Source: Oscillospiraceae bacterium
Lineage (GTDB): Bacteria > Bacillota > Clostridia > Oscillospirales > Ruminococcaceae
Assembly (NCBI GenBank): GCA_030539275.1
Contig: JAUNSK010000015.1
Location: 1-64,000, forward strand
Reading direction: 5' to 3'
Length of the DNA: 64,000 nucleotides
Made by a program: the position numbers and the translations under genes. The notes below the pieces were generated by a model, which saw nothing but the letters and a program-made list of their open reading frames with translations, searched no databases and was not told where the DNA came from. Every line of letters begins with the position of its first letter. Position 1 is the first letter of the stretch. Below, in pieces: positions 1-64,000 of this stretch.

Positions 1-54
1 AGCACCTGACTGTTAATCAGGGTGTCACTGGTTCAAGTCCAGTCGGGGGAGCCA
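1..54 (+). tRNA. tRNA-Asn (GTT), 5' part cut off by window edge
   Basis: The anticodon arm CCTGA-CTGTTAA-TCAGG gives anticodon GTT. It is followed by a T-arm with the TTCAAGT loop, the 3' acceptor strand, discriminator G and an encoded CCA. The D-arm and 5' acceptor strand lie outside the window. It sits directly upstream of an Asn-responsive asnS-asnA operon. Confidence 0.95.
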
Positions 55-65
55 GGATTATAAAG

Positions 66-93
66 GCGGATCGCTTATGCGGTCCGTTTTTTT
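66..93 (+). terminator. Intrinsic terminator after tRNA-Asn
   Basis: The arms GCGGATC and GGTCCGT pair with G-U wobbles and are followed by seven T. Confidence 0.75.
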
Positions 94-258
94 GTGTTCT
101 TATATATATAGACAGATGTTATTTACCAAGTGTAAATATTTTTCAGAGTAAATGGGAATAAAATATTAAGATACCAGCAGGTTTTACTTAAAAAAATAAA
201 GATAATCTGACTCATTTATATTTTATTGAAGGATTATCAAAACACTGCCTGAATCCGC

Positions 259-287
259 TTGACAAAACAGGATTAAAGTTTTATAAT
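259..287 (+). promoter_or_regulatory. Promoter of the T-box/asnS-asnA transcript
   Basis: TTGACA (259-264), a 17-base spacer and TATAAT (282-287) match the sigma-A consensus exactly. This predicts a start near 294, just before the T-box leader. Confidence 0.85.
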
Positions 288-301
288 ATGCATATGCTAA
301 T

Positions 302-590
302 TCAAACAAAGGCAATGATGAAGAGAATTAACCTGGTGTGGTCATTTTCAGAGAGTGCGGGATGGTGTGATCCGCATAACGGAGAACAGGCGAATAACAC
401 TTCGGAGCTGCAAGCTGAACGGCGGATGTATTTTCTGCTCAGTAGGTGCGTCGTATTCTGTGCGTAAATCAGATGGGTTTTGTTAGAAACCGATGAGTGA
501 CCGTATATAATGTACGGTAAGATAGGTGGTACCACGGGTTACAGTGACTCGTCCTATTTTTATAGGAGGGCTGACTGCAACCTTTTTATT
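302..590 (+). promoter_or_regulatory. T-box riboswitch (Asn) controlling asnS-asnA
   Basis: The leader carries the T-box sequence AGGTGGTACCACGG (524-537), whose TGG meets the CCA end of uncharged tRNA. A stem I region lies at about 305-415 with a GGTGTGA distal-loop element. A specifier-loop context GAATAACAC puts AAC (Asn) at 396-398. The antiterminator/terminator region is at about 524-585: a CCTAT/ATAGG core, outer pairing, then a T-rich tract. Uncharged tRNA-Asn should favour read-through into asnS. The specifier assignment is inferred from loop context and from the downstream gene; the T-box itself is clear. Confidence 0.92.
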
Positions 591-646
591 TTATAAAGGC
601 TCAGCTCTCATTAATCGCTTATATAACGAAGGGAGTAAGAATCAGC

Positions 647-2017
647 ATGCAGCATATTGATGTAAAAGAAATTATGACAAAGCAGGATTATCTTAATAAT
701 GAGGTAGTTGTCTGCGGGTGGGTAAGAACAGCAAGAGATTCAAAAAACATGGCATTTATCGAGATCAATGACGGAACATCACTTAAGCATCTTCAGGTTG
801 TAATCGATAAGTCGGTTATGACTATTCCGGAAAATGCAACAGCACTTGGTACTTCAATAAAGGTTACAGGTACAGTTGTTCCTGCAAGACAGGGTGCAGT
901 TGAAATAAATGCATCTGATATCGAAGTTATCGGTATTTGTCCGGCAGATTATCCGCTTCAGAAGAAAAGACATTCTCTTGAATATTTAAGAACTATACCT
1001 CATCTCAGAACAAGAACCAATACATTTAATGCGGTTCTGCGAGTACGTTCAGCATTGGCAGAAGCGATTCACCGCTATTTCCAGGACAGAAACTATGTAT
1101 ATATTCACACACCTCTTCTTACAGGAAGTGACTGTGAGGGTGCAGGTGAAGTTTTCAAGGTAACTACTATCGGATATTCTGATAAGTATAAGAATGAGCA
1201 GGAATATTACGCAGATGACTTTTTCGGCAAAAAAGCAGGACTGAGTGTTTCAGGTCAGCTTGAGGGCGAAGTTGCTGCAATGGCAATGGGTAAGATCTAT
1301 ACCTTCGGACCAAGTTTCAGAGCTGAAAACAGTAATACACCTCGTCATGTTGCCGAGTTCTGGCACGTTGAACCGGAGGTAGCATTTGCAGAGCTTCCTG
1401 ATATCATCAAGATAGCAGAAGAAATGATAAAGTTCATTATTGCTGATGTAATGAAGAGCTGTCCTCAGGAACTTGAGTTCTTTGAACAGCATTTTGAAAA
1501 AGGACTGCGTGATAAGCTTAATAATGTAGTAAGCAATGATTTTGCAATCGTTGACTATACAGATGCAATAGAAACACTGAAAAAATCAGGTAAGGAATTT
1601 CAGTATCCTGTTGAATGGGGTTGTGACCTTCAGACAGAACATGAAAGATATATTACAGAAGAAGTGTACAATAAGCCGGTGTTCATAATTAATTATCCAA
1701 AGGATATCAAGTCATTCTATATGAAGCAGAATCCTGACGGAAAAACAGTAGCAGCAACTGACCTTCTTGTACCAGGTATAGGTGAGATCATAGGATGTTC
1801 AGAACGTGAAGCAGATTATGATAAACTTGTACAGGCAATGAAGGACAGAAATATGAACATGGATGACTATTCTGACTATATTGATCTGAGAAAGTTTGGT
1901 TCAGTTCCTCACAGCGGATTCGGTCTGGGATTCGAAAGAATGATTATGTATGTAACTGGCATGAGCAACATTCGTGATGTAATTTTATACCCAAGAACAG
2001 TTGGAACTATCAGATAA
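647..2017 (+). CDS. asnS: Asparagine--tRNA ligase
   Basis: A class II aminoacyl-tRNA synthetase that charges tRNA-Asn in the cytoplasm. The 456 residues are normal for AsnRS. The N-terminal OB-fold anticodon-binding domain starts around VVVCGWVRTARDSKN (residues ~20-110). The catalytic core has motif 2 as FGPSFRAENSNTPRH (near 220-235) and motif 3 as GFGLGFERM (near 424-432). The FRAENS stretch and the VILYPRTVG C-terminus fit AsnRS rather than AspRS. The start ATG follows a GAAGGGAG ribosome site. The gene lies behind a T-box leader and is 15 bases upstream of asnA, so tRNA charging and asparagine synthesis share one asparagine-sensing switch. Confidence 0.97.
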   Translation: MQHIDVKEIMTKQDYLNNEVVVCGWVRTARDSKNMAFIEINDGTSLKHLQVVIDKSVMTIPENATALGTSIKVTGTVVPARQGAVEINASDIEVIGICPADYPLQKKRHSLEYLRTIPHLRTRTNTFNAVLRVRSALAEAIHRYFQDRNYVYIHTPLLTGSDCEGAGEVFKVTTIGYSDKYKNEQEYYADDFFGKKAGLSVSGQLEGEVAAMAMGKIYTFGPSFRAENSNTPRHVAEFWHVEPEVAFAELPDIIKIAEEMIKFIIADVMKSCPQELEFFEQHFEKGLRDKLNNVVSNDFAIVDYTDAIETLKKSGKEFQYPVEWGCDLQTEHERYITEEVYNKPVFIINYPKDIKSFYMKQNPDGKTVAATDLLVPGIGEIIGCSEREADYDKLVQAMKDRNMNMDDYSDYIDLRKFGSVPHSGFGLGFERMIMYVTGMSNIRDVILYPRTVGTIR

Positions 2018-2032
2018 GAAGGAGTGTTTTTT

Positions 2033-3040
2033 ATGGAAAAATTAATAACACCGCAGGGATATGCTTCAAAACTTTCACTGCGTGAGACTCAGAAGGCTAT
2101 CAAACTTGTAAAAGATACATTTCAGGGCAAGCTTTCAGCTGCACTTAACCTGGACAGAATCACCGCACCTGTAATGGTAACGAAGGTAAGCGGAATCAAT
2201 GATGACCTTAACGGAGTTGAACGCAAGGTAGATTTCACAATGAAGAACATTGACGGAACAGCTGAGGTTGTTCAGTCTCTTGCAAAGTGGAAGCGTATGG
2301 CTCTGTACCGTTACGGCTATAAACCAGGCGAGGGAATTTATACAGATATGAATGCAATACGCCGTGATGATGATACTGACAACACACATTCACTGTTTGT
2401 TGATCAGTGGGACTGGGAACGTGTTATTAACCGTGAAGACAGATCTCTGGATTTTCTGAAGTCAATAGTAAAGAAAATAGTTGGCGCACTTTCAGAAACT
2501 CAGGATATAGTAAAAGCCAAGTATCCACAGCTGACACAGGAGATCTGCGAAGATATATTCTTCATCACTACACAGGAGCTTCTTGATATGTATCCTGATC
2601 TTTCTCAGAAGGAGAGAGAGGATAAGATCGTAGCGCAGCATAAAACTGTATTCTTAATGCAGATCGGCGGAAAACTCAGCAATGGTGAGAAACACGACGG
2701 CAGAGCTCCTGATTATGATGACTGGTCACTCAACGGAGATATCATGATCTGGGATCAGACTCTTCAGAGAGCACTGGAGATCTCATCAATGGGTATAAGA
2801 GTTGACGAGAAATCTTTAAAATCACAGCTTCAGGAATGTGATGCCGAAGAACGTGAACATTTTGAATATCACAAAGATATAATAAACGGTGTTCTTCCTT
2901 TAACTATAGGCGGCGGAATAGGACAGTCAAGAATCTGTATGCTTCTTCTTGAAAAAGCTCATATCGGTGAAGTTCAGGTTTCAATCTGGAGCGATGATAT
3001 GATGTCTGAGTGCAAAGAACATAACATAGTATTACTGTAA
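2033..3040 (+). CDS. asnA: Aspartate--ammonia ligase (asparagine synthetase A)
   Basis: Converts aspartate, ammonia and ATP to asparagine, AMP and PPi in the cytoplasm. The protein is 335 residues, the family's usual size. It is a relative of class II synthetases: RRDDDTDNTHSLFVDQWDWE in the N-terminal half, and the glycine-rich GGGIGQSRICMLLLEKAHIG near the C-terminus acting as the motif-3-like ATP site. A GTG at 2024 overlaps the ribosome site AAGGAG (2018-2023), so the ATG at 2033 is the likely start. It is the second gene of the T-box operon and is followed by a strong terminator. Confidence 0.95.
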   Translation: MEKLITPQGYASKLSLRETQKAIKLVKDTFQGKLSAALNLDRITAPVMVTKVSGINDDLNGVERKVDFTMKNIDGTAEVVQSLAKWKRMALYRYGYKPGEGIYTDMNAIRRDDDTDNTHSLFVDQWDWERVINREDRSLDFLKSIVKKIVGALSETQDIVKAKYPQLTQEICEDIFFITTQELLDMYPDLSQKEREDKIVAQHKTVFLMQIGGKLSNGEKHDGRAPDYDDWSLNGDIMIWDQTLQRALEISSMGIRVDEKSLKSQLQECDAEEREHFEYHKDIINGVLPLTIGGGIGQSRICMLLLEKAHIGEVQVSIWSDDMMSECKEHNIVLL

Positions 3041-3105
3041 ATCAGCAGCGGCCTGGTTATGAACGGTATTAAATTAAATATTTAAATTCATATTATAATT
3101 ATAGA

Positions 3106-3147
3106 AGAACTGACTTCGTTTTACTACGGAGTCAGTTCTATTTTTTA
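3106..3147 (+). terminator. Terminator of asnS-asnA
   Basis: A 14-base stem (AGAACTGACTTCGT with ACGGAGTCAGTTCT) is followed by a T tract. Confidence 0.9.
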
Positions 3148-3312
3148 TATTTGAATATATTGACATTTGATTAAAAAATCCATATACTTAAAATACATAA
3201 TGGTGTTGGTCACTATCTGCCGGAGAAAATATATATTTGACGCAAGAGAAGTTATATGTGAAATAACTTTGCCTGACCTGTTGGTACATAATATTTTTTA
3301 GAGAGGTTTAGT

Positions 3313-3624
3313 ATGAGTACTCCAAAAATTTCATTATATCTGATAATTAATTCTTTGTTTGTACTGCCTGTTTTTTTACTGAATGAAATACATCCTGATA
3401 TTTATCCTCGGGTATATATTGTTCTGATAACGATGTACTACATTTTTAGTCTGGTTTATGTGCATTTGTTTTTAGATATTGTTTCAATCTGTTATAGTGT
3501 TTTTTTACTTTTTAGAAAGAAAAAATCATTAAAGATATTTATGACTTTGACATTTGTTGCAATAATTAATGCATTGCTAAACATATACTGGCTGATTAAC
3601 GGAGCTATATGGGCGATACAGTAA
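3313..3624 (+). CDS. Small membrane protein, unknown function
   Basis: No family was recognised. The 103 residues are strongly hydrophobic, with about three membrane spans: residues ~8-25, ~33-65 (possibly two), and ~78-100. A basic FRKKKS stretch lies between the second and third hydrophobic blocks and should be cytoplasmic. The start ATG has an AGAGAGG ribosome site at a good distance. The gene is visibly AT-rich compared with asnA. It stands alone between the asn operon terminator and the promoter of the rhodanese/PP-loop gene. Hydrophobic low-complexity ORFs can arise by chance in AT-rich DNA, so confidence is moderate. Confidence 0.55.
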   Translation: MSTPKISLYLIINSLFVLPVFLLNEIHPDIYPRVYIVLITMYYIFSLVYVHLFLDIVSICYSVFLLFRKKKSLKIFMTLTFVAIINALLNIYWLINGAIWAIQ

Positions 3625-3698
3625 AAGACACTGTGATATAAGAATATCTTCTCAGATGCCGGGAAAAAACAAGTCTGAAGCATAGCATACAATATTGA

Positions 3699-3727
3699 TA
3701 GACAAAGTGAGATATGTATGGTATAAT
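3699..3727 (+). promoter_or_regulatory. Promoter of the rhodanese/PP-loop gene
   Basis: TAGACA (3699-3704), 17 bases, then TATAAT (3722-3727) with an extended TGG before the -10. The core GACAAAGT just at and after the -35 is the same as in the cysK promoter. Confidence 0.75.
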
Positions 3728-3755
3728 GACTTAAAAACCTTAAGGAGCATCTTAT

Positions 3756-4916
3756 ATGAATGATGAAATAACGATCGATGAGCTAAAAAATCTTTCCTCA
3801 GAAACCTATCAGTTAATTGATATTCGTGACGAAAACTCGTTCTCGTACGGACATATCGATAATTGCGTAAATATTCCGCTTAACAGGTTATATGAGGAAA
3901 CCAGCTCTATTGCACAGGATAAAAAAATAATAGTGTGCTGCAAAAGCGGAATAGTCAGTCGTGAAGCTGCGGATATGCTTTGCGAAAGAGGCTTTGATGC
4001 ATATAATCTTGCGGGCGGATACTGCGAGTGGTTAAGAAGCAGGCTTAACAGAATTAATATAACTCAGAACGTTGAAGAGAGCATACGAAAGAAATTCCGT
4101 AAGAGTATCTGGAGCAAGTTTATAAAAGCAATCACAACATATAAGCTTATTAAGCCCGATGATAAGATTGCTGTGTGCATTTCGGGCGGTAAGGATTCTA
4201 TGCTTATGGCAAAGCTGTTTCAGGAACTTAACAGGCATAGTAAATTTCCGTTTGAGCTTGTGTTTCTTGTAATGGATCCCGGTTACAGTAAAGATAATCG
4301 CAGTATAATTGAGAAAAATGCGCAGGCGCTTTCAATTCCGATAACCATATTTGAGTCAGATATTTTTGAGTCGGTATATAACGTGGAGAAATCTCCTTGT
4401 TATCTATGTGCAAGAATGAGGAGGGGTTATCTGTACAGTAAGGCAAAGGAACTCGGCTGCAACAAAATAGCAGTTGGTCATCATTTTGATGATGTAATAG
4501 AAACAATTCTTATGGGAATGCTCTACGGCGGGCAGGTTCAGACAATGATGCCGAAGCTTCACAGTACAAATTTTGAGGGAATGGAGCTTATTCGTCCGCT
4601 TTATCTGATACGCGAGGAAGAAATAAAGCATTGGAGGGACTATAACGATTTACACTTTATTCAATGCGCCTGTAAGTTTACCGATACGTGTACTACCTGC
4701 ACGCCAACCAATACAGGTTCAAAACGTCAGGAGATAAAAAGGCTGATCGCGCAGCTCAAAAAAACTAATCCCCAGGTTGAAAAGAATATCTTCCGAAGCG
4801 TTGAAAATGTAAATCTGAATACCGTTGTTGCATATAAATCGGATGGAATCACCCATAATTTCCTTGATGAATATGATTGTAGCAGTAAAAAAGAAAAAAT
4901 GGAGTATAATAATTAG
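3756..4916 (+). CDS. Rhodanese-PP-loop fusion, TtcA-like sulfurtransferase
   Basis: A two-domain protein of 386 residues. Residues 1-100 form a rhodanese domain with the active loop CKSGIVSR (Cys62) that could carry persulfide sulfur. Residues ~115-350 form a PP-loop adenylase domain of the TtcA/TtuA type, with the ATP motif SGGKDS (143-148), a CYLC pair (Cys215, Cys218), GHHFDD (241-246) and a later Cys cluster (304, 306, 312, 315). TtcA-type enzymes use paired cysteines to hold an iron-sulfur cluster and thiolate tRNA bases. The fusion implies that the rhodanese part delivers sulfur to the PP-loop part (inference). Target base and substrate are unknown. It lies just upstream of cysK and has a promoter resembling that of cysK, which supports a sulfur role. 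Confidence 0.85.
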   Translation: MNDEITIDELKNLSSETYQLIDIRDENSFSYGHIDNCVNIPLNRLYEETSSIAQDKKIIVCCKSGIVSREAADMLCERGFDAYNLAGGYCEWLRSRLNRINITQNVEESIRKKFRKSIWSKFIKAITTYKLIKPDDKIAVCISGGKDSMLMAKLFQELNRHSKFPFELVFLVMDPGYSKDNRSIIEKNAQALSIPITIFESDIFESVYNVEKSPCYLCARMRRGYLYSKAKELGCNKIAVGHHFDDVIETILMGMLYGGQVQTMMPKLHSTNFEGMELIRPLYLIREEEIKHWRDYNDLHFIQCACKFTDTCTTCTPTNTGSKRQEIKRLIAQLKKTNPQVEKNIFRSVENVNLNTVVAYKSDGITHNFLDEYDCSSKKEKMEYNN

Positions 4917-4950
4917 ATTATTTTAAAAAACAATACAAAAGTACACTTTA

Positions 4951-4983
4951 CCTATTGACAAAGTAGGATATTAGGAATATAAT
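4951..4983 (+). promoter_or_regulatory. cysK promoter with CCTAT/GTAGG operator-like repeat
   Basis: TTGACA (4955-4960), 17 bases and TATAAT (4978-4983) form a consensus promoter. The -35 is enclosed by CCTAT-TGACAAA-GTAGG, an imperfect inverted repeat of the kind bound by Rrf2-type regulators (CymR, IscR) of cysteine and Fe-S genes. The regulator identity is inference. Confidence 0.75.
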
Positions 4984-5045
4984 ACATACATAACAGATAG
5001 GCATTATAAACTTATTAATATTATAATCAGAAAGGACATATCATT

Positions 5046-5975
5046 ATGAAAACTTTCAGAAAAATTACGGATCTGATCGGTTCAACACCGCTGCTTGAGC
5101 TTGCAAATATTGAAGAAAGCGAAAAGCTCGGTGCCACGGTTCTCGGCAAACTTGAGTATTTCAACCCTGCCGGAAGCGTTAAGGACAGAATTGCAAAGGC
5201 TATGATCGACGAAGCAGAAGCGAAAGGTCAGCTCGGGCCCGGCAGTGTTATCATCGAGCCAACCAGTGGAAACACAGGCATCGGATTAGCTGCGGTTGCA
5301 GCGTCAAGAGGATACAGAATAATTATTGCAATGCCTGAAACTATGAGCGTTGAACGCAGAAATCTGATGAAGGCTTATGGTGCAGAGCTTGTTCTCACAG
5401 AGGGACCAAAGGGAATGAAGGGCGCAATTGCCAAGGCACAGGAACTGGCAGAAGAAATCCCGAACAGCTTTATTCCATCGCAGTTCACAAATTCTTCAAA
5501 TCCTGAAATACATGAAAAGACAACTGGTGTTGAGATCTGGAATGATACCGATGGAAAGGTAGATATTTTCATTGCAGGCGTCGGCACAGGCGGAACGATC
5601 AGCGGCGTTGGAGCTTATCTGAAAGCTCAGAATCCTGATGTAAAGGTAGTTGCAGTTGAACCGAAGGGTTCTCCGGTACTTTCCGAGGGCGTAAGCGGTC
5701 CGCATAAAATTCAGGGTATCGGAGCAGGCTTTGTTCCCGAAACACTTAATACAAAGATATATGACGAAGTTATAGCAGTTGAAAACGAAGACGCTTTTGA
5801 AACCGGCAGAAAAATTGCGAGAAGTGAAGGCGTTCTTGTAGGTATATCCTCGGGAGCAGCTGTATGGGCGGCTATACAGCTTGCAAAGCGTCCCGAAAAT
5901 AAAGGAAAGACAATTGTTGCGCTTCTTCCGGATACAGGCGAGCGCTACCTTTCAACACCGATGTTTGCTGATTAA
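5046..5975 (+). CDS. cysK: Cysteine synthase A (O-acetylserine sulfhydrylase)
   Basis: A PLP enzyme that makes cysteine from O-acetylserine and sulfide in the cytoplasm. The 309 residues match the family. The PLP lysine is in [11 protein letters not shown] (Lys46). The substrate loop is [10 protein letters not shown] (71-80). The phosphate-binding loop is [10 protein letters not shown], and the C-terminal half carries [11 protein letters not shown]. The start follows AGAAAGGA. The gene has its own consensus promoter and is followed within 30 bases by a strong ribosome site and a cysteine-rich mini-ORF. Cystathionine beta-synthase is a relative, but the length and the absence of extra domains favour CysK. 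Confidence 0.96.
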
Positions 5976-6001
5976 TACTTATTATAAGGGGGGAAAATGC
6001 T

Positions 6002-6094
6002 ATGAAAACTGCTTACATAATGAAAGACTGTATATGTTGCTGCTTCAATAATATTATATCTTGTAAGCGGAATCCGGCATGTACTCATAAGTAA
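6002..6094 (+). CDS. Cysteine-rich 30-residue peptide (possible leader peptide)
   Basis: This short ORF encodes 30 residues, six of them cysteine, including CICCC (codons 10-14). It has a strong ribosome site, AAGGGGGGA, seven bases before its ATG. It lies 26 bases after cysK and before a terminator hairpin at 6126-6156. Four cysteine codons out of five just before a terminator is the layout of a cysteine-sensing transcription attenuator (inference from the trp/his leader principle). It could instead be a small metal-binding peptide. No known family was recognised. Confidence 0.55.
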   Translation: MKTAYIMKDCICCCFNNIISCKRNPACTHK

Positions 6095-6125
6095 TTAATT
6101 CAGTTTTATAATACTGTTATTATAC

Positions 6126-6156
6126 GGAGGTTGCAGTTTTGCGTCCTCCTTTTTTC
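6126..6156 (+). terminator. Terminator after the cysteine-rich mini-ORF
   Basis: GGAGGTTGCA pairs with TGCGTCCTCC (one mismatch and one wobble) and runs into seven T. A small TATAATA/TATTATA hairpin lies immediately before it and could be part of a switch. Confidence 0.75.
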
Positions 6157-6174
6157 GTCTACTGGAGGGTTTGT

Positions 6175-6441
6175 ATGGTTGAAAAAAGAGAAAATGTAAC
6201 CCCAAAGCTCTGCGCATTTGAGGGCGCGTGGCATTCAGATAAGCAGAGATAAGATTGTTGATGCAGTTTTTGATATGATGGCGAGGTGGAATATGACAGG
6301 ATATACGGGATGATAAGTCACGGTTTCGGTACATTGCCCGATAATCTATCAGGTGAGGGTACAGGTGAGATAATCAAGGATTATATTGCGAGAAAACGAA
6401 TAATTTTAAGTGAGATCGGACGAATTTATTTAATAAAATAA
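6175..6441 (+). pseudogene. Decayed gene, at least two frameshifts
   Basis: A GGAGGG ribosome site precedes an ATG at 6175, but that frame stops after 25 codons (6252). The protein-like signal then moves to another frame (DKIVDAVFDMM, from 6248) and then to a third (EVEYDRIYGMISHGF... to the stop at 6441). Read together the pieces give a plausible continuous sequence of about 85 residues. The opening VTPKLCAF-x-GAWHSD faintly resembles the N-terminus of leucine-carboxyl-methyltransferase-like proteins, but this is weak. It may be a remnant of a gene once controlled by the upstream cysteine-rich leader (inference). Confidence 0.5.
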
Positions 6442-6509
6442 AGGATTACCTCAGACTGCCGGAGTAGACCAGATTGTCTGCAAAAAGGTGTCCGGAATAA
6501 GTAAACTGG

Positions 6510-6548
6510 AAAAAGCTGTGGGAGAGTCAGGTTCTCCCACAGCTTTTT
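6510..6548. terminator. Bidirectional terminator
   Basis: A perfect 16-base stem (AAAAAGCTGTGGGAGA and its complement) with a 7-base loop. A tracts and T tracts on both sides let it serve both strands, including the methyltransferase gene to the right. Confidence 0.9.
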
Positions 6549-6572
6549 GAATAACATGAAAAAACAGCTCTG

Positions 6573-7178
6573 CTATATTTTCTGAAGCTGTATAAGCTGC
6601 ACTTTCCCGTTAATGTCGACATCACGTGCGGCAAATCCGTTATTCTCAAACAATGATATGATTTCATATGGAGCGTATAATTTTACATCTCCTGCTTTGG
6701 AAAACTTAAAAAATGGATTACATATTACTCTAAAAGCCGTTGGTAAATAAACTTCAGCTATATACAGCATACCATTCTTTTTTATGACCCTGCCTGCTTC
6801 TTTTGCAAACTTGTCGATAAACGGAAAATGATGAAACGCGGCACAAACGGTCATAATTCCTATTTCCGATTGTCCGAATGGCAGTTTGTCACATCCGGCA
6901 ACATAAAACTTCATATCGGGATTTATTTTTCGTGCCTGGTCTATCATTTTTTCTGATATATCGATCCCATAGCCTTCAAACTCGTATTTTTGAGCTAATT
7001 TTTGCAGCAGACGGCCGTTTCCGCACGCAATATCGGCAACAGTGTCATTGTGATCAATTTTTATAGAATTCGTAATAACTTCTTTAAACCTGACAGTGAA
7101 CTTTCCGTCAAAAGTCTGATCATAATTTTCTGCCTTATTATCATAACTGCATTTAGAACGCTCTTCAAATTTTGTCAT
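6573..7178 (-). CDS. Class I SAM-dependent methyltransferase
   Basis: A cytoplasmic Rossmann-fold methyltransferase of 201 residues, substrate unknown. SAM-binding motif I is VADIACGNGRLL (residues ~46-57). The acidic motif II region is GYGIDISEKMIDQA. The post-motif region CAAFHHFPF resembles the Methyltransf_11/UbiE-like group. The ATG at 7178 has an AAAGGAAG ribosome site, so it is preferred to an upstream in-frame start at 7211. A consensus promoter with an inverted repeat between -35 and -10 (7236-7265) suggests repression by an unlinked regulator. The gene is transcribed alone and ends at a strong bidirectional hairpin. Confidence 0.85.
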   Translation of the reverse strand: MTKFEERSKCSYDNKAENYDQTFDGKFTVRFKEVITNSIKIDHNDTVADIACGNGRLLQKLAQKYEFEGYGIDISEKMIDQARKINPDMKFYVAGCDKLPFGQSEIGIMTVCAAFHHFPFIDKFAKEAGRVIKKNGMLYIAEVYLPTAFRVICNPFFKFSKAGDVKLYAPYEIISLFENNGFAARDVDINGKVQLIQLQKI

Positions 7179-7235
7179 AAATATCTTCCTTTCCTCTTCA
7201 GTACAAAACAAATGAGTAGGTGTTCATCTGTTTAT

Positions 7236-7265
7236 ATTATATATGAATATATGTTCATATGTCAA
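7236..7265 (-). promoter_or_regulatory. Promoter with palindromic operator for the methyltransferase
   Basis: On the minus strand TTGACA, an 18-base spacer and TATAAT. The spacer lies within ATATGAACATATATTCATAT (7241-7260), an inverted repeat with 7-base arms, typical of a dimeric repressor site. Confidence 0.75.
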
Positions 7266-7369
7266 TATGTTTTCCAAAAAAATATTAATCTTAGTCATAA
7301 ATATATATTAAAAGTCTATAACTGATTATTGGTTTCTTGTATTAGACAGGACAGGCTTTCGATGATATT

Positions 7370-7651
7370 ATGAATATTATTTTAAAGATTACAGCGATCA
7401 CGCTTGCGGTAATTACCGGAGCAGTTGGATTGACAGGCTGCACAAAGGCTGAAAAAGCAGAACATCTGATCAGAGTCGGAGTATGCGCAGGTCTTGGTGA
7501 CCTTGCTCTGATGAGCTACTACATAGCGAAGAAAAAGGAAGTATCCACGCCGCTTATGGTAAATCTCGACGGGTTTAATCTGACCCATACTTCTGAAACA
7601 GTTGATATTCCAACAGTAGAACAGGCGGATGAATTTCTCCCGTCCTCATAA
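7370..7651 (+). CDS. Small predicted lipoprotein, unknown function
   Basis: A 93-residue protein with a short signal peptide (ILKITAITLAVITGAVG) and a lipobox-like LTGC at about residues 21-24. This predicts lipid attachment and surface location. The mature part is about 70 residues and was not recognised. The ribosome site is weak (GACAGG well upstream), so the start is not certain. It is followed by a strong terminator and has no operon partners. Confidence 0.55.
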   Translation: MNIILKITAITLAVITGAVGLTGCTKAEKAEHLIRVGVCAGLGDLALMSYYIAKKKEVSTPLMVNLDGFNLTHTSETVDIPTVEQADEFLPSS

Positions 7652-7687
7652 CAATTAATATGTCTGTATTCTCTGGGCATAAAAATT

Positions 7688-7730
7688 CCTCCTATGGTTC
7701 TTTACTTGTACCATAGGAGGCTGTTTTTTT
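7688..7730. terminator. Terminator after the small lipoprotein
   Basis: An 11-base perfect stem (CCTCCTATGGT with ACCATAGGAGG) is followed by CTG and a run of T. Confidence 0.88.
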
Positions 7731-7839
7731 CTACTGTCCGTTTTTACTGGATCTGTTTACAGGTGTACTGCGTGGCAGCTCTTGTTTAAGGGTAAAATAT
7801 TTTCATGCAAATAAGCAAATTTACATATAACCTTTATAT

Positions 7840-10668
7840 CTATTCCACACTTTTAAGCGCTTCAACCGGGTCGATCTTATCAAGAACACGATTGGTCATC
7901 AGGTCAACTATCAGTGCAAATACAAAGGAAAACACAGCTGAAAGCAGGAAGCTCACCGGATAAATAGATACCGCAAAATAAACTGACGGCATTCGCAGTA
8001 CACCTGTAAGTGCATTTCCAAGAGCATATCCCAGAGGAAGCCCAAGAGCAATTCCGAAAATCGTAAGGATAAGCGTTTCCTTGTTTGTATATAAATGGAC
8101 CTCATTGTCGTAAAAACCAAGGACCTTTATCGTTGCAAGTTCACGTTCACGCTCAGAAATATTTGTGGCTGAAAGTGTAAACAGTACTACGAAAGCAAGT
8201 CCGGCCGCCATTATAATGATTATGTAAACCACCATATTTATCATTGCAAAGGCAGTAGCAAATTCATTTTTGAGTGACTGGGTACTGACAGCGCTGACTA
8301 TGCCGTCACATCTGGACAGTTCATCTGCAAATGCAGGTTTGTCAGTGCATAGTGCACTCAGATTTGCAAGAACGGCATTTTTGTTGTATTCACCGAACAT
8401 TTTTGTATAAAGACTTTCGGTCAGATACACTGTGTTTCCGAGATAATTTACGGCTATGTCTGAAACTTTTACATCCGAAGACGATAGCTGTAAATTACGG
8501 ACTGTAACGGTGTCATTCTCAGAGAAATCAAGAATTATTGAAAGGTTGTTTGTAATTACCGAACCTGAGTTATCGAGCAAAATGTTTTCACCATTCAGGG
8601 TTTTTAGGCTTATATATTGCGACAGATCACAGTCGTCAGGGACTGCAATAAGCTGAACTGATTCTTCACCGGACGGGGTTATAACTTTAACCGAATCTAC
8701 CCTGACATTTACATAATCCGCAACATTTTCACTGTCAAGATAAGACAGCAGTTTGTCATTGTTGTCGTCAGTTGAGGCAACGGCAAGCAGGTCATATTTA
8801 TACACCTGTTCATACTGTCCTGGCATCAGATCAGTAACAGAGTCCTTGATCGCAAAACCGCACATTACAAGTGAAGTACATCCCATAATACCTCCCACAG
8901 TCATGAAAAACCTTTTCTTATAGCGGAAAAGATTTCGGGCAGTTACCTTGTTAAGAAAAGTGAACCTGTTCCATAAAAAAGGAATATATTCGAGGAATAC
9001 CTTTGAACCAGCTTTAGGCGATTTAGGACGCATAAGTGTGGCAGGAGTAGATTTAAGCTCTGAGCTGCATGCTAATAATGCGCTCAGACATATTCCTGCA
9101 ATAAACAGTGCAGCACCGCCGAGGCCATGAAGAAGTACAAAATGCAGTTCATATGAGGGAAGCTGATACATTGTCGAGAAGATAGTAAAAATAATTTTCG
9201 GAAGCACAATAAATCCTCCGAGTCCGCCGATGACACTGCCTATAAGTCCCGCTGAAAAAGTATATACCATGTATTTGCGGGATACTTCGCGTCCGTGGAA
9301 TCCCAGAGCCTTGTATGTTCCGATGAGACCTCTGTCCTCCTCGACCATTCGGGTAACAGATGTAAGACTTATAAGAATGGCTACTACAAAAAATAAAATA
9401 GGAAAAGCCGTGCCTATTGCTTCAATGGATGAAGCATCACTGTAGATATTTGAATATCCGCTAAGTGAATAACGGTTGTTCACATACCAGACTGCCTTGT
9501 CCATTGAATTTATTTCATCCTTTGCATCAGCTATTGATTTTTCAGCCTTGTCTTTGCTTGTATTGTACTCATTTTCTGCCTTAATAATTCTGAGCTCAAT
9601 ATCAGACAGTAATTTTTCATTTTCGCTGATCGTATTCCAGGCATCGGCAAGCTGTTGCTGTGCCTGTTCTTCTCCGATCATTTCTTCAAGCATCTGCTGT
9701 CTGGCAATCACTTCGTTTTTGCCGTTATCGAACTCAGACTTTGAGTTATCAAGCTGAGTCTGTGCATCAGAGATCTCCTGCTGTGCTTTTACAAGCTGAG
9801 CATTTATTTCATTTTCTTCGTCCTCAAGCTTTTCATATGCTTTTGATACGATCTCGTAGGTTCTTGCCTGTTCACGCACCGGTTTTATGTTACTTTCTAT
9901 TGTTGCGGTTATATCACCGATAAGCTTGTCATAATCATCGCTGTAGCATAACAGGTCACGGCTGTCAGCAACAGTAAGGTAAACAGTTGTGTATATGTCC
10001 GTATCAACCGCCTGGGGCAGTACAAAAAATGTATAATCAGTTGTGCTTGTCGAACGGAATGAAGATGCTCCGGTGGCGGTGTTTATATCTGTCGGGTCGA
10101 TAACACAGCCTGTTATCGTAAACTCAGTATATATAAAATCCGGCGTTTCTTTATCAGCTAATGATATTTCTTCTTCATTGTCATTATTGTCGGCCATTAT
10201 TTCTTCAATTTCTATTGAGTCGCCGATCTTTTTGCCGGATTCGTTAATGTATTTTTCTGTAACTGCTATCTCATCCGGCTTTTGAGGAAGTCTGCCGCTT
10301 ATTATGTACGGAGTATTTATGCCCCCGGAAGATAAAGTTATGACCTGAGCACTCTGCTGTCTGCCGTCTGATATTGTATGGACAGTTTCAGAATATACAC
10401 CGTCTGCACAGGATATATCCCCGAGCCTTAGTAACTCTGCAATATCATCGTCAGTCAGCCCCAGTGTTGACATGACAGAAATATCAAAAAGCTGCTGATC
10501 ATCATAAAATGAATCTGCTGACTTACGCAGGTCGACGCATGCAGCCTTTAATCCTGACAGCATAACAACCCCAAGTGCAGTTATAATAATTAATGAAATG
10601 AACCGTTTTTTTTCATGAGCTATTGTTCGCAAAATATCCTTACTGTATGCACTTCTTATATGCTTCAT
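7840..10668 (-). CDS. ABC transporter permease with two FtsX domains and a periplasm-side coiled coil
   Basis: A large membrane permease of 942 residues, paired with the ATPase encoded 4 bases upstream. It has one N-terminal span (residues ~15-40), then a long extracytoplasmic part. That part contains a glutamine/glutamate-rich coiled coil at about 275-395. A three-span FtsX domain follows (~415-545, with GLIGTYKALGFHGREV after the first span). A second extracytoplasmic part leads to the last FtsX domain (~805-935, with RERELATIKVLGFYDNEV). This architecture is typical of Firmicute exporters and mechanotransmission ABC proteins; the cargo is unknown. The start at 10668 has GGTGAG upstream; an earlier in-frame start would overlap the ATPase gene. 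A TetR gene is divergent. Confidence 0.9.
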   Translation of the reverse strand: MKHIRSAYSKDILRTIAHEKKRFISLIIITALGVVMLSGLKAACVDLRKSADSFYDDQQLFDISVMSTLGLTDDDIAELLRLGDISCADGVYSETVHTISDGRQQSAQVITLSSGGINTPYIISGRLPQKPDEIAVTEKYINESGKKIGDSIEIEEIMADNNDNEEEISLADKETPDFIYTEFTITGCVIDPTDINTATGASSFRSTSTTDYTFFVLPQAVDTDIYTTVYLTVADSRDLLCYSDDYDKLIGDITATIESNIKPVREQARTYEIVSKAYEKLEDEENEINAQLVKAQQEISDAQTQLDNSKSEFDNGKNEVIARQQMLEEMIGEEQAQQQLADAWNTISENEKLLSDIELRIIKAENEYNTSKDKAEKSIADAKDEINSMDKAVWYVNNRYSLSGYSNIYSDASSIEAIGTAFPILFFVVAILISLTSVTRMVEEDRGLIGTYKALGFHGREVSRKYMVYTFSAGLIGSVIGGLGGFIVLPKIIFTIFSTMYQLPSYELHFVLLHGLGGAALFIAGICLSALLACSSELKSTPATLMRPKSPKAGSKVFLEYIPFLWNRFTFLNKVTARNLFRYKKRFFMTVGGIMGCTSLVMCGFAIKDSVTDLMPGQYEQVYKYDLLAVASTDDNNDKLLSYLDSENVADYVNVRVDSVKVITPSGEESVQLIAVPDDCDLSQYISLKTLNGENILLDNSGSVITNNLSIILDFSENDTVTVRNLQLSSSDVKVSDIAVNYLGNTVYLTESLYTKMFGEYNKNAVLANLSALCTDKPAFADELSRCDGIVSAVSTQSLKNEFATAFAMINMVVYIIIIMAAGLAFVVLFTLSATNISERERELATIKVLGFYDNEVHLYTNKETLILTIFGIALGLPLGYALGNALTGVLRMPSVYFAVSIYPVSFLLSAVFSFVFALIVDLMTNRVLDKIDPVEALKSVE

Positions 10669-10672
10669 ATAC

Positions 10673-11374
10673 TCACCACTCAATCTCTGAGATAGGCACC
10701 GGATTATCATTTATGGATATTTCGGTAACAGCACCGCTTTTAAAGCGTATAAGCCTGTCTGCCATTGGGGTAAGTGCGGAATTATGAGTGATAAGAACAA
10801 CGGTTATGCCTTCGCTGCGGCATGTGTCCTGCAATAGAGTAAGTATCTGCTTTCCTGTATTGTAGTCCAGTGCTCCTGTAGGCTCATCGCATAATAACAG
10901 CTTTGGATTTTTTGCAAGAGCACGTGCAATCGATACACGCTGCTGTTCACCGCCAGAGAGCTGTGAAGGAAAATTACCTGTTCTTTTTTCGAGTCCGACC
11001 TTTTCAAGAGTTGCAAGAGGGTCCAGATGATTTTTACAGACCTGCGCCGCAAGCTCGACATTTTCGAGAGCGGTGAGATTAGGAACAAGATTGTAAAACT
11101 GAAATACAAATCCTATGTCTGAACGTCTGTATTGAACAAGCTGTTTCTTTGAATATCCGGTAATATCTCTGCCGTCTACTGTGACTGTGCCTGATGTTAT
11201 GGTGTCCATTCCTCCGAGGATGTTAAGCGCTGTGGTTTTGCCTGCACCGGATGAACCAAGTATAACTGCAAGCTCTCCTTTTTCGATCTGCAGGGACGCC
11301 TTGTTGAGCGCGAATATTTCAGAACTGCCCGTCCCGTACTTCTTTGTTACGTTTTTAAATTCGATATATGGCAT
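10673..11374 (-). CDS. ABC transporter ATP-binding protein (MacB/LolD type)
   Basis: The ATPase of the FtsX-type transporter, 233 residues. It has Walker [10 protein letters not shown] (40-48), a Q-loop in [19 protein letters not shown], the signature [10 protein letters not shown] (139-148), Walker [13 protein letters not shown] (159-170) and an H-loop in VLITHN. The wording FQFYNLVP and DEPTGALD is characteristic of the MacB/LolD/FtsE group that works with FtsX-domain permeases. The ribosome site AAGGAG precedes the ATG. It is the first gene of a two-gene operon whose promoter overlaps that of the divergent TetR gene. Confidence 0.96.
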
Positions 11375-11384
11375 ATTGATCTCC

Positions 11385-11445
11385 TTGAATTACACGACAG
11401 TGTGTTGTATAATAACATTATAAAACAGTGTTTATGAATTATCAA
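11385..11445. promoter_or_regulatory. Overlapping divergent promoters of ABC operon and tetR
   Basis: Plus strand: TTGAAT (11385-11390), 17 bases, TATAAT (11408-11413). Minus strand: TTGATA (complement of 11440-11445), 17 bases, TATAAT (complement of 11417-11422). The two -10 boxes form TATAATAACATTATA. ACAGTGT occurs twice, 28 bases apart (11397-11403 and 11425-11431), one copy in each spacer. Polymerase can probably occupy only one direction at a time. Confidence 0.8.
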
Positions 11446-11489
11446 GCGGCAATATAAGCCGGAGTGTCGAAAAAAGGAGATGATCTGTT

Positions 11490-12050
11490 TTGAAAAAGCA
11501 GCCGCAGATAACGGCACAGACAATGCAAAATTTTACAAAGGCATTTTGTATGCAGATGATGAAAAAGCCGGTTGAACAGATAACTGTAAAGGAGATCTCA
11601 GATATTGCAGGTTATAACAGAAGTACATTTTACTTATATTACAGTGATGTTTATGATCTTGAAAGGCAGACAGAAAATGAACTGCTTGAAAAAATTGATG
11701 AAATGATAAAAAGCTGCATTACAAGCGGATGTCTTAATATAAAGCTGCTGATCAGATCAGTGCTTGACATGGAACAGATACGTTTCGATACAGGATACGC
11801 TCTGCTCGGAAAATATGGTCCTCCGGAATTTGCTCAAAGGCTTAAACAGCTTCTTCTGCCAGTGCTGATGCCGTTTTTTGTTAATGAAGACATTCTTTAC
11901 AGCGATGAAGGAAATGCTTTGTCAGAATTCTATATGTCCGGGATACTGGGTGTTGTAAGATGGTGGATACAAAGCAGGAATGTTCCGATCGAGCAGCTTA
12001 TATGCACGCTCATTCCTAAGATCACAAATAACGGAGGACTGATTCTCTAA
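11490..12050 (+). CDS. TetR/AcrR-family regulator
   Basis: A 186-residue regulator. The N-terminal helix-turn-helix is VKEISDIAGYNRSTFYLYY (residues ~32-50), the classic TetR pattern, followed by a helical ligand domain. The start is TTG at 11490, with AAAGGAGATG upstream. Because it faces the ABC exporter operon over a shared promoter region, it most likely represses that exporter and itself, with release by the exported compound (inference). The C-terminal domain ends in MSGILGVVRWWIQ, common in Firmicute TetR proteins paired with ABC exporters. Confidence 0.9.
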   Translation: MKKQPQITAQTMQNFTKAFCMQMMKKPVEQITVKEISDIAGYNRSTFYLYYSDVYDLERQTENELLEKIDEMIKSCITSGCLNIKLLIRSVLDMEQIRFDTGYALLGKYGPPEFAQRLKQLLLPVLMPFFVNEDILYSDEGNALSEFYMSGILGVVRWWIQSRNVPIEQLICTLIPKITNNGGLIL

Positions 12051-12150
12051 AAGCTAAACTAACAGTATCTATTATAAATAAATCATTTTTTAATGCTGCA
12101 AACAATTAATTATATACCATAAAAAATAACAATTATATTGATAAAATATA

Positions 12151-12179
12151 TTGACTTTTTTAACTAGAGGTGTTAAAAT
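12151..12179 (+). promoter_or_regulatory. Promoter of the probable Mn2+ riboswitch transcript
   Basis: TTGACT (12151-12156), 17 bases, TAAAAT (12174-12179). The predicted start near 12186 is at the 5' edge of the riboswitch fold. Confidence 0.7.
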
Positions 12180-12182
12180 AAG

Positions 12183-12302
12183 CTTATCTTAAGGGAGTAA
12201 ATGGCGTAATAACGTGGCAAGTCAACATACTGATTATTATTAATCTGGCTTGTCTTAAACATTGAGACTTGAGGTGCATTTGAGCACTACGGGTCTTTTT
12301 TT
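12183..12302 (+). ncRNA. Probable yybP-ykoY (manganese) riboswitch with intrinsic terminator
   Basis: The RNA begins CTTAAGGGAGTA and contains GTCAACATACTG followed by AGACTTGAG. These match my memory of the conserved GGGGAGUAG loop and the (T/C)AACATAC loop of yybP-ykoY RNAs. P1 forms between CTTAAG (12188-12193) and CTTGAG (about 12266-12271). The same CTTGAG also starts a terminator, AGACTTGAGGTGC pairing with GCACTACGGGTCT plus a T tract. P1 and terminator are thus mutually exclusive, so ligand binding would allow read-through. The class assignment was not checked with a covariance model. Confidence 0.72.
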
Positions 12303-12306
12303 ATTG

Positions 12307-12339
12307 GTTCGGGTGTAATAGATCATCCGAACTTTTTTT
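12307..12339 (+). terminator. Second terminator directly after the riboswitch
   Basis: GTTCGGGTG pairs with CATCCGAAC and is followed by seven T, 5 bases after the riboswitch terminator tract. From here to 12545 no gene or other element was seen. Confidence 0.85.
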
Positions 12340-12545
12340 GTTGTCTGAGGTATGCTTTGTCATAAAAAACTACATCTGAAATTTCTTTGATATCTGCAGT
12401 AATACATAAGATATGATAAACATGCAGCAGATAACAGAAACTGCGGCTATTTATTAACCCGGGATGACCATAAGTACATTAGCCTGAATATCATATCAGG
12501 AAATGTGTTTCAAATTTTAAGTTAAATTATATGAGGAGGTACACT

Positions 12546-13211
12546 ATGAAACTACTGATAACAGCAGTATCAAAAATGATACTTGGAATGGCAGCTATAT
12601 GCCTGATTCTGTTCCTGCCTGCAGGAACTATTCACTATGAGAACGGATTGCTCTTCTGCGCTCTTTTGTTTATTCCGATGATCATTGTCGGTATTATTTT
12701 ATTTGTAAAGGATAAGGAGCTGCTTGCAAAGCGACTTAATAATAAGGAGAAGGAAAACACGCAAAAAGCAGTTATTCTGATATCTTCATTTGAGTTTTTA
12801 GGATGTTTTGTTTGTGCCGGGCTGGACTATCGCTTTGGCTGGACTCATATACCCGGTGTGATCGTAATAATTGCATCAGTAATGTTCTTTGCTGCATATC
12901 TTATGTATGCTGAGGTCATGCGTGAAAATGCATATCTTTCAAGAGTCGTTGAAGTGCAGAAAAATCAAAAAGTAGTATCAACAGGATTATACGGAGTGGT
13001 TCGCCATCCGATGTACGCTGCAACGCTGCTGCTTTTTTCAATGATGCCGATAGTACTGGGGTCATGGGCAGCACTTGCTTTTATGGCAGGGCTTCCGTTT
13101 ATACTTGCCAAACGAATACAGAATGAAGAGCAGGTATTAAAAGCCGGACTGGACGGATATGAGGAGTATACGAAAAAAGTAAAATACAGAATGATCCCGT
13201 TTATCTGGTGA
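12546..13211 (+). CDS. Isoprenylcysteine carboxylmethyltransferase-like membrane protein
   Basis: A 221-residue integral membrane methyltransferase of the ICMT/PEMT type. About five membrane spans are followed by the C-terminal SAM-binding signature LYGVVRHPMYAATLLL and a late EEQVLKAGLDGYEEYTKKV, as in the family. The bacterial substrate is unknown; lipids or small molecules are possible. An ATG at 12531 overlaps the ribosome site GAGGAGG (12533-12539), so the ATG at 12546 is chosen. The gene is 206 bases downstream of a riboswitch with two terminators and may or may not be under its control. Confidence 0.85.
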   Translation: MKLLITAVSKMILGMAAICLILFLPAGTIHYENGLLFCALLFIPMIIVGIILFVKDKELLAKRLNNKEKENTQKAVILISSFEFLGCFVCAGLDYRFGWTHIPGVIVIIASVMFFAAYLMYAEVMRENAYLSRVVEVQKNQKVVSTGLYGVVRHPMYAATLLLFSMMPIVLGSWAALAFMAGLPFILAKRIQNEEQVLKAGLDGYEEYTKKVKYRMIPFIW

Positions 13212-13358
13212 TATAATAATGCTGTAAGTGGGACAGGGGACATTAAAAGATTACATAAGCACTAAATGCATCTGCGCAGCTAATCTGTTACAGGGGAGTA
13301 CTTTAACTCTTTTTCTTCTTCAAATATTAAAAAAGCTTATCAGCTGCCATTGCATACG

Positions 13359-14618
13359 TTATTTATTCCTCCTGAACCAATTCTCCGAATTATCTGGATT
13401 ATCTGAGTTATCTGAGTTATCTGAGTTACATGGGTTATCAGTGGTTTGCTTGGATCCAGGTACATATTTATCCTGTCCGCTGTTATCGACGAACTTAAAA
13501 CAAATCTCCCTGTCAGGAAGACCAAAGACTGCATAATCACCGCAAATCTTTGCACCTATAATATCGCGGTTATTTGACTCTCCGCCGAAGCTATACCAGG
13601 CGAGTCCTACATTTTCAATGTCATAGTCTTTTAATTTTTCAAGTGGGTAGTAGATCCAGACGTCACCATATGCGCCGTCAAGCGTGTATTCATTGGTAAT
13701 AGGTTTACTCAGCCAGCCAGCTTCGCCGTATTGATTAAAACTAGTTTTGATTATTTTGAAAACACTGAGCTGTATTTTAATATTATTACTTGTCTTTGAA
13801 TATGCGTTTTCCTCTTCCGGAAAATACGCATATTCAAAGTCATCAGTTTTCTGAAAGCTGATATCCAGTTGCTCTACAGCTTGCTCGCCGTCATCATAAT
13901 AATAGTCAGTAATGTATGGTGCATATTTTTCATACCGCCATTCGTTGCGGTAATAATAAGCCACTTTACCAGTACTTTTTATGAATTCATTCATATGGGC
14001 TTTTGTATCGAAAGAAGTTAATTGAATAGTATAATCACCTGAGCTCAGCTTGTCGATAATATCAAGATCTGAAAGATCTGAATATTGATCAGACATAACC
14101 ATTTCGATACTGACACTGCATTTATTAAGGACGTCAATAATATTAGAACCATTATATATAATATCTTTGTTCATTAAATATTTCAGGCATGAATCCGGAC
14201 TTCGGATGAACATATCGATTACAGCATAATCCGAAAGATTCTGGAACAGGTAGTTCTCGGCTGCTGCAAGTATTTCATCATACTGATAATCATCCTCATA
14301 ATAAGAGGTGCCTGGTGTTGTATCTGTAACAACATAAAATTTCTTGTCTTTATATTTCATTTCAAATTCGATATATGGACAATAATCATTAAATCTAATA
14401 TGGTACTTGTCACTGCTTCGACCTATCATCTTTGCATCAAATCCGTACTTTTCCTTTATGTATCTTTCGGCATTTTCCGAAGCCTGACTGATCAGAGCAT
14501 TTCGCTTATTCCTTGCATTTATTTTTTTCGCTGTACAGAGAAAATTCAGAACTAAACAGGAAGCAACAGCTATCGTGCAAAGTATTATGCACAGTATCGT
14601 TTTTTTACGGCTTATCAT
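13359..14618 (-). CDS. Membrane-anchored extracytoplasmic protein, unknown
   Basis: No known family was recognised. The 419-residue protein has one N-terminal span (residues ~6-28, TILCIILCTIAVASCLVLNF), then a soluble, acidic and tyrosine-rich domain that should lie outside the membrane. The C-terminus is low-complexity, built on Asn-Ser-Asp and Asn-Pro-Asp triplets, encoded by a 9-base tandem repeat. The start at 14618 (MISRKK) follows GGTGAG; another ATG lies four codons upstream. The gene is convergent with the ICMT-like gene; no clear terminator was seen between them (13212-13358). Confidence 0.7.
   Translation of the reverse strand: MISRKKTILCIILCTIAVASCLVLNFLCTAKKINARNKRNALISQASENAERYIKEKYGFDAKMIGRSSDKYHIRFNDYCPYIEFEMKYKDKKFYVVTDTTPGTSYYEDDYQYDEILAAAENYLFQNLSDYAVIDMFIRSPDSCLKYLMNKDIIYNGSNIIDVLNKCSVSIEMVMSDQYSDLSDLDIIDKLSSGDYTIQLTSFDTKAHMNEFIKSTGKVAYYYRNEWRYEKYAPYITDYYYDDGEQAVEQLDISFQKTDDFEYAYFPEEENAYSKTSNNIKIQLSVFKIIKTSFNQYGEAGWLSKPITNEYTLDGAYGDVWIYYPLEKLKDYDIENVGLAWYSFGGESNNRDIIGAKICGDYAVFGLPDREICFKFVDNSGQDKYVPGSKQTTDNPCNSDNSDNSDNPDNSENWFRRNK
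13387..13440. repeat. Tandem 9-base repeats in the 3' end of the preceding gene
   Basis: About six units of TTATCTGAG: three exact copies flanked by TTATCTGGA and by the degenerate TTACATGGG and TTATCAGTG. They are in frame with the minus-strand gene and encode the Asn/Ser/Asp-rich tail. Copy number is likely to vary by slippage. Confidence 0.85.
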
Positions 14619-14752
14619 GAACTCACCCATCTTTCAGAATGTTTTTTTCACAATTATAACATATATTCCTGGAATAGTCAAAGAAGCTGCGCATAGCATA
14701 GATCATATTGGCTTGTAAGTGGAAATGTTTAAGACATAATGTACTGGCTGCA

Positions 14753-15544
14753 TTATAATTTTTTCCGGCAGTGCGGGAAAACATATCGTCTTTTCCCCTT
14801 GCTGTATCCGTAATTTATCGCCTTTACCGGACAGTTGTTAAGGCAGGCTGAGCAGAATTCGCAATTATTGCCCCAGACTGGCCTGCCTGATACTATAGTT
14901 ATGTTTGAAACCGGGCAGACCCTGCTGCATTTTCCACACCCTGTACAGGTGTTTTCAAGTGCTGCTTCGAATGCTGCGCCTTTTCCTGCAAATCCAGCGC
15001 TCTGATGTTCATTTAAGTAATAGCCATACTTGTGTAATACGAAAAATAAATCAGTATTTTTGTGTGGCTGCTTATTTCTAATTTGCCTGGAAAATACCTT
15101 CAGCTTCTTTTTCGCTTTACTTATAAGACTTATGATCTTTGCGTCATCGGGAATGCGGCATACATCGCTCAACACGTTATATCTGCTTATCTGGGCGAGA
15201 TTGTTGGGCATTTTGATATGATATGAGGATGAGAGCTTTATGTTTTTTTCACTTAGATATTTTTCAAGCTGTTTTACTGATACACCCTCATAACCGCCCA
15301 TTGTATGCAGTTCAAAAACAAATCCTGATTCTATATTAACATTTGAAGCAAATCTCTTTAATATATTCGGCAGGCCCCAAAAGTAAACGGGAAAAAATAT
15401 TCCGACCCGTTCAGCTTTAATTTTCTGAGAACAATCAAATTTTGCTATGTTTATCAGTTTACAGTTACCTATGAGCTGTGCTGTTGTCTTTGCAGCCCAA
15501 TAGGTATTGCCTGTACCGCTGAAATAAAAAATTACATTTTTCAT
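14753..15544 (-). CDS. EFR1-family flavodoxin-ferredoxin fusion
   Basis: A 263-residue cytoplasmic electron-transfer protein. The N-terminal flavodoxin-like domain begins with the FMN loop FYFSGTGNTYWAAK (residues 6-19). The C-terminal part has two [4Fe-4S] motifs, CTGCGKCSRVCP and CEFCSACLNNCP (about 198-235). This order of domains is the EFR1-family pattern common in anaerobic Firmicutes. The physiological partner is unknown. The gene is monocistronic, placed between the unknown membrane-anchored protein gene and the PadR regulator gene. Confidence 0.9.
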   Translation of the reverse strand: MKNVIFYFSGTGNTYWAAKTTAQLIGNCKLINIAKFDCSQKIKAERVGIFFPVYFWGLPNILKRFASNVNIESGFVFELHTMGGYEGVSVKQLEKYLSEKNIKLSSSYHIKMPNNLAQISRYNVLSDVCRIPDDAKIISLISKAKKKLKVFSRQIRNKQPHKNTDLFFVLHKYGYYLNEHQSAGFAGKGAAFEAALENTCTGCGKCSRVCPVSNITIVSGRPVWGNNCEFCSACLNNCPVKAINYGYSKGKRRYVFPHCRKKL

Positions 15545-15669
15545 ATTATATTACCTTCTTTTTTTAAATACCAGTGAAATCATATTGTAAAAAAAGTAAT
15601 CACGATGAGACTTATCATTAAGATTAAATGTATTGAGGTAATCAGTAAAGCAGTGATTTTGATTCCTGT

Positions 15670-16185
15670 TTACTTAAGCGACCTGATCCAGGCTTCAATT
15701 GATTTTGCAAGTTCGTACTGCTGTCTGAGTACAGCCATTCCGGGTTCCGGTATCTGAGGATTCCCGGATTTTTCTGTTATGTTGTTCTCAAGGTATGATT
15801 TAAGTACCATTACATTTTTCTCTATTTTACATATGCATTCCTGCTGTTTTTCCGGGGACAGACTATTCAGATTTACGATAACAGCGTTGAAATCCAGAAA
15901 AATATGAATCGGTTCGGCAGAGGTTTCAAGCATGAGCCTTTCAAATTCATCGCTTCCTTCATGAGTCAGGGAATATACAGCTTTTTCAGGCATCTTTCCC
16001 ATCTTTACTGTATCGCCGGTTATAAAGCCCTTCTGCTCAAGCTGTAGAACTTTTTTATATATGGACGGTGTACTTATTTTTACCCATCTTGAAATATTGC
16101 GGTATTCCACCAGTTTCTGTATATCATAAGCGCTCATAGGTCCGTTTTTGAGCATACCAAGGACAATTAAATCTATTGCAGCCAT
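15670..16185 (-). CDS. PadR-family transcriptional regulator
   Basis: A 171-residue regulator. The N-terminal winged helix is IDLIVLGMLKNGPMSAYDIQ (residues ~4-23). The wing region is ISTPSIYKKVLQLEQKGFI, the usual PadR arrangement. A C-terminal helical dimerisation part follows (Vir-like subgroup by length). The ATG at 16185 has AAAAGGAGA upstream. It is divergent from a MATE exporter, with a 43-base palindrome between them. It probably represses both, with a toxic compound releasing it (inference). Confidence 0.9.
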   Translation of the reverse strand: MAAIDLIVLGMLKNGPMSAYDIQKLVEYRNISRWVKISTPSIYKKVLQLEQKGFITGDTVKMGKMPEKAVYSLTHEGSDEFERLMLETSAEPIHIFLDFNAVIVNLNSLSPEKQQECICKIEKNVMVLKSYLENNITEKSGNPQIPEPGMAVLRQQYELAKSIEAWIRSLK

Positions 16186-16203
16186 TTTTTTCTCCTTTTT
16201 CTA

Positions 16204-16256
16204 TTGACTTTTAGTATATTGTATAGTACTATAATTTATAGCACTATACAATATAC
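16204..16256. promoter_or_regulatory. Divergent padR/MATE promoters on a 43-base palindrome
   Basis: The inverted repeat at 16214-16256 has arms GTATATTGTATAGT and ACTATACAATATAC, with near-symmetry continuing through the centre. On the plus strand TTGACT (16204-16209), 17 bases and TACTAT form the MATE promoter. On the minus strand TTGTAT, 17 bases and TACTAT form the padR promoter. Repressor binding would cover both. Confidence 0.85.
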
Positions 16257-16315
16257 CTTTCAGGTTTTATAGTACCTTATTTTAACGTTTGTGTCAAGAG
16301 AAAGGAAGTTTTATT

Positions 16316-17695
16316 ATGAACAAAAAAACTCAGCTGCTTTCAGATGCTCCTGTATCAAAAGCATTGCTTGCTGTAGGACTGCCTGCAATGATCGGTATGA
16401 TGATCAATGCTCTTTATAATCTGGTGGATGCTTATTTTGTAAGCGGCATGGGTAAAAGTCAGATGGGAGCTATTACTGTTGCTTTTCCGCTGGGGCAGGT
16501 TGTTGTCGGACTTGGACTGCTTTTCGGCAACGGTGCTGCATCATATATTTCAAGACTGTTAGGCAGTGGTGACACACAGACTGCGGATAAGGCAGCAAGT
16601 ACAGCTTTATACAGCAGCATTTCAGTCGGTGCAGTAATAATCGCCTCAGCTGTTATTTTTCTCAAACCCATTCTTATTCTGATCGGTACAACTGACACCA
16701 TTATGCCCTATGCTGTTACATACACAAGAATATATTTAATCTCTTCAATTCTGAATATATTTAATGTTACAATGAATAACCTGGCAACAAGTGAGGGTTG
16801 TGCAAAAACTGCAATGTGTGCTCTTCTCAGCGGGGCTGTACTTAATATAGCTCTGGATCCGCTGTTTATATCTGTATTTGAACTCGGAGTTGCCGGAGCG
16901 GCTGCTGCAACTGCAATTTCACAGGCAGTATCGTCTGCGGTCTATATTATGTACATTTCAGAGAAAAAAAGTGTATTCAGCTTCAGAATTAATAAATGCA
17001 GTTTTACAGGTAATATCATATTACAAATATTAAAAATAGGGGTTCCGACACTTATTTTTCAACTCCTTACCAGCTTTTCTATTGTGCTTATTAACAGAGC
17101 TGCAAAACCGTATGGAGATTCTGTTATATCAGGAATGGGTGTAGTAACAAGGATCATTTCTATGGGAAGTCTGATGGTATTTGGATACACTAAGGGACTT
17201 CAGCCTGTGGCAGGATACAGTTTCGGTGCCAGGAAGTATGATCGTCTGAAAGAGGCGATAAAATTATCTGTAATATGGACAAGTATTTTTTGTTTTGTTT
17301 TCGGAGCAGCGGCGGCAATTTTTTCAGTACCACTGGTTTCAAAGTTTTCCAAGGGTGATTCTCAGATGATAACGGTCGCATCGGCTGCCCTAAGGGCTAA
17401 CGGATTATCATTTACTCTGTTCGGATTTTATACAGTTTATTCGTCATTGTTCCTGGCTCTCGGGAAAGCAAAAAGAGGTTTTGTTCTTGGCGCCTGCAGA
17501 CAGGGGATATTTTTTATTCCTGTGCTTTATATTCTTACAGCTTTCTTGAAAGTAAACGGAGTAGTGTACTCTCAGCCGGCAGCAGATGTTCTGTCAGCGC
17601 TTGCTGCCGTGGTTATGGCAGTACAGCTGCACAGAGAGTTAAATAAAAATTCGCAGCCGGGATTGCCACTGGATTCGCAGAAAATGAATGCGTAG
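16316..17695 (+). CDS. MATE-family efflux transporter
   Basis: A 459-residue multidrug and toxic-compound exporter with about 12 membrane spans and the pseudo-repeat typical of MATE proteins. The N-terminal half opens ALLAVGLPAMIGMMINALYN and contains LVDAYFVSGMG; the C-terminal half has GVPTLIFQLLTS and KGLQPVAGYSFGARKYDR. It resembles the DinF/NorM-like Firmicute subgroup. The ATG at 16316 has AAAGGAAG upstream and is preferred to an in-frame start at 16289. It is divergent from, and probably controlled by, the PadR regulator. Confidence 0.94.
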   Translation: MNKKTQLLSDAPVSKALLAVGLPAMIGMMINALYNLVDAYFVSGMGKSQMGAITVAFPLGQVVVGLGLLFGNGAASYISRLLGSGDTQTADKAASTALYSSISVGAVIIASAVIFLKPILILIGTTDTIMPYAVTYTRIYLISSILNIFNVTMNNLATSEGCAKTAMCALLSGAVLNIALDPLFISVFELGVAGAAAATAISQAVSSAVYIMYISEKKSVFSFRINKCSFTGNIILQILKIGVPTLIFQLLTSFSIVLINRAAKPYGDSVISGMGVVTRIISMGSLMVFGYTKGLQPVAGYSFGARKYDRLKEAIKLSVIWTSIFCFVFGAAAAIFSVPLVSKFSKGDSQMITVASAALRANGLSFTLFGFYTVYSSLFLALGKAKRGFVLGACRQGIFFIPVLYILTAFLKVNGVVYSQPAADVLSALAAVVMAVQLHRELNKNSQPGLPLDSQKMNA

Positions 17696-17775
17696 ATTAC
17701 AGATGATGAAAATAATCAACATGCAGGTTTACACAGATTATTTATTCCAAAAAACTGAATGTATATGAAAAAATT

Positions 17776-17826
17776 AAACAGACCGTGTATGAAGCTCAAA
17801 TACTTCAATACACGGCCTGTTTTAAT
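17776..17826. terminator. Terminator after the MATE gene
   Basis: AAACAGACCGTGTATGAAG pairs with CTTCAATACACGGCCTGTTT, with one mismatch and a bulge, and is followed by a T/A-rich tract. Confidence 0.85.
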
Positions 17827-17902
17827 ATTCACAAGTAAGTCTGACAAAAAAGTAAGTAAAAATAAAGCAGAATTTAATTAGAATTTAATTCCAATTTTAA
17901 TA

Positions 17903-17931
17903 TGGACATTTTTTGTATTTGATGATATAAT
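17903..17931 (+). promoter_or_regulatory. Promoter of the 760-residue membrane protein gene
   Basis: TGGACA (17903-17908), 17 bases, TATAAT (17926-17931). It leaves a leader of about 130 bases, which contains the hairpin ATCAGCA...TGCTGAT at about 18015-18036 and the 16-mer TGATGCAGTTAAATAA. No riboswitch class was recognised. Confidence 0.75.
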
Positions 17932-18070
17932 TGTATTCTGCGAAAAAATAATAAAAAATGTATAAATAATTCGTTGTTATATCTACTTAATCTGATTCTT
18001 GAGTCAGTTATTCTATCAGCAAACTTTTATGCTGATGCAGTTAAATAATATCAGTTGCGGAGAATGATAA

Positions 18071-20353
18071 ATGGATAAGATATTATATCGAAAAGCTTTT
18101 TTTGAAAGATCATCAATAGATCTGAAAAAAACTGACAGTATCATTATACTTTTCAGTAAGGTGATTTTAATTGCCGTGTCTGTTTCGTTTTTTATGTATT
18201 CATTAACATATGATTACTTCTATCATGAAATAGACAGCTACATGCTTCCTACTATATCAATGGAGTACAGGAGATCGATTGTAATAACACAGGATGATAT
18301 AGACCGGGCAAGGATCGATTATCCTGAGTTATATGAAGATGTTCAGGATTTCAGTACACTTCGTTCGGCAGGTCTGAATAAGTGCAGTGAAGATAAATGG
18401 ATATCATTTTATTTTCCTGTGTACCCGTTCGCCTGTATGCCGGCAAAATTAATTCTTCAGCTGTCCGGTCTGGATCAGGCCCGTGCTTTTCCTGTAACAA
18501 ATTCGGTCATGCTGATCATTACTTTGTTCATAGTATACCGGAGGCTTAAGGTATCTCCTTTTGGAAAACTGGCAGCTATTGTATTACTGATCGTCAGTCC
18601 TATTACAAAGTATATACAATATATAAGCTGTGAAACGATGCTGTTTTCACTGATCACTATAGCGCTTGTGCTTTATCAGAGTAATAATTACAGATCATCG
18701 GCGCTTCTTATCTCGATAGCCAGTATGACAAATCCTACAGTAATGGCTATTGGTCTTGTTATGATTACTGAATATTTTGTGGGGCTTATAAGAAACAGAA
18801 AAAATGTCAGGGTATTTTCATCACAAAATGTTTTGAACACAGTAAAATATGGCTGTTTTTATATTCCGTGCCTTATTCCTTTTGCATTCAACTTTTTCAT
18901 GCTGCGAACAGGAAATCCGACTGCAGGCGGAGCGACACTCAGTTTTTACGGTCAGAGAGTATTATCATATCTTTTTGATATTAATTTTGGATTTGCATCA
19001 TTTGCGCCGTTTACACTGCTGTTGTTCTTTGTATTGATAATCGTTTCTGTTCTGAGGAAAAAATATAAATGTATTGTTTATGCAGGATTTTTCATATGTC
19101 CTGTTCTGGCATATTCACTGATGATATTTATCAATTGTATAGCAATATTCTGCTCGCGTTATGTTATGTGGACGTATCCTGCGCTTGTCATTGGTATCGT
19201 TGTTATAATTGAGGATATTAAGATAAAACCTTTTCTTGAGTATGCTGCTTTTTTTGCAGCAGTAGTGTCTTCAAATATTCTGCTGTCAGTAAACAGCACA
19301 GATATTTCATGCTTCACATTCAACGCATCGGCACGGTTTCTGCTTGATAATCATCCCGGTCTTTATAGTCCTTTTTACGGTACTTTCTATAACAGAAATG
19401 ATGGGTATAACCTGTCTCATTTAGCTCAGACGCCATCCTATTATTTTTCATCACAGGACAATTATCTTACAAAACTGCTTTTTAAATCTACACCGGAGTA
19501 TAAAAAACAGATCATATCACAATTATCCGGAGATCCTGAGTCAGAAAAATATCTTAAAGATAAGCTTGACAATATTCCTGACGACGAGAAGTATCATTAT
19601 TTAAATATTTCTCCAGGGGGCACAGTAAAGCTTGAAAAGAAAAATCCACAACAGCTTGGAATCATATCAGAAGATAAGGCAGTTTTTGAGTCAGAGGATC
19701 CAATATGCATTCCATCCGCTCAGGACTCTGATCATGAGGCATTCATTGAGTTCAGGTCAGAGCCATGCGTATTATATAAAGTAGATATTGAATATGACCA
19801 GAGTACACTGCCTGAAAAAACAGACAATGTGTCAGTGAGTCTAAACGGAAACTGTTCGTCTTCTGATAATAATTATTCACAGGAAAACTGCTGTACATAT
19901 TTTATTAACTCAGAAGAAAACCGTGCATCGCAGCTGAAAATTGAAAACAAAAATGATACACAGGTAAGTATCAGAAACATTAAAATTACATCAATGAAAA
20001 ACAACAATAAGATAATGAATATCAGAGATCCGTTTACTACACAGGGAAATATGGCTGAATCCGTTTCAGCGTTTGATTTCGCACCTGAATCATTTAAATA
20101 CTATAAGGTAACTGTCAGAATAAAAAATCCTGAGCTCATTGATGAAGAAGATGAACTGTTTTTCAGAATGTCTTATCAGTCTGATTATTCGCCGTATATA
20201 CCTGAACATGAGTTATCTGAAGCGGAGAATACGTTTAATATTTACTCCGGTGATATGACACTTGCTACAAGTGAATGCATGGCATCGATAACAGGAAAAA
20301 CAAAAAATCCTGTAATAATCAGTTCAGTCGAGATTGAGGAGACTGTGAAATAA
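18071..20353 (+). CDS. Large polytopic membrane protein, GT-C glycosyltransferase-like
   Basis: The 760-residue protein has about 11-12 membrane spans in its first ~400 residues and a soluble, mostly extracytoplasmic C-terminal half. The first external loop starts YDYFYHEIDSYMLPT. The acidic pair in such a loop after span 1 is the hallmark of GT-C glycosyltransferases that use lipid-linked sugars. Other conserved-looking points are FYFPVYPF and SRYVMWTYPALV near the later spans. The C-terminal part looks beta-rich. It may act in cell-surface glycosylation, but this is inference from topology and no family was identified. It is monocistronic. Confidence 0.75.
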   Translation: MDKILYRKAFFERSSIDLKKTDSIIILFSKVILIAVSVSFFMYSLTYDYFYHEIDSYMLPTISMEYRRSIVITQDDIDRARIDYPELYEDVQDFSTLRSAGLNKCSEDKWISFYFPVYPFACMPAKLILQLSGLDQARAFPVTNSVMLIITLFIVYRRLKVSPFGKLAAIVLLIVSPITKYIQYISCETMLFSLITIALVLYQSNNYRSSALLISIASMTNPTVMAIGLVMITEYFVGLIRNRKNVRVFSSQNVLNTVKYGCFYIPCLIPFAFNFFMLRTGNPTAGGATLSFYGQRVLSYLFDINFGFASFAPFTLLLFFVLIIVSVLRKKYKCIVYAGFFICPVLAYSLMIFINCIAIFCSRYVMWTYPALVIGIVVIIEDIKIKPFLEYAAFFAAVVSSNILLSVNSTDISCFTFNASARFLLDNHPGLYSPFYGTFYNRNDGYNLSHLAQTPSYYFSSQDNYLTKLLFKSTPEYKKQIISQLSGDPESEKYLKDKLDNIPDDEKYHYLNISPGGTVKLEKKNPQQLGIISEDKAVFESEDPICIPSAQDSDHEAFIEFRSEPCVLYKVDIEYDQSTLPEKTDNVSVSLNGNCSSSDNNYSQENCCTYFINSEENRASQLKIENKNDTQVSIRNIKITSMKNNNKIMNIRDPFTTQGNMAESVSAFDFAPESFKYYKVTVRIKNPELIDEEDELFFRMSYQSDYSPYIPEHELSEAENTFNIYSGDMTLATSECMASITGKTKNPVIISSVEIEETVK

Positions 20354-20405
20354 AACCATACAATTTATTTCTTAATACCTTTGTTTATCCTGACTGCAAT
20401 AAATT

Positions 20406-20467
20406 ATAGCCGCAAAAACAGTTGCTTTTCCATTTCTGATGAATAGGCAATCTGAATTTGCGGCTAT
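20406..20467. terminator. Inverted repeat between convergent genes
   Basis: ATAGCCGCAAA (20406-20416) and TTTGCGGCTAT (20457-20467) are perfect complements 40 bases apart. Position between two converging genes suggests a shared terminator, although the loop is long and the T tract is weak. Confidence 0.5.
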
Positions 20468-20551
20468 ATTATTTAGAATTATGTGTTAATAAGTTTTTTC
20501 ATTCTGTAAGCCTGAAATTACAGAATAAAAATGTATCGGAATGATTCTGTC

Positions 20552-21727
20552 TTATCCGAACAGGCTCATTAATTTTGCGACTATAAGACCTCCGCCTGTT
20601 CCTACAACGTAACCGAGCAGAGCCATAATGATTCCAACAGGAACAAGTGCGCTGCTGTATGATCCTGCAAGGACAGGTGCTGTTGCTGTTCCTCCGATAT
20701 TTGCAAGGGATGAAACTGCACATGTAAAGATATCGATCTTGAAAAGCTTTGCAAGTAATACCATGATAGCAACATGAATTACAAGAATGATCATTCCGGT
20801 CAGAAGCCATACAGGAGCATTTCCTATGCTTCCAAGGTCAGCTCTTGAAGCTATAAGTGCAATAACTATATAGAGCAGAACATTTGAAACTTCTTCAGTG
20901 CCTTTGATTTTTCCAAACGGTGTAAGTGCAAGAACAATACCGAGAAGTGTTACTACAAGGACTGTCCATGTTGCCTTATCAAAGAAAGGAAGGTATGAAG
21001 CAATAAAGACGCCGACTTTCTGGGAAAGAGCTGAAACTATAAGGCCTGAACCTATCAGGAGCGCAAGATTCTGCCAGGTGATCTGTTTTGTATTTGCCCT
21101 GGCTTCAGCTTCAAGAGTAACGCCGACCTCATCAATAAGCTTTGTATCTGCTTTTGCCCACTTGTTGAACTTACCGGAGAATCCTATTGCCCACAGCAGG
21201 AACATTACATACAGTGTTGCACAGATAGAGTCCATAACAAGTGCGTATGCCATTGATGCCTCATCTACGTCAAGTGCAGCCTGGATAGCAAGCATATTTC
21301 CGCCGCCGCCCATCCAGCTTCCGCAAAGTGCACCCAGAGATCTCCATGCTCCTTCGCCGAGTGCATTATGCATAATAGCATAGGCAACTACGAAACCTAT
21401 GCCTATGGAAACAGTTGCGCTGAAAAAGCCTATGAGCATTTTAGGCCCGAGCTTTACAATTTTTCTTAGGTTGCATCTTAGAAGCATAATGAAAAGCATT
21501 GCGTAAAGCAGTGGATTTTTAAGTGAACTGTATGCCTCGGCAGTACTTGAAAGATCCCATACCTTGAACGTACACAGCAGCATAAGTCCAAGATAGATAA
21601 GTATTATCGGTGGTGCAAATTTGAAGAAGTTCTGCGCGGCTTTTCCTTTAAAAACCTTAGGAAGGTTCACAAGAACTGCCGCTGAAAATATCAGAGTCGC
21701 TATATACATAAAACCATCAGTTATCAT
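20552..21727 (-). CDS. DUF819-family membrane protein (YjcL-like)
   Basis: A 391-residue protein with about 11 membrane spans. Features include LGALCGSWMGGGGNMLAIQAA in the middle and NIGGTATAPVLAGSYSSALVP near the end; these glycine-rich half-helices resemble those of secondary transporters. The family is uncharacterised. It is encoded 30-42 bases after pepD on the same strand, so a role in uptake or release of dipeptides or amino acids is possible (inference). The start is uncertain: ATG at 21727 is 13 bases after AAAGGA, and a TTG four codons earlier is almost on it. Confidence 0.85.
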   Translation of the reverse strand: MITDGFMYIATLIFSAAVLVNLPKVFKGKAAQNFFKFAPPIILIYLGLMLLCTFKVWDLSSTAEAYSSLKNPLLYAMLFIMLLRCNLRKIVKLGPKMLIGFFSATVSIGIGFVVAYAIMHNALGEGAWRSLGALCGSWMGGGGNMLAIQAALDVDEASMAYALVMDSICATLYVMFLLWAIGFSGKFNKWAKADTKLIDEVGVTLEAEARANTKQITWQNLALLIGSGLIVSALSQKVGVFIASYLPFFDKATWTVLVVTLLGIVLALTPFGKIKGTEEVSNVLLYIVIALIASRADLGSIGNAPVWLLTGMIILVIHVAIMVLLAKLFKIDIFTCAVSSLANIGGTATAPVLAGSYSSALVPVGIIMALLGYVVGTGGGLIVAKLMSLFG

Positions 21728-21769
21728 TTTTTTTATCAAATCCTTTATTACAGCCGGGGCTGATATTTT

Positions 21770-23230
21770 TTATTTTAATTTTTTGAGCACAGCCTTGAGA
21801 TATTCCCAGCAACGCTGTACAGATTCAATGTTCATACGTTCTGATGTTGTATGGACATTTTCAATATCAGGACCAAAGGATACCATATCCGCATCGTTGA
21901 TCTTACCTGATAAAATACCGCATTCAAGTCCGGCATGGATACCTGAGACCTGAGGTTCTTCATTATAGATGTCTTTATAAACATTTTTCATTATGTCTCT
22001 GAGAGGCGAATCTGCCCTGTATTCCCATTCAGGATAATCGGCAGCCAGCTTAGTTTTTCCTCCGAGATACTGAGAAAATGAAGTAAGCTTGTGAACAACA
22101 AGGCGTTTACCCTCTGATGTATTGCTCCGGATGAGTAATCCGAACTTAAGAATCTCATTTTCAGCTGATGCACAGCCGAGATTGAGTGATGACTGTACCA
22201 TTCCAGGCATATCGGGGCTCATGGCGATAATACCGTCCGGTACATGCAGCAGTGAAAATACTATTTTTTCTGTACTGTCTTTGTCATACATCTTATCAGG
22301 GAAATTACAGGGTACAGCTTTAATATATCCATCTGGTTCAGATAATGCACACTCTGTTCTGATTTTTATATTAAAGTTCTGAATTGCATTTAAAACAGAC
22401 TCAGAGTATTTTTTTTCAAAGCAGATTACCGCTGAGGCTTGTTTAGGGATTATATTTTCCCTGCTTCCTCCTGCCAGTGAGCATATCCTGTACTCCGCAT
22501 CCATTGAGATCTCTTCAAGAATCTGTGCAAGAACCTTAAGCGCATTTTTATGGTTCTTGTCAATATCGACGCCTGAATGTCCTCCGGCAAAATCCTCAAG
22601 TGTAATTTCTACGCAGCACTTTTCAAATGTTTCTTTACTGAATACAAGAGGGAAGGTGACAAATGCTCTTACGCCGCCTGCGCAGCTTACTGTCAGAATA
22701 CCCTCCTTTTCTGAATCAATATTGATAAGCCTTCTGCCGCTTAAAAGGGAGGGATCAAGATTGCATGCACCAAGAAGTCCTATTTCCTCATCTGCTGTAA
22801 AAAGAGCTTCGATCGGTGGGTGGGGTATATCGTTACTGTCAAGGAGAGCAAGGATATATGTAACTCCGATCCCGTCATCTCCTCCCAGAGTTGTACCGTC
22901 TGCCCACATGTATTTTCCGTCGCAGCACAGTTTTATACTGTCTGTTTTCATATTTACAGCTGACTGCGGATCTTTTTCGCAGACCATATCAAGGTGTGCC
23001 TGGAGTATTATTGGTTCGCAGTTTTCGTAACCGTCAGTCCCGTCAGAATATATTACAACGTTTCCGTAGGTATCCCGTGCGGATCTAAGATTTCTTTCCT
23101 GCGCAAAGTCAAGACAGTACTCTGCTATTTTTTCAGTATTGGCTGAGCCTCTTGGTATCTGTGATATAATTCTAAAAAATCTGAATACACTTTCAGGCTG
23201 CAGTCTATCCAGTTCATTTGAAGTAATCAT
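21770..23230 (-). CDS. pepD: Aminoacyl-histidine dipeptidase (M20 family)
   Basis: A cytoplasmic metallo-dipeptidase of 486 residues, the usual PepD length. The zinc ligands lie in the expected motifs: QAHLDMVCEK, WADGTTLGGDDGIGV (bridging Asp) and TADEEIGLLGA (catalytic Glu and ligand Glu), with the last histidine near the C-terminus (HTTSERM). The inserted lid domain lies between. PepD cleaves Xaa-His and other dipeptides. The ribosome site AAAAGGAGG precedes the ATG. The gene is the first of a two-gene operon with DUF819. Its leader contains a strong hairpin plus T tract (23248-23292), so expression may be set by attenuation. Confidence 0.94.
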   Translation of the reverse strand: MITSNELDRLQPESVFRFFRIISQIPRGSANTEKIAEYCLDFAQERNLRSARDTYGNVVIYSDGTDGYENCEPIILQAHLDMVCEKDPQSAVNMKTDSIKLCCDGKYMWADGTTLGGDDGIGVTYILALLDSNDIPHPPIEALFTADEEIGLLGACNLDPSLLSGRRLINIDSEKEGILTVSCAGGVRAFVTFPLVFSKETFEKCCVEITLEDFAGGHSGVDIDKNHKNALKVLAQILEEISMDAEYRICSLAGGSRENIIPKQASAVICFEKKYSESVLNAIQNFNIKIRTECALSEPDGYIKAVPCNFPDKMYDKDSTEKIVFSLLHVPDGIIAMSPDMPGMVQSSLNLGCASAENEILKFGLLIRSNTSEGKRLVVHKLTSFSQYLGGKTKLAADYPEWEYRADSPLRDIMKNVYKDIYNEEPQVSGIHAGLECGILSGKINDADMVSFGPDIENVHTTSERMNIESVQRCWEYLKAVLKKLK

Positions 23231-23247
23231 TTTACCTCCTTTTATAT

Positions 23248-23292
23248 AAAAAAGCCGTTGACTGCAGGAATATTATAGTCAACGGCTTTTTT
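23248..23292 (-). promoter_or_regulatory. Terminator-like hairpin in the pepD leader (possible attenuator)
   Basis: AAAAAAGCCGTTGACT and its perfect complement are separated by 13 bases; on the minus strand the stem is followed by six T. It sits between the pepD promoter (23316-23344) and the pepD ribosome site. Confidence 0.7.
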
Positions 23293-23315
23293 TTGTCTTA
23301 TTATATTGTGTTAAT

Positions 23316-23344
23316 ATTATACCACATTAAATCGTTTGCGTCAA
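23316..23344 (-). promoter_or_regulatory. pepD promoter
   Basis: On the minus strand TTGACG, 17 bases, TATAAT with an extended TGG. Confidence 0.8.
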
Positions 23345-23424
23345 TTGACATATAATGTATTATAATAAGGGATATAAAGGTTTACAATTAATAGAAAAAT
23401 GATTACACATCAAACGGAATAATA

Positions 23425-23468
23425 AAGGACATCCCAACCTGTAATGACAGGGTGGAGATGTCCTTTAT
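23425..23468. terminator. Terminator of the membrane lipase gene
   Basis: AAAGGACATC and its complement GATGTCCTTT enclose a smaller CCAACCTGT/ACAGGGTGG stem. A tract and T tract lie on the two sides. Confidence 0.8.
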
Positions 23469-23473
23469 ATTTT

Positions 23474-24820
23474 TTATAATCCTCTTTCCTTCAGCTTTGC
23501 CACAAGCTGCACATAAAATTCGCGAACGTCAAATCCCTTGAAATTTTCCCGGTTAAGGTCAATCATATCCGCGTGTGTAATACCGCGGCTGCCTTTCGGA
23601 TAAACTGTGATAAAGCTTTCGCCCCACTGCATAGATGTGAGTGCAACAAGTCCGTCGTTGTCACCGTCAAATTTCTTCACGAGCGGATAGGAAACGTTGA
23701 GAGGAAAGCGTCCGCTTCTGGCTTTTGCAGATGTTGTTCCGACACTCTGATATAAAACGCCTGGTGCATCAGGAACTTTTTTATTAAATTCTGTGCAGAA
23801 GCTGTTGGTCAGGTTTGTAACAGCAGCCATAAAGTCAGGGGATTCATCCCCAAGCCTGCTGAAAGCATTTTCATATGTGGCTGAGAGAGCCTTCTTGACC
23901 TTTTCAGGGGCTTTGCCGATAAGATAATCTGCAAACAGACAGCCTCTGTGAGGAGTGTTTATCGTGGTAAGGGAAGCAACATTCTTGTCTGAACCAAGTC
24001 TGCTTATTGCATATCGTGAGTCAAGTCCGCCTTTTGAATGGGCGATTATGTTGACCTTTTCGCAGCCGGTCTGAAGTACAATACTCTGAATTCTTTTTGC
24101 AAGTTCAGCTGCACTTTCGCTCACACTGACTGCAGACTGCTGTTCACCGTAGTAAATTCGTGCACCGTTACGCTTGAGCTCCTCAGGAATGCGTCCCCAG
24201 TAATTGAGCAGGCTGCTGTCGCGGAAAAATACACCATGAACAAGTAGTATAGGATATTTTGTTGCACAGATCTTCAGACCCGTGCGTTTTTTATCAAGTT
24301 CACATTTTTTTGTTTCAACTTTGCATTCGGTTTGTACCTTTGAGTAGATAATGATAAGCATAATAATGTTCGCAATCGGTATCCAGCCTAAAATAAGACC
24401 AAGTATGCGGTAGCGCATAGCGAGCTGGGATGAAGTCAGATATACTCTGATAATACCGTTCCAGAACATGACTGCTTCACCGAGAACCAGTGTAACTGAA
24501 TATAGTATGATCGTCTTTACAGAAACTGAACCGTTTACTGTACCGACTATATTGTATATCAGCAGCGGCAGTGAAAAGAGGCATGTCAGCATGAAGTTCA
24601 TAATCAGTGCCGCACCGTCACCCATTATCTTAAGCCGTTTCTCCGGATATCTTCTGAAGGTCGGAAATATGTTGTAGACTATAAAATAAATGAACAGGAC
24701 TATACCCAGCAGAATTCTTACTCCCGCTGAGGTACTGTGTGGTATGGCAGGCAGATTTAACTCAAGATAAGTAAGCAGAAAATTAATTGCTGAGATCAGA
24801 ATATGTATCAGATATATCAC
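23474..24820 (-). CDS. Membrane-anchored lipase/esterase (alpha/beta hydrolase)
   Basis: The 448 residues fall into two parts. Residues 1-160 contain about five membrane spans. Residues ~190-440 form an alpha/beta hydrolase with the oxyanion region YPILLVHGVFFRD and the nucleophile elbow AHSKGGLDSR. The catalytic Asp probably lies in FDGDNDGLV and the His in THADMI. The hydrolase half resembles bacterial triacylglycerol lipases (LipA/EstA type). An esterase acting on lipids at the membrane is likely. The start is GTG at 24820; a GAGG lies almost on it, so the exact start is uncertain. It is monocistronic. Confidence 0.82.
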   Translation of the reverse strand: MIYLIHILISAINFLLTYLELNLPAIPHSTSAGVRILLGIVLFIYFIVYNIFPTFRRYPEKRLKIMGDGAALIMNFMLTCLFSLPLLIYNIVGTVNGSVSVKTIILYSVTLVLGEAVMFWNGIIRVYLTSSQLAMRYRILGLILGWIPIANIIMLIIIYSKVQTECKVETKKCELDKKRTGLKICATKYPILLVHGVFFRDSSLLNYWGRIPEELKRNGARIYYGEQQSAVSVSESAAELAKRIQSIVLQTGCEKVNIIAHSKGGLDSRYAISRLGSDKNVASLTTINTPHRGCLFADYLIGKAPEKVKKALSATYENAFSRLGDESPDFMAAVTNLTNSFCTEFNKKVPDAPGVLYQSVGTTSAKARSGRFPLNVSYPLVKKFDGDNDGLVALTSMQWGESFITVYPKGSRGITHADMIDLNRENFKGFDVREFYVQLVAKLKERGL

Positions 24821-24937
24821 CTCATATAACGTTTTTATTATTATATAGTTTTAGTAAAAGCTTGTCAATCAATTAATATGCAATTATGTAGCCAGGCTTT
24901 TTAAAAAACTTTAAGAATTTCATTAAGCTCATATGTA

Positions 24938-24966
24938 TTGCTGCTAACCATAAAATATGATATAAT
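24938..24966 (+). promoter_or_regulatory. Promoter of the C39-like gene cluster
   Basis: TTGCTG (24938-24943), 17 bases, TATAAT (24961-24966). It lies 75 bases before the first gene. Confidence 0.72.
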
Positions 24967-25041
24967 ATTTGAGTAATCAGGCAATTGTGAGCAGATAATA
25001 ATTTTTATGTCAGGCTATAAAATAAAAAGGAGAATAATTCG

Positions 25042-25446
25042 GTGGAGACTGAAAATACAAAAAATATCGCAGCTAATAAATCACAAAGAGCGGTAAGCTT
25101 CATTCACGAGCCTACAGACCTTCAGTGCGGACAGGCAGTGCTTGCAATGCTTCTCGGCAGATCTGTCAGTGAAATAGTCGCCTTTCTTAACAACGACCGT
25201 GAAACAACTCTTAAGGAAATGAAGCAGGTACTGGCTGTAAACAATATGATCTGCTCAGATACAAGAAAACAGGCTTATAAAAAAGAGGACCTTCCTCAGG
25301 TGTGCATTCTCAGTCTTGAGACTCCAAGATGCTGGCACTGGTCTTTATACCATTACGGTGTATTTTATGATCCTGAACATGGGGTTATGGATGATTTCCC
25401 CGACTCGGCAAGAAAATATTTCTGGGAGGTCAGAGAGGATTATTAA
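25042..25446 (+). CDS. Papain-fold (peptidase C39-like) protein
   Basis: A 134-residue single-domain protein with no signal peptide. The catalytic triad of a C39-like cysteine peptidase can be read: Cys29 in LQCGQAVLAMLLG, His99 in CWHWSLY and Asp110 in VFYDPEHG, with the strand HYGVFYDP characteristic of this fold. The substrate is unknown. It could be a peptidase or an acyl/peptide transferase rather than a bacteriocin leader peptidase, since no ABC transporter is attached. The start is GTG at 25042 after AAAAGGAGA. Two genes for His/Gly-rich membrane proteins follow within 130 bases, probably in the same unit. Confidence 0.8.
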   Translation: METENTKNIAANKSQRAVSFIHEPTDLQCGQAVLAMLLGRSVSEIVAFLNNDRETTLKEMKQVLAVNNMICSDTRKQAYKKEDLPQVCILSLETPRCWHWSLYHYGVFYDPEHGVMDDFPDSARKYFWEVREDY

Positions 25447-25575
25447 AAATACTGGTCATATTTATAAATTTAATCATAAAGTATAATATAGTGTATAAAT
25501 CTGATATCTCTGATTTGCTTTTGCTCACAGACAGTACAGGTAAAAATATTTATTTAACTGAAGGGAGATATAATT

Positions 25576-26505
25576 ATGCCACACAGCAGCGGAGGAGGAA
25601 GCCACTCAGGCGGAAGTCACAGCAGTGGAGGAAGTCATCACTCAGGTCATTCAGGAGGAGGGCCGACTATATCAAGAAGACCTTTTAAAAACTCACGAAG
25701 ATATATATATCATGACAGGCACGGCATGGAGCAAAGTATCTACTGTACACAGCTTCCGAAAAAGCAGAGTCTAGGTACTCTGATATTTCAGCTTCTGTTT
25801 TTGCTGCCGTTTTTCGCTGTAGGCGGATTTATGGCGTTCCTAGCAATAAAGCAGATGATGCCGCCCAGTCCGATGAAGCCTCTGAGTTCATTTTCCGACG
25901 TACATATAAGTGATGATGCAGATGTTCTTGACAATGAAAACAAGCTGGAAAATACTCTGAGGGAATTTCAGAAAACCACCGGCATCTGTCCGTATATAAT
26001 GACAGTTTACGATTCGGACTGGAAGGAAAATTATGATGATCTCGAGGCGTATTCATTTTCACTGTATGTTAATCATTTTCCGGATGAACAGCATTTCCTT
26101 GTTGTCTATTCGCAGCCCGATGATGCAGAGGATCAGAGCTTTGTTGACTGGTCATGGGAAGGAATGCAGGGCGACAATACGGATGATATTATTTCGGAAA
26201 GAAATTTTTCAAAATTCCAGAATGATCTTCAGAAATATCTTACAAGAGATGATGTTACGGTTTCAGAGGCATTTGACAATGCATTTACTCATTCGCTTGA
26301 CTACATAATGACGAAAAGCTCTGGTAATTCAGAAGCATTTTCTATGATATTTTTCTGCGTGATGTGGATCGGATTCACTTTGTTGTTTGCTGTAATAATA
26401 CTTAAGAGTTATATTGCAAGCAAAAGAGATTATCAGGAGGTTTCTATGGATTATGTAAGTCAAGGACTGGAATCTGAAAAATATTTCGGACCGGAGATAA
26501 GATAA
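25576..26505 (+). CDS. His/Gly/Ser-rich membrane protein with TPM-like domain, copy 1
   Basis: A 309-residue protein in four parts. The N-terminal ~30 residues are almost only His, Gly and Ser (opening MPHSSGGGSHSGG). A basic stretch follows, then one span (~75-95). A soluble domain (~105-245) has VHISDDADVLDNENKLENTL and ICPYIMTVYDSDW. A second span is at ~258-280. The domain resembles the TPM fold (opening D-x-A-x-[VI]-[LI]), which normally lies outside the membrane. The His-rich tail may bind metal (inference). The ribosome site is GAAGGGAG. It is a tandem paralogue of the next gene, with the first 13 residues identical. Confidence 0.85.
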   Translation: MPHSSGGGSHSGGSHSSGGSHHSGHSGGGPTISRRPFKNSRRYIYHDRHGMEQSIYCTQLPKKQSLGTLIFQLLFLLPFFAVGGFMAFLAIKQMMPPSPMKPLSSFSDVHISDDADVLDNENKLENTLREFQKTTGICPYIMTVYDSDWKENYDDLEAYSFSLYVNHFPDEQHFLVVYSQPDDAEDQSFVDWSWEGMQGDNTDDIISERNFSKFQNDLQKYLTRDDVTVSEAFDNAFTHSLDYIMTKSSGNSEAFSMIFFCVMWIGFTLLFAVIILKSYIASKRDYQEVSMDYVSQGLESEKYFGPEIR

Positions 26506-26577
26506 CCAGGTCAGGTATGTTATAAGAACTCAAAATACACATAAGGAAAACGATATATTACTGAAGGGAGAAATTTA

Positions 26578-27498
26578 ATGCCACACAGCAGCGGAGGAGG
26601 AAGCCACTCAGGCGGATTTCACTCAGGAGGACATCATTCAGGAGGCCACTCTGGGAGCAGAGCACCGCGAATATCAAGAAGACCATATATAAATTCCAGA
26701 AGATTTATGTACTATGACAGATACGGGAGACAGCAGAGCATCTACAGTACAGCTATGCCAAAAAAACAGAGTTTATTATCGCTTATCATTACACTGCTGA
26801 TAATGATACCTTTTATATTGATAAGTTCTGTCATGATGTATACAGCATATAAGCAGACAAAGGATGCAGGTACCCTGACGCCGCTTAGTACATTTGAAAG
26901 CACACATATAAGCGACGGTGCCGGTGTTATTGATAATGATACACAGCTTGAAAAGACTCTTAAAAATTTCGAAAGTACTACAGGAATATGTCCGTACATA
27001 ATCACAGTATCTGACTCGGACTGGGATCAGGACTATGGATATCTTGAGGATTATGCCTATACATTGTATCTTGAAAACTTTGATGATGAACAGCATTTTC
27101 TTATAGTTTATTCAGAGCCTGATAATGTAATCTTTGATAATTTTGCTGACTGGTCATGGGAAGGCATTCAGGGAGATGATACAGATCCTATTATTACTGA
27201 AGAACACTTTTCAAAGTTTCAGAGAGATCTTCAGAAATATCTCACAAAGGATGACGTATCTGTAACTGATGCATTCAACACGGCTTTCTCTGATTCTCTT
27301 GTGTACATGATGTCAGGTGACACGGATAAAATAAACAGTTATATTATGATATGTATGGGAGTGTTCTGGGGCATGATCATGTTGAGCGTTGTATGCAGTG
27401 CTGTCAGATCCTATTTGATAAGCTGCAGGGAATACCACGAGGTACCAATGGATTATAGTGGTGAAGAAGAACCTTATTACGGCCCGGAAATTAAATAA
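26578..27498 (+). CDS. His/Gly/Ser-rich membrane protein with TPM-like domain, copy 2
   Basis: The 306-residue paralogue of the preceding gene, with the same plan: His/Gly/Ser N-terminus, basic ISRRPYINSRRFMYYDRYG, span (~70-92), TPM-like domain beginning HISDGAGVIDNDTQLEKTL, second span (~255-280) and the ending YYGPEIK (FGPEIR in copy 1). WSWEG-x-QGD and FSKFQ-x-DLQKYLT are shared. Even the codons of the N-terminus and the leader CTGAAGGGAGA are nearly identical, which points to duplication with the start region kept alike. A strong terminator follows. Function is unknown. Confidence 0.85.
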   Translation: MPHSSGGGSHSGGFHSGGHHSGGHSGSRAPRISRRPYINSRRFMYYDRYGRQQSIYSTAMPKKQSLLSLIITLLIMIPFILISSVMMYTAYKQTKDAGTLTPLSTFESTHISDGAGVIDNDTQLEKTLKNFESTTGICPYIITVSDSDWDQDYGYLEDYAYTLYLENFDDEQHFLIVYSEPDNVIFDNFADWSWEGIQGDDTDPIITEEHFSKFQRDLQKYLTKDDVSVTDAFNTAFSDSLVYMMSGDTDKINSYIMICMGVFWGMIMLSVVCSAVRSYLISCREYHEVPMDYSGEEEPYYGPEIK

Positions 27499-27516
27499 AA
27501 AATAAAAAGCAGAGAT

Positions 27517-27552
27517 GATCCGCCCCTGATACTTAGGTATCGGGGGCGGATC
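27517..27552. terminator. Terminator between copy 2 and the TetR gene
   Basis: GATCCGCCCCTGATAC and its perfect complement around a 4-base loop. It is GC-rich and serves converging genes. Confidence 0.88.
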
Positions 27553-27555
27553 AAT

Positions 27556-28137
27556 TTATAACAGATATCTGATCTGGTCTTCCCAGCGTTTATTCCATCT
27601 GACATTTTTCATTGCAGCGATCGCAGATATGCCGTGTACAGTTGACCACAGCTTTATTATTGCGATCTCCAGTTCATCATCTGACAGACTGTTTCCTTTT
27701 GCTTCTTCATAATGAATTACCATCTGTCTGAAGAAATCATAAGGAGGGAAATTTCCGTTCTGGTCTTCGCACAGAGAGAGCTGGACCTTCATACATGGCT
27801 GGGAGAACAGAAAAGAAAAATACTGTGGATTTTCAAGAAAGAAGAGTATGTACCCCTCGCCAAGCTTCAGAACGGCTTCGTCTGAGTACGGTTCACTGCA
27901 GCTCTCAACAGATTTTTTAAGATGTGTCATAAACCTGTCGGTTACATAATCCTGCATAGCCAGGATCATTTCTTCCTTGTTTGCAAAGTGCGAATATGGC
28001 GCCGCACTGCTTACCCCGCATCTTGCGGCTACTTTTCTCAGCGACAGATATTCTTCGCCTGATTCGTTTATTATTTCTATTCCGGCTTCAATAAGGGCAT
28101 TTTTAAGATTTCCGTGATGGTACTTATCATTTGACAT
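27556..28137 (-). CDS. TetR/AcrR-family regulator with WHG-type C-terminus
   Basis: A 193-residue regulator. It opens KYHHGNLKNALIEAG, with the helix-turn-helix LRKVAARCGVSSAAPYSHFANKEEM, a form characteristic of TetR proteins whose C-terminus has a WHG motif; here the corresponding helix reads KLWSTVHGISAIAA. Its start overlaps the 3' end of the alpha/beta hydrolase gene by 11 bases, so the two are translationally coupled. Two ATCTTAACACTGTTAAGAT-like operators at the operon promoter (29238-29294) are the obvious binding sites, giving autorepression (inference). Confidence 0.92.
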   Translation of the reverse strand: MSNDKYHHGNLKNALIEAGIEIINESGEEYLSLRKVAARCGVSSAAPYSHFANKEEMILAMQDYVTDRFMTHLKKSVESCSEPYSDEAVLKLGEGYILFFLENPQYFSFLFSQPCMKVQLSLCEDQNGNFPPYDFFRQMVIHYEEAKGNSLSDDELEIAIIKLWSTVHGISAIAAMKNVRWNKRWEDQIRYLL

Positions 28138-29218
28138 AGCTTTTCATTACCTCCAGTACAGCTTCATTTTCTTCCCATAAAGGACTATGAGCTGAATTTT
28201 CAAAGATATGCATCTCTTTAACAGGTGCATCTATATTTTTATACAGATCTTCTACTGCATTTACAGGGCATGTATAGTCATAACGTCCTGAGAGAAAATA
28301 TACCGGGATCGAAACCGGCGGTTCATTTTCAATACTTACATGAACATCTGAGTATGCACTGTTCTGGCATAATTTCTTTCCCTTCCAGAAGTTTATCTTC
28401 TCTGTCAGAGTATAGCAGTGTGAGTACATCTGTGGGAAGAATATTTCAAGTGCATCAGAACGCATTTTTCTTGTTGTAGCGCATCCTGACATTAAAAGTG
28501 CTTTTTCCCAGTCGCTTTCGATATTTTTATCATTATAAACCGTAAGCTGTCCGTTTTCCTCTCTGACATGCCTGTTTATCAGGTCAAGTCCCTTTTTATT
28601 GTTCTCATTTTCAAAATAATTTTTGAGATATTCGTATCCGTATATATGTCTTTCTCCTGCTGCCTGACTCATTGCAAAGTAGCAGTAAAAATTTTCCGGA
28701 TAGTCCTGCGCAATGCTAAGGCCAAGACGTGTTCCGCCTGAATGAGCCATCAGATAGATCCTGTCTTTCGAGAATCTCTTTTTCAGATACTCTGCGACCT
28801 CGACTGCATTTTTCTCAAGTTCATCGAGTGTTATATCACCTGGTTTAAGCTGTGATGAATATGAAAGTCCTTCACCATAGTAATCCCACCAGCACACAGT
28901 AAAGTAATCTTCGATCCTGTTGTCATAGTACTGATTGAGCCAGTACTGCGGTACACCGGGACCTCCTGATATAAACAGGAGGACCGGGTTGTCAGTGCTT
29001 TTGCCGCGTATTATCATACCGTTTTTCCTGCCGCCTATTTTAATATTTACACGTTCTGATACACTGCCATCAAGCTCTCTGCCGTTTTCATCGTAAAACT
29101 TTTCGATCACGCCCTGTCCTGATATGGCAGCGGATACAATAAATACAGCTGATATCGCAGCTATGACCAGTAATGTGATAATTAAAATCTTCATCGTTTT
29201 CTTCATACCTTTCGTCAT
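28127..29218 (-). CDS. Alpha/beta hydrolase with N-terminal membrane anchor
   Basis: A 363-residue protein. One span (residues ~9-33) is followed by a hydrolase domain related to proline iminopeptidases. The oxyanion loop is LFISGGPGVPQYWLNQ, the nucleophile elbow is MAHSGGTRLG, an acid lies in SGRYDYTCP and the histidine is in NSAHSPLWE. The substrate is unknown and the domain should face outside. Three in-frame ATG codons (29218, 29206, 29194) are possible, and the AAAAGG site does not decide clearly. It is the first gene of an operon with the TetR gene. The operators at the promoter suggest induction by a ligand, maybe its substrate (inference). Confidence 0.85.
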   Translation of the reverse strand: MTKGMKKTMKILIITLLVIAAISAVFIVSAAISGQGVIEKFYDENGRELDGSVSERVNIKIGGRKNGMIIRGKSTDNPVLLFISGGPGVPQYWLNQYYDNRIEDYFTVCWWDYYGEGLSYSSQLKPGDITLDELEKNAVEVAEYLKKRFSKDRIYLMAHSGGTRLGLSIAQDYPENFYCYFAMSQAAGERHIYGYEYLKNYFENENNKKGLDLINRHVREENGQLTVYNDKNIESDWEKALLMSGCATTRKMRSDALEIFFPQMYSHCYTLTEKINFWKGKKLCQNSAYSDVHVSIENEPPVSIPVYFLSGRYDYTCPVNAVEDLYKNIDAPVKEMHIFENSAHSPLWEENEAVLEVMKSYVK

Positions 29219-29237
29219 CCTTTTTTTGTCTTATTTT

Positions 29238-29294
29238 ATCTTAACACTGTTAAGATATTTAGATTATAACATGTAATCTTAACACTGTCAAGAT
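29238..29294 (-). promoter_or_regulatory. Promoter with two TetR-type operators
   Basis: Two copies of an inverted repeat: ATCTTAACACTGTTAAGAT at 29238-29256 and ATCTTAACACTGTCAAGAT at 29276-29294, 38 bases apart. On the minus strand TTGACA (within the second copy), 17 bases and TATAAT (complement of 29263-29268) give a consensus promoter. One copy covers the -35 and the other lies over the start of transcription. Confidence 0.88.
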
Positions 29295-29397
29295 TATGAT
29301 CAGTATTTATTTTATAGAATAAAACTCCGTTTAATGTGTTGCTTATATGTTAGTTCTGAAATATTTTCTACAAAAACAACATTTATTACAAGATTAT

Positions 29398-29426
29398 TTG
29401 ACTGTTATAGATTAATGTGCTATAAT
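29398..29426 (+). promoter_or_regulatory. Promoter of the GGDEF gene
   Basis: TTGACT (29398-29403), 17 bases, TATAAT (29421-29426). The leader of about 112 bases contains TGATGCAGTTAAATAA (29480-29495); no known riboswitch was recognised in it. Confidence 0.78.
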
Positions 29427-29544
29427 TTTATATATAAATGTAGAAAAATATCGGCAGGAGTTTATATATAATTCTATTTTGATGCAGTTAAATAAACTTA
29501 TTTTATGGATGTAATATAAAAATATTTTTCGGAGATTTATTAAA

Positions 29545-30954
29545 ATGAATAGAAAACAAATAGCGATGATTATATTGATGACAGTTTCTGTAATTGCTGT
29601 TGTTTGCATATTTATCATATCAACAATTCATTCAGTTAATAATAAGGTCACTCAGTACTGTTATGATGAACTTCAGACAACATCAGAGCGTCTTGCCAGT
29701 AAACTCTATGATGCTACAGAAATGGACCGTACTTTGCTTTCAGCGGTCGCTGAGATCATAGCTTCTGAAAACGAACCTACAGATGATGAGATCTGCAGGA
29801 TCATGAGATCATACAACACGACTGCCTCATATGTAACATATGTTGAAATTCTGCGTCCAGACAACACAATTATGTACTCTGACGGGAAGATCAGGGATGT
29901 ATCGGATAAGGTGAACTTCAGTGATGAAGCAGGCAAAGGAATGTACATATCAGATATAGAAATAAGCAGGACCAACTCTGTGGAAAAGGTGATCAGAAAT
30001 GCTGTACCGGTTGTCAGAGAAGGGAAAACTGAGTATATTCTGTATGGTGTTGTCAGTCTGTCAGAGCTGGCTCAGAAATACAAAACGGATTTATATGACG
30101 GACATGCGTATGTATATCTGATAGATGGCAATACCGGTAATTTCATTCTCGACAGCTGGCATCAGTCACCGGGAAACATGCGGGATTTCAGTACAAGAAA
30201 AACACTGACCGGCTATAACTTTGACCAGTGTATAGAAAATATGAAATACGGGGTTGCAGGAAATCTTGGATTTATCTCTGTTACTACGGGAGAGGTTTTA
30301 TATTTACACTATAATCCAGTCGGAGTGAACAACTGGATCGTCGCTGTCACGGTCGAGGAAAAGTATGCATTAAAAAACAGCAGATCTATAAATACAAGTC
30401 TGTATGTTATGGCGGGTGTTATAGGTTTAGTGCTTCTGTTCTATATGTTGTGTGTGATCATTACTCTGTTTCGGGCATATTGTCATGTTCAGAGGCTCGG
30501 ATCTCTTGACCAGACGACAGGACTTTGCAACAGAAATGCTTACGATAAATATATTTCTGAGCACCGCGGCAAAATATATCAATCAGTAACATGCGTATTT
30601 GTTGACGTGAACGGACTGCACGAGGTCAATAACAAATTCGGACACAAGGCAGGAGATCAGATGCTGCATGCCATTGCAGATGCGATAAAAAAACAGTTTA
30701 AAGGCTGCCCGGTTTTCCGTATGGGCGGTGATGAGTTTGTTGTTTTTTCTGAGAAGGATACTCAGGATGAATGCGGTGAAAAAATGGAAAGAGTGCACGA
30801 CGAAATTGAACAGCATGGTTATCATATTGCTGCAGGAATAGTTACTTTTGAAAATGAACAGGGACTGGAAAGAATAATACAGGAAGCCGATAAAAAAATG
30901 CTTGAAAACAAGCGTGTATATTATCTTATGCATGACAGGCGTTCAAGCAGATAG
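29545..30954 (+). CDS. Diguanylate cyclase with extracellular Cache-like sensor
   Basis: A 469-residue membrane sensor that should make c-di-GMP. Span 1 is residues ~7-29. The extracellular domain (~30-290) has a Cache-like pattern ending GVNNWIVAVTVEEKYA. Span 2 is ~292-318. The GGDEF domain (~330-462) starts LDQTTGLCNRNAYDKY, has DVNGLHEVNNKFGHKAGD and an intact active site RMGGDEF. No RxxD inhibitory site is seen upstream of GGDEF (KGCPVF there), so product inhibition may be absent. It faces the LysR gene and is probably monocistronic. Confidence 0.93.
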   Translation: MNRKQIAMIILMTVSVIAVVCIFIISTIHSVNNKVTQYCYDELQTTSERLASKLYDATEMDRTLLSAVAEIIASENEPTDDEICRIMRSYNTTASYVTYVEILRPDNTIMYSDGKIRDVSDKVNFSDEAGKGMYISDIEISRTNSVEKVIRNAVPVVREGKTEYILYGVVSLSELAQKYKTDLYDGHAYVYLIDGNTGNFILDSWHQSPGNMRDFSTRKTLTGYNFDQCIENMKYGVAGNLGFISVTTGEVLYLHYNPVGVNNWIVAVTVEEKYALKNSRSINTSLYVMAGVIGLVLLFYMLCVIITLFRAYCHVQRLGSLDQTTGLCNRNAYDKYISEHRGKIYQSVTCVFVDVNGLHEVNNKFGHKAGDQMLHAIADAIKKQFKGCPVFRMGGDEFVVFSEKDTQDECGEKMERVHDEIEQHGYHIAAGIVTFENEQGLERIIQEADKKMLENKRVYYLMHDRRSSR

Positions 30955-30967
30955 GTGAAACTCAAGC

Positions 30968-31840
30968 TCATTGATTTCTGTATTTCAGATAATCTATAAA
31001 CCGCTTTACTGCAAGTGAAGCGGTTTTTTTGTCTCTCAGGGCAAAACAGATGTCACGGTATGCAGGAACATCAAGCTTTTTTGCCGAAATTCTGTACGGA
31101 ACTCTTCTTAATATAAGCTGTGGAAGTATACTGAGTCCGAGACCGCTTTCGACCATTGACATTACAGCATAATCATCCCATGTAGTAAAGTGTACCTTTG
31201 GTGTCAGTCCGCTGCGTTCAAATATTTCAGAGATTTCAGCCTTTGCCCCTTTTTCAAGAAGCATGAACGGTTCTTCGCACAGCGACTGCAGCGGGACCCG
31301 ATCACACTTGGCAAGAGGGTGATCCTCAGGAAGTACTGCAAGGAGATTGTCACGTTCAAGGTGGATCGTTTCAAATTCACATCCGGAAGTCATACGCAGA
31401 AATCCGCAGTCAACACGTCCCTCTCTGATCCACGCTTCGATCTCAGTATAGTCACCAAGAAGCAGTTCGTAGTCAATATTAGGGTAGTCCTTCTGGAATT
31501 CCTTTATTATGTTCGGAAGCCAGTGTGTGGCAACGCTTGAAAATGTTCCTATACGGATGATTCCTGACTGCAGGCCGTTCAGGTCATCTACCTGCATCTG
31601 AAGTTTCCTGTATTCGTCGCAAACGTTTTTTGCGTACGGCAGAAGTCTGAGTCCGTCGGATGTAAGCCTTACTCCCGAACGGTCACGTTCGAGCAGTGAC
31701 ACCTTCCACTGTGTTTCAAGATCATTTATCATCCGGCTGATCCCGGACTGTGAATAATTCAGCAGCTCAGCTGCTTTGGTAAAGCTTCCGCATTCCACTG
31801 TTCTGATAAATGCCATATACTTAAGAATACTTGCGTCCAT
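30968..31840 (-). CDS. LysR-family transcriptional regulator
   Basis: A 290-residue regulator. The N-terminal winged HTH is FTKAAELLNYSQSGISRMINDLE (residues ~20-42). The substrate-binding domain (~90-288) starts GIIRIGTFSSVATHWLP. The start at 31840 has AAAGGAG with an 8-base gap, so it is chosen over an ATG two codons earlier. It is divergent from a MATE gene 119 bases away and probably controls it (inference). Effector unknown. Confidence 0.93.
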   Translation of the reverse strand: MDASILKYMAFIRTVECGSFTKAAELLNYSQSGISRMINDLETQWKVSLLERDRSGVRLTSDGLRLLPYAKNVCDEYRKLQMQVDDLNGLQSGIIRIGTFSSVATHWLPNIIKEFQKDYPNIDYELLLGDYTEIEAWIREGRVDCGFLRMTSGCEFETIHLERDNLLAVLPEDHPLAKCDRVPLQSLCEEPFMLLEKGAKAEISEIFERSGLTPKVHFTTWDDYAVMSMVESGLGLSILPQLILRRVPYRISAKKLDVPAYRDICFALRDKKTASLAVKRFIDYLKYRNQ

Positions 31841-31959
31841 TTTCATGCTCCTTTATATCTGATTTAATCATGATAAACATGATAAACATTCTCTTTACTC
31901 ATTTATGCTATTATGATACAATAGAACATGAAATAAATCAAGCAGGAGAGCGAAGTAAA

Positions 31960-33306
31960 TTGAAACAGACGCAGTTATGTCAGGAAAAACATTATTTTGA
32001 AACGCAAACAATCGGGAAAATACTTTTAAAAATTGTACCGCCGGTTATGGCGGCACAGCTTATTCAGGCGCTTTACAATATAGTAGACAGCTATTTTATA
32101 GGTTCATATTCAGATGAAGCACTGACGGCTCTGTCAGTTATTTATCCTGTACAGCTGATAATAACTGCAATTGCAATAGGAACCGGCGTTGGAGTAAACA
32201 CACTTATGGCAAGACAGCTTGCACTGGGAAGGAAATCTGATGCCGATAAAACTGCAGGAACCGGAATAATCCTTTCATTAATATCGTGGGCAGTATTTGC
32301 TCTGCTTTCAATCGCTTTTCTCCGCTTTTATGTAAATGCCGGTGCAAATTCATCTCTTGCAGCAAAAGAGGCATTAAGATATGGTTACATAATCTGTATA
32401 GGAAGTCCGGCAATTTTTCTTGAAAGTATTCTTTCAAAGACACACCAGGCAAGGGGCGAAATGCGGCTGCCGATGCTTGCTCAGATCGCAGGCGCGCTAA
32501 TAAATATAATACTTGATCCGCTTCTCATTTTCGGGATATCATTTTTTCCGCGTCTCGGTGCAGCAGGGGCGGCGGCAGCTACTGTTGCCGGACAGACTGC
32601 AGCCTGCATAATAGTCGGGGTAACCGGAATGCGTAAACCGCCTGAGAAAAAAGACATATCGGGATATGTAAAAAAAATATACACTCTTGGTTATCCATCA
32701 GTTCTGCTGCAGCTTCTGTATACGGTTTATATAATGATATTTAATCTGATTCTTGCGGGGTTTTCTGACTCAGCGACAACAGTACTTGGATTGTACTATA
32801 AGCTGCAGGCATTTTTCTTCATTCCTGTGCTGGGACTGCAAAGCTGTATTGTACCTGTTCTAAGCTACAATTATGCACAGCAAAGATATGAAAGATGCAG
32901 AAAAATAATACGCTGTTCAATATTTACTGCCTTGTCTTTAATGCTTATCGGCGTTGCTGGATTTGAAATTATTCCGGTACAGCTTATCCGTTTGTTCTCT
33001 GATAATGATGAGGTTATCAGTATTGGCAGGAAGGCTTTCAGAATAATAGGTCTGAGTTTTATTCCGGATGTGCCTGCAATGATTTATCCTGCATATTTTC
33101 AGGCTATAGGCAGCGCAAAAAAGAGTGTTCTGCTGATAATTGTAAGACATCTTGTCTGTCTGATTCCAATATTCTGGCTGATGTCATTTATAGGCCTTGA
33201 TTTTGTATGGATCGCATTTCCGGCAGCAGAGTCCGTTACAGGCACACTTGGAATATTCTTATACAAAAAACAATGTGACAGTGATGCCGCCAATATCAGA
33301 AATTAA
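31960..33306 (+). CDS. MATE-family efflux transporter
   Basis: A 448-residue exporter with about 12 spans. It opens ILLKIVPPVMAAQLIQALYN and then VDSYFIGSYSD. The second half has GYPSVLLQLLYTVYIMIFN and GLQSCIVPVLSYNYAQQRYER, the usual MATE sequence points. The TTG at 31960 with GGAGAG at 31945-31949 is the likely start. The longer reading from 31831 would overlap the divergent lysR gene and adds a non-homologous N-terminus. It belongs to the same superfamily as the PadR-linked exporter but is clearly different in sequence. Confidence 0.92.
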   Translation: MKQTQLCQEKHYFETQTIGKILLKIVPPVMAAQLIQALYNIVDSYFIGSYSDEALTALSVIYPVQLIITAIAIGTGVGVNTLMARQLALGRKSDADKTAGTGIILSLISWAVFALLSIAFLRFYVNAGANSSLAAKEALRYGYIICIGSPAIFLESILSKTHQARGEMRLPMLAQIAGALINIILDPLLIFGISFFPRLGAAGAAAATVAGQTAACIIVGVTGMRKPPEKKDISGYVKKIYTLGYPSVLLQLLYTVYIMIFNLILAGFSDSATTVLGLYYKLQAFFFIPVLGLQSCIVPVLSYNYAQQRYERCRKIIRCSIFTALSLMLIGVAGFEIIPVQLIRLFSDNDEVISIGRKAFRIIGLSFIPDVPAMIYPAYFQAIGSAKKSVLLIIVRHLVCLIPIFWLMSFIGLDFVWIAFPAAESVTGTLGIFLYKKQCDSDAANIRN

Positions 33307-33366
33307 GAATTTTTTTAAATTTAAAATCTGTAAAATAGTACACTCTGGTCTGACAAAATCTGTCGA

Positions 33367-33410
33367 TTGACTAAATTCCGCAGCAGTGATATAATTGGTA
33401 GTACCAATTA
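33367..33410 (+). promoter_or_regulatory. lrgAB promoter with FadR-type operator
   Basis: TTGACT (33367-33372), 17 bases, TATAAT (33390-33395). A perfect 19-base palindrome TAATTGGTAGTACCAATTA (33392-33410) overlaps the -10 and contains the TGGT-N-ACCA core typical of FadR-subfamily GntR regulators. The third gene of the operon encodes such a regulator. Confidence 0.88.
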
Positions 33411-33426
33411 AAAAGAGGCGATAATT

Positions 33427-33786
33427 TTGAAATTTGTAAAACAGTTTGCGATTATTCTCTCAGTATCATTTATCGGTGAGCTGCTGAATTACCTGATACC
33501 GCTGCCTGTACCATCAAGCATTTACGGGCTTATCATAATGTTTTTGTGTCTGTGTCTTAAGATCATAAAGGTTGAGGACGTCAGGGAGACTTCATCATTT
33601 CTTATTGAGGTAATGCCGCTTATGTTTATTCCTGCGGCTGTCGGGCTCATTACATCCTGGGACATTTTAAGATCAGATCTTATGGCATATATCGTTATCA
33701 CTGTTGTCACAACATTTCTGGTCATGATAGTTTCCGGACATGTCACACAGTACATAATGCGCCGCAGTAAAAAAGAGGAGGGCTGA
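33427..33786 (+). CDS. CidA/LrgA-family holin-like protein
   Basis: A 119-residue membrane protein with about four spans, matching the CidA/LrgA family: GELLNYLIPLPVPSSIYGLIIMF near the start and LIEVMPLMFIPAAVGLITSW in the middle. The start is TTG at 33427 after AAAAGAGG. Members form oligomeric membrane pores and influence autolysis or metabolite transport. It is followed 3 bases later by lrgB, the invariable partner. Confidence 0.92.
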   Translation: MKFVKQFAIILSVSFIGELLNYLIPLPVPSSIYGLIIMFLCLCLKIIKVEDVRETSSFLIEVMPLMFIPAAVGLITSWDILRSDLMAYIVITVVTTFLVMIVSGHVTQYIMRRSKKEEG

Positions 33787-33789
33787 TCA

Positions 33790-34479
33790 ATGGGTTTTTT
33801 TGAAAATTCAGTTTTTTTCGGTGTTACAGTAAGTATTCTCGCTTATGGTCTCGGCTGTTTTCTTAAAAAGAAATTCAGACTTGCAATTTTCAATCCTCTG
33901 CTTGTGTCAGCTGCAGTAACTATAGTGATCCTTCTGGTTTCGCATATAGACTATGATGTATATTACTCCGGTGCAAAATATCTGAGCTGGTTTCTGACTC
34001 CTGCAACTGTATGTCTTGCAGTGCCGCTTTACCAGAAGCTCGAGCTGCTCAAAAGAAATTTTAAAGCAATATTTGCAGGAATATTCTCGGGAGTCATTAC
34101 AACTCTGTGCAGTGTTCTTGTTATGAGTATGATGTTCGGTTTGTCTCACAAAGAGTATGCGACACTCCTTCCTAAATCAATTACAACTGCGATCGGAATG
34201 GGCATTTCTGAGGAGACAGGAGGTTATGTAACAATAACAGTTGCTGTGATAATCATTACAGGTATACTTGGAAATGTGTTCGCATCAGCTGTATGCCGTA
34301 TATTTAAAATAACAGATCCTGTTGCAAAGGGAATAGCGATCGGCTCATCATCACATGCGATAGGTACTGCAAGAGCACTTGAGATGGGTGAGACTGAAGG
34401 AGCGATGAGCAGTCTGTCGATCGCAGTATCTGGACTTCTCACAGTTGTTGGTGCGTCTGTATTTGCGCAGTTTATGTAG
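33790..34479 (+). CDS. LrgB/CidB-family membrane protein
   Basis: A 229-residue protein with about six to seven spans. The family signature is clear: FLTPATVCLAVPLYQ, LLPKSITTAIGMGISEETGG, and GSSSHAIGTARALEMGETEGAMSSLSIAVSG. It is the partner of the CidA/LrgA protein; in other bacteria the pair affects murein hydrolase activity and pyruvate or glycolate transport. A GGAGGG site precedes the ATG. The co-encoded FadR-type regulator suggests control by a small carboxylic acid (inference). Confidence 0.94.
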   Translation: MGFFENSVFFGVTVSILAYGLGCFLKKKFRLAIFNPLLVSAAVTIVILLVSHIDYDVYYSGAKYLSWFLTPATVCLAVPLYQKLELLKRNFKAIFAGIFSGVITTLCSVLVMSMMFGLSHKEYATLLPKSITTAIGMGISEETGGYVTITVAVIIITGILGNVFASAVCRIFKITDPVAKGIAIGSSSHAIGTARALEMGETEGAMSSLSIAVSGLLTVVGASVFAQFM

Positions 34480-34491
34480 GGAGAAGATAAA

Positions 34492-35175
34492 ATGGGTGAA
34501 GAAAACAAGGAGTATCAGAAAGCAGTATCATATCTGACACGTATGATAGAAAACGGGGAGTTAAGATCCGATTCAAGGCTGCCTGCAGAAAGAACCATTG
34601 CAGCAGACCTTAATATCAGCCGGAATTCCACGCGTGAAGCTCTGAGATCTCTTGAAAATATGGGCATAATCGAAAGCCGGCACGGATCCGGGAGCTACCT
34701 TACTGGCAATATTTCAAAATCCCTTTCAACAATGATAAAGATCATGATGATGCTTGAAAAATTCAGTGAGAGTGAAATATGTGAGTTCAGAAGAAGCATG
34801 GAAAAGACCGTTTGTTTTACTCTTCTGGACAGTCGGGCTGATAAAGAAAAAATAGCGGATGAGGCGTACTCGATAATTACTGCGCCGCAGCAGACTGCAG
34901 GTGATGAAACAGAGGCTGACCGCAGATTTCATTATTATCTGATCGAAGCCACACAAAACAGACTGCTCATCTCTATTATGGAGGCTATTACGGATATATA
35001 CCGTGAGTGGATAGATTCTGTCATTTCCGGCGCCCCGCCGGAACTCAGGGCAAGGCTTGCTGATGCTCATCTTGATATAATAAGCGCAATAAGAAAATCA
35101 GACAGAGCAGAATGTGAAAAAGCAATAGACAGGCATTACGACCTGACAGATGAGGTAATGCTCAGTAGAAAATAA
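34492..35175 (+). CDS. FadR-subfamily GntR regulator
   Basis: A 227-residue regulator. The winged HTH at ~10-75 has LPAERTIAADLNISRNSTREALRSLENMGIIESRHGSGSY-type sequence, the classic GntR form. The C-terminal all-helical FCD domain (~90-220) should bind a carboxylic-acid ligand and a metal; ADRRFHYYLIEATQN and the late ARLADAHLDIISAI, DRHYDL fit its conserved histidines. It is 12 bases after lrgB, with GGGAGA upstream. Probable autoregulation through the palindrome at 33392-33410. Confidence 0.92.
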   Translation: MGEENKEYQKAVSYLTRMIENGELRSDSRLPAERTIAADLNISRNSTREALRSLENMGIIESRHGSGSYLTGNISKSLSTMIKIMMMLEKFSESEICEFRRSMEKTVCFTLLDSRADKEKIADEAYSIITAPQQTAGDETEADRRFHYYLIEATQNRLLISIMEAITDIYREWIDSVISGAPPELRARLADAHLDIISAIRKSDRAECEKAIDRHYDLTDEVMLSRK

Positions 35176-35177
35176 GG

Positions 35178-35220
35178 AAACTGCCCTAACATTATCCGTT
35201 GATGATGCGAGGGCAGTTTT
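35178..35220 (+). terminator. Terminator of lrgAB-gntR
   Basis: AAACTGCCCT pairs with AGGGCAGTTT, followed by a short T-rich tract. Confidence 0.8.
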
Positions 35221-35353
35221 ATTTATATAAAAAGAAACTGTTGTCTTTGTAGAATTATGAGTGTATACTTGTTATTGTAAGATATGACATTTCAGCTTTA
35301 TGCAGGCAGAAATGTCAGAATAATATATGATCAGAGGAAGGCTTGATTACAAA

Positions 35354-36337
35354 ATGGATGAAAGATATACATACATAAGAAACAAAGCACAGGAGATCCT
35401 GCAGACCTATAAGGCGCCGAAGCCGAGAAAAAGCTACATTTCGCAGACCACATTATCAATGATTGCAGGGTTCGGACTTGTATTTGTCGGGGCATGGCGC
35501 AAACTTCCTGCAGCATTTGCAGCAAGCGGTGTCTGCTTTATACTGTTTATTATTTTTCTGGTACTTGCGTGTGCAGGGGATGTAAAGCAGCATGACGGGG
35601 AGGTGCAGCTTGACAGATTTAATAAATCAGTTCTGGTGCCGCAGCTTATCAGAGAAATGCTTCCTGAATGCATTATCAAAATGAATGAATCAGAAAATCT
35701 TGCAGTCAGCAGCGGACTTTGCGGAGGCAAGGCAGACACTTATTATGATTACGGTACTTTTCATTTCACTATGACAAACGGCATTCCGGCCGTATTTACA
35801 AGAGTTCTTTCATACAGCTATGATCACAGTGACCATACATCCAGGGAACAGGCGTGCGGTGCGCTTATATATTTCCCTCGTGTATTGTCTAACTACTTTG
35901 ATAAGCCAGTCAGAGTATTTTTCAACAGGCAGGAATTTCTCAGGGAAAAGGACCGCAGACTCGGTATCCATGAACGTTTCTGCGAGCCAGGAACAAAATA
36001 TCTTGCAAGACTTGCAGAAGGAAATATATTTAAAAACCATATCGACGTTAATAATGAAAAGTTCAGGCTTTACTATAATGCATACGCTGATGATAAAATA
36101 TGCGGTCAGGAATATCTGAATGATGACAGGGCAGAGAAGCTTGTGTGTCTGCATGAAGAGTTTGATTCATGGTTCAGCATTTCATGTACAGGCAATGACG
36201 TGTATCTATATATAAGGGACAGCCTGGATTTTGTCGTCGGAACAGACACAGACCCTGTGATCAGGGAAGATCTCTTTGAGAGATTTTACGCACTGATCGC
36301 AGGATCTGGTAAAATGCTTGATTATATTGTCGGCTGA
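35354..36337 (+). CDS. Two-span membrane protein, DUF3137-like
   Basis: The 327-residue protein has two close spans (residues ~34-75) near the N-terminus and a long soluble C-terminal domain that should be cytoplasmic. Length, topology and motifs such as SSGLCGGKADTYYDYGTFHF, FTRVLSYSYDHSDH and the late FDSWFSISCTGNDVYLYI resemble DUF3137 proteins, whose role is unknown. An earlier ATG at 35327 has no ribosome site; the ATG at 35354 has GAGGAAGG upstream. It is monocistronic. Confidence 0.78.
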   Translation: MDERYTYIRNKAQEILQTYKAPKPRKSYISQTTLSMIAGFGLVFVGAWRKLPAAFAASGVCFILFIIFLVLACAGDVKQHDGEVQLDRFNKSVLVPQLIREMLPECIIKMNESENLAVSSGLCGGKADTYYDYGTFHFTMTNGIPAVFTRVLSYSYDHSDHTSREQACGALIYFPRVLSNYFDKPVRVFFNRQEFLREKDRRLGIHERFCEPGTKYLARLAEGNIFKNHIDVNNEKFRLYYNAYADDKICGQEYLNDDRAEKLVCLHEEFDSWFSISCTGNDVYLYIRDSLDFVVGTDTDPVIREDLFERFYALIAGSGKMLDYIVG

Positions 36338-36363
36338 TACTTAAAAAATATTAAGGCATTTTT

Positions 36364-38046
36364 CTATCGGCACTGGGTGCAGATATATTCAGGAACAGTT
36401 TTTTCATTTATCGCAGATTCGAAAAGTCTCCAGCCGCCTGCAAGATTATAGCAGTCAAATCCGTTTCCTGTCAGGAGCCTGCACGCAATATAGCTTCTCA
36501 TTCCGCTGTGACAGTGAACATAGACAGGCTTGTCACGCGGTATTTCATCAAGATGATCACGCAGAGTATCAAGAGGAATATTTACAAAGCCGTCAATATT
36601 TCCTCTCTGGTACTCTGTTTTCGTTCTGACATCCAGCAGAGTCACACTGCCGTCACGAGGAAGGTCATTTACCTCATCCCAGAAGAACTGCTTAAGCTTC
36701 CCTGTTACAACATTCTGAGCGACAAAGCCCAGCATATTTACCGGGTCCTTTGCACTTGAAAACGGCGGTGCATACGACAGCTCAAGGGAAGTAAGGTCAG
36801 TTATTTCAGCACCGAATCTTATAGCTGACGCAAGAACATCAATACGCTTGTCCACTCCGTCAAAGCCCACTATCTGAGCACCGATAAGCTTCAGTGTTTT
36901 CCTGTCCCAGAGTGCCTTGACCAATATATTTACAGCTCCCGGATAGTAGCCGGCATGTGATCCGGAATAGATATATGTCTTATCATAATCTATCCCTGCA
37001 GCCTTTGCAGTTTTTTCATTTATACCTGTTGCAGCAGCAGTCATTTCAAATATCTTAAGGATCGATGACCCCTGTGTTCCTGTGTATTCACTGGCTATGC
37101 CGCAGATGTTGTCAGCTGCAATCCGTCCCTGTTTATTTGCAGGACCTGCGAGCGGAATAAAAGCACTGTTGTCAGTTATAAAATCATGTACCTCTGCAGC
37201 ATCTCCGACAGCGTAGATATTATCATAGTTTGTTTTCATATTTTTATCTACCACTATTGAACCGCGTCTGTTCAGCATTATGCCGCATTTTGCTGCAAGG
37301 GAAGTATCAGGACTTACACCAACTGACATAATTACCATATCAGCTGTCAGGGTCTGCGAGTCAAGAGTCAGCTCAAGACCGTGACCGGTGTCGGATATTT
37401 TTCTGACTGCACTGCCTGTGATCAGGTTCACACCTTTTTCTCTTATGTACTTATGAATGTCAGCAGCCATTTCAAAATCAAGCGGCCCGATAATATGATC
37501 CGAGAGCTCAGCTATAGTTACCTTAAGCCCTGCAGCTATAAGATTTTCTGCCATTTCCACGCCTATATATCCGCCGCCGATTATAACGGCACTTGCAGGC
37601 TTTCTGTTTTCAATATAGTCCGTAATGGCATAGGTATCCGGAATATTTCTCAGAGTGAATACACCTTCACTGTCTGTCCCTTCAATGTCCGGTATTACCG
37701 GTTTTGCACCAGGGGACAATATAAGATCGTCATACGTTTCTTCATAAGTCCTGCCCGAAGTCAGATCATTTACCAGAACAGTATTTCTCTCAGGATCGAA
37801 CTTAACAACCTCATTCTTCACCCTAACATCAATATTAAACCTCGCCCTGAAGCTCTCCGGAGTCTGCAGAGTGAGCATTTTTTTATCCGTTATGACCCCA
37901 CCGATAAAATAAGGCAGTCCGCAGTTAGCAAACGAAACATAATCCCCACGCTCCATTATAATGATCTCCGCCTTCTCATCAAGCCTTCTGAGCCTCGCCG
38001 CCGCCGACGCTCCTCCCGCAACTCCGCCGATAATTACTGTTTTCAT
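36364..38046 (-). CDS. CoA-disulfide reductase-like FAD enzyme with C-terminal rhodanese
   Basis: A 560-residue flavoprotein of the CoADR-Rhd type. The FAD-binding start is VIIGGVAGGASAAARLRR. The redox cysteine lies in SFANCGLPY near residue 43. The NAD(P)H motif is VIIGGGYIGVEMAE, and a second FAD motif is NIYAVGDAAEV. Residues ~455-555 form a rhodanese domain with an active CHSGMRS loop. Relatives reduce CoA disulfide, CoA persulfide or polysulfide. In an anaerobe a role in sulfur or redox homeostasis is likely. It has GGAGG upstream and no operon partner. Confidence 0.93.
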   Translation of the reverse strand: MKTVIIGGVAGGASAAARLRRLDEKAEIIIMERGDYVSFANCGLPYFIGGVITDKKMLTLQTPESFRARFNIDVRVKNEVVKFDPERNTVLVNDLTSGRTYEETYDDLILSPGAKPVIPDIEGTDSEGVFTLRNIPDTYAITDYIENRKPASAVIIGGGYIGVEMAENLIAAGLKVTIAELSDHIIGPLDFEMAADIHKYIREKGVNLITGSAVRKISDTGHGLELTLDSQTLTADMVIMSVGVSPDTSLAAKCGIMLNRRGSIVVDKNMKTNYDNIYAVGDAAEVHDFITDNSAFIPLAGPANKQGRIAADNICGIASEYTGTQGSSILKIFEMTAAATGINEKTAKAAGIDYDKTYIYSGSHAGYYPGAVNILVKALWDRKTLKLIGAQIVGFDGVDKRIDVLASAIRFGAEITDLTSLELSYAPPFSSAKDPVNMLGFVAQNVVTGKLKQFFWDEVNDLPRDGSVTLLDVRTKTEYQRGNIDGFVNIPLDTLRDHLDEIPRDKPVYVHCHSGMRSYIACRLLTGNGFDCYNLAGGWRLFESAINEKTVPEYICTQCR

Positions 38047-38151
38047 AATAATCCTCCTGGTTTAATTATAAATTGTTCTTATTATGTCCTGTTATTTAGC
38101 TGATCTGTTTATAGTCATCCTCACCATATATCTAAAATTCAGGGTAGTTAT

Positions 38152-38224
38152 CCGAAGGTTCAGAGCAGATCACCCGAAGGTTCAGGGCGACCGGAAAGCC
38201 CTGACTGCACTCCGCAGAGTGCAG
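38152..38224. repeat. Intergenic direct repeats and hairpins
   Basis: CCGAAGGTTCAGRGC occurs twice (38152-38166 and 38174-38188). A small hairpin CAGGGC...GCCCTG (38183-38203) and a perfect hairpin CTGCACTC-CGCA-GAGTGCAG (38205-38224) follow. It sits in a 430-base gene-free stretch and is more GC-rich than the AT-rich DNA around it. The remaining part of the stretch (38225-38477) shows nothing further apart from AT-rich promoter-like sequence. Confidence 0.6.
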
Positions 38225-38477
38225 ATCCTCTGTATTTAAATAAGCATTTCTCTTTTACTCATCACCCTATGTATCACATTTTAACAGGAGCAGAGATATT
38301 TTTCTGTGACGAAATCACAAATGAACTAATATTTTTAATACTTCTTCTTATTATTTATTAAAATATAAAGATCCCCCAAAAACCGTTTGTGATTGAAATA
38401 AGCAACGATAGTGTGTTATAATTTCATATATAGAAAAATATCAAAAAAAATGACTGATTACAGGAGTGACAAAAAAT

Positions 38478-38951
38478 ATGAAAATTATTAAGGCAATGAA
38501 AAATGACATACAGACACTTATGTCAATAAGAATGGAAATGCTGCGTGTCGTAAATGATCTGTCCGACGACAGTACATTTGACGAAAACTTCAAACACTCA
38601 ACAAGAGAATATTTTGAAAACGCAGATCAGACTACAGTTCTCGCACTTGACGGTGAAGAGGCTGTCGGATGCGCTACGATCTGCTACATTGACATTCTCC
38701 CGACATTTGACCACCCGACAGGAAAAAGAGCACATGTGATGAATGTGTATACCAGAAAGGAATACAGACGTCAGGGGATAGCACTTGAAATGATGAAATT
38801 TCTGATAGATGAGGCAAAGGACAGAGGCGTGACGGAGATAAGCCTTGATGCAACAAAGGCTGGAAGACCACTGTATGAGAGGTGCGGATTTGAGAGTAAT
38901 GCTGAGGGAATGGTGTTGGAGATGAAGGGAAAATTAAGATACAGTATATAG
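38478..38951 (+). CDS. GNAT-family N-acetyltransferase
   Basis: A 157-residue acetyl-CoA-dependent acyltransferase. The acetyl-CoA loop is RRQGIALEMMKFLIDEAK (residues ~92-109, R-x-x-G-x-A), preceded by the strand AHVMNVYTRKEY. LDATKAGRPLYERCGFE is the typical C-terminal pattern. The substrate is unknown. The ATG at 38478 is preferred, since the upstream GTG at 38466 overlaps the CAGGAG site. It is monocistronic and convergent with an AraC-type gene. Confidence 0.92.
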   Translation: MKIIKAMKNDIQTLMSIRMEMLRVVNDLSDDSTFDENFKHSTREYFENADQTTVLALDGEEAVGCATICYIDILPTFDHPTGKRAHVMNVYTRKEYRRQGIALEMMKFLIDEAKDRGVTEISLDATKAGRPLYERCGFESNAEGMVLEMKGKLRYSI

Positions 38952-38957
38952 AAAACA

Positions 38958-38990
38958 AGGCTGCCCGCTCCTCCCGTGCGGACAGCCTCA
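38958..38990. terminator. Terminator between GNAT and AraC-type genes
   Basis: AGGCTGCCCGC pairs with GCGGACAGCCT (one mismatch). The T tract is better on the minus strand, which would serve the AraC-GyrI gene. Confidence 0.65.
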
Positions 38991-39025
38991 TCATTGTCTC
39001 TTTTCTTTTAAAATTTTCTATTTTT

Positions 39026-39883
39026 CTATCTCTTCTTGACCGGAATCCATACCTCGCTGTAATAATTCCTGTCATTCATACCCTCAGAAAAATCTGCAGG
39101 ATCTGAGTACATTTCGATGTTATATCCTTCTGCAATAGTATAATCAGTGCAGTTAGGAAGCCATTCGGAGAAGATCTTGCCCTGAACGTCCTGAATTGCG
39201 TTTGGCATTGCGCCTTTGCACGGGAATACTGCCCAGGTATGAGCCGGGATAACTCTGGTAACAAATCCTTCAGGAATGTCTTTCTGAGGAATATAGTTAT
39301 CAGCTATCATATACTCAAACTTATCTCTGCCCATAGTTTCGTCGATGTTGATGCCGTATTCACCGCAGACTACACTGTTTTTTCCTGCCTTGCAGTAGTC
39401 CTGCCAGAACTTCGGTACCTCTGTCTGTGCTGTTTCATAACTGAATGATTCTGATACTCCGATAACTGTAAATGCTGCTTTTTCAACTATTTTGTAATCC
39501 ATAATACTGCCGCCTTCCAATGAAAATTTTATTTTTAGCGGGGCAAAGGATCTGACCATTGCTCCGTCTTTCTTTACAGCACTTGGAGTAACGCCGTGGA
39601 AACGGGTAAATGCCTTTGTGAAGCTGTCCGGTGACTCATAACCATACCTGAGAGCTGTGTCTATGATCTTTGTGTCAGATGAAACAAGCTCACTGCCGGC
39701 GAGTGTAAGTCTGCGCAGCCTTATGTACTCGCCGACGGTCATACCGCAGAGCATTGAAAATCCTTTCTGAAAATAGAACGGAGAAACAGCTGCCTGTCTG
39801 GCTATTTCGTCGATCGAAAGTTCATCAGTAATGTTTTTCTCGATATAGTTTATCGCTTCACTTATAGATTCTATCCATCCCAT
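39026..39883 (-). CDS. AraC-family regulator with GyrI-like ligand domain
   Basis: A 285-residue regulator. The N-terminal two-HTH AraC domain (~1-105) has LSIDEIARQAAVSPFYFQKGF and DTALRYGYESPDSFTKAFTRFHGVTPS. The C-terminal ~120-284 is a GyrI/Rob-type effector-binding domain ending DRNYYSEVWIPVKK. Such proteins respond to hydrophobic cations and other drugs. The start has AGGAGG upstream. No linked exporter is seen, so the target is unknown. Confidence 0.93.
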   Translation of the reverse strand: MGWIESISEAINYIEKNITDELSIDEIARQAAVSPFYFQKGFSMLCGMTVGEYIRLRRLTLAGSELVSSDTKIIDTALRYGYESPDSFTKAFTRFHGVTPSAVKKDGAMVRSFAPLKIKFSLEGGSIMDYKIVEKAAFTVIGVSESFSYETAQTEVPKFWQDYCKAGKNSVVCGEYGINIDETMGRDKFEYMIADNYIPQKDIPEGFVTRVIPAHTWAVFPCKGAMPNAIQDVQGKIFSEWLPNCTDYTIAEGYNIEMYSDPADFSEGMNDRNYYSEVWIPVKKR

Positions 39884-40036
39884 CGTTGCATCCTCCTTGT
39901 CTGTGATTAAAGTATACTATGTTTGCGAGAGTAAATCCCGACTTTTAATGCTATGTTTTGTCGTGGTGAAGAGCAAATAAGAAATTTATTTTAATATTGA
40001 GATTATAACATATATTGTTCTTTGAGTAAAGTGCTG

Positions 40037-40115
40037 GGGATTTCGCTCCTGCGGGAGCGACCCGGGCTTTGCGGTCGCCCGGGGCCTTCGCGGATGAAAC
40101 TACTCCCGGCGGCGA
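40037..40115. repeat. GC-rich palindromic intergenic element
   Basis: A ~75-base GC-rich block in an AT-rich surround. It contains the hairpin TCGCTCC-TGCG-GGAGCGA and then overlapping near-palindromes around CCCGGG (CCCGGGCTTTGCGGTCGCCCGGGG). It contains no convincing gene. It may be a repetitive extragenic palindrome unit. Confidence 0.6.
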
Positions 40116-40124
40116 CTGAGGAGT

Positions 40125-40181
40125 CAAAAATGACTGTACCGCAGCTTATTTTCAATAAGTTATGCGGTACAGCCATTTTTA
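40125..40181. terminator. Bidirectional terminator beside the EAL gene
   Basis: CTGTACCGCA (40134-40143) pairs with TGCGGTACAG (40163-40172) and extends inward through GCTTA/TAAGT. A- and T-rich tracts are on both sides. Confidence 0.82.
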
Positions 40182-40214
40182 TATGTAATAATATTGATGG
40201 AGTTGTCAGATGTC

Positions 40215-41420
40215 TTATTCAAGTGCTTTTGAGAGAGTTATTGCAAGAATGTCATCGGATGCAGGATTTTTTACATAGTAGTTTGTTGACTCAACTCTTC
40301 TGTAAATGCCGTCATCACCGAGCTGTCTTGTTATAACGCTTCTTGTTCTTTCGCCTCTGTTATATGCGGCTATCTGGTCGTCTATTTTAAATGTATCCGA
40401 GAACAGGGCTGCATCATCAGGATGCATCGTTGCAGCACCATGTACGATAAGCTCAGTGTATACGCCTGTTGACGGGCAGCTGCAGGTAGAGAAATTTTCA
40501 TAGACCATCATATAGAAGCTGTTCTTTGAAAGATTGCTCATGATCACAAGCGGATAGCACATAAATATTGCATCGAGAAGAAGCTGGGTCGCACTTGCAG
40601 CAGGCTGAGTCAGAAGAATGTCTTCAGTATCAGTTTCTTCAGGTGAATTTGAGCAGAGAGCCGAATACTCACTTTCCGGGAGCGGCTTTGAGAAGAAAAA
40701 TCCCTGGATCGTTTCACATCCGCAGGTACGGAGAAATCCAAGCTGTTCCTTGGTCTCAACGCCCTCGGCGACTGTTATCAGCTTAAGACGTTTGGCAAAG
40801 TTAAAAATACTTTCAAGAACTATACGTTCCTTCTCATTTTCGCAGTTTCCGCTCAGAAGTGATTTATCAATTTTAAGGACATTAGCCGGAACATCCTTTA
40901 CAAAGTTGAGAGAGGAGAGTCCGCTGCCGAAGTCATCTATGGCAACTGAAAAACCGCACTTTCTTATTTCATCTATAAATGATATGATGTTGCCGTCTCT
41001 GGCAAGAGCCGATTCGGTTATTTCAGCTTCTATATATTTATGCGGAATATTGTACTTGTCTACTATGCCGCAGATGTGTTCAATAAAATTGTCCTCAGAA
41101 GTATGCAGTCTTGAAAAGTTTACTGATACAGGTACTTTATGTACTTTCATATCTATCTGTTTTCTGATAAACCTGCATACTACCTCAAGCATGTACCAGT
41201 CAAGCCTGGTTACGAGTCCGTTGCTTTCAAGCAGAGGAATAAATGAATCAGGAGGATACAGACCGCCATCTGAATTTTTCCATCTTGCAAGTGCCTCTGA
41301 TCCTGTAACCTTTCCTGTAATGACGTCATACTTTGGCTGATAGTAGGCAATTATATCTCCCTGCTCAATTGCTCTGTCAAGCATATCCCCTATATTTTCC
41401 TTTGTAAAAACAGATCCCAT
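40215..41420 (-). CDS. EAL-domain c-di-GMP phosphodiesterase with PAS-like C-terminus
   Basis: A 401-residue cytoplasmic protein. The EAL domain (residues ~10-250) has all key motifs: SEALAR, the Asn in VSVNFSR, EITES, AIDDFGSG, KIDKSLL, AEGVET and the ending QGFFFSKPL, so c-di-GMP hydrolysis is likely. The C-terminal ~275-400 has a PAS-like pattern (IYRRVESTNYYVKN) that could sense a ligand. The order EAL-PAS is less common than PAS-EAL. It probably opposes the GGDEF proteins encoded nearby. Confidence 0.93.
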   Translation of the reverse strand: MGSVFTKENIGDMLDRAIEQGDIIAYYQPKYDVITGKVTGSEALARWKNSDGGLYPPDSFIPLLESNGLVTRLDWYMLEVVCRFIRKQIDMKVHKVPVSVNFSRLHTSEDNFIEHICGIVDKYNIPHKYIEAEITESALARDGNIISFIDEIRKCGFSVAIDDFGSGLSSLNFVKDVPANVLKIDKSLLSGNCENEKERIVLESIFNFAKRLKLITVAEGVETKEQLGFLRTCGCETIQGFFFSKPLPESEYSALCSNSPEETDTEDILLTQPAASATQLLLDAIFMCYPLVIMSNLSKNSFYMMVYENFSTCSCPSTGVYTELIVHGAATMHPDDAALFSDTFKIDDQIAAYNRGERTRSVITRQLGDDGIYRRVESTNYYVKNPASDDILAITLSKALE

Positions 41421-41779
41421 ATATATCCCTCCGGTCAGAATGTTTTCTTAAATGTAAGCTAGGTAGTATTCAGATGTTTATTTTTTTAAATTATAACATT
41501 TATATAGAATATTGTCAATAATTATAGAATAATATATTTCTATAATATTCATATTGCACAAAATAGTTGTATTATCAGTTCAAAAAAATTTTATATTTAT
41601 TATATTACTATAAAAGAACCATGTTCACCAGCAATAAAAATGAATTCACAGGGTATATATCGTACACCGATAATCCAAACTATATTTATGTATGAGTAAT
41701 ATTTATCATTAAAAAAATACTTGCATAACTATAAAAACAAGACAGAATTATTTATATATATCTGAAACGGGGAATGGTT
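41421..41779. other. Gene-free AT-rich stretch between EAL and NCS2 genes
   Basis: No gene or known riboswitch was seen here. The conserved loop sequences of the purine riboswitch were looked for, because of the purine permease downstream, and were not found. The DNA is very AT-rich and probably contains the two divergent promoters. Confidence 0.5.
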
Positions 41780-43135
41780 ATGTTTAATCTGAAAGAAAAC
41801 GGTACAAATGTGCCTACTGAAATTGCTGCCGGTCTGAGTACATTTATTGCGATGGCATACATTATAGTAATCAATCCCGGTATACTGTCGCAGTCGGGAA
41901 TGGAATGGGGAGCAGTATTTCTTGCAACTATCATCTCATCAATAATAGGTACACTTATTATGGGACTGTTTGCAAATGTTCCGTATGCTCAGGCACCCGG
42001 AATGGGACTCAGTGCATTTTTCGTATATACTGCGTGTTTTGCACTTAAGTTTACCTGGCAGGAAGCACTGACAATGGTTTTTATCTGCGGACTTATCAAT
42101 ATTACAATTACTGCAACCAGTCTGCGAAGGGCTATTATCAGGGCATTTCCGGAAAGTCTGCAGAATGCCATAGGCGGAGGGATCGGAATTTTTGTTGCAT
42201 ATATAGGACTTCTTAATATCGGATTTATCAATTTCGATTCCGGAGTTCCAGCACTATCCAATCTCGGGAACCGGTCGCTGCTTCTGTTTCTGATAGGCTT
42301 ATTTATTATCATTACACTGACGCTTCTTAATGTCAGAGGTGCAATGCTTATAGGAATAATAGCTGCAACACTGATAGGAATTCCGATGGGTGTGACAGTT
42401 ATAAACGGTAATACAGTTGGATTTATGGATTCATGCCGTGCTCTTCCGTCGACGTTCGGAGTCATATTTACAGACAAGGGATTCGGTTCGTTATTTTCAG
42501 ATGTTTCAAGACTTCCGCTTGTTCTTATTACTATTTTTGCATTCAGTCTGTCAGATACATTTGATACTATAGGTACATTCATAGGTACAGGGCGCAAAAC
42601 CGGAATATTCAACATTGAAGATGAAATGTCATATAAACAGGGAGGTGTGAAAAGGCAGAAATCAAAGCTTGAGAAGGCACTTTACTCTGATGCCATTGCA
42701 ACCAGCGTCGGTGCGGTGATCGGTACATCAAACACTACTACTTATGTCGAAAGTGTAGTTGGTATCGGTGTCGGCGGCCGTACAGGTCTGACGAGTGTCG
42801 TTACTGCCATCTGCTTTGCGGTAAGTTCGGTATTTGCCTCAGTTATAAGCGCTGTTCCGTTTGCAGCAACAGCACCTGCTCTGGTCGTTGTAGGTATAAT
42901 GATGATATCATCATTCGGGGATATAGACTGGAAGGATTTTGACACTGCCATTCCTGCATTTTTTGCCGGCATTTTTATGGCTCTCTGCTACAGCATTTCA
43001 TATGGTATAGCTGCCGGATTTATATTTTACTGTCTTGTAAAGACCTGCAGGAGAAAGGCCAATGAAGTTCACCCTATAATGTGGATCATAACCGGTCTTT
43101 TCATTGCGAATTTTGTTTTTTCGGCACTGGTGTAG
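41780..43135 (+). CDS. NCS2-family purine permease (AdeQ/PbuG type)
   Basis: A 451-residue secondary transporter with about 12-14 spans. The opening NVPTEIAAGLSTFIAMAYIIVINPGIL and the segment ANVPYAQAPGMGLSAFFVYT are diagnostic for the AzgA-like purine group (adenine, guanine, hypoxanthine). Other signs are LSDTFDTIGTFIGTGRKTG and GTSNTTTYVESVVGIGVGGRTGLTS. The ATG at 41780 lies 6 bases after GGGGA; the one at 41774 touches it. It is monocistronic with a good terminator. Confidence 0.94.
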   Translation: MFNLKENGTNVPTEIAAGLSTFIAMAYIIVINPGILSQSGMEWGAVFLATIISSIIGTLIMGLFANVPYAQAPGMGLSAFFVYTACFALKFTWQEALTMVFICGLINITITATSLRRAIIRAFPESLQNAIGGGIGIFVAYIGLLNIGFINFDSGVPALSNLGNRSLLLFLIGLFIIITLTLLNVRGAMLIGIIAATLIGIPMGVTVINGNTVGFMDSCRALPSTFGVIFTDKGFGSLFSDVSRLPLVLITIFAFSLSDTFDTIGTFIGTGRKTGIFNIEDEMSYKQGGVKRQKSKLEKALYSDAIATSVGAVIGTSNTTTYVESVVGIGVGGRTGLTSVVTAICFAVSSVFASVISAVPFAATAPALVVVGIMMISSFGDIDWKDFDTAIPAFFAGIFMALCYSISYGIAAGFIFYCLVKTCRRKANEVHPIMWIITGLFIANFVFSALV

Positions 43136-43176
43136 ATACTTTGTGCTGAGATCCAGAGTAAACCCAGATAAATAAA

Positions 43177-43210
43177 AACAGACCCGGATATTTTTTATCG
43201 GGGTCTGTTA
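43177..43210. terminator. Terminator after the NCS2 gene
   Basis: AACAGACCCGGATA pairs with TATCGGGGTCTGTT (one mismatch) around a T loop; it sits between converging genes. Confidence 0.85.
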
Positions 43211-43273
43211 TGTTTCTTATCAGGTAAATTCCTTGTTTTAATATCAAATGCTCATTATAAATAATCAAAGACA

Positions 43274-44305
43274 TTACCATGCAGGATCAGAAAGAGGAGG
43301 TGCAACGCACTGTTCATGGCTCAGATATTTAAGCTCCTTACTGGTTTCATCTGTAATGCTGCGGATACGGTAATAATCCTTTTTATCTACTATACAGTCA
43401 TCATTTACATCGGCAGCATTGAGGGGGAAAGTATGACCATTTACCGTCTGGAGTGATGTAGTAAGGAAGTTTTGTAAAATATCTGAATCCTTCCTGTCGA
43501 CTTTTCCATCAAGATTCAGGTCTCCTTTTCTGACAGGGCGGTCGACATATGAACCATGTGTGTCATTATCACTGCCGACAAGAATCGTATCAAGTGAATC
43601 AACAGTCAGGTCAGGGAGATCTCTGTTATCAAAAAATATACACGTCTCATCCCAGTCAATCTCACATGTTCCATGTGCATTGCACTGAGCAAATGTGATA
43701 TTGCCATGACTGTCAATGTCTGTAATAAATATAGAATGATGAAGAGTAGCAGGATTGACAAGTGTTCGCAGAATATCACCTTTTTGTGGGACATATTTTG
43801 TTTTGTTTCCTGTGATGTCTGTTATATTTAGCTCATTGTCAAATTTGTACTGGACAAATGTTTTTGTATTGTATATGTCAGAAGCTAACTTGTGTGCAAA
43901 CCCCTGACACTGCAGATAGCAGTTTCCGGAACCGCCTGAGGATGAAGCAGTACCTGATTGTGACGATGAAGTTCCGAAAATATTACTGAAATCATTGCTT
44001 CTGTAAATAATATAATCGTCTGTGGATATTCTGTTGCAGTAGTCTGACGAGTTTTTGCTGTGATCACACGGTGTTGTTGTGAATGTCTCACTGTTGCCGC
44101 CGTTGAAATAACACTGCTGACCACATGATGTTTCGGGATATTTATTCATTTCATTCGCAATAAGAGTATTCCAGTTGTCTGATACATATCTTTCAGTTAA
44201 GCCTTCTTTTGAAGCGTCAACAGCCGGTTCAATACACGTATATGAAAAAAATACTGCCGAAAGACAGACAACAAAGACTATTTTTATTATACTTATAATT
44301 TTCAT
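43274..44305 (-). CDS. Secreted papain-fold (CHAP/NlpC-like) protein with type I dockerin
   Basis: A 343-residue exported protein. It has a signal peptide (IIKIVFVVCLSAVFFSYT), a Cys/Ser/Gly-rich stretch and then a domain (~125-245) with NCYLQCQGFAHKLA, GDILRT and HHSIFITDI. This gives a plausible Cys...His pair of a CHAP- or NlpC-like amidase or peptidase. The C-terminal ~265-330 is a type I dockerin with two calcium loops, GDLNLDGKVDRKD and ADVNDDCIVDKKDYYRI. It could be a cell-wall or protein hydrolase docked to a cohesin. Catalytic activity is not proved by sequence. Confidence 0.82.
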   Translation of the reverse strand: MKIISIIKIVFVVCLSAVFFSYTCIEPAVDASKEGLTERYVSDNWNTLIANEMNKYPETSCGQQCYFNGGNSETFTTTPCDHSKNSSDYCNRISTDDYIIYRSNDFSNIFGTSSSQSGTASSSGGSGNCYLQCQGFAHKLASDIYNTKTFVQYKFDNELNITDITGNKTKYVPQKGDILRTLVNPATLHHSIFITDIDSHGNITFAQCNAHGTCEIDWDETCIFFDNRDLPDLTVDSLDTILVGSDNDTHGSYVDRPVRKGDLNLDGKVDRKDSDILQNFLTTSLQTVNGHTFPLNAADVNDDCIVDKKDYYRIRSITDETSKELKYLSHEQCVAPPLSDPAW

Positions 44306-44507
44306 TTTAAATTATACTTCCTGATACTGAGCTTTTGTTATAGCATTATGCAAGCTAATTATATATTGTATTTCGTAATATGTCAACGCAGTCAGCAAAT
44401 GCTGATAACATGAAATCTTAACATAAAGATTGAAACGTTTAAAATGTTATGGTACAATATTGATAAATGAAAAGAAACGTAAAAATGCAAAACCTGAAGG
44501 TGACACA

Positions 44508-45065
44508 ATGAATCTGAGAGAATATTTTGATAATCTTGATATAAGCCCTGATCTGTATGAAATACTTCTTCCTTTGTTCTCAGTAAAGAAATACAGCGAA
44601 GGAGAATTAATTCAGGATGTAAATAAAAACACGGGTAAAATATGCCTTGTACTTGAAGGGATCGTTCGCGGCTATTTCATTACAGAGGACGGCAATGATG
44701 TAACAAAGTGCTTTTCAGATGAGGGCTGCTGGTGCTGCTTTTACAATTATCTGAGTGATGACCTGCCGGAATTTTATGTTGAAGCCCTTGAGCCTTGTCT
44801 GCTTGCACAGATAGAAAAATCAAGGTTCAGTACGGCACTTGAGCAATATCCGCAGCTCAGATATATATATGATAAACTCTATACGGATGCATTTCTGAAG
44901 ACTGACAAAAGAGGAATGCAGTTTCAGAAAATGAGTGCAAAGCAGCGATATCTGAACTTTATAAATAACGATCCCCGGACAGCTAAACGGGTAAGACAGG
45001 AGTATATTGCTTCATATCTTGGCATCACCCCAAGTTCTCTTTGCAGAATAAAAAAAGAGCTGTAA
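44508..45065 (+). CDS. Crp/Fnr-family transcriptional regulator
   Basis: A 185-residue regulator. The cyclic-nucleotide-binding-like domain has ICLVLEGIVRGYFITEDGNDV (residues ~45-65), and the C-terminal HTH is VRQEYIASYLGITPSSLCRIKKEL. The sequence is of the Firmicute subgroup that lacks cAMP-binding residues; the ligand is unknown. The ATG at 44508 has GAAGGTGA upstream; a longer reading from 44430 lacks support. It is followed by a terminator and then an SDR gene. Confidence 0.9.
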   Translation: MNLREYFDNLDISPDLYEILLPLFSVKKYSEGELIQDVNKNTGKICLVLEGIVRGYFITEDGNDVTKCFSDEGCWCCFYNYLSDDLPEFYVEALEPCLLAQIEKSRFSTALEQYPQLRYIYDKLYTDAFLKTDKRGMQFQKMSAKQRYLNFINNDPRTAKRVRQEYIASYLGITPSSLCRIKKEL

Positions 45066-45095
45066 TTGTCATTTGGCAATTACAGCTTCGTTTTT
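45058..45095 (+). terminator. Terminator overlapping the end of the Crp-family gene
   Basis: AGCTGTAATTG pairs with CAATTACAGCT, followed by TCGTTTTT. The stem begins in the last codons of the gene. Confidence 0.88.
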
Positions 45096-45133
45096 ATATG
45101 GTATACTTTATTCAGAAAGAAGGATGATAAACT

Positions 45134-45934
45134 ATGGATGAACAGGTTGTGCTTATAACCGGTGCCGGCAAAGGCGTCGGAAAAAATCTCTGTACTGCAC
45201 TTAAGAAAAGAGGTTACATTGTTGCAGCTGCCGCAAGAGATACAGACAGTCTCGAAGAAACCCAGGCTGATATGAAAGTGGAGATCGATGTAACTGATGA
45301 CGAAGAGGTCAGGGCGGGAGCAAAAGCAGTTTATGATAAATTCGGAAAAATAGATATTCTTGTCAATAATGCAGGCTACTCAGTCAGAAGTGCTGTCGAA
45401 GAGATGGATACAGACCAGATTGCCAGGATGTTTGATGTAAATGTATATGGCGTTATCAGAATGATCAAAGCTGTGTCACCATTTATGAGAAAATGCGCAA
45501 AGGGAAAAATAATTAACATCGGATCTGTTTCAGGAAGACTTACGTCTGTTGTCAACGGCGGTTACTGTGCAAGCAAGCATGCACTTGAGGCTATAAGCGA
45601 AGCTGCCAGGTACGAACTTGGAAATTTCGGTATTCAGGTTACAGTTATTGAGCCGGGTGCCATGGACACAGATTTCTTCAGAACTCTGTCGGTAAATTCA
45701 GATGACGCAATGAATAATAAGATCTCGCCGTACTATGAAATATATCAGAGAGACCTGAGGTATAGACAATTACAAAAAAAAGCTTCTGTCCTCAATTCAG
45801 TCCGGCAGATGATAACTATAATTGAGAAGAAAAAATTAAAAGTCAGGTATCAGGTCTCACTTGGGATCATATTTAAAATACTTATTCATCTTCCTGATGC
45901 TGTAAAGGAAAAATTAATACTCAGATTCAGCTGA
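45134..45934 (+). CDS. Short-chain dehydrogenase/reductase
   Basis: A 266-residue NAD(P)-dependent oxidoreductase. The dinucleotide motif is LITGAGKGVGKNL (residues ~7-19). NNAG is in ILVNNAGYSV, the catalytic Ser is in NIGSVSGR, and the pair YCASKHA gives Tyr and Lys. The C-terminal extension (YRQLQKKASVLNS) is longer than in minimal SDRs and suggests a lipid or retinoid-like substrate group (weak inference). The interrupted membrane-protein gene follows 20 bases later. Confidence 0.93.
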   Translation: MDEQVVLITGAGKGVGKNLCTALKKRGYIVAAAARDTDSLEETQADMKVEIDVTDDEEVRAGAKAVYDKFGKIDILVNNAGYSVRSAVEEMDTDQIARMFDVNVYGVIRMIKAVSPFMRKCAKGKIINIGSVSGRLTSVVNGGYCASKHALEAISEAARYELGNFGIQVTVIEPGAMDTDFFRTLSVNSDDAMNNKISPYYEIYQRDLRYRQLQKKASVLNSVRQMITIIEKKKLKVRYQVSLGIIFKILIHLPDAVKEKLILRFS

Positions 45935-45954
45935 TTTTAAAGAAGGTAATTAAT

Positions 45955-46494
45955 TTGAAAGATAAAAAAAACAAATATTCAGGCATCATCACCGCGGTAT
46001 TATTCTTTCTGTTCTCTCTGTATCTGACGGAAATTTCTCCGTTCGGTTCTCATTCAGCAGCCATGCATAACGGCGGATATGGAGTATTTGATATGAACAG
46101 ATAAGACATACAGATTATAAAAAATGTTCTGTTGAATACCGACAGTACAGGAATGACATTGTATTACAACTACTACATATGTGATTTTATTTTTATCCTG
46201 GCTTTTGGCATATTACAGTCATTAATCTCAAAAGCGATCTTTAAGGACCGTAAATCAGTTCTTTTCAGACACGCTGTCGTTTTAATATCTCTGAGAGCAC
46301 TGTGCGACTCAGCCGAAAATATCCTTCTTATAAATATTATAAGATCATATCCAACGCTAAATGATACTGCTGTAAAAATATCATCTGTTATCAGTACATG
46401 CAAATTTGCATTTATGGGTATCTGGTTTGCATTTTTACTGGCAGGAACAGTGACGGGTATCATCAGAAAAAGAGTGCACAGACAGATAAATTGA
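45955..46494 (+). pseudogene. Four-span membrane protein gene interrupted by one in-frame stop
   Basis: A TTG start with AGAAGG upstream opens a frame of 49 codons (ITAVLFFLFSLYLTEISPFG... ending YGVFDMNR). A TAA at 46102-46104 ends it. The same frame then continues without another stop from DIQIIKNVL through three further hydrophobic helices to 46494 (IRKRVHRQIN). The two halves together make a normal ~179-residue protein with about four spans, and both parts are needed for that topology. One nonsense mutation, or a sequencing error, explains the break. A shorter restart from TTG at 46132 is possible. Function unknown. Confidence 0.7.
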
Positions 46495-46603
46495 TATCAG
46501 TCGGATAAATTTTTTCAAAAGACAAAATTTATTTATAATAATATTAGTTTTGATACATACATCTTAGAAATATCATATAAGTATTTCAAGATCACAATTA
46601 TAA

Positions 46604-46657
46604 AATCCCCATAGTCCCGGAATGTGAAAATTCTTCTGAGTATGGGGATTCTTTACT
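46604..46657 (+). terminator. Terminator before the second GGDEF gene
   Basis: AATCCCCATA pairs with TATGGGGATT, followed by CTTTACTTG; the loop is long (27 bases). Confidence 0.65.
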
Positions 46658-46772
46658 TGTATTTATTTGTAATTATGCACATATTATTATGATTAGTTTA
46701 AGATTATAATGGACAAATTGCATATTATATGATATAATAATATAAAGATTTTTTGTAAATGGGGGGAGTAAT

Positions 46773-47921
46773 ATGTCAGGTACTAAACAGTTATCAGAAA
46801 AACTGTTGATCATAAAACAGTCTGATTTTAATGAAAAATATAAGGATGTTCTTAAAATTGCTTCACGTGACGGTATAATACTGGGCGGGCGTGCAGTTTG
46901 TACGATAATTGCATTTGAAATCATGCTTATTATATTTACCATTATTCAGAACAACTGGACTGAAAAAAAGCTGTACTGCTTTATCGGATACATTTATCTT
47001 ATTCTTATCAGCACAGCAGCATTGCTTACTATACGGTATGTAAAAGAAAATGTTGACTCACGTTATAAGATAATGAGCATACTGAATTCATCATATGATA
47101 TAGCCCTTATGTTGTGGGCCATATATATGACGTATATTGAGAATAAGTACAGCCCAAGTTTTTCTGCAATTATTTTTATTACTGTACTTGTAATTTTACC
47201 TGTCGTTAGTTTTATAAGGCCGATAGAATATATTGCATTGCATTTATCAGGATGTATATGTGTACTGGTTATTATACAAAGGCTTACAGAGTACGGAAAG
47301 TTCGGAAACACGGTAAACTTTTGTGTGTTTATGATTATATCACTCATTTCAGGCCTGGAATTTCTTGAAATGAGACTCAGATCATATACAAGACAGATCC
47401 AGCTTATAAATATTGCCGAGAGAGACGAACTTTCCGGCCTTTATAACCGGAAAAAACTAAATAATATATCCGCCGACGTGTGGAATAAATGTGTCAGTAA
47501 TAATAGTACTCTGACATGTGTACTGTGTGATATAGATGATTTTAAAAAAATCAATGACAAATACGGTCATATTTCAGGAGATTACTGGATCAAAAGTATT
47601 TCTGAAATAGTTATGAAATCTGCTACAAAAGAAAGTGACATGTTTTTCCGGTACGGCGGTGAGGAATTTATGATGGTCCTTCCCGGACAGTCTTCTGCAC
47701 AAGCCTGCGCAATAGTTGAGAACGTTCAGACTAAGCTTGCTTCACTGTGCAAAGAAAAAGGCAGTGAACCTGTCGTAACACTTAGCTTTGGAATTTACTC
47801 AGGAAAGCCATCACAGCAAAACTCAAACATTGATAAATTCTATTCCAATGCCGACGCCCTGCTCTATAAAGCAAAACGAAACGGTAAAAACTGCTATTGT
47901 GTAAACGATATGACTAAATAA
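46773..47921 (+). CDS. Membrane diguanylate cyclase (GGEEF)
   Basis: A 382-residue protein with about six spans in residues ~38-200 and no large outer domain. The GGDEF domain (~220-378) starts RDELSGLYNRKKLNNI, has CDIDDFKKINDKYGHISGD and the active site RYGGEEF. The sequence five residues before the active site (ESDMFF) does not give an inhibitory RxxD site. The ribosome site GGGGGGAG is strong. It probably raises c-di-GMP in response to a membrane or intramembrane signal. It is the second cyclase in this window. Confidence 0.93.
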   Translation: MSGTKQLSEKLLIIKQSDFNEKYKDVLKIASRDGIILGGRAVCTIIAFEIMLIIFTIIQNNWTEKKLYCFIGYIYLILISTAALLTIRYVKENVDSRYKIMSILNSSYDIALMLWAIYMTYIENKYSPSFSAIIFITVLVILPVVSFIRPIEYIALHLSGCICVLVIIQRLTEYGKFGNTVNFCVFMIISLISGLEFLEMRLRSYTRQIQLINIAERDELSGLYNRKKLNNISADVWNKCVSNNSTLTCVLCDIDDFKKINDKYGHISGDYWIKSISEIVMKSATKESDMFFRYGGEEFMMVLPGQSSAQACAIVENVQTKLASLCKEKGSEPVVTLSFGIYSGKPSQQNSNIDKFYSNADALLYKAKRNGKNCYCVNDMTK

Positions 47922-47927
47922 ATAATG

Positions 47928-47972
47928 AGCCCGTAATGCAGTGAAAAAGTATGCTGCATTATGGGCTTTTTT
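47928..47972 (+). terminator. Terminator of the GGEEF gene
   Basis: AGCCCGTAATGCAG pairs with CTGCATTATGGGCT and is followed by six T. Confidence 0.9.
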
Positions 47973-48079
47973 AATCAGAAAGCAATGACAAGGATAAGTG
48001 ATTTCTCTGTTTCCTCATTCCCTTTATTAAATATTTACATAAAAATATTATGATTTTCATTTAATGCTATAATTATGAA

Positions 48080-48108
48080 TTGATTAGCAGTTATATATGT
48101 AGTATAAT
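48080..48108 (+). promoter_or_regulatory. Promoter of the 1019-residue dockerin protein gene
   Basis: TTGATT (48080-48085), 17 bases, TATAAT (48103-48108), leaving a leader of about 130 bases in which no known RNA element was recognised. Confidence 0.75.
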
Positions 48109-48242
48109 GTAAAAATACCCATGTGAAGTTTAGTTTTAAGCCGTTAAAAATATTATCTTAATAAGCTGAAAGAAGCTGATTTTAACTATACGGTGAGATA
48201 AGAACTTTTTATGGGATTTAAAAAAAATAGGGGGCTTACTAA

Positions 48243-51200
48243 ATGAAGAGGAAAATTATTTCGCTGTTTCTTTCTGTAATTTTCACTTTATCGGTGATTG
48301 CAGATCCGGGATTATGCAAAGCGGAAGGTTCTGAAACTCAGACCGGAAAGATCTCTGACTCAGATTACGGAGATCTGAACTGCGACTCAGAGATCAATGT
48401 ATTTGATGCTGTCAGATTAAAAAGAGCTGTGCTTGAAAATAATGTGGATAATATTGATATCCGCAGATCAGACCTTGATGGAGATAAAGAGATCACAGCT
48501 GCAGATTATATGGAATTGTCAATGTACATAATGAATTACATTCCTCAGTTTACGTATATGCTGGCTGATGATACTGACAGTGATGGGATATGTGATTATC
48601 TTGAAAAAGAAATGTACTATACAGACCCTGGATCTGCCGATTCAGATTCGGACGGTCTGACTGACTATGAAGAAATATTTTTATGTCATACTGACCCTTC
48701 CGCACCAGACAGCAATGATGCTGAAAATGATACCGATAATGATAAGCTGTCAAACATTGAAGAAGTAAAATATAATACAGATCCGACAAGCAGTGATACA
48801 GATTCAGACGGTCTTTCAGATTATGATGAAATAAACCTGTATAAAACTGATCCGCTGCTCCCTGATACAGACTGGGACAGTGTATCAGACTATGGTGAAA
48901 CAGTACTTAAAACAGATCCTCTGGTTATAACAGCATTTGATAAAGAAACATATTTTGATCAGGAAATAAGTGAAAACTCAGAAGTACTGACAAGTATCAA
49001 TACTCCTGAAAATAAATATAAACTGTCCCTGAAGCTGAATGCATCGGGCTATGCCGAAGATAATCTGAGTGCAATGAAAAGTTCATATTCCGGATATATA
49101 CATAACAGCAGGGAGTACAGCGCCATACTTGGCGACATTGTTGACATATCTTATTCGGACCTGTACAGTATCAGAAATGCAGAGCTATACTTTGATCTGA
49201 ATGATGAAAGTGCGCAGGAATATGCAGTATTTAAGTACGAGGAAGATCTGAATATGCTTATGCCTGTAGAAACATTCTATACTGATGATGATCATACAGC
49301 ATATATAACAGATGCCCGTACAGGAACCTACTGTGTGATGAATATAAAAAAATGGTACAGCTGCATGGGTGCGTCGGCTGGTGAACCGTCACAGGATCGT
49401 AATAATGTACAAGCGGGACAGCCGGTTTTAACAGACAGCAAGATCAATGTATTGTTTATGATCGATCTGAGATACGTTTCTAATCTTTGTGATATAAGTG
49501 AAGAAATAACGCAGGCATCAGAAGAACTGTTCAATAAATATTCAGACAGGGTCGAGGTAGAGATCTGTGAATTCAGTCAGGCAGGAGGTACAGTAACGGT
49601 TTCACAGTGGGAGACGCTTACGTGTATTGAAGAAGTTGAAATGGCCCTGAGCGCACTGGAGCCGTATTACGGTATGTTCTGTAACCTGCATGCAAGATAT
49701 CTTTTGTCAGTTATGGAAACTCCGCTGGACGTTGCATATTCAATATATAAAGAAAAGCAAAACGGCATGAATTTAGTATTTACTTTTGCTTCTAATGAAT
49801 ACGGAGATAATCTGTATCCTGAGGATATGTTTACAAAAATAAGTAATATAAGTGATTTTCATGTTTCATACATAGCTCCGACTGAAACAGCAACACATCT
49901 GATTGATTATGTATCAAAATATACAACCAAATACAGAGGGAAGATATTTTACGCCGGCGAAAATCTAAACAAAGAGATAACAGACTTTATTGTGGCTTGT
50001 AAAAACAAAAGTAAAAAGCCAACAAATTTCTGGAATTATTATTATAATAACGTTATGAAAAAGGGATGGGAGGATGGATCCGCAGAAAATATTCCTGATA
50101 CTGACGGTGATGGGGTAAATGATGCCGGTGAAATAAATTTTATCTGCGTTAAGGGCTATGATGAAAATGATGATGCTATAGTCAAAACCACAAAAGAGAT
50201 AGTTGAGGAATTACCAACAGAGACACAGGAAGGTGTTGAGTGGCTCTGTAAAAGACTGAAGGATTACGGACTTGATTATAGTGCTTTTCTTGACAGTGAA
50301 CTGCTGCTTTTACACTCATATCCGGATCTGATAGATTCCGACGGGGATGGAATACGAGATGATATTGATGCAAGTCCTTCTTTTGAATATGACTCATGCT
50401 TTGAACTTACTGATTATCATACAAGAGACCCATTTTCAGTGATGTACCAGGGATTGATCGATACCATGGAAAATTATTATTACGAAAAAGGTGTAAAATA
50501 TGACGGTCTTGATAAGACATATGAATCCCAGACAGTTACACCTGCCGACGTTGCATTAAAAGCCGGACTGATGATCGGGTCAGTGGGTGTTATATTTCCT
50601 CTGACTCCAAATCTCTTCAAGAAGCTCCTCAACAGAAAAGGCGATAATAAATTTACATTACGCAGTATGCCTGTTGCAGCCGAATGTCTGCAGAGCTACA
50701 CTGCAAATAATAAAAGATTGAAAAGTCTTCCGTATTTTAGCTGTGCCGTTGGAGGAACAAGAGAACAAAGAGAAAGATACTATAATCACATGAACAAAAT
50801 GATGTCCTGCTGTGAAAATATTCTGAAGCCCGGCAATGATGTAATAATCAAGAACAGACAGGAATCACCGGCCTTTGTGATGAACTTTGAAGTCAATGGT
50901 ACAGACGGAACATTCAGCAAAGCCACCGGTACTGAACTTGACTGGTATATCGGAGTAGGCGGGGGACATAATGGCATAGTATCAGATGTAAAGTGTTATG
51001 AAGAGAATAATGAAATACATTATCAGGCTAAGGTCAGTTATTTTCTGACTGATGTATATGACTGGAGCCCGTCCGGCGAAAAAGAGCTGTATCATCTGCA
51101 TACAAGCGGAGTATGCAAATCATATTATGACTACGGCGTATACGATACCACGATAACCTGGAAAAAAGGAGCGAGATATCCAAGATACTCCGACGTATGG

Positions 51201-51302
51201 TCTACAGATATTGATGTTACATCATTTGATGGTATTGAAGATACGCAGCTTGAAAATGCATATGAAAATGCAAAGAAAATCTTTCCGTCGCAGAAACAAT
51301 AA
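48243..51302 (+). CDS. Large secreted protein: dockerin, calcium-type repeats, vWA-like domain
   Basis: A 1019-residue exported protein. A signal peptide (~1-27) is followed by a type I dockerin at the N-terminus (~43-100: GDLNCDSEINVFDAVRL and SDLDGDKEITAADYMEL). Residues ~108-225 hold thrombospondin-type-3-like repeats (DTDSDGICDYLEKEMYYTDP and similar). Around 399-590 is a domain with a vWA-like opening INVLFMIDLRYVSN, but with a DLR in place of the MIDAS DxSxS, so metal binding there is doubtful. Two more calcium loops are DTDGDGVNDAGE (~618) and DSDGDGIRDDID (~698). The C-terminal ~880-1000 (ELDWYIGVGGGHNGIVSDV, YDWSPSGEKELYHLH) was not identified. It has no membrane anchor. Confidence 0.85.
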   Translation: MKRKIISLFLSVIFTLSVIADPGLCKAEGSETQTGKISDSDYGDLNCDSEINVFDAVRLKRAVLENNVDNIDIRRSDLDGDKEITAADYMELSMYIMNYIPQFTYMLADDTDSDGICDYLEKEMYYTDPGSADSDSDGLTDYEEIFLCHTDPSAPDSNDAENDTDNDKLSNIEEVKYNTDPTSSDTDSDGLSDYDEINLYKTDPLLPDTDWDSVSDYGETVLKTDPLVITAFDKETYFDQEISENSEVLTSINTPENKYKLSLKLNASGYAEDNLSAMKSSYSGYIHNSREYSAILGDIVDISYSDLYSIRNAELYFDLNDESAQEYAVFKYEEDLNMLMPVETFYTDDDHTAYITDARTGTYCVMNIKKWYSCMGASAGEPSQDRNNVQAGQPVLTDSKINVLFMIDLRYVSNLCDISEEITQASEELFNKYSDRVEVEICEFSQAGGTVTVSQWETLTCIEEVEMALSALEPYYGMFCNLHARYLLSVMETPLDVAYSIYKEKQNGMNLVFTFASNEYGDNLYPEDMFTKISNISDFHVSYIAPTETATHLIDYVSKYTTKYRGKIFYAGENLNKEITDFIVACKNKSKKPTNFWNYYYNNVMKKGWEDGSAENIPDTDGDGVNDAGEINFICVKGYDENDDAIVKTTKEIVEELPTETQEGVEWLCKRLKDYGLDYSAFLDSELLLLHSYPDLIDSDGDGIRDDIDASPSFEYDSCFELTDYHTRDPFSVMYQGLIDTMENYYYEKGVKYDGLDKTYESQTVTPADVALKAGLMIGSVGVIFPLTPNLFKKLLNRKGDNKFTLRSMPVAAECLQSYTANNKRLKSLPYFSCAVGGTREQRERYYNHMNKMMSCCENILKPGNDVIIKNRQESPAFVMNFEVNGTDGTFSKATGTELDWYIGVGGGHNGIVSDVKCYEENNEIHYQAKVSYFLTDVYDWSPSGEKELYHLHTSGVCKSYYDYGVYDTTITWKKGARYPRYSDVWSTDIDVTSFDGIEDTQLENAYENAKKIFPSQKQ

Positions 51303-51332
51303 TTAATAATTAACAGTGCTGTTTTGCAGCAT

Positions 51333-51371
51333 AAAAGCAGGTATCAGAGACAGATCTGAGCCTGCTTTTTA
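51333..51371 (+). terminator. Terminator of the 1019-residue protein gene
   Basis: AAAAGCAGG pairs with CCTGCTTTT; an inner ATCAGA/TCTGA stem extends it; it runs into T. Confidence 0.85.
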
Positions 51372-51486
51372 TATATCCGGAAAAATTCTTTTGTTGAATA
51401 AAACTGTATATTTATAATGCAGATCAATATGTTTTGTATTATGCAACAAAAAGTGGTAATTTGACGAAAGTTATGCAGTTTTTGAG

Positions 51487-51515
51487 TTGCCTGAAATTCA
51501 AAAATATGGTATAAT
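51487..51515 (+). promoter_or_regulatory. Promoter of the cohesin-like/giant surface protein operon
   Basis: TTGCCT (51487-51492), 17 bases, TATAAT (51510-51515) with an extended TGG. Confidence 0.8.
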
Positions 51516-51580
51516 GTTCACGCACTACAGGATTTATATGGATATATAAAGTTAATCGCTTCCACATGAAAAAGGAGTTA

Positions 51581-51634
51581 ATGGTTAATGACATAACGCA
51601 GACAGAAGACAGAATTCTAATGACAGCATTTTAG
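51581..51634 (+). CDS. 17-codon upstream ORF (possible leader peptide)
   Basis: An ATG with AAAAAGGAG upstream opens 17 codons (MVNDITQTEDRILMTAF) and stops 22 bases before the cohesin-like gene. No amino-acid bias suggests what it could sense. It may be a translated leader or chance. Confidence 0.35.
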   Translation: MVNDITQTEDRILMTAF

Positions 51635-51656
51635 TAAACAGAACGGAGATAGGTTA

Positions 51657-52661
51657 ATGATACAAAAGATTTCAGCGGTATTAATGGCAGCTATAATTAT
51701 GGTATTTGCCATACCAAAGGCAAAGGTCCTGGCAGGGGAATATAACATAGGGATTACGATGCAGACGTTGGAGATAGATATTGATGAGATACCGGAGGAC
51801 AGATATGTATCTCTGGATGTGTTTTTGGAGAATAATCCAAGTGAAATTGAAAAAATATACTTTTTAATAGAGAAAGATTCAAGGTTAGAGTTTCAGTCGT
51901 TTTTTATTGGAGATTTTGATTTATTCAATGGACAAACAATATCTTTTTTAGATGATAATAAAGGGTTTATAGGACTAAGGTGTTCTCCTGATAAAAAGCT
52001 TACATGTACTGGAAAAATATTCAATATTCTTTTGAAATTACCAGACAATGTTGCGGTAGGAGACTTTTTTTCGGTGAAGTGGAAAAAAGAAAACGCTAGT
52101 GATTTGTGGCTAGGATATGTTGTGAAAGACAATATATTTGATCAGTCATTAAATGAAGAATACGATTCTACCTTTATGAATTTAACAGATGGAGGAATCA
52201 GGATAGTAGATCAAGAAAATGACAACGAACATCATGAATATAGTGATAAACAAATTACAGATACGCCACAGATTAATGATCCACCTGTTCAAGCTCAAGA
52301 AACACCACAAACTGTATATCAAGAACAATCGAATATAGAACCTTCAAAATCAGAAACTGTTACTAGTCCAAGCAATACTAAGATACTTGAAACAACAGGA
52401 ACAGATGAAATCGAAGAAACGGTTACTAAAAAGAAATTAGTTACTTCTGCAAGAAGAGAAAGTCAAAATACTAAAAAAATAAAACAAAAAACAACCACAA
52501 TTTTAAAGGATAATTATATTAGTGAGACAGTAACAAGTCGAGAAAAAAAACAGGAATCAAATAGTAGTATGAGTCTGGTTTTGATAGTTGGAGTTGCCTT
52601 GGCTGTTCTTGCATTAATAGGAGTAAGTACGTATATAGTAAAGAAAAGAAAGGATAAGTAG
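51657..52661 (+). CDS. Membrane-anchored protein with cohesin-like ectodomain
   Basis: A 334-residue surface protein. It has a signal peptide (~1-26), a beta-rich ectodomain (~28-182), a Thr/Ser/Gln/Glu/Lys-rich linker (~185-300), one C-terminal span (MSLVLIVGVALAVLALIGVS) and the basic tail KKRKDK. The ectodomain has a cohesin-like rhythm: a start on a two-residue beta pattern, YVSLDVFLENNPSEIEKI, then a middle ICSP-type strand region TGKIFNILLKLPDNVAVGD, and an end on TDGGIRIV, as cohesins end in a G-x-I/V strand. It is not a confident family match. Cohesins bind dockerins, which are encoded on both sides. The DNA is very AT-rich. Its stop is one base from the next ATG. Confidence 0.65.
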   Translation: MIQKISAVLMAAIIMVFAIPKAKVLAGEYNIGITMQTLEIDIDEIPEDRYVSLDVFLENNPSEIEKIYFLIEKDSRLEFQSFFIGDFDLFNGQTISFLDDNKGFIGLRCSPDKKLTCTGKIFNILLKLPDNVAVGDFFSVKWKKENASDLWLGYVVKDNIFDQSLNEEYDSTFMNLTDGGIRIVDQENDNEHHEYSDKQITDTPQINDPPVQAQETPQTVYQEQSNIEPSKSETVTSPSNTKILETTGTDEIEETVTKKKLVTSARRESQNTKKIKQKTTTILKDNYISETVTSREKKQESNSSMSLVLIVGVALAVLALIGVSTYIVKKRKDK

Positions 52662-52662
52662 A

Positions 52663-55600
52663 ATGAACAATGGCAGAAGAAAAGTACAGAGAGCAATAGC
52701 ATTTATATCATCTATAGCATTTTTAAGTTTTTCGCAAATATCAAGTATAGAAGTTTTTGCACAGGAAGTTCAGACAATGGTTTCGACTGATAATACAAAT
52801 GATGAGGTTTCTAATCCTATAACAGAAAAAAATAAAGATAAATATATATTCGATATTTCTGTCAAAGATACCTTAAACGAATTTGATAATTTTTTATTGA
52901 GTAAAATAAAAAATATTGCTGTCTACACACTATTTGGTTTAACTACAGATGAAGAAATGAAAGCAGAACTGGATGTTGATCAGCTAGCTGATGTATCTGA
53001 ATATAAAAAGAATATTATAATAGTTGACAATTATGAGTTTTTCGTCCAAAGCTTAATTGTAGAGAATGGTATAGTCAGTATTAGTCTAGTACAGTGTGTA
53101 AAAGTTAGTTTAACTAACAAAGATGCGGCAGTGATACAAGATAACTATATACAGTTTCAAAAAGCTAGAATATATCTATCCAGTCTAAAAAAAATAGGGG
53201 ATACATATTATGCTGAAAAATATAGTAACGCAAATTTAAATTGTAAGGCAGAGTTTGGATGGCAGACTAACAACAATATGTACCACTTGTATGTAACAGA
53301 TAATATATCAATAAAAGCTAATGATAATGGCATTCAAGTAATTTGTGGGTCTGAGAACTATGCATTCGAATTTTATAAGGCACAATATAGTATTAAATTC
53401 AATGATGATAAGTTTACTGTAAATGGTCAATATATGTTGGAAACAACTTATGATAAAGTATGCGATAATTGCATTATAAGAGCTAATGAAGGATATTGGA
53501 TAAATGAAGTAGTGATTAATAATACTAAGGTATATAATGCAGAAAATGAAAAAAAATCTGAAATAGATTTAAGTGATATCCTACGTGATGAAACTTTATT
53601 ATGTCAAGGCATTGATAAGTATGAAGTTACGATAAACCTGAGTAGAAATAATTTTCAATATGAAGTTTTTTTTAAAGATGGATTTCAGAAAGATTCGGAA
53701 GTAATTTATAAAACTAGTCAAGAAACAGAAAAAATATTAAATAAAGGAGTAAAATATATTTATTTAGATAACTATATCTTTGAAGATAGCATAGTTAAAT
53801 ATAGTTTGTATCAGGTTGAAGTTAATGACAAAATGTATACTATTTCACCGCAAAACAACAACCTAAAATATCAAATTTGTCTAGATAATTTTGTTTCAGA
53901 GAAAGTTAATAAATTAAAATGCTATTATAGTCTAATCAGAAGCGAGCAAATATCTGAGAAGTTTTCCTTCAGTGGGAATAAAATTAATAATAATATATTT
54001 ATTAATAGTGTAAATAGTGTTATAGATAACAATAGAATATTAATTAAAAATAATCTTGATGCAAATAATCAATGCAATGTAATATATCATGATTTCTCTA
54101 TAAAAAATGGATTAGGATCATGTTGCTATAATGATAACTTTCGAGGCGATTTTTCCTATGATGGAAAAATTCATCATGACCTCATTACAATCCGCGCCAT
54201 CATCGATAATTCCACTGACACTCCAGTAAACTGCATAACCTCCCCGATATTCATCTACATAGACACTCATGCACCGATTATATCATCTGTTACAGGTGAT
54301 GACTGGACGAATAATGTAAGCAAATTTGTTATTACTGCGCAGGACCGAAAAATAAAAACTCCGGACAGTCCGGAGATATTCTCTGATATAACAAAGTTCC
54401 ATATTGGTGACTATACAATAACAAAGTCACAGGACGGAAAGTGGGATATTGCTGTTGATGAAGAGAAAACTCCTGAATATGTGATAACTGAGTTTACACA
54501 GGATAATGACAACTATTCCGTAAAGATCACGGCTGACAAAAGTATCAATATGACCTTGCCTGTTACAGCTGTTGATGAGTGCGATAATGTTTCAGAGCAG
54601 TCGTCTCTGAATGTTAAAATTGATAAGGACAAGCCCGCAGTAAATGGTATATCTGCTGACTGTACACTTAAAAATATAAATAACCCGGATGAGAGCCGCG
54701 GTTATAAAAACACTATTGTCTGCACTAATGATCCCGGAGATGACTTTATAACGCTCAGAGTAAATGCTACCGATATTTTTACAGATAAAGAACTTTCGTC
54801 GTCAATAGAAAATGCATTTATTGGTCTCAGCGGTAATAAGACCAGCAGCAACTTTGAAGCGTTTATTGCGGATGATTCATCGGATCTGGCGGCCGGAGAG
54901 CTTGTTTTCAGGATTCCAAAAGAAGAAAAAGCAAAGTCTGCTTTTATTAAGATCGAGGATGCAGCAGGGAATTTCTGCAGATATGATCTGAGCAGCCTGA
55001 GTGACAGCCATTTGTCTGAGAGTGACGATAATACATATTTAATTATTGATACAACAAGCCCTGAGTGTTCAGCAAAGATCTGCTGTGATGAAGAAAAAAC
55101 ACATAAGGCAGATATAATAACACAAAACAATGAAGTACAGCACTGGTATACTGATTATCCTGAGATCAGACTTGATCTTAACGATAAGAACCCTGATATA
55201 TGTTCAGGTCTTGACTCGCTTGCTGTTAGTCTGAACGGTCAGGAGATTCTGAAAACTGATGGTATCGGTCAGACCGGCATTTCATCATACAGGCTTATGG
55301 TCACAGATGCAGGAACAAAAGACAGCGAGTATAAGGTTACACTGTTTGACGGTGAGAGTGAGGTATGTTCCGCTCAGACGCCAAAGAATGAGTCCGGTGC
55401 TCTTGCTTTCTCAGTAACTTTATCAGATTATGCATCGAACTTAAGCAGCTATGATATACCGGTGTTTTACGTAGACAACAGCTCGCCGGTTATTGACCAT
55501 TCATTCACGGTTGCAGCACCTGAAAATGAAATAACATATACTCCGTTCGGAACGTTTACTAATGAAAAGGTTGATATCTATGTGACGGTAACAGATAAAA

Positions 55601-58600
55601 TGCCGTCATCAGGACTTGACAAGGTGATACTCAGGGTTGGCGCAAAGGAATATGTTACGAAGGACAAGCCTCAGAAAAATGATCAGGGACAGTACATCTG
55701 CAGGTTCAGTGTACCGGAAAATGTCATAGACAAGGATACCGTTTTGTCAGGTAACGTCAGTGCAACTGCTTTTGATATGGCAGGAAACCAGACTGTCTGG
55801 TATGATGTGAGCGATACGATAGAAAAGACTGACTGGGTGCCGCTCATGTCTGCTAAAGAATCGTCAAATATTATGCTTGAAAATATTAAGCCGGTAATTC
55901 AGCAGAAGGTAAACGGTGAAAACGTGGTTCACTACCACGATGAAATACTTGACCAGGACTGGTACAGCGGTGATGTTGGAGTTGATTACATATATTCAGA
56001 TATCCAGTCAGGACTGAGAAAAATTGTTCTTGGTGTTACAAATTCATTTGATGCAAAAACCTCTGAGAACAGCTGGGACAGCACTGATGTACAGGAGTTT
56101 GAAAAGAACTTCACCATGAGTACAGATCCGGGCAGCGATGGACTTTTTACATTCACAACGTCTGCATGTGACAACTCAGGCAACTCTGAAAATTCAGTAT
56201 TAACAGTATTTAAGGATACAACGGCACCTGAGATCACGGGATTTAGTATAAATCAGAGCATAGACATGTCTCTGAAAAGACTGACATCGGATATTGCGGA
56301 ATATGGGACACAGACGCTGACACCTGAGGATATGAGAGATCTGATGTACAGGTTCTTTTCTCAGAAGGTGACACAGGTCACTATTTCTGCAAAGGATGAA
56401 AATGCGAGCTCCGGGCTCAGGAGCATTGAATACACGCTGTATGATGAAGCCGGAAGTGCAGTCAGTCATAATACAATGCCGGTAGATGAAAACGGACAGA
56501 TAACATTTATGCTCGATGAAGGCTTTAAAGGAAATATAGCAGCCTGTGCATCCGACAACGTACACAATACTAGTGAAGCTGCATGTATGTCAGGTGCTGT
56601 GCTTGAAAATGATGCAAGACATATGGTAAGTTCAGATATTTCTGTGAAGCTGCCGGATACACCGTTCACTGACAGCAATGGTCTGCCTCTGTATAACAAT
56701 GATATAAGAGCGGTGATGAGCGTCGGTGATGAATTTTCCGGAATAGAAAGTGTAATGTGGAGCATCACGGAAAACGGAATAGATACATGGAATGAGACAT
56801 ATATAGGTTCTGACAGCGTACATCAGAAGTCAGACGGAGTAAATGGATGGGAGATAAAGGACTGCCATAAAAATCTGGTCAGCAGTGCTGAATCTTCTGC
56901 AGATATTTCAAAGAATGCCAATGATCTTGCACTGAAACTCAGGATCATTGATAACTGCGGGAATGTGTCTGAGGATGCAGTACCTTTCTCGATAGACAGG
57001 ACTGCACCGCAGATAAATGTAAGCTTCAGTTCTGAGGCTCCTGACAAGGCATATAAAAACATTTATAATAAGGCCAGAAAAGCAACGATCAGCATAAGAG
57101 ACAGAAACTTTGATGCCTCCGGAACCTCAGTCGATATTTCAAATACGTCATCAGCACAGAAAGCTACAGTATCAGATTTCAGACTGGTTTCCGGGACACA
57201 GGGAACAGACAGTGCTGTGTATGAGGCAGAGGTTGTGTTTGATAAGGACGGAACATATAAGCTGAGCATTGTGAGTAAGGACAGATGTGACAATACCAGC
57301 GAAAAATATGAATCTGATGTTTTCATTATTGATACCACGGCACCGGTTATCAGCGTGAAGTTTAACGATGAACAGGATAAAAAGTATTATGCAGCAAAGA
57401 GAACAGCTGAGATAACTGTTACTGAGGACAACTTTGATGCTTCAAGAATATTGATCAGCGGAACATATAACTCTAAAAATGAGAACTTCCCGAAGCTTTC
57501 AGAGTGGAAGACAACGGGCAATGTACATAAGGCACAGATAGTGTTCGAGGAAGACGGTAATTATGTTTTTAACGTGACCGGCACGGATATGGCATCAAAC
57601 AATGCGCAAAAAAGCTTTAACTGTGAATTCTGCATAGATAAAAAGGTGCCTGAGATAAAGTTTGACGGAGTAAAGGACAAGTCATCCAACAGAGGACAGG
57701 TTATACCTGTAATAACATTTGATGATATTAATCTTGATATGTCAACAGTGAAGGTGACAATAAACGGTTCTATGAATCCTGGTACACGTGATCTTGACGG
57801 GGAACTTAAGAAAACACAGACAGGTGCGGTATTTACCGGGACAGATTTTGCAAGAGAAGAAAAAAATGATGATATTTACACAGTAACAGCCCAGGCAAAG
57901 GACTGGTCAGGAAATACATTAACAAACTCAATAACATTTTCAGTCAACAGATTCGGATCAACCTACAGGCTCGCAGATGCTACAAAGGAACTTCTCGGTC
58001 AGTATGTTAATACAGAACAGGATGTTGTTTTGTATGAGGTAAATACAGATGAGTTGAGTGAAAACACTGTAAAGATCACAAAGGACGGAACCACCAGTAC
58101 ACTTACAGAAAATGAGGACTATACAGTCACACATACAGGAGGAAACGGTAAATGGTCTGAGTACGAATATGTTATCAGTGCCAAAAACTTTACAGATGAT
58201 GCGTCTTATAGTGTTACAGTATCATCATGTGACAAGGCCGGAAATCAGAATGTAAATTCATCTGACCACAGCAGGCTGGATATAAATTTCGGCGTTGATA
58301 AAACTAACCCGCTGTGCTCTACACTTGATCTTCATGAAAACGAGAGCTACAAGGCTGAAAGCAGGGTATTCAATCTTGCAATATCCGATAATATCGGCGT
58401 AAAGAGTGTTGAAGTCTACTCCAATGAAAATCCTGTCGAGTCTATCTATGAAGAGGAGATATGTACATTTTCACTTTCAAGCTCACCGGAGGTTCAGAAG
58501 ATAACTATACTTGTTACCGACCTTGCAGGCAATACAAAGCAAATGATAATTGATAACATTCTTATATCTACAAGTTCTGTCAGGATCCTGCTTCATGAAA

Positions 58601-58686
58601 CATGGTTTAAAGCAGCCAGTGCGGCGGCAGCATTGATTGCGGCAGCAGGTGCTTTTCTGATAATAAGAAAAAAGAGAGCAAGGTAA
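52663..58686 (+). CDS. Giant surface protein with Ig-like repeats and C-terminal membrane anchor
   Basis: A 2007-residue exported protein. A signal peptide (~8-34) is followed by a ~470-residue N-terminal region with no recognised family (~35-505). A long array of Ig-like/fibronectin-like repeats (~506-1960) comes next. These carry recurring strand ends such as DTTAPVISVKF, DRTAPQINVSF, FVIDTTSP-type linkers, and ITVTEDNFDASRI/ISIRDRNFDASG. A C-terminal span (ASAAAALIAAAGAFLII) and basic tail RKKRAR anchor it. It is co-transcribed with the cohesin-like gene (1 base apart). Base and codon use change sharply near 54180: the first ~505 codons are AT-rich, the rest typical of the window. It is probably a long cell-surface adhesin or scaffold (inference). 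Confidence 0.85.
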   Translation: MNNGRRKVQRAIAFISSIAFLSFSQISSIEVFAQEVQTMVSTDNTNDEVSNPITEKNKDKYIFDISVKDTLNEFDNFLLSKIKNIAVYTLFGLTTDEEMKAELDVDQLADVSEYKKNIIIVDNYEFFVQSLIVENGIVSISLVQCVKVSLTNKDAAVIQDNYIQFQKARIYLSSLKKIGDTYYAEKYSNANLNCKAEFGWQTNNNMYHLYVTDNISIKANDNGIQVICGSENYAFEFYKAQYSIKFNDDKFTVNGQYMLETTYDKVCDNCIIRANEGYWINEVVINNTKVYNAENEKKSEIDLSDILRDETLLCQGIDKYEVTINLSRNNFQYEVFFKDGFQKDSEVIYKTSQETEKILNKGVKYIYLDNYIFEDSIVKYSLYQVEVNDKMYTISPQNNNLKYQICLDNFVSEKVNKLKCYYSLIRSEQISEKFSFSGNKINNNIFINSVNSVIDNNRILIKNNLDANNQCNVIYHDFSIKNGLGSCCYNDNFRGDFSYDGKIHHDLITIRAIIDNSTDTPVNCITSPIFIYIDTHAPIISSVTGDDWTNNVSKFVITAQDRKIKTPDSPEIFSDITKFHIGDYTITKSQDGKWDIAVDEEKTPEYVITEFTQDNDNYSVKITADKSINMTLPVTAVDECDNVSEQSSLNVKIDKDKPAVNGISADCTLKNINNPDESRGYKNTIVCTNDPGDDFITLRVNATDIFTDKELSSSIENAFIGLSGNKTSSNFEAFIADDSSDLAAGELVFRIPKEEKAKSAFIKIEDAAGNFCRYDLSSLSDSHLSESDDNTYLIIDTTSPECSAKICCDEEKTHKADIITQNNEVQHWYTDYPEIRLDLNDKNPDICSGLDSLAVSLNGQEILKTDGIGQTGISSYRLMVTDAGTKDSEYKVTLFDGESEVCSAQTPKNESGALAFSVTLSDYASNLSSYDIPVFYVDNSSPVIDHSFTVAAPENEITYTPFGTFTNEKVDIYVTVTDKMPSSGLDKVILRVGAKEYVTKDKPQKNDQGQYICRFSVPENVIDKDTVLSGNVSATAFDMAGNQTVWYDVSDTIEKTDWVPLMSAKESSNIMLENIKPVIQQKVNGENVVHYHDEILDQDWYSGDVGVDYIYSDIQSGLRKIVLGVTNSFDAKTSENSWDSTDVQEFEKNFTMSTDPGSDGLFTFTTSACDNSGNSENSVLTVFKDTTAPEITGFSINQSIDMSLKRLTSDIAEYGTQTLTPEDMRDLMYRFFSQKVTQVTISAKDENASSGLRSIEYTLYDEAGSAVSHNTMPVDENGQITFMLDEGFKGNIAACASDNVHNTSEAACMSGAVLENDARHMVSSDISVKLPDTPFTDSNGLPLYNNDIRAVMSVGDEFSGIESVMWSITENGIDTWNETYIGSDSVHQKSDGVNGWEIKDCHKNLVSSAESSADISKNANDLALKLRIIDNCGNVSEDAVPFSIDRTAPQINVSFSSEAPDKAYKNIYNKARKATISIRDRNFDASGTSVDISNTSSAQKATVSDFRLVSGTQGTDSAVYEAEVVFDKDGTYKLSIVSKDRCDNTSEKYESDVFIIDTTAPVISVKFNDEQDKKYYAAKRTAEITVTEDNFDASRILISGTYNSKNENFPKLSEWKTTGNVHKAQIVFEEDGNYVFNVTGTDMASNNAQKSFNCEFCIDKKVPEIKFDGVKDKSSNRGQVIPVITFDDINLDMSTVKVTINGSMNPGTRDLDGELKKTQTGAVFTGTDFAREEKNDDIYTVTAQAKDWSGNTLTNSITFSVNRFGSTYRLADATKELLGQYVNTEQDVVLYEVNTDELSENTVKITKDGTTSTLTENEDYTVTHTGGNGKWSEYEYVISAKNFTDDASYSVTVSSCDKAGNQNVNSSDHSRLDINFGVDKTNPLCSTLDLHENESYKAESRVFNLAISDNIGVKSVEVYSNENPVESIYEEEICTFSLSSSPEVQKITILVTDLAGNTKQMIIDNILISTSSVRILLHETWFKAASAAAALIAAAGAFLIIRKKRAR

Positions 58687-58706
58687 GTTATCAGACATTT
58701 ATAACG

Positions 58707-58741
58707 AAAGACGGTTACTCACCCAGAGCAGCCGTCTTTTT
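58707..58741 (+). terminator. Terminator after the giant surface protein gene
   Basis: AAAGACGG (58707-58714) pairs with CCGTCTTT (58732-58739) and is followed by T. The rest of the gap (58742-58986) shows nothing recognisable. Confidence 0.8.
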
Positions 58742-58986
58742 GATATATGATTTACATCATATATCTGATCTTTAGGATCTGGATTTGAAATATACATCCA
58801 TCGCTTCGTACCAGTAATATTTTATGGCTTTAAAAGGTTTGGAATTTAGCTGTTAAAAACGGTTGAAGAAATGAGAATGCTGTGATATACTGTAACATGA
58901 AGACAACACATATAAAACCTGTATTAAAAATATGTGACAGATCAGACTGATAAAAAATACCGTAATAAACGAAAGGAAATGATAAA

Positions 58987-59670
58987 GTGGCATTTTCAGC
59001 TAAATCACTCGACTTTTTATTTGAGAACAGGCTTCATGACAGCAAACAATGGTATCAGGACCATAAGGAAGATTACAGGCAGTATGTCAGTGAACCATTT
59101 GCCGTATTTATTGAAAAAATCGAACCTGTAATAAAAGAGATAGATGATAAAATAATCTGTAATCCCAAAAAAATATCAAGGCTGTACCGTGATACAAGAT
59201 TTTCAAAAGGCGGTTCGATTTTCAGGGACAATGTCTGGTGTATATTCGGCAGACCAAGAGAGCCGTATCAGGATATTCCGGCATTTTATTTTGAAATAAA
59301 TCCGGACGGTTTTACATATGGCTGCGGATGCTACAGAACATCAACAGACGCGATGAATGCATACAGAAAGATGATTCTGGATAATGACAAAATATTCTGT
59401 AATGCAAAAAAGGCTTATGAATCCCAGAATATTTTTACCCTTGAAGGCGAGTTTTATAAGAGAAACAAATTTATCGGGGAAAGTGAAGACAGAGTATTCT
59501 GGCTCAACAGAAAAAATATTTATCTTCAGAATACTTCAAATGATATGGATATTCTTTTCAGTGATAATCTGGCGTCAAAGATAGGTGAGGAGTTCAGAAA
59601 AATAGCTCCGGTATATGATCTGATGATAAAAGCAGAGGATATCGCAGCACAGCAGAAGATCCATATCTGA
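58987..59670 (+). CDS. DUF2461-family protein
   Basis: A 227-residue cytoplasmic protein of the widespread DUF2461 family (TIGR02453). Signs are FLFENRLHDSKQWYQDHKEDY near the start, RLYRDTRFSKGGSIFRDNVW and FYFEINPDGFTYGCGCYRTS in the middle. The biochemical function of the family is not established. The start is GTG at 58987, with AAAGGAAATG upstream. It has no operon partners and stands between the giant surface gene and the dockerin triplet. Confidence 0.9.
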   Translation: MAFSAKSLDFLFENRLHDSKQWYQDHKEDYRQYVSEPFAVFIEKIEPVIKEIDDKIICNPKKISRLYRDTRFSKGGSIFRDNVWCIFGRPREPYQDIPAFYFEINPDGFTYGCGCYRTSTDAMNAYRKMILDNDKIFCNAKKAYESQNIFTLEGEFYKRNKFIGESEDRVFWLNRKNIYLQNTSNDMDILFSDNLASKIGEEFRKIAPVYDLMIKAEDIAAQQKIHI

Positions 59671-59740
59671 TCTGCATAGAAACTGTCAGAATTATTTAAC
59701 CTTAAAATTATACTGTGTAAACAGAAATAATACTAAAAAT

Positions 59741-59794
59741 ATCCCCTTAGTGAGTTCACATGAATAAAATATCATATGTTCTCTCTAAGGGGAT
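59741..59794 (-). terminator. Conserved 3'-UTR hairpin of small dockerin gene 1
   Basis: On the minus strand CCCCTTAGAGAG and CTCACTAAGGGG form the outer stem, followed by an AT-rich tract ending in T. It lies about 125 bases after the stop. The same element, with changes, follows the next two paralogues. Confidence 0.75.
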
Positions 59795-59918
59795 TACTAT
59801 AGCCGTCATCTGGTTGTAAATACCTGGCGATTAATTTACAACAGGTTTATACAAAATGTTTTATATGCATGTTCATACTGCTTATCTGTAAACTTTTCAG
59901 TCCGTCTGATACAGTGTA

Positions 59919-60365
59919 TTAATCAAAATGATTCGGTATATACTGAGAAAGAAGCGCATAGTCAGCTAAATCTGTATATCCGTCATTATTTATGTCTCCT
60001 CTGCTCGCCTGTTCAGCATTAAAAGTAATATCTTTCAATATGTACTGTTTAAATCTCGAAAGATCGCAGATGTTAGTACGACCGTCCATTGTAACATCAC
60101 CGACTTTGAATTTTACAACTTCTGTGGAGCTGCCGTTGAATGTCTGGATTACTGCATAACCTAATCCCTGATCTTTGCATACCTGGATTGCCACGTTTAA
60201 GTTCTGAGTGGAATAAAGCCCCATACCGGTCTCGTACTCCACAACAGTATAACCACTGTAGAAGTGCACTGCAGCGTCAACCTTCTGACTAAGTCCGCCT
60301 GATACTGCGCCCATTAAAGCAACTGCCATAGCAGCTGACATGATCTTTTTAATCGTTTTTTTCAT
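59919..60365 (-). CDS. Small secreted dockerin protein, copy 1
   Basis: A 148-residue exported protein. The signal peptide covers ~1-31 (MSAAMAVALMGAVSGGL). A small domain of ~55 residues (~35-88) has VCKDQGLGYAVIQTF and VVKFKVGDV. The C-terminal type I dockerin (~89-148) has the two calcium loops GDVTMDGRTNICDLSRFKQ and GDINNDGYTDLADYALLSQ. The small domain was not recognised. The copy is highly similar to copy 2. The ribosome site is GAAAGGAC. It has a consensus-like promoter (60437-60465). It may be an adaptor presented on a cohesin (inference). Confidence 0.85.
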   Translation of the reverse strand: MKKTIKKIMSAAMAVALMGAVSGGLSQKVDAAVHFYSGYTVVEYETGMGLYSTQNLNVAIQVCKDQGLGYAVIQTFNGSSTEVVKFKVGDVTMDGRTNICDLSRFKQYILKDITFNAEQASRGDINNDGYTDLADYALLSQYIPNHFD

Positions 60366-60436
60366 AATATGTCCTTTCTTAACTGTCTTTTTTTGATGAA
60401 CAGCATAAAATATATTTGTATAATTGTACCTTTATT

Positions 60437-60465
60437 ATTATACCATATAGTTATAAATATGTAAA
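60437..60465 (-). promoter_or_regulatory. Promoter of small dockerin gene 1
   Basis: On the minus strand TTTACA, 17 bases, TATAAT with an extended TGG. Confidence 0.7.
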
Positions 60466-60619
60466 TAATTAGCATTAATTATATGTATATAAAAAAATGC
60501 TGATGTTTTAGTATAAATACAACAAAAAAAACACCTGATTTAGTAACCAGAGTGTATTTTTAAACAATTATTCTTTTAACCTGTCTTACGTCAAGGACAG
60601 GTGAGGAGTTCATAAAAAT

Positions 60620-60673
60620 ATTCCCTTAGTGAGTTCACATGAATAAAATTTCAAGTGTTATCACTAAGGGAAT
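60620..60673 (-). terminator. Conserved 3'-UTR hairpin of small dockerin gene 2
   Basis: ATTCCCTTAGTGA and TCACTAAGGGAAT pair along 13 bases; the loop ATGAATAAAAT is nearly the same as in the copy after gene 1. Confidence 0.8.
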
Positions 60674-60797
60674 TATTTATGCCGTAAATATATAATAAAG
60701 GTTTGATTATTAATTTACAACAGGATTATACAAAATGTTTTATACGCAAGTTCATACTGATTATTTGTAATCGTTTAACTCTATATGAAACAGCTTA

Positions 60798-61247
60798 TTA
60801 ATAGCCGCCTTCTTCAGCAATATATGATCTGAGATACATATAGTCGATTAAATCTGCAGATCCGTCGTTATTTACGTCTCCTCTGCTCTCCTCTTCAGCA
60901 TTATAATCTATATCCTTCATCATATACTGCTGATATCTTGCAAGATCTGCGACGCTTGTATAACCGTCCATTGTAACATCACCGACTTTGAATTTTACAA
61001 TTTCTGCTGAGCTGCCGCTGTATGTCTGAATTACTGAATAACCTAATCCCTGATCTTTGCACACCAGAATTGCCAGGTTTAAGTTCTTAGTTGAATAAAT
61101 TGCCTGACTGTTTCCCCGCTGCATAACAGAATAACCACTGTAGTTGTGCACTGAAGCGCTAACCTTCTGATTGAGTCCGCCTGATACTGCGCCCATTAAA
61201 GCAACTGCCATAGCAGCTGACATTATTTTATTAATTGTTTTTTTCAT
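60798..61247 (-). CDS. Small secreted dockerin protein, copy 2
   Basis: The 149-residue paralogue of copy 1, with the same signal peptide wording (MSAAMAVALMGAVSGGL), small domain VCKDQGLGYSVIQTY and IVKFKVGDV, and a C-terminal dockerin (GDVTMDGYTSVADLARYQQ, GDVNNDGSADLIDYMYLRS). The start is set at 61247, where AAAGGACG precedes the ATG; a longer frame from 61352 has no ribosome site. Its 3' UTR matches that of copy 1 over much of its length, so gene and flank were duplicated together. Function is unknown beyond likely dockerin-mediated attachment. Confidence 0.85.
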   Translation of the reverse strand: MKKTINKIMSAAMAVALMGAVSGGLNQKVSASVHNYSGYSVMQRGNSQAIYSTKNLNLAILVCKDQGLGYSVIQTYSGSSAEIVKFKVGDVTMDGYTSVADLARYQQYMMKDIDYNAEEESRGDVNNDGSADLIDYMYLRSYIAEEGGY

Positions 61248-61323
61248 AATACGTCCTTTCATAAATGTCATATTTTTTAATAATGAACAGCATAAAACAT
61301 ATCTGTATAAATACTCCTGTATT

Positions 61324-61352
61324 ATTGTACCACTTATATATAAAAATGTCAA
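61324..61352 (-). promoter_or_regulatory. Promoter of small dockerin gene 2
   Basis: On the minus strand TTGACA, 17 bases, TACAAT with an extended TGG. Confidence 0.75.
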
Positions 61353-61450
61353 GAAATATAATAAAAGTATTTTTTATGCTAATAAATGTATTACAAACTA
61401 TAGTATTAGTAAATAAATATATTAAAAAAAGATATCAGTTGTATATTAAT

Positions 61451-61502
61451 TCCCCTTAGTGAACCTGCCTGAAAATATTATCAGGCGACTTCTCTAAGGG
61501 GA
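61451..61502 (-). terminator. Conserved 3'-UTR hairpin of small dockerin gene 3
   Basis: TCCCCTTAGTGAA and TTCTCTAAGGGGA pair (with a mismatch); a second stem GCCTGA/TCAGGC lies inside. It is the diverged third copy of the element. Confidence 0.75.
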
Positions 61503-61673
61503 CGCATTTTTATATGAAATTGAGTTTCAATTATACTCTATATCCCAAATCAAGGTGTTTAAAACAAATAGCTGAATATGAAGGTCCTGAAGTTTTAATA
61601 TAATTATCTTAAATGATATGTATCAACAGAAAATTCTGTTGCAAAGGTTTATTATCAGCCGCGTTTTTTGTGG

Positions 61674-62123
61674 TTACTCAACACCGCTGTTATTTACGAT
61701 AAATCTCCTGATTAAGGCAGCATCCTGAATATCTACTGAGCCGTCATCGTTTACATCTGCTCTTGAGCGCTGAGAGGGAGTTAAAGTTGTCTGATAAAGC
61801 AAATGATGTTTAATAAAATCTACATCTGCCTGATTTAATAAAGAATCCATATTAGCATCTCCGACTTTGTATCTCAGTACTGTTGACAGACGGTTCTGGA
61901 ATGTTTCCCGAACCTCATATCCTACACCAAGTTTGCAGCACTCGAAAATTGCCTGTGAAATAGTGTAATAACGAGCTACTACTGTATCAGTAGCAAAATT
62001 ATTAACTGCATAAGGATTGTAGTATTCTTCTGCTCCGACTGACGGTACCATGCCCATGGATAACGTGCTCATGATTGCTCCTGCCAGAACGGCAGATATA
62101 ACTTTCTTAAATGTTTTTTTCAT
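61674..62123 (-). CDS. Small secreted dockerin protein, copy 3 (diverged)
   Basis: A 149-residue paralogue more distant than copies 1 and 2. It has a signal peptide (ISAVLAGAIMSTLSMGMV), the small domain now as CCKLGVGYEVRETF and VLRYKVGDA, and a dockerin (GDANMDSLLNQADVDFIKHH, ADVNDDGSVDIQDAALIRR). In the first calcium loop one usual Asp/Asn is Ser-Leu, which may weaken binding. The ATG at 62123 has GGAGGAG upstream; the frame's earlier start at 62153 overlaps that site. Its promoter is TTGACA-17-TATAAT. Confidence 0.83.
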   Translation of the reverse strand: MKKTFKKVISAVLAGAIMSTLSMGMVPSVGAEEYYNPYAVNNFATDTVVARYYTISQAIFECCKLGVGYEVRETFQNRLSTVLRYKVGDANMDSLLNQADVDFIKHHLLYQTTLTPSQRSRADVNDDGSVDIQDAALIRRFIVNNSGVE

Positions 62124-62207
62124 ACTTTCTCCTCCAAAAAAATATTGAACCATCTTTCATTGAACTTTTTGTTATATATGACTTAATTTGTATAATAGAG
62201 TAAGCTA

Positions 62208-62236
62208 ATTATAGCATATATAGGATTACATGTCAA
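62208..62236 (-). promoter_or_regulatory. Promoter of small dockerin gene 3
   Basis: On the minus strand TTGACA (complement of 62231-62236), 17 bases, TATAAT (complement of 62208-62213). Confidence 0.8.
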
Positions 62237-62335
62237 CAATTGGTCAAAATAAATATTCGAAGCAATTTTTGAACAGTCTGGATCAGATAATCAGCAAAAA
62301 TGACAGCAATTCAGGAGTCTGTTTTATCTGATAAA

Positions 62336-62378
62336 AAAACAGGTATCAGGCTTATTAAAGCCCGATACCTGCTTTTTT
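62336..62378. terminator. Bidirectional terminator of the SDR gene
   Basis: CAGGTATCAGGCTT pairs with AGCCCGATACCTG (near-perfect) with A and T tracts on both sides. Confidence 0.87.
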
Positions 62379-62418
62379 GTTATGAATGAAAAAACAACCG
62401 GCGTAAATTAAAGTGAGT

Positions 62419-63171
62419 TTATTCCCCGTATGGGCTGTCATACTCTGTTTCGGCCTTCTTAACAGCATCCTCAAGTGTCATGCCAGCGAATAACTGTGCA
62501 CCGAAAATTCTTCCTGATTTTTTATCGTCTATGAAAGCTCCGACTGCGATTCCCGGAATTGTACTTTCAGGGGAGTTAGGAGCATTTGGTCCGCCGAGAT
62601 CAGTTCTGCACCAGCCTGGATCTGCGAGATTTATGCAGACGTCAGTTCCTTCAACTGTTGATCCGAGATCGACTGTAATTTTGTCAAGAGCAGCCTTGCT
62701 TGCGCTGTATCCGGCCTGCTGCGGTTCAAGTCTGATCCCGCTTGTAGTGTTGACTATTCGTCCGAAACCTCTTTCTTTCATCTTCGGCATAAAGTGATAA
62801 CAGATAAGAGCCGGAGCGATAGTATTTATCATAAAGCTCTCGGTATAATCATTTACAGGGGTAGAGAAGTATTCGTTTCTGTATGCGATCTGAAGTCCTG
62901 CGTTGTTCAGTACAATATCTACATAAACTCCGAGTGCATCGATATCATCAAGCATTTTCTTTACAGCCTGTGCATCTGAGAGTTCAGCGTCAACAGCATG
63001 TGCCTGTACACCGAGTTTTCTTACTTCTTCAGCTACAGCTTCACTGTGTTCTTTCTTGCGGCTGTGAAGTATCAGATTGCAGCCCTGCTGTGCCATGAAT
63101 AATGCAGTAAGACGTCCTATTCCTCTGCTTGCGCCAGTAATGAGCGCCCATTTTCCTTTAACATTTACCAT
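62419..63171 (-). CDS. Short-chain dehydrogenase/reductase
   Basis: A 250-residue NAD(P)-dependent oxidoreductase. The cofactor motif is ALITGASRGIGRLTALF (residues ~9-25). The structural NNAG is in IVLNNAGLQIA, the catalytic Ser in NTTSGIRLE, and YSASKAALDKI supplies Tyr and Lys. After that, DPGWCRTDLGG is the usual PG-motif region. The substrate is unknown. It is a different subgroup from the SDR near 45 kb. The start has AAGGAGAT upstream. An AraC-type regulator is divergent and may control it (inference). Confidence 0.93.
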   Translation of the reverse strand: MVNVKGKWALITGASRGIGRLTALFMAQQGCNLILHSRKKEHSEAVAEEVRKLGVQAHAVDAELSDAQAVKKMLDDIDALGVYVDIVLNNAGLQIAYRNEYFSTPVNDYTESFMINTIAPALICYHFMPKMKERGFGRIVNTTSGIRLEPQQAGYSASKAALDKITVDLGSTVEGTDVCINLADPGWCRTDLGGPNAPNSPESTIPGIAVGAFIDDKKSGRIFGAQLFAGMTLEDAVKKAETEYDSPYGE

Positions 63172-63348
63172 TAATGATCTCCTTATTGCTTTGGTTTAAT
63201 ATTTATGATATATATAAGTTATGTCCTTTTTGATAAGAAAAATATTTACTGCAAATTTTTTCTATAAAAATAATAGCATTTTATGTCGGAATGCGATATA
63301 ATATAAATATAGTTTAAATTGTACGAATCTATCTTAAGGAGGAATATT

Positions 63349-64000
63349 ATGTACTGTCTTTTTGAGGAAAGTGATGCACTCAATTCACCTATAGAGTGCT
63401 TTGAATACAATATTGAGAAAAATGTCTTTCCTGTAAAGCCGCACTGGCATTATTTTATGGAGATAATATATGTCATGAGCGGAGAGGTCCAGGTGTATGC
63501 AGGTGAACAGGGATACACACTCAGCGCCGGCGATATGATATTGTTTATGCCCAAAACCATTCATTCTATTTATGCAGTACCGGGTAATGCACCTTATTAT
63601 GAGGTTTTCAAGTTTGATATTAACTGCCTGAATATAGCTACTGACTATTCGCCAAAACTCAGAAGTATATTTTCAAGTGCAGAGAAAAAAGGTATGAATA
63701 TATTTTTTGGATCAGAAATAACCAAAAAATTCAGCGCCGGAGCCGGCTTTTCTCTTTGTATTGCAGAGATGAAAAAAAAGAAATACGGATATGATATGGT
63801 AATAAAGGCGGAGATATACAAGCTGCTTATCAATGTTCTTCGTGTATGGCAGACTCAGGGATTTCAGGTTGACAGTGATGTATATTCTGAGGATACGAGA
63901 TTTGATATATATAATATAACTGAGTATATAGATGAAAATCTGACGGAGGGTATCAAAGTTACAGATATATCACAGAAGTGTGGTATGAGCTATTCTTACT
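63349..64000 (+). CDS. AraC-family regulator with cupin N-terminus (cut by window end)
   Basis: The gene opens at ATG 63349 after AAGGAGG and is still open at the window edge (217 codons seen). The N-terminal ~100 residues are cupin-like: PHWHYFMEIIYVMSGEVQVY and SAGDMILFMPKTIHSIYAV. After a linker region, the first helices of the AraC DNA-binding domain begin at ~190 (YIDENLTEGIKVTDISQKCG-type sequence). It is divergent from the SDR gene. The sugar or other ligand is not known. Confidence 0.9.
   Translation, partial: MYCLFEESDALNSPIECFEYNIEKNVFPVKPHWHYFMEIIYVMSGEVQVYAGEQGYTLSAGDMILFMPKTIHSIYAVPGNAPYYEVFKFDINCLNIATDYSPKLRSIFSSAEKKGMNIFFGSEITKKFSAGAGFSLCIAEMKKKKYGYDMVIKAEIYKLLINVLRVWQTQGFQVDSDVYSEDTRFDIYNITEYIDENLTEGIKVTDISQKCGMSYSY

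Follow-up and report, generated by a model that had tools for sequence, protein, structure and literature searches.

A cohesin-fold membrane protein paired with a giant Ig-like rod, a probable stand-alone paralogue of a pair from T7SSe/T7SSj-like loci

The window analysed here, a stretch of 64,000 nucleotides, comprises bases 1-64000 of one contig (C43) of a genome of 3.68 Mb in 49 contigs. Between genes for dockerin proteins it carries a gene for a predicted cohesin-fold membrane protein (COH) and, one base after its stop codon, the start of a gene for a giant Ig-like protein (the rod). The features considered are as follows.

48243..51302, + strand: upstream neighbour, outside the pair, a 1019-aa protein with dockerin and TSP3 repeats (Pfam)
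51333..51369, + strand: terminator-like hairpin with T tract, 3' of the upstream dockerin gene (folding versus shuffles)
51487..51515, + strand: promoter-like site TTGCCT-17-TATAAT; a TG precedes the second hexamer (motif search)
51657..52661, + strand: COH, putative cohesin-fold membrane protein, 334 aa (ORF, fold, hydropathy, family profile)
51723..52226, + strand: stretch modelled as a cohesin domain (COH residues 23-190)
52663..58686, + strand: TseI-like giant Ig rod, 2007 aa (ORF, Pfam Big_13, homology to the rod on contig C41, hydropathy)
59919..62153, - strand: downstream neighbours, outside the pair, three small secreted-looking dockerin proteins (59919-60365, 60798-61352 and 61674-62153; ORFs, Pfam)

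The layout of COH comprises a signal, an ectodomain at about residues 28-183, a linker rich in Thr, Glu and Ser, a predicted membrane span near residues 305-325 and a basic tail. Thr, Glu, Ser and Lys are abundant over residues 187-306, and hydropathy peaks (19 residues, >=1.6) occur solely at residues 1 and 305, a pattern that fits a predicted signal peptide and one C-terminal membrane span, as the first-pass annotation had described. The same annotation had proposed a cohesin-like ectodomain, and this is borne out by the predicted structure, in which the model of residues 23-190 matches cohesins, including ScaE, ScaG and 'autonomous' cohesins of R. flavefaciens, and by a profile of 15 COH-family sequences, which gave six matches among PDB sequences at E<=10 (best 1.3e-5), all six of them deposited as cohesin, scaffoldin or cell-wall anchoring proteins. 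On the modelled structure, COH is assigned to the cohesin fold. The single COH sequence gave no match to the Pfam cohesin model PF00963 (E up to 1) and COH is absent from the Pfam cohesin matches of its own genome, while the COH-family profile missed the two best Pfam cohesins of that genome (contig C40, in L001). A likeness of COH residues 206-332 to the NCBIfam model of EssA, a component of T7SSb, is weak (E 0.005, 16.7 bits, cut-off 32.45), involves a low-complexity stretch and was not repeated in the R. flavefaciens copy; homology to EssA was rejected on these grounds and is kept as a lead only.

Other genes with cohesin-like parts were seen during the survey. Runs of three to four lipoprotein-like genes with cohesin-like ends occur in L003-L006 (G000:C19), L034:5280-9383 and L038:9082-12038; those in L034 and L038 precede an apparent GAPDH gene, and these cohesins are of a non-scaffoldin kind. 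The protein at L023:884-2158 (G038:C67), which is matched by the COH-family profile, is cohesin-like at its front, Ig-like in the middle and dockerin-like at its end.

The rod shows hydropathy peaks (19 residues, >=1.6) solely at residues 11 and 1983 and ends in a basic tail, which again fits a predicted signal peptide and one C-terminal membrane span. Big_13 in this protein exceeds the Pfam cut-off, in agreement with the earlier description of a 2007-residue Ig-like surface protein one base from COH. It is homologous to the rod on contig C41, the two being 35% identical across an alignment of 1564 positions.

The DNA that leads from the upstream dockerin gene to the pair contains the terminator-like hairpin (dG -19.8 kcal/mol, z -4.2, equalled by 0 of 200 shuffles), which a simple scan with a loop limit of 8 had missed. 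The promoter-like site that follows it is weak evidence when taken alone, because such sites are common by chance (41 found in the region versus 31.4 expected). The protein encoded at 48243-51302 has an N-terminal dockerin, TSP3 repeats and then, by eye, a vWA-like stretch without a metal site, followed by a C-terminal region outside any assigned domain. At 43274-44305 is encoded a further dockerin protein, the front of which resembles by eye a CHAP/NlpC-type Cys/His hydrolase; the dockerin is the one domain that Pfam identifies in it. The three small dockerin proteins resemble a tandem family, with alike signal peptides and a short front domain.

All five dockerin genes of the window noted in the first-pass annotation (starting at 43274, 48243, 59919, 60798 and 61674) exceed the Pfam Dockerin_1 cut-off. 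Five dockerin genes per 20 kb are rare in the genome, being reached in 0.8% of 20-kb windows, a figure that rests on contigs with partly estimated sizes. Genome-wide there are 146 dockerin matches (143 positions once merged), nine Pfam cohesin matches, of which five exceed the cut-off, one GH48 match and 15 GH9 matches; the source genome is that of an ordinary cellulosome producer. The statement that no carbohydrate-active enzyme is present holds at most for the window and not for the GH48- and GH9-bearing genome around it. The scaffoldin-like genes sit on contig C40, and the COH-rod pair, on C43, is not encoded with them.

The sole good paralogue of COH in the source genome is encoded on contig C41 (the third match has an E of 3.4) and is followed by its own rod of 2014 aa. 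Directly adjoining this pair are genes for a small membrane protein, a Ser/Thr kinase, a PPM phosphatase and a DUF6382-FHA protein, and two genes further, on the other strand, is a group encoding two uncharacterised proteins, a 1573-aa FHA-FtsK ATPase, an 83-aa YukD-like protein, WXG100 proteins and a lipoprotein. The kinase, PPM, DUF6382, FHA and FtsK matches all exceed the Pfam cut-offs, as do Big_13 and Big_3_3 in the giant Ig protein, which has a signal and a C-terminal span. One WXG100 protein exceeds its cut-off (35.1 bits) and the second lies under it (24.2, cut-off 27.3). The 83-aa gene is in the YukD/EsaB position and its Pfam evidence is weak (ubiquitin, 0.061), as is that of the copy in G038 (YukD, 0.0086, under the cut-off); the small protein, of 148 aa, is placed in the single-span slot (TseH/TseK in T7SSe, K in T7SSj) by position and size only.

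Two MAGs, one of R. flavefaciens (L055) and one of a Ruminococcus from rabbit gut (L056, a locus that recurs as G566 in L151), have all genes in one direction in the order J-F-D-K-COH-I-p310-p325-B-C, with gaps of <=21 bases from J to B. WXG100-like genes and a lipoprotein gene come after the ATPase gene in L151; the L055 DNA examined ends inside the ATPase gene, and in G731 no WXG100-like or lipoprotein genes were seen in the 900 bases examined beyond the ATPase. In total, 21 distinct COH loci were counted. Eight lie directly behind the kinase/phosphatase/FHA operon (C41, G005:C206, G038, G566, G731, L055, L058 and L062), with COH interrupted in L062 and the gene of the small protein not identified in G731. 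The ATPase or its start is on the contig in six of these eight, the exceptions being G005:C206, which shows no ATPase, and L062, where the contig ends first. Another 12 are not behind the operon, among which G007 has only 193 bases upstream and several others are on short contigs, and one more (G812) is a solitary COH without a rod. The gene after COH is visible in 19 loci, and in 18 of them it is the rod gene or the beginning of it, one of these 18 having only a 104-residue fragment.

As described in the main text of PMC11217815, T7SSe consists of TseA, A2, B, C, D, F, H, I, J and K, most of which T7SSj has as well. The giant Ig-like TsdI/TseI, which carries a signal peptide and a C-terminal span, is proposed there to span the envelope, and TsdI is likened to EsaA, the wall-spanning partner of T7SSb. 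Compared with that description, the C41-type locus shares the FHA ATPase, the WXG100 pair, the PPM phosphatase, the DUF6382-FHA protein, the kinase (with a TPR-like C-terminus in T7SSj) and the giant TsxI, along with a candidate for the small single-span protein. It differs in the cohesin-fold protein beside TsxI, which is not described there for T7SSe/T7SSj, and in the uncharacterised p310 and p325, which are extra in the Ruminococcus locus. By gene content the C41-type locus is a putative T7SSe/T7SSj-like locus, and the rod of the window fits the published TseI, having been set against TsxI by architecture and not by alignment. The words 'cohesin' and 'Ruminococc' have no occurrence in the main text of PMC11217815, and literature searches gave, by title and start of abstract, nothing related that joins cohesin with type VII secretion or WXG100 and no such locus for Ruminococcus with WXG100 or type VII secretion; only this 2024 paper by Garrett, Higginson and Palmer was found to name T7SSe. 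Since relatives of the pair sit in T7SSe/T7SSj-like loci, the window pair is classed, on homology, as a stand-alone paralogue of the T7SS-locus pair. Unlike those loci, it is without adjoining machinery: neither the window ORFs listed nor the rest of C43 hold an ATPase or other core gene beside it, and the ATPase matches of the source genome are on C41 and C27 only.

Three further arrangements were seen near such genes. Contig C47 of the same assembly (L099:3224-10234, G000:C47) bears a second cluster of DUF6382-FHA, PPM, kinase and small membrane protein genes with small WXG100-sized genes, on an 18-kb contig with neither an ATPase nor a COH-rod pair. A second, shorter ATPase type of 1401 aa (L083:8572-14234, G000:C27) has three small neighbours, one of them YukD-sized, and is present in 11 of 11 genus genomes. 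In L033:780-13776 (G010:C112), a COH-rod pair has a second protein kinase (Pfam 5.8e-18) on one side and a pretoxin-HINT protein (1.9e-39) on the other, and small genes intervene.

The first-pass annotation took the neighbouring dockerin proteins as the partners of COH and saw in them a cellulosome-type assembly used for something else. In the stretches examined around the pairs of C41, G038, L055, G566 and L058, the dockerin profile gave no match, the nearest dockerin on C41 being about 33 kb from the pair; it gave three in the 20-kb G005 contig and two near the G731 pair, at distances of about 7 and 12 kb. Among stand-alone pairs, those of L030, L031 and L032 had a single match apiece and those of L033-L038 had no match. 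The proposed partnership is not supported, given the terminator-like hairpin between the upstream dockerin gene and the pair, the inconstancy of dockerins near the relatives and the fact that the five belong to 143 in an ordinary cellulosome genome. COH could still act as an autonomous cohesin, that is, as a cell-surface receptor for one or more dockerin proteins of the genome, a reading favoured by its fold, with ScaE, ScaG and 'autonomous' cohesins among the matches, by five nearby dockerin genes, rare for 20 kb, and by the dockerin genes near some relatives. It is rendered improbable by the five T7SS-locus pairs with none found nearby, by the hairpin, by the scaffoldin-like cohesins elsewhere in the genome and by the distance of the COH family from what the Pfam cohesin model can detect; dockerin binding by COH is unproven. 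A cellulosome-type assembly was rejected as the lead, and retained as a rival, because the genome has an ordinary cellulosome and some relatives of the pair are found among T7SS genes. Of the earlier interpretation as a whole, the cohesin-type fold, the membrane anchoring and the pairing with an Ig giant are supported; the dockerin partners and the cellulosome-type assembly are not.

Known cohesins, a kind of module most familiar from complexes of cellulose-degrading enzymes, offer further comparison. ScaE (2zf9, 4iu2, 8ajy) and ScaG (4n2o, 4wkz) of R. flavefaciens share with COH the fold, a related host and the surface location, but they are cellulosome dockerin binders by their PDB titles, whereas COH has a T7SS-type context and no shown dockerin partner. 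Cohesins outside cellulosomes are known, by their titles, from Archaeoglobus (2xdh) and Clostridium perfringens (2vo8, 2w1n), and TMEM132 (PMC6030884), again by title, stands for membrane adhesion proteins that have both cohesin and Ig domains; these differ from COH in architecture and host.

The C41 ATPase was searched in 17 genomes, 12 of which comprise the genus and G038. Among these 12, COH occurs in nine, near relatives of that ATPase occur in five, all five with COH, and three have neither. The pair without a near ATPase is found in four of the 12 (G004, G006, G007 and G009), which hold only a more distant ATPase type of about 1400 aa that is also present in G001-G003, genomes without the pair. 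Among 396 family genomes, COH (>100 bits) was found in nine and the near ATPase (48% identity or more; the next has 39%) in six, all within the nine (hypergeometric 1.6e-11, a figure that ignores kinship); these genomes come from two draws, in which scoring covered only some of the first-look candidates and individual genomes were matched between the draws only where listed. Three near-ATPase loci are without a pair (G008:C48, G010:C12 and G005:C102) and their genomes have pairs elsewhere, as a role in trans needs. Around ATPase relatives in 11 class genomes (18 partial stretches, L103-L120), neither the COH nor the rod profile found a match, and misses are possible there because the stretches are partial and the ORF filter drops a gene overlapped by a longer frame, as had happened to the COH gene in L155. 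In the genome contig scan, the single COH protein found no relative and the family profile found 13 loci. A scan of viral contigs confirmed no relative, and a mobile-element origin was set aside.

These distributions bear on whether COH and the rod are instead an adhesin pair, an adhesion or recognition unit of their own that was later encoded in a T7SS operon by one lineage. Room has to be left for this reading because the four genomes with a pair and without a near ATPase speak directly for it, and the dozen loci not behind the kinase operon, the solitary COH, the diversified cores of stand-alone copies and the variable outer half of the rod point the same way. Against it are the conserved operon position in eight loci, the presence of COH in every near-ATPase genome (5/5; 6/6 in the larger draw) and the fit of the rod to the published TseI, and we regard it as possible, if on the unlikely side.

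Conservation within the loci was compared among three close copies (L055, L056 and L058). The COH ectodomains are 73-79% identical, the kinase and phosphatase 79-86%, and the COH linker and span 34-45%; the rod is 35-37% identical over its first 1000 residues and 73-74% over its last 800, from which we infer that its base is kept while the outer half changes. By these alignments, the in-locus ectodomain appears conserved about like the kinase and phosphatase, and the outer rod appears variable. Stand-alone COH copies of G008 and G010 were compared in four cases with one copy: DNA identity is 95-100% from -120 to +180, only 47-80% across the cohesin core (240-540) and, for copies long enough, 80-98% past position 720; in two of the four, from different genomes, it is 88-100% over 600 bases upstream. 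The sharp edges of these mosaics suggest core exchange or strong selection on the cores. A fifth copy, G008:C6, is more distant throughout, with no sharp mosaic edges. At L034:15977-18352 (G010:C9), two COH copies follow one another, separated by a rod fragment of 104 residues, an arrangement resembling a cassette array; their flanks are nearly identical and their cores differ. COH and rod distances correlate (r 0.84, 0 of 5000 permutations), which may reflect only shared descent.

The window pair is about as distant from the C41 paralogue (32% identity in the ectodomain, 42% in the rod base) as from other species. This distance, and the missing machinery genes nearby, would suit a relic, a duplicated pair without function, yet both frames are open over 7 kb and signal, repeats and membrane span are retained, so that we give this explanation very little credence.

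The explanation that we place first, at roughly an even chance, is that the window pair is a stand-alone paralogue pair of a T7SSe/T7SSj-like locus, acting in contact or in spanning the envelope. The pairs within T7SS loci of rumen and gut bacteria suggest a role in secretion or cell contact. The rod would stand on the membrane via its conserved base and cross the cell wall, with the fast-changing outer half directed outward, and the cohesin head, tethered by about 110 residues, would dock on the rod or on a rod-bound protein; COH and rod together would form the envelope-spanning contact part of the secretion apparatus. The copy in the window may be an alternative surface pair, working in trans with the C41 machinery or with the C47 kinase-phosphatase cluster. 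Against this leading reading stand the four pair-bearing genomes without a near ATPase, the solitary COH of G812 and a window contig without machinery. More tentatively, and with more doubt than confidence, the cohesin module may be a structural or recognition part of the T7SS, together with the Ig rod, the spare pairs serving as interchangeable contact heads with exchangeable cores and variable tips.

Little is known of what the non-canonical T7SS types have outside the cell, and a cohesin-fold partner of TseI would be a concrete, testable component that links cellulosome modules with type VII secretion. The in-locus copies, which are conserved, and the stand-alone copies, which are diversified, provide a natural contrast. 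If the proposal is true, a bacterium that makes cellulosomes can also have a cohesin that is not part of them.
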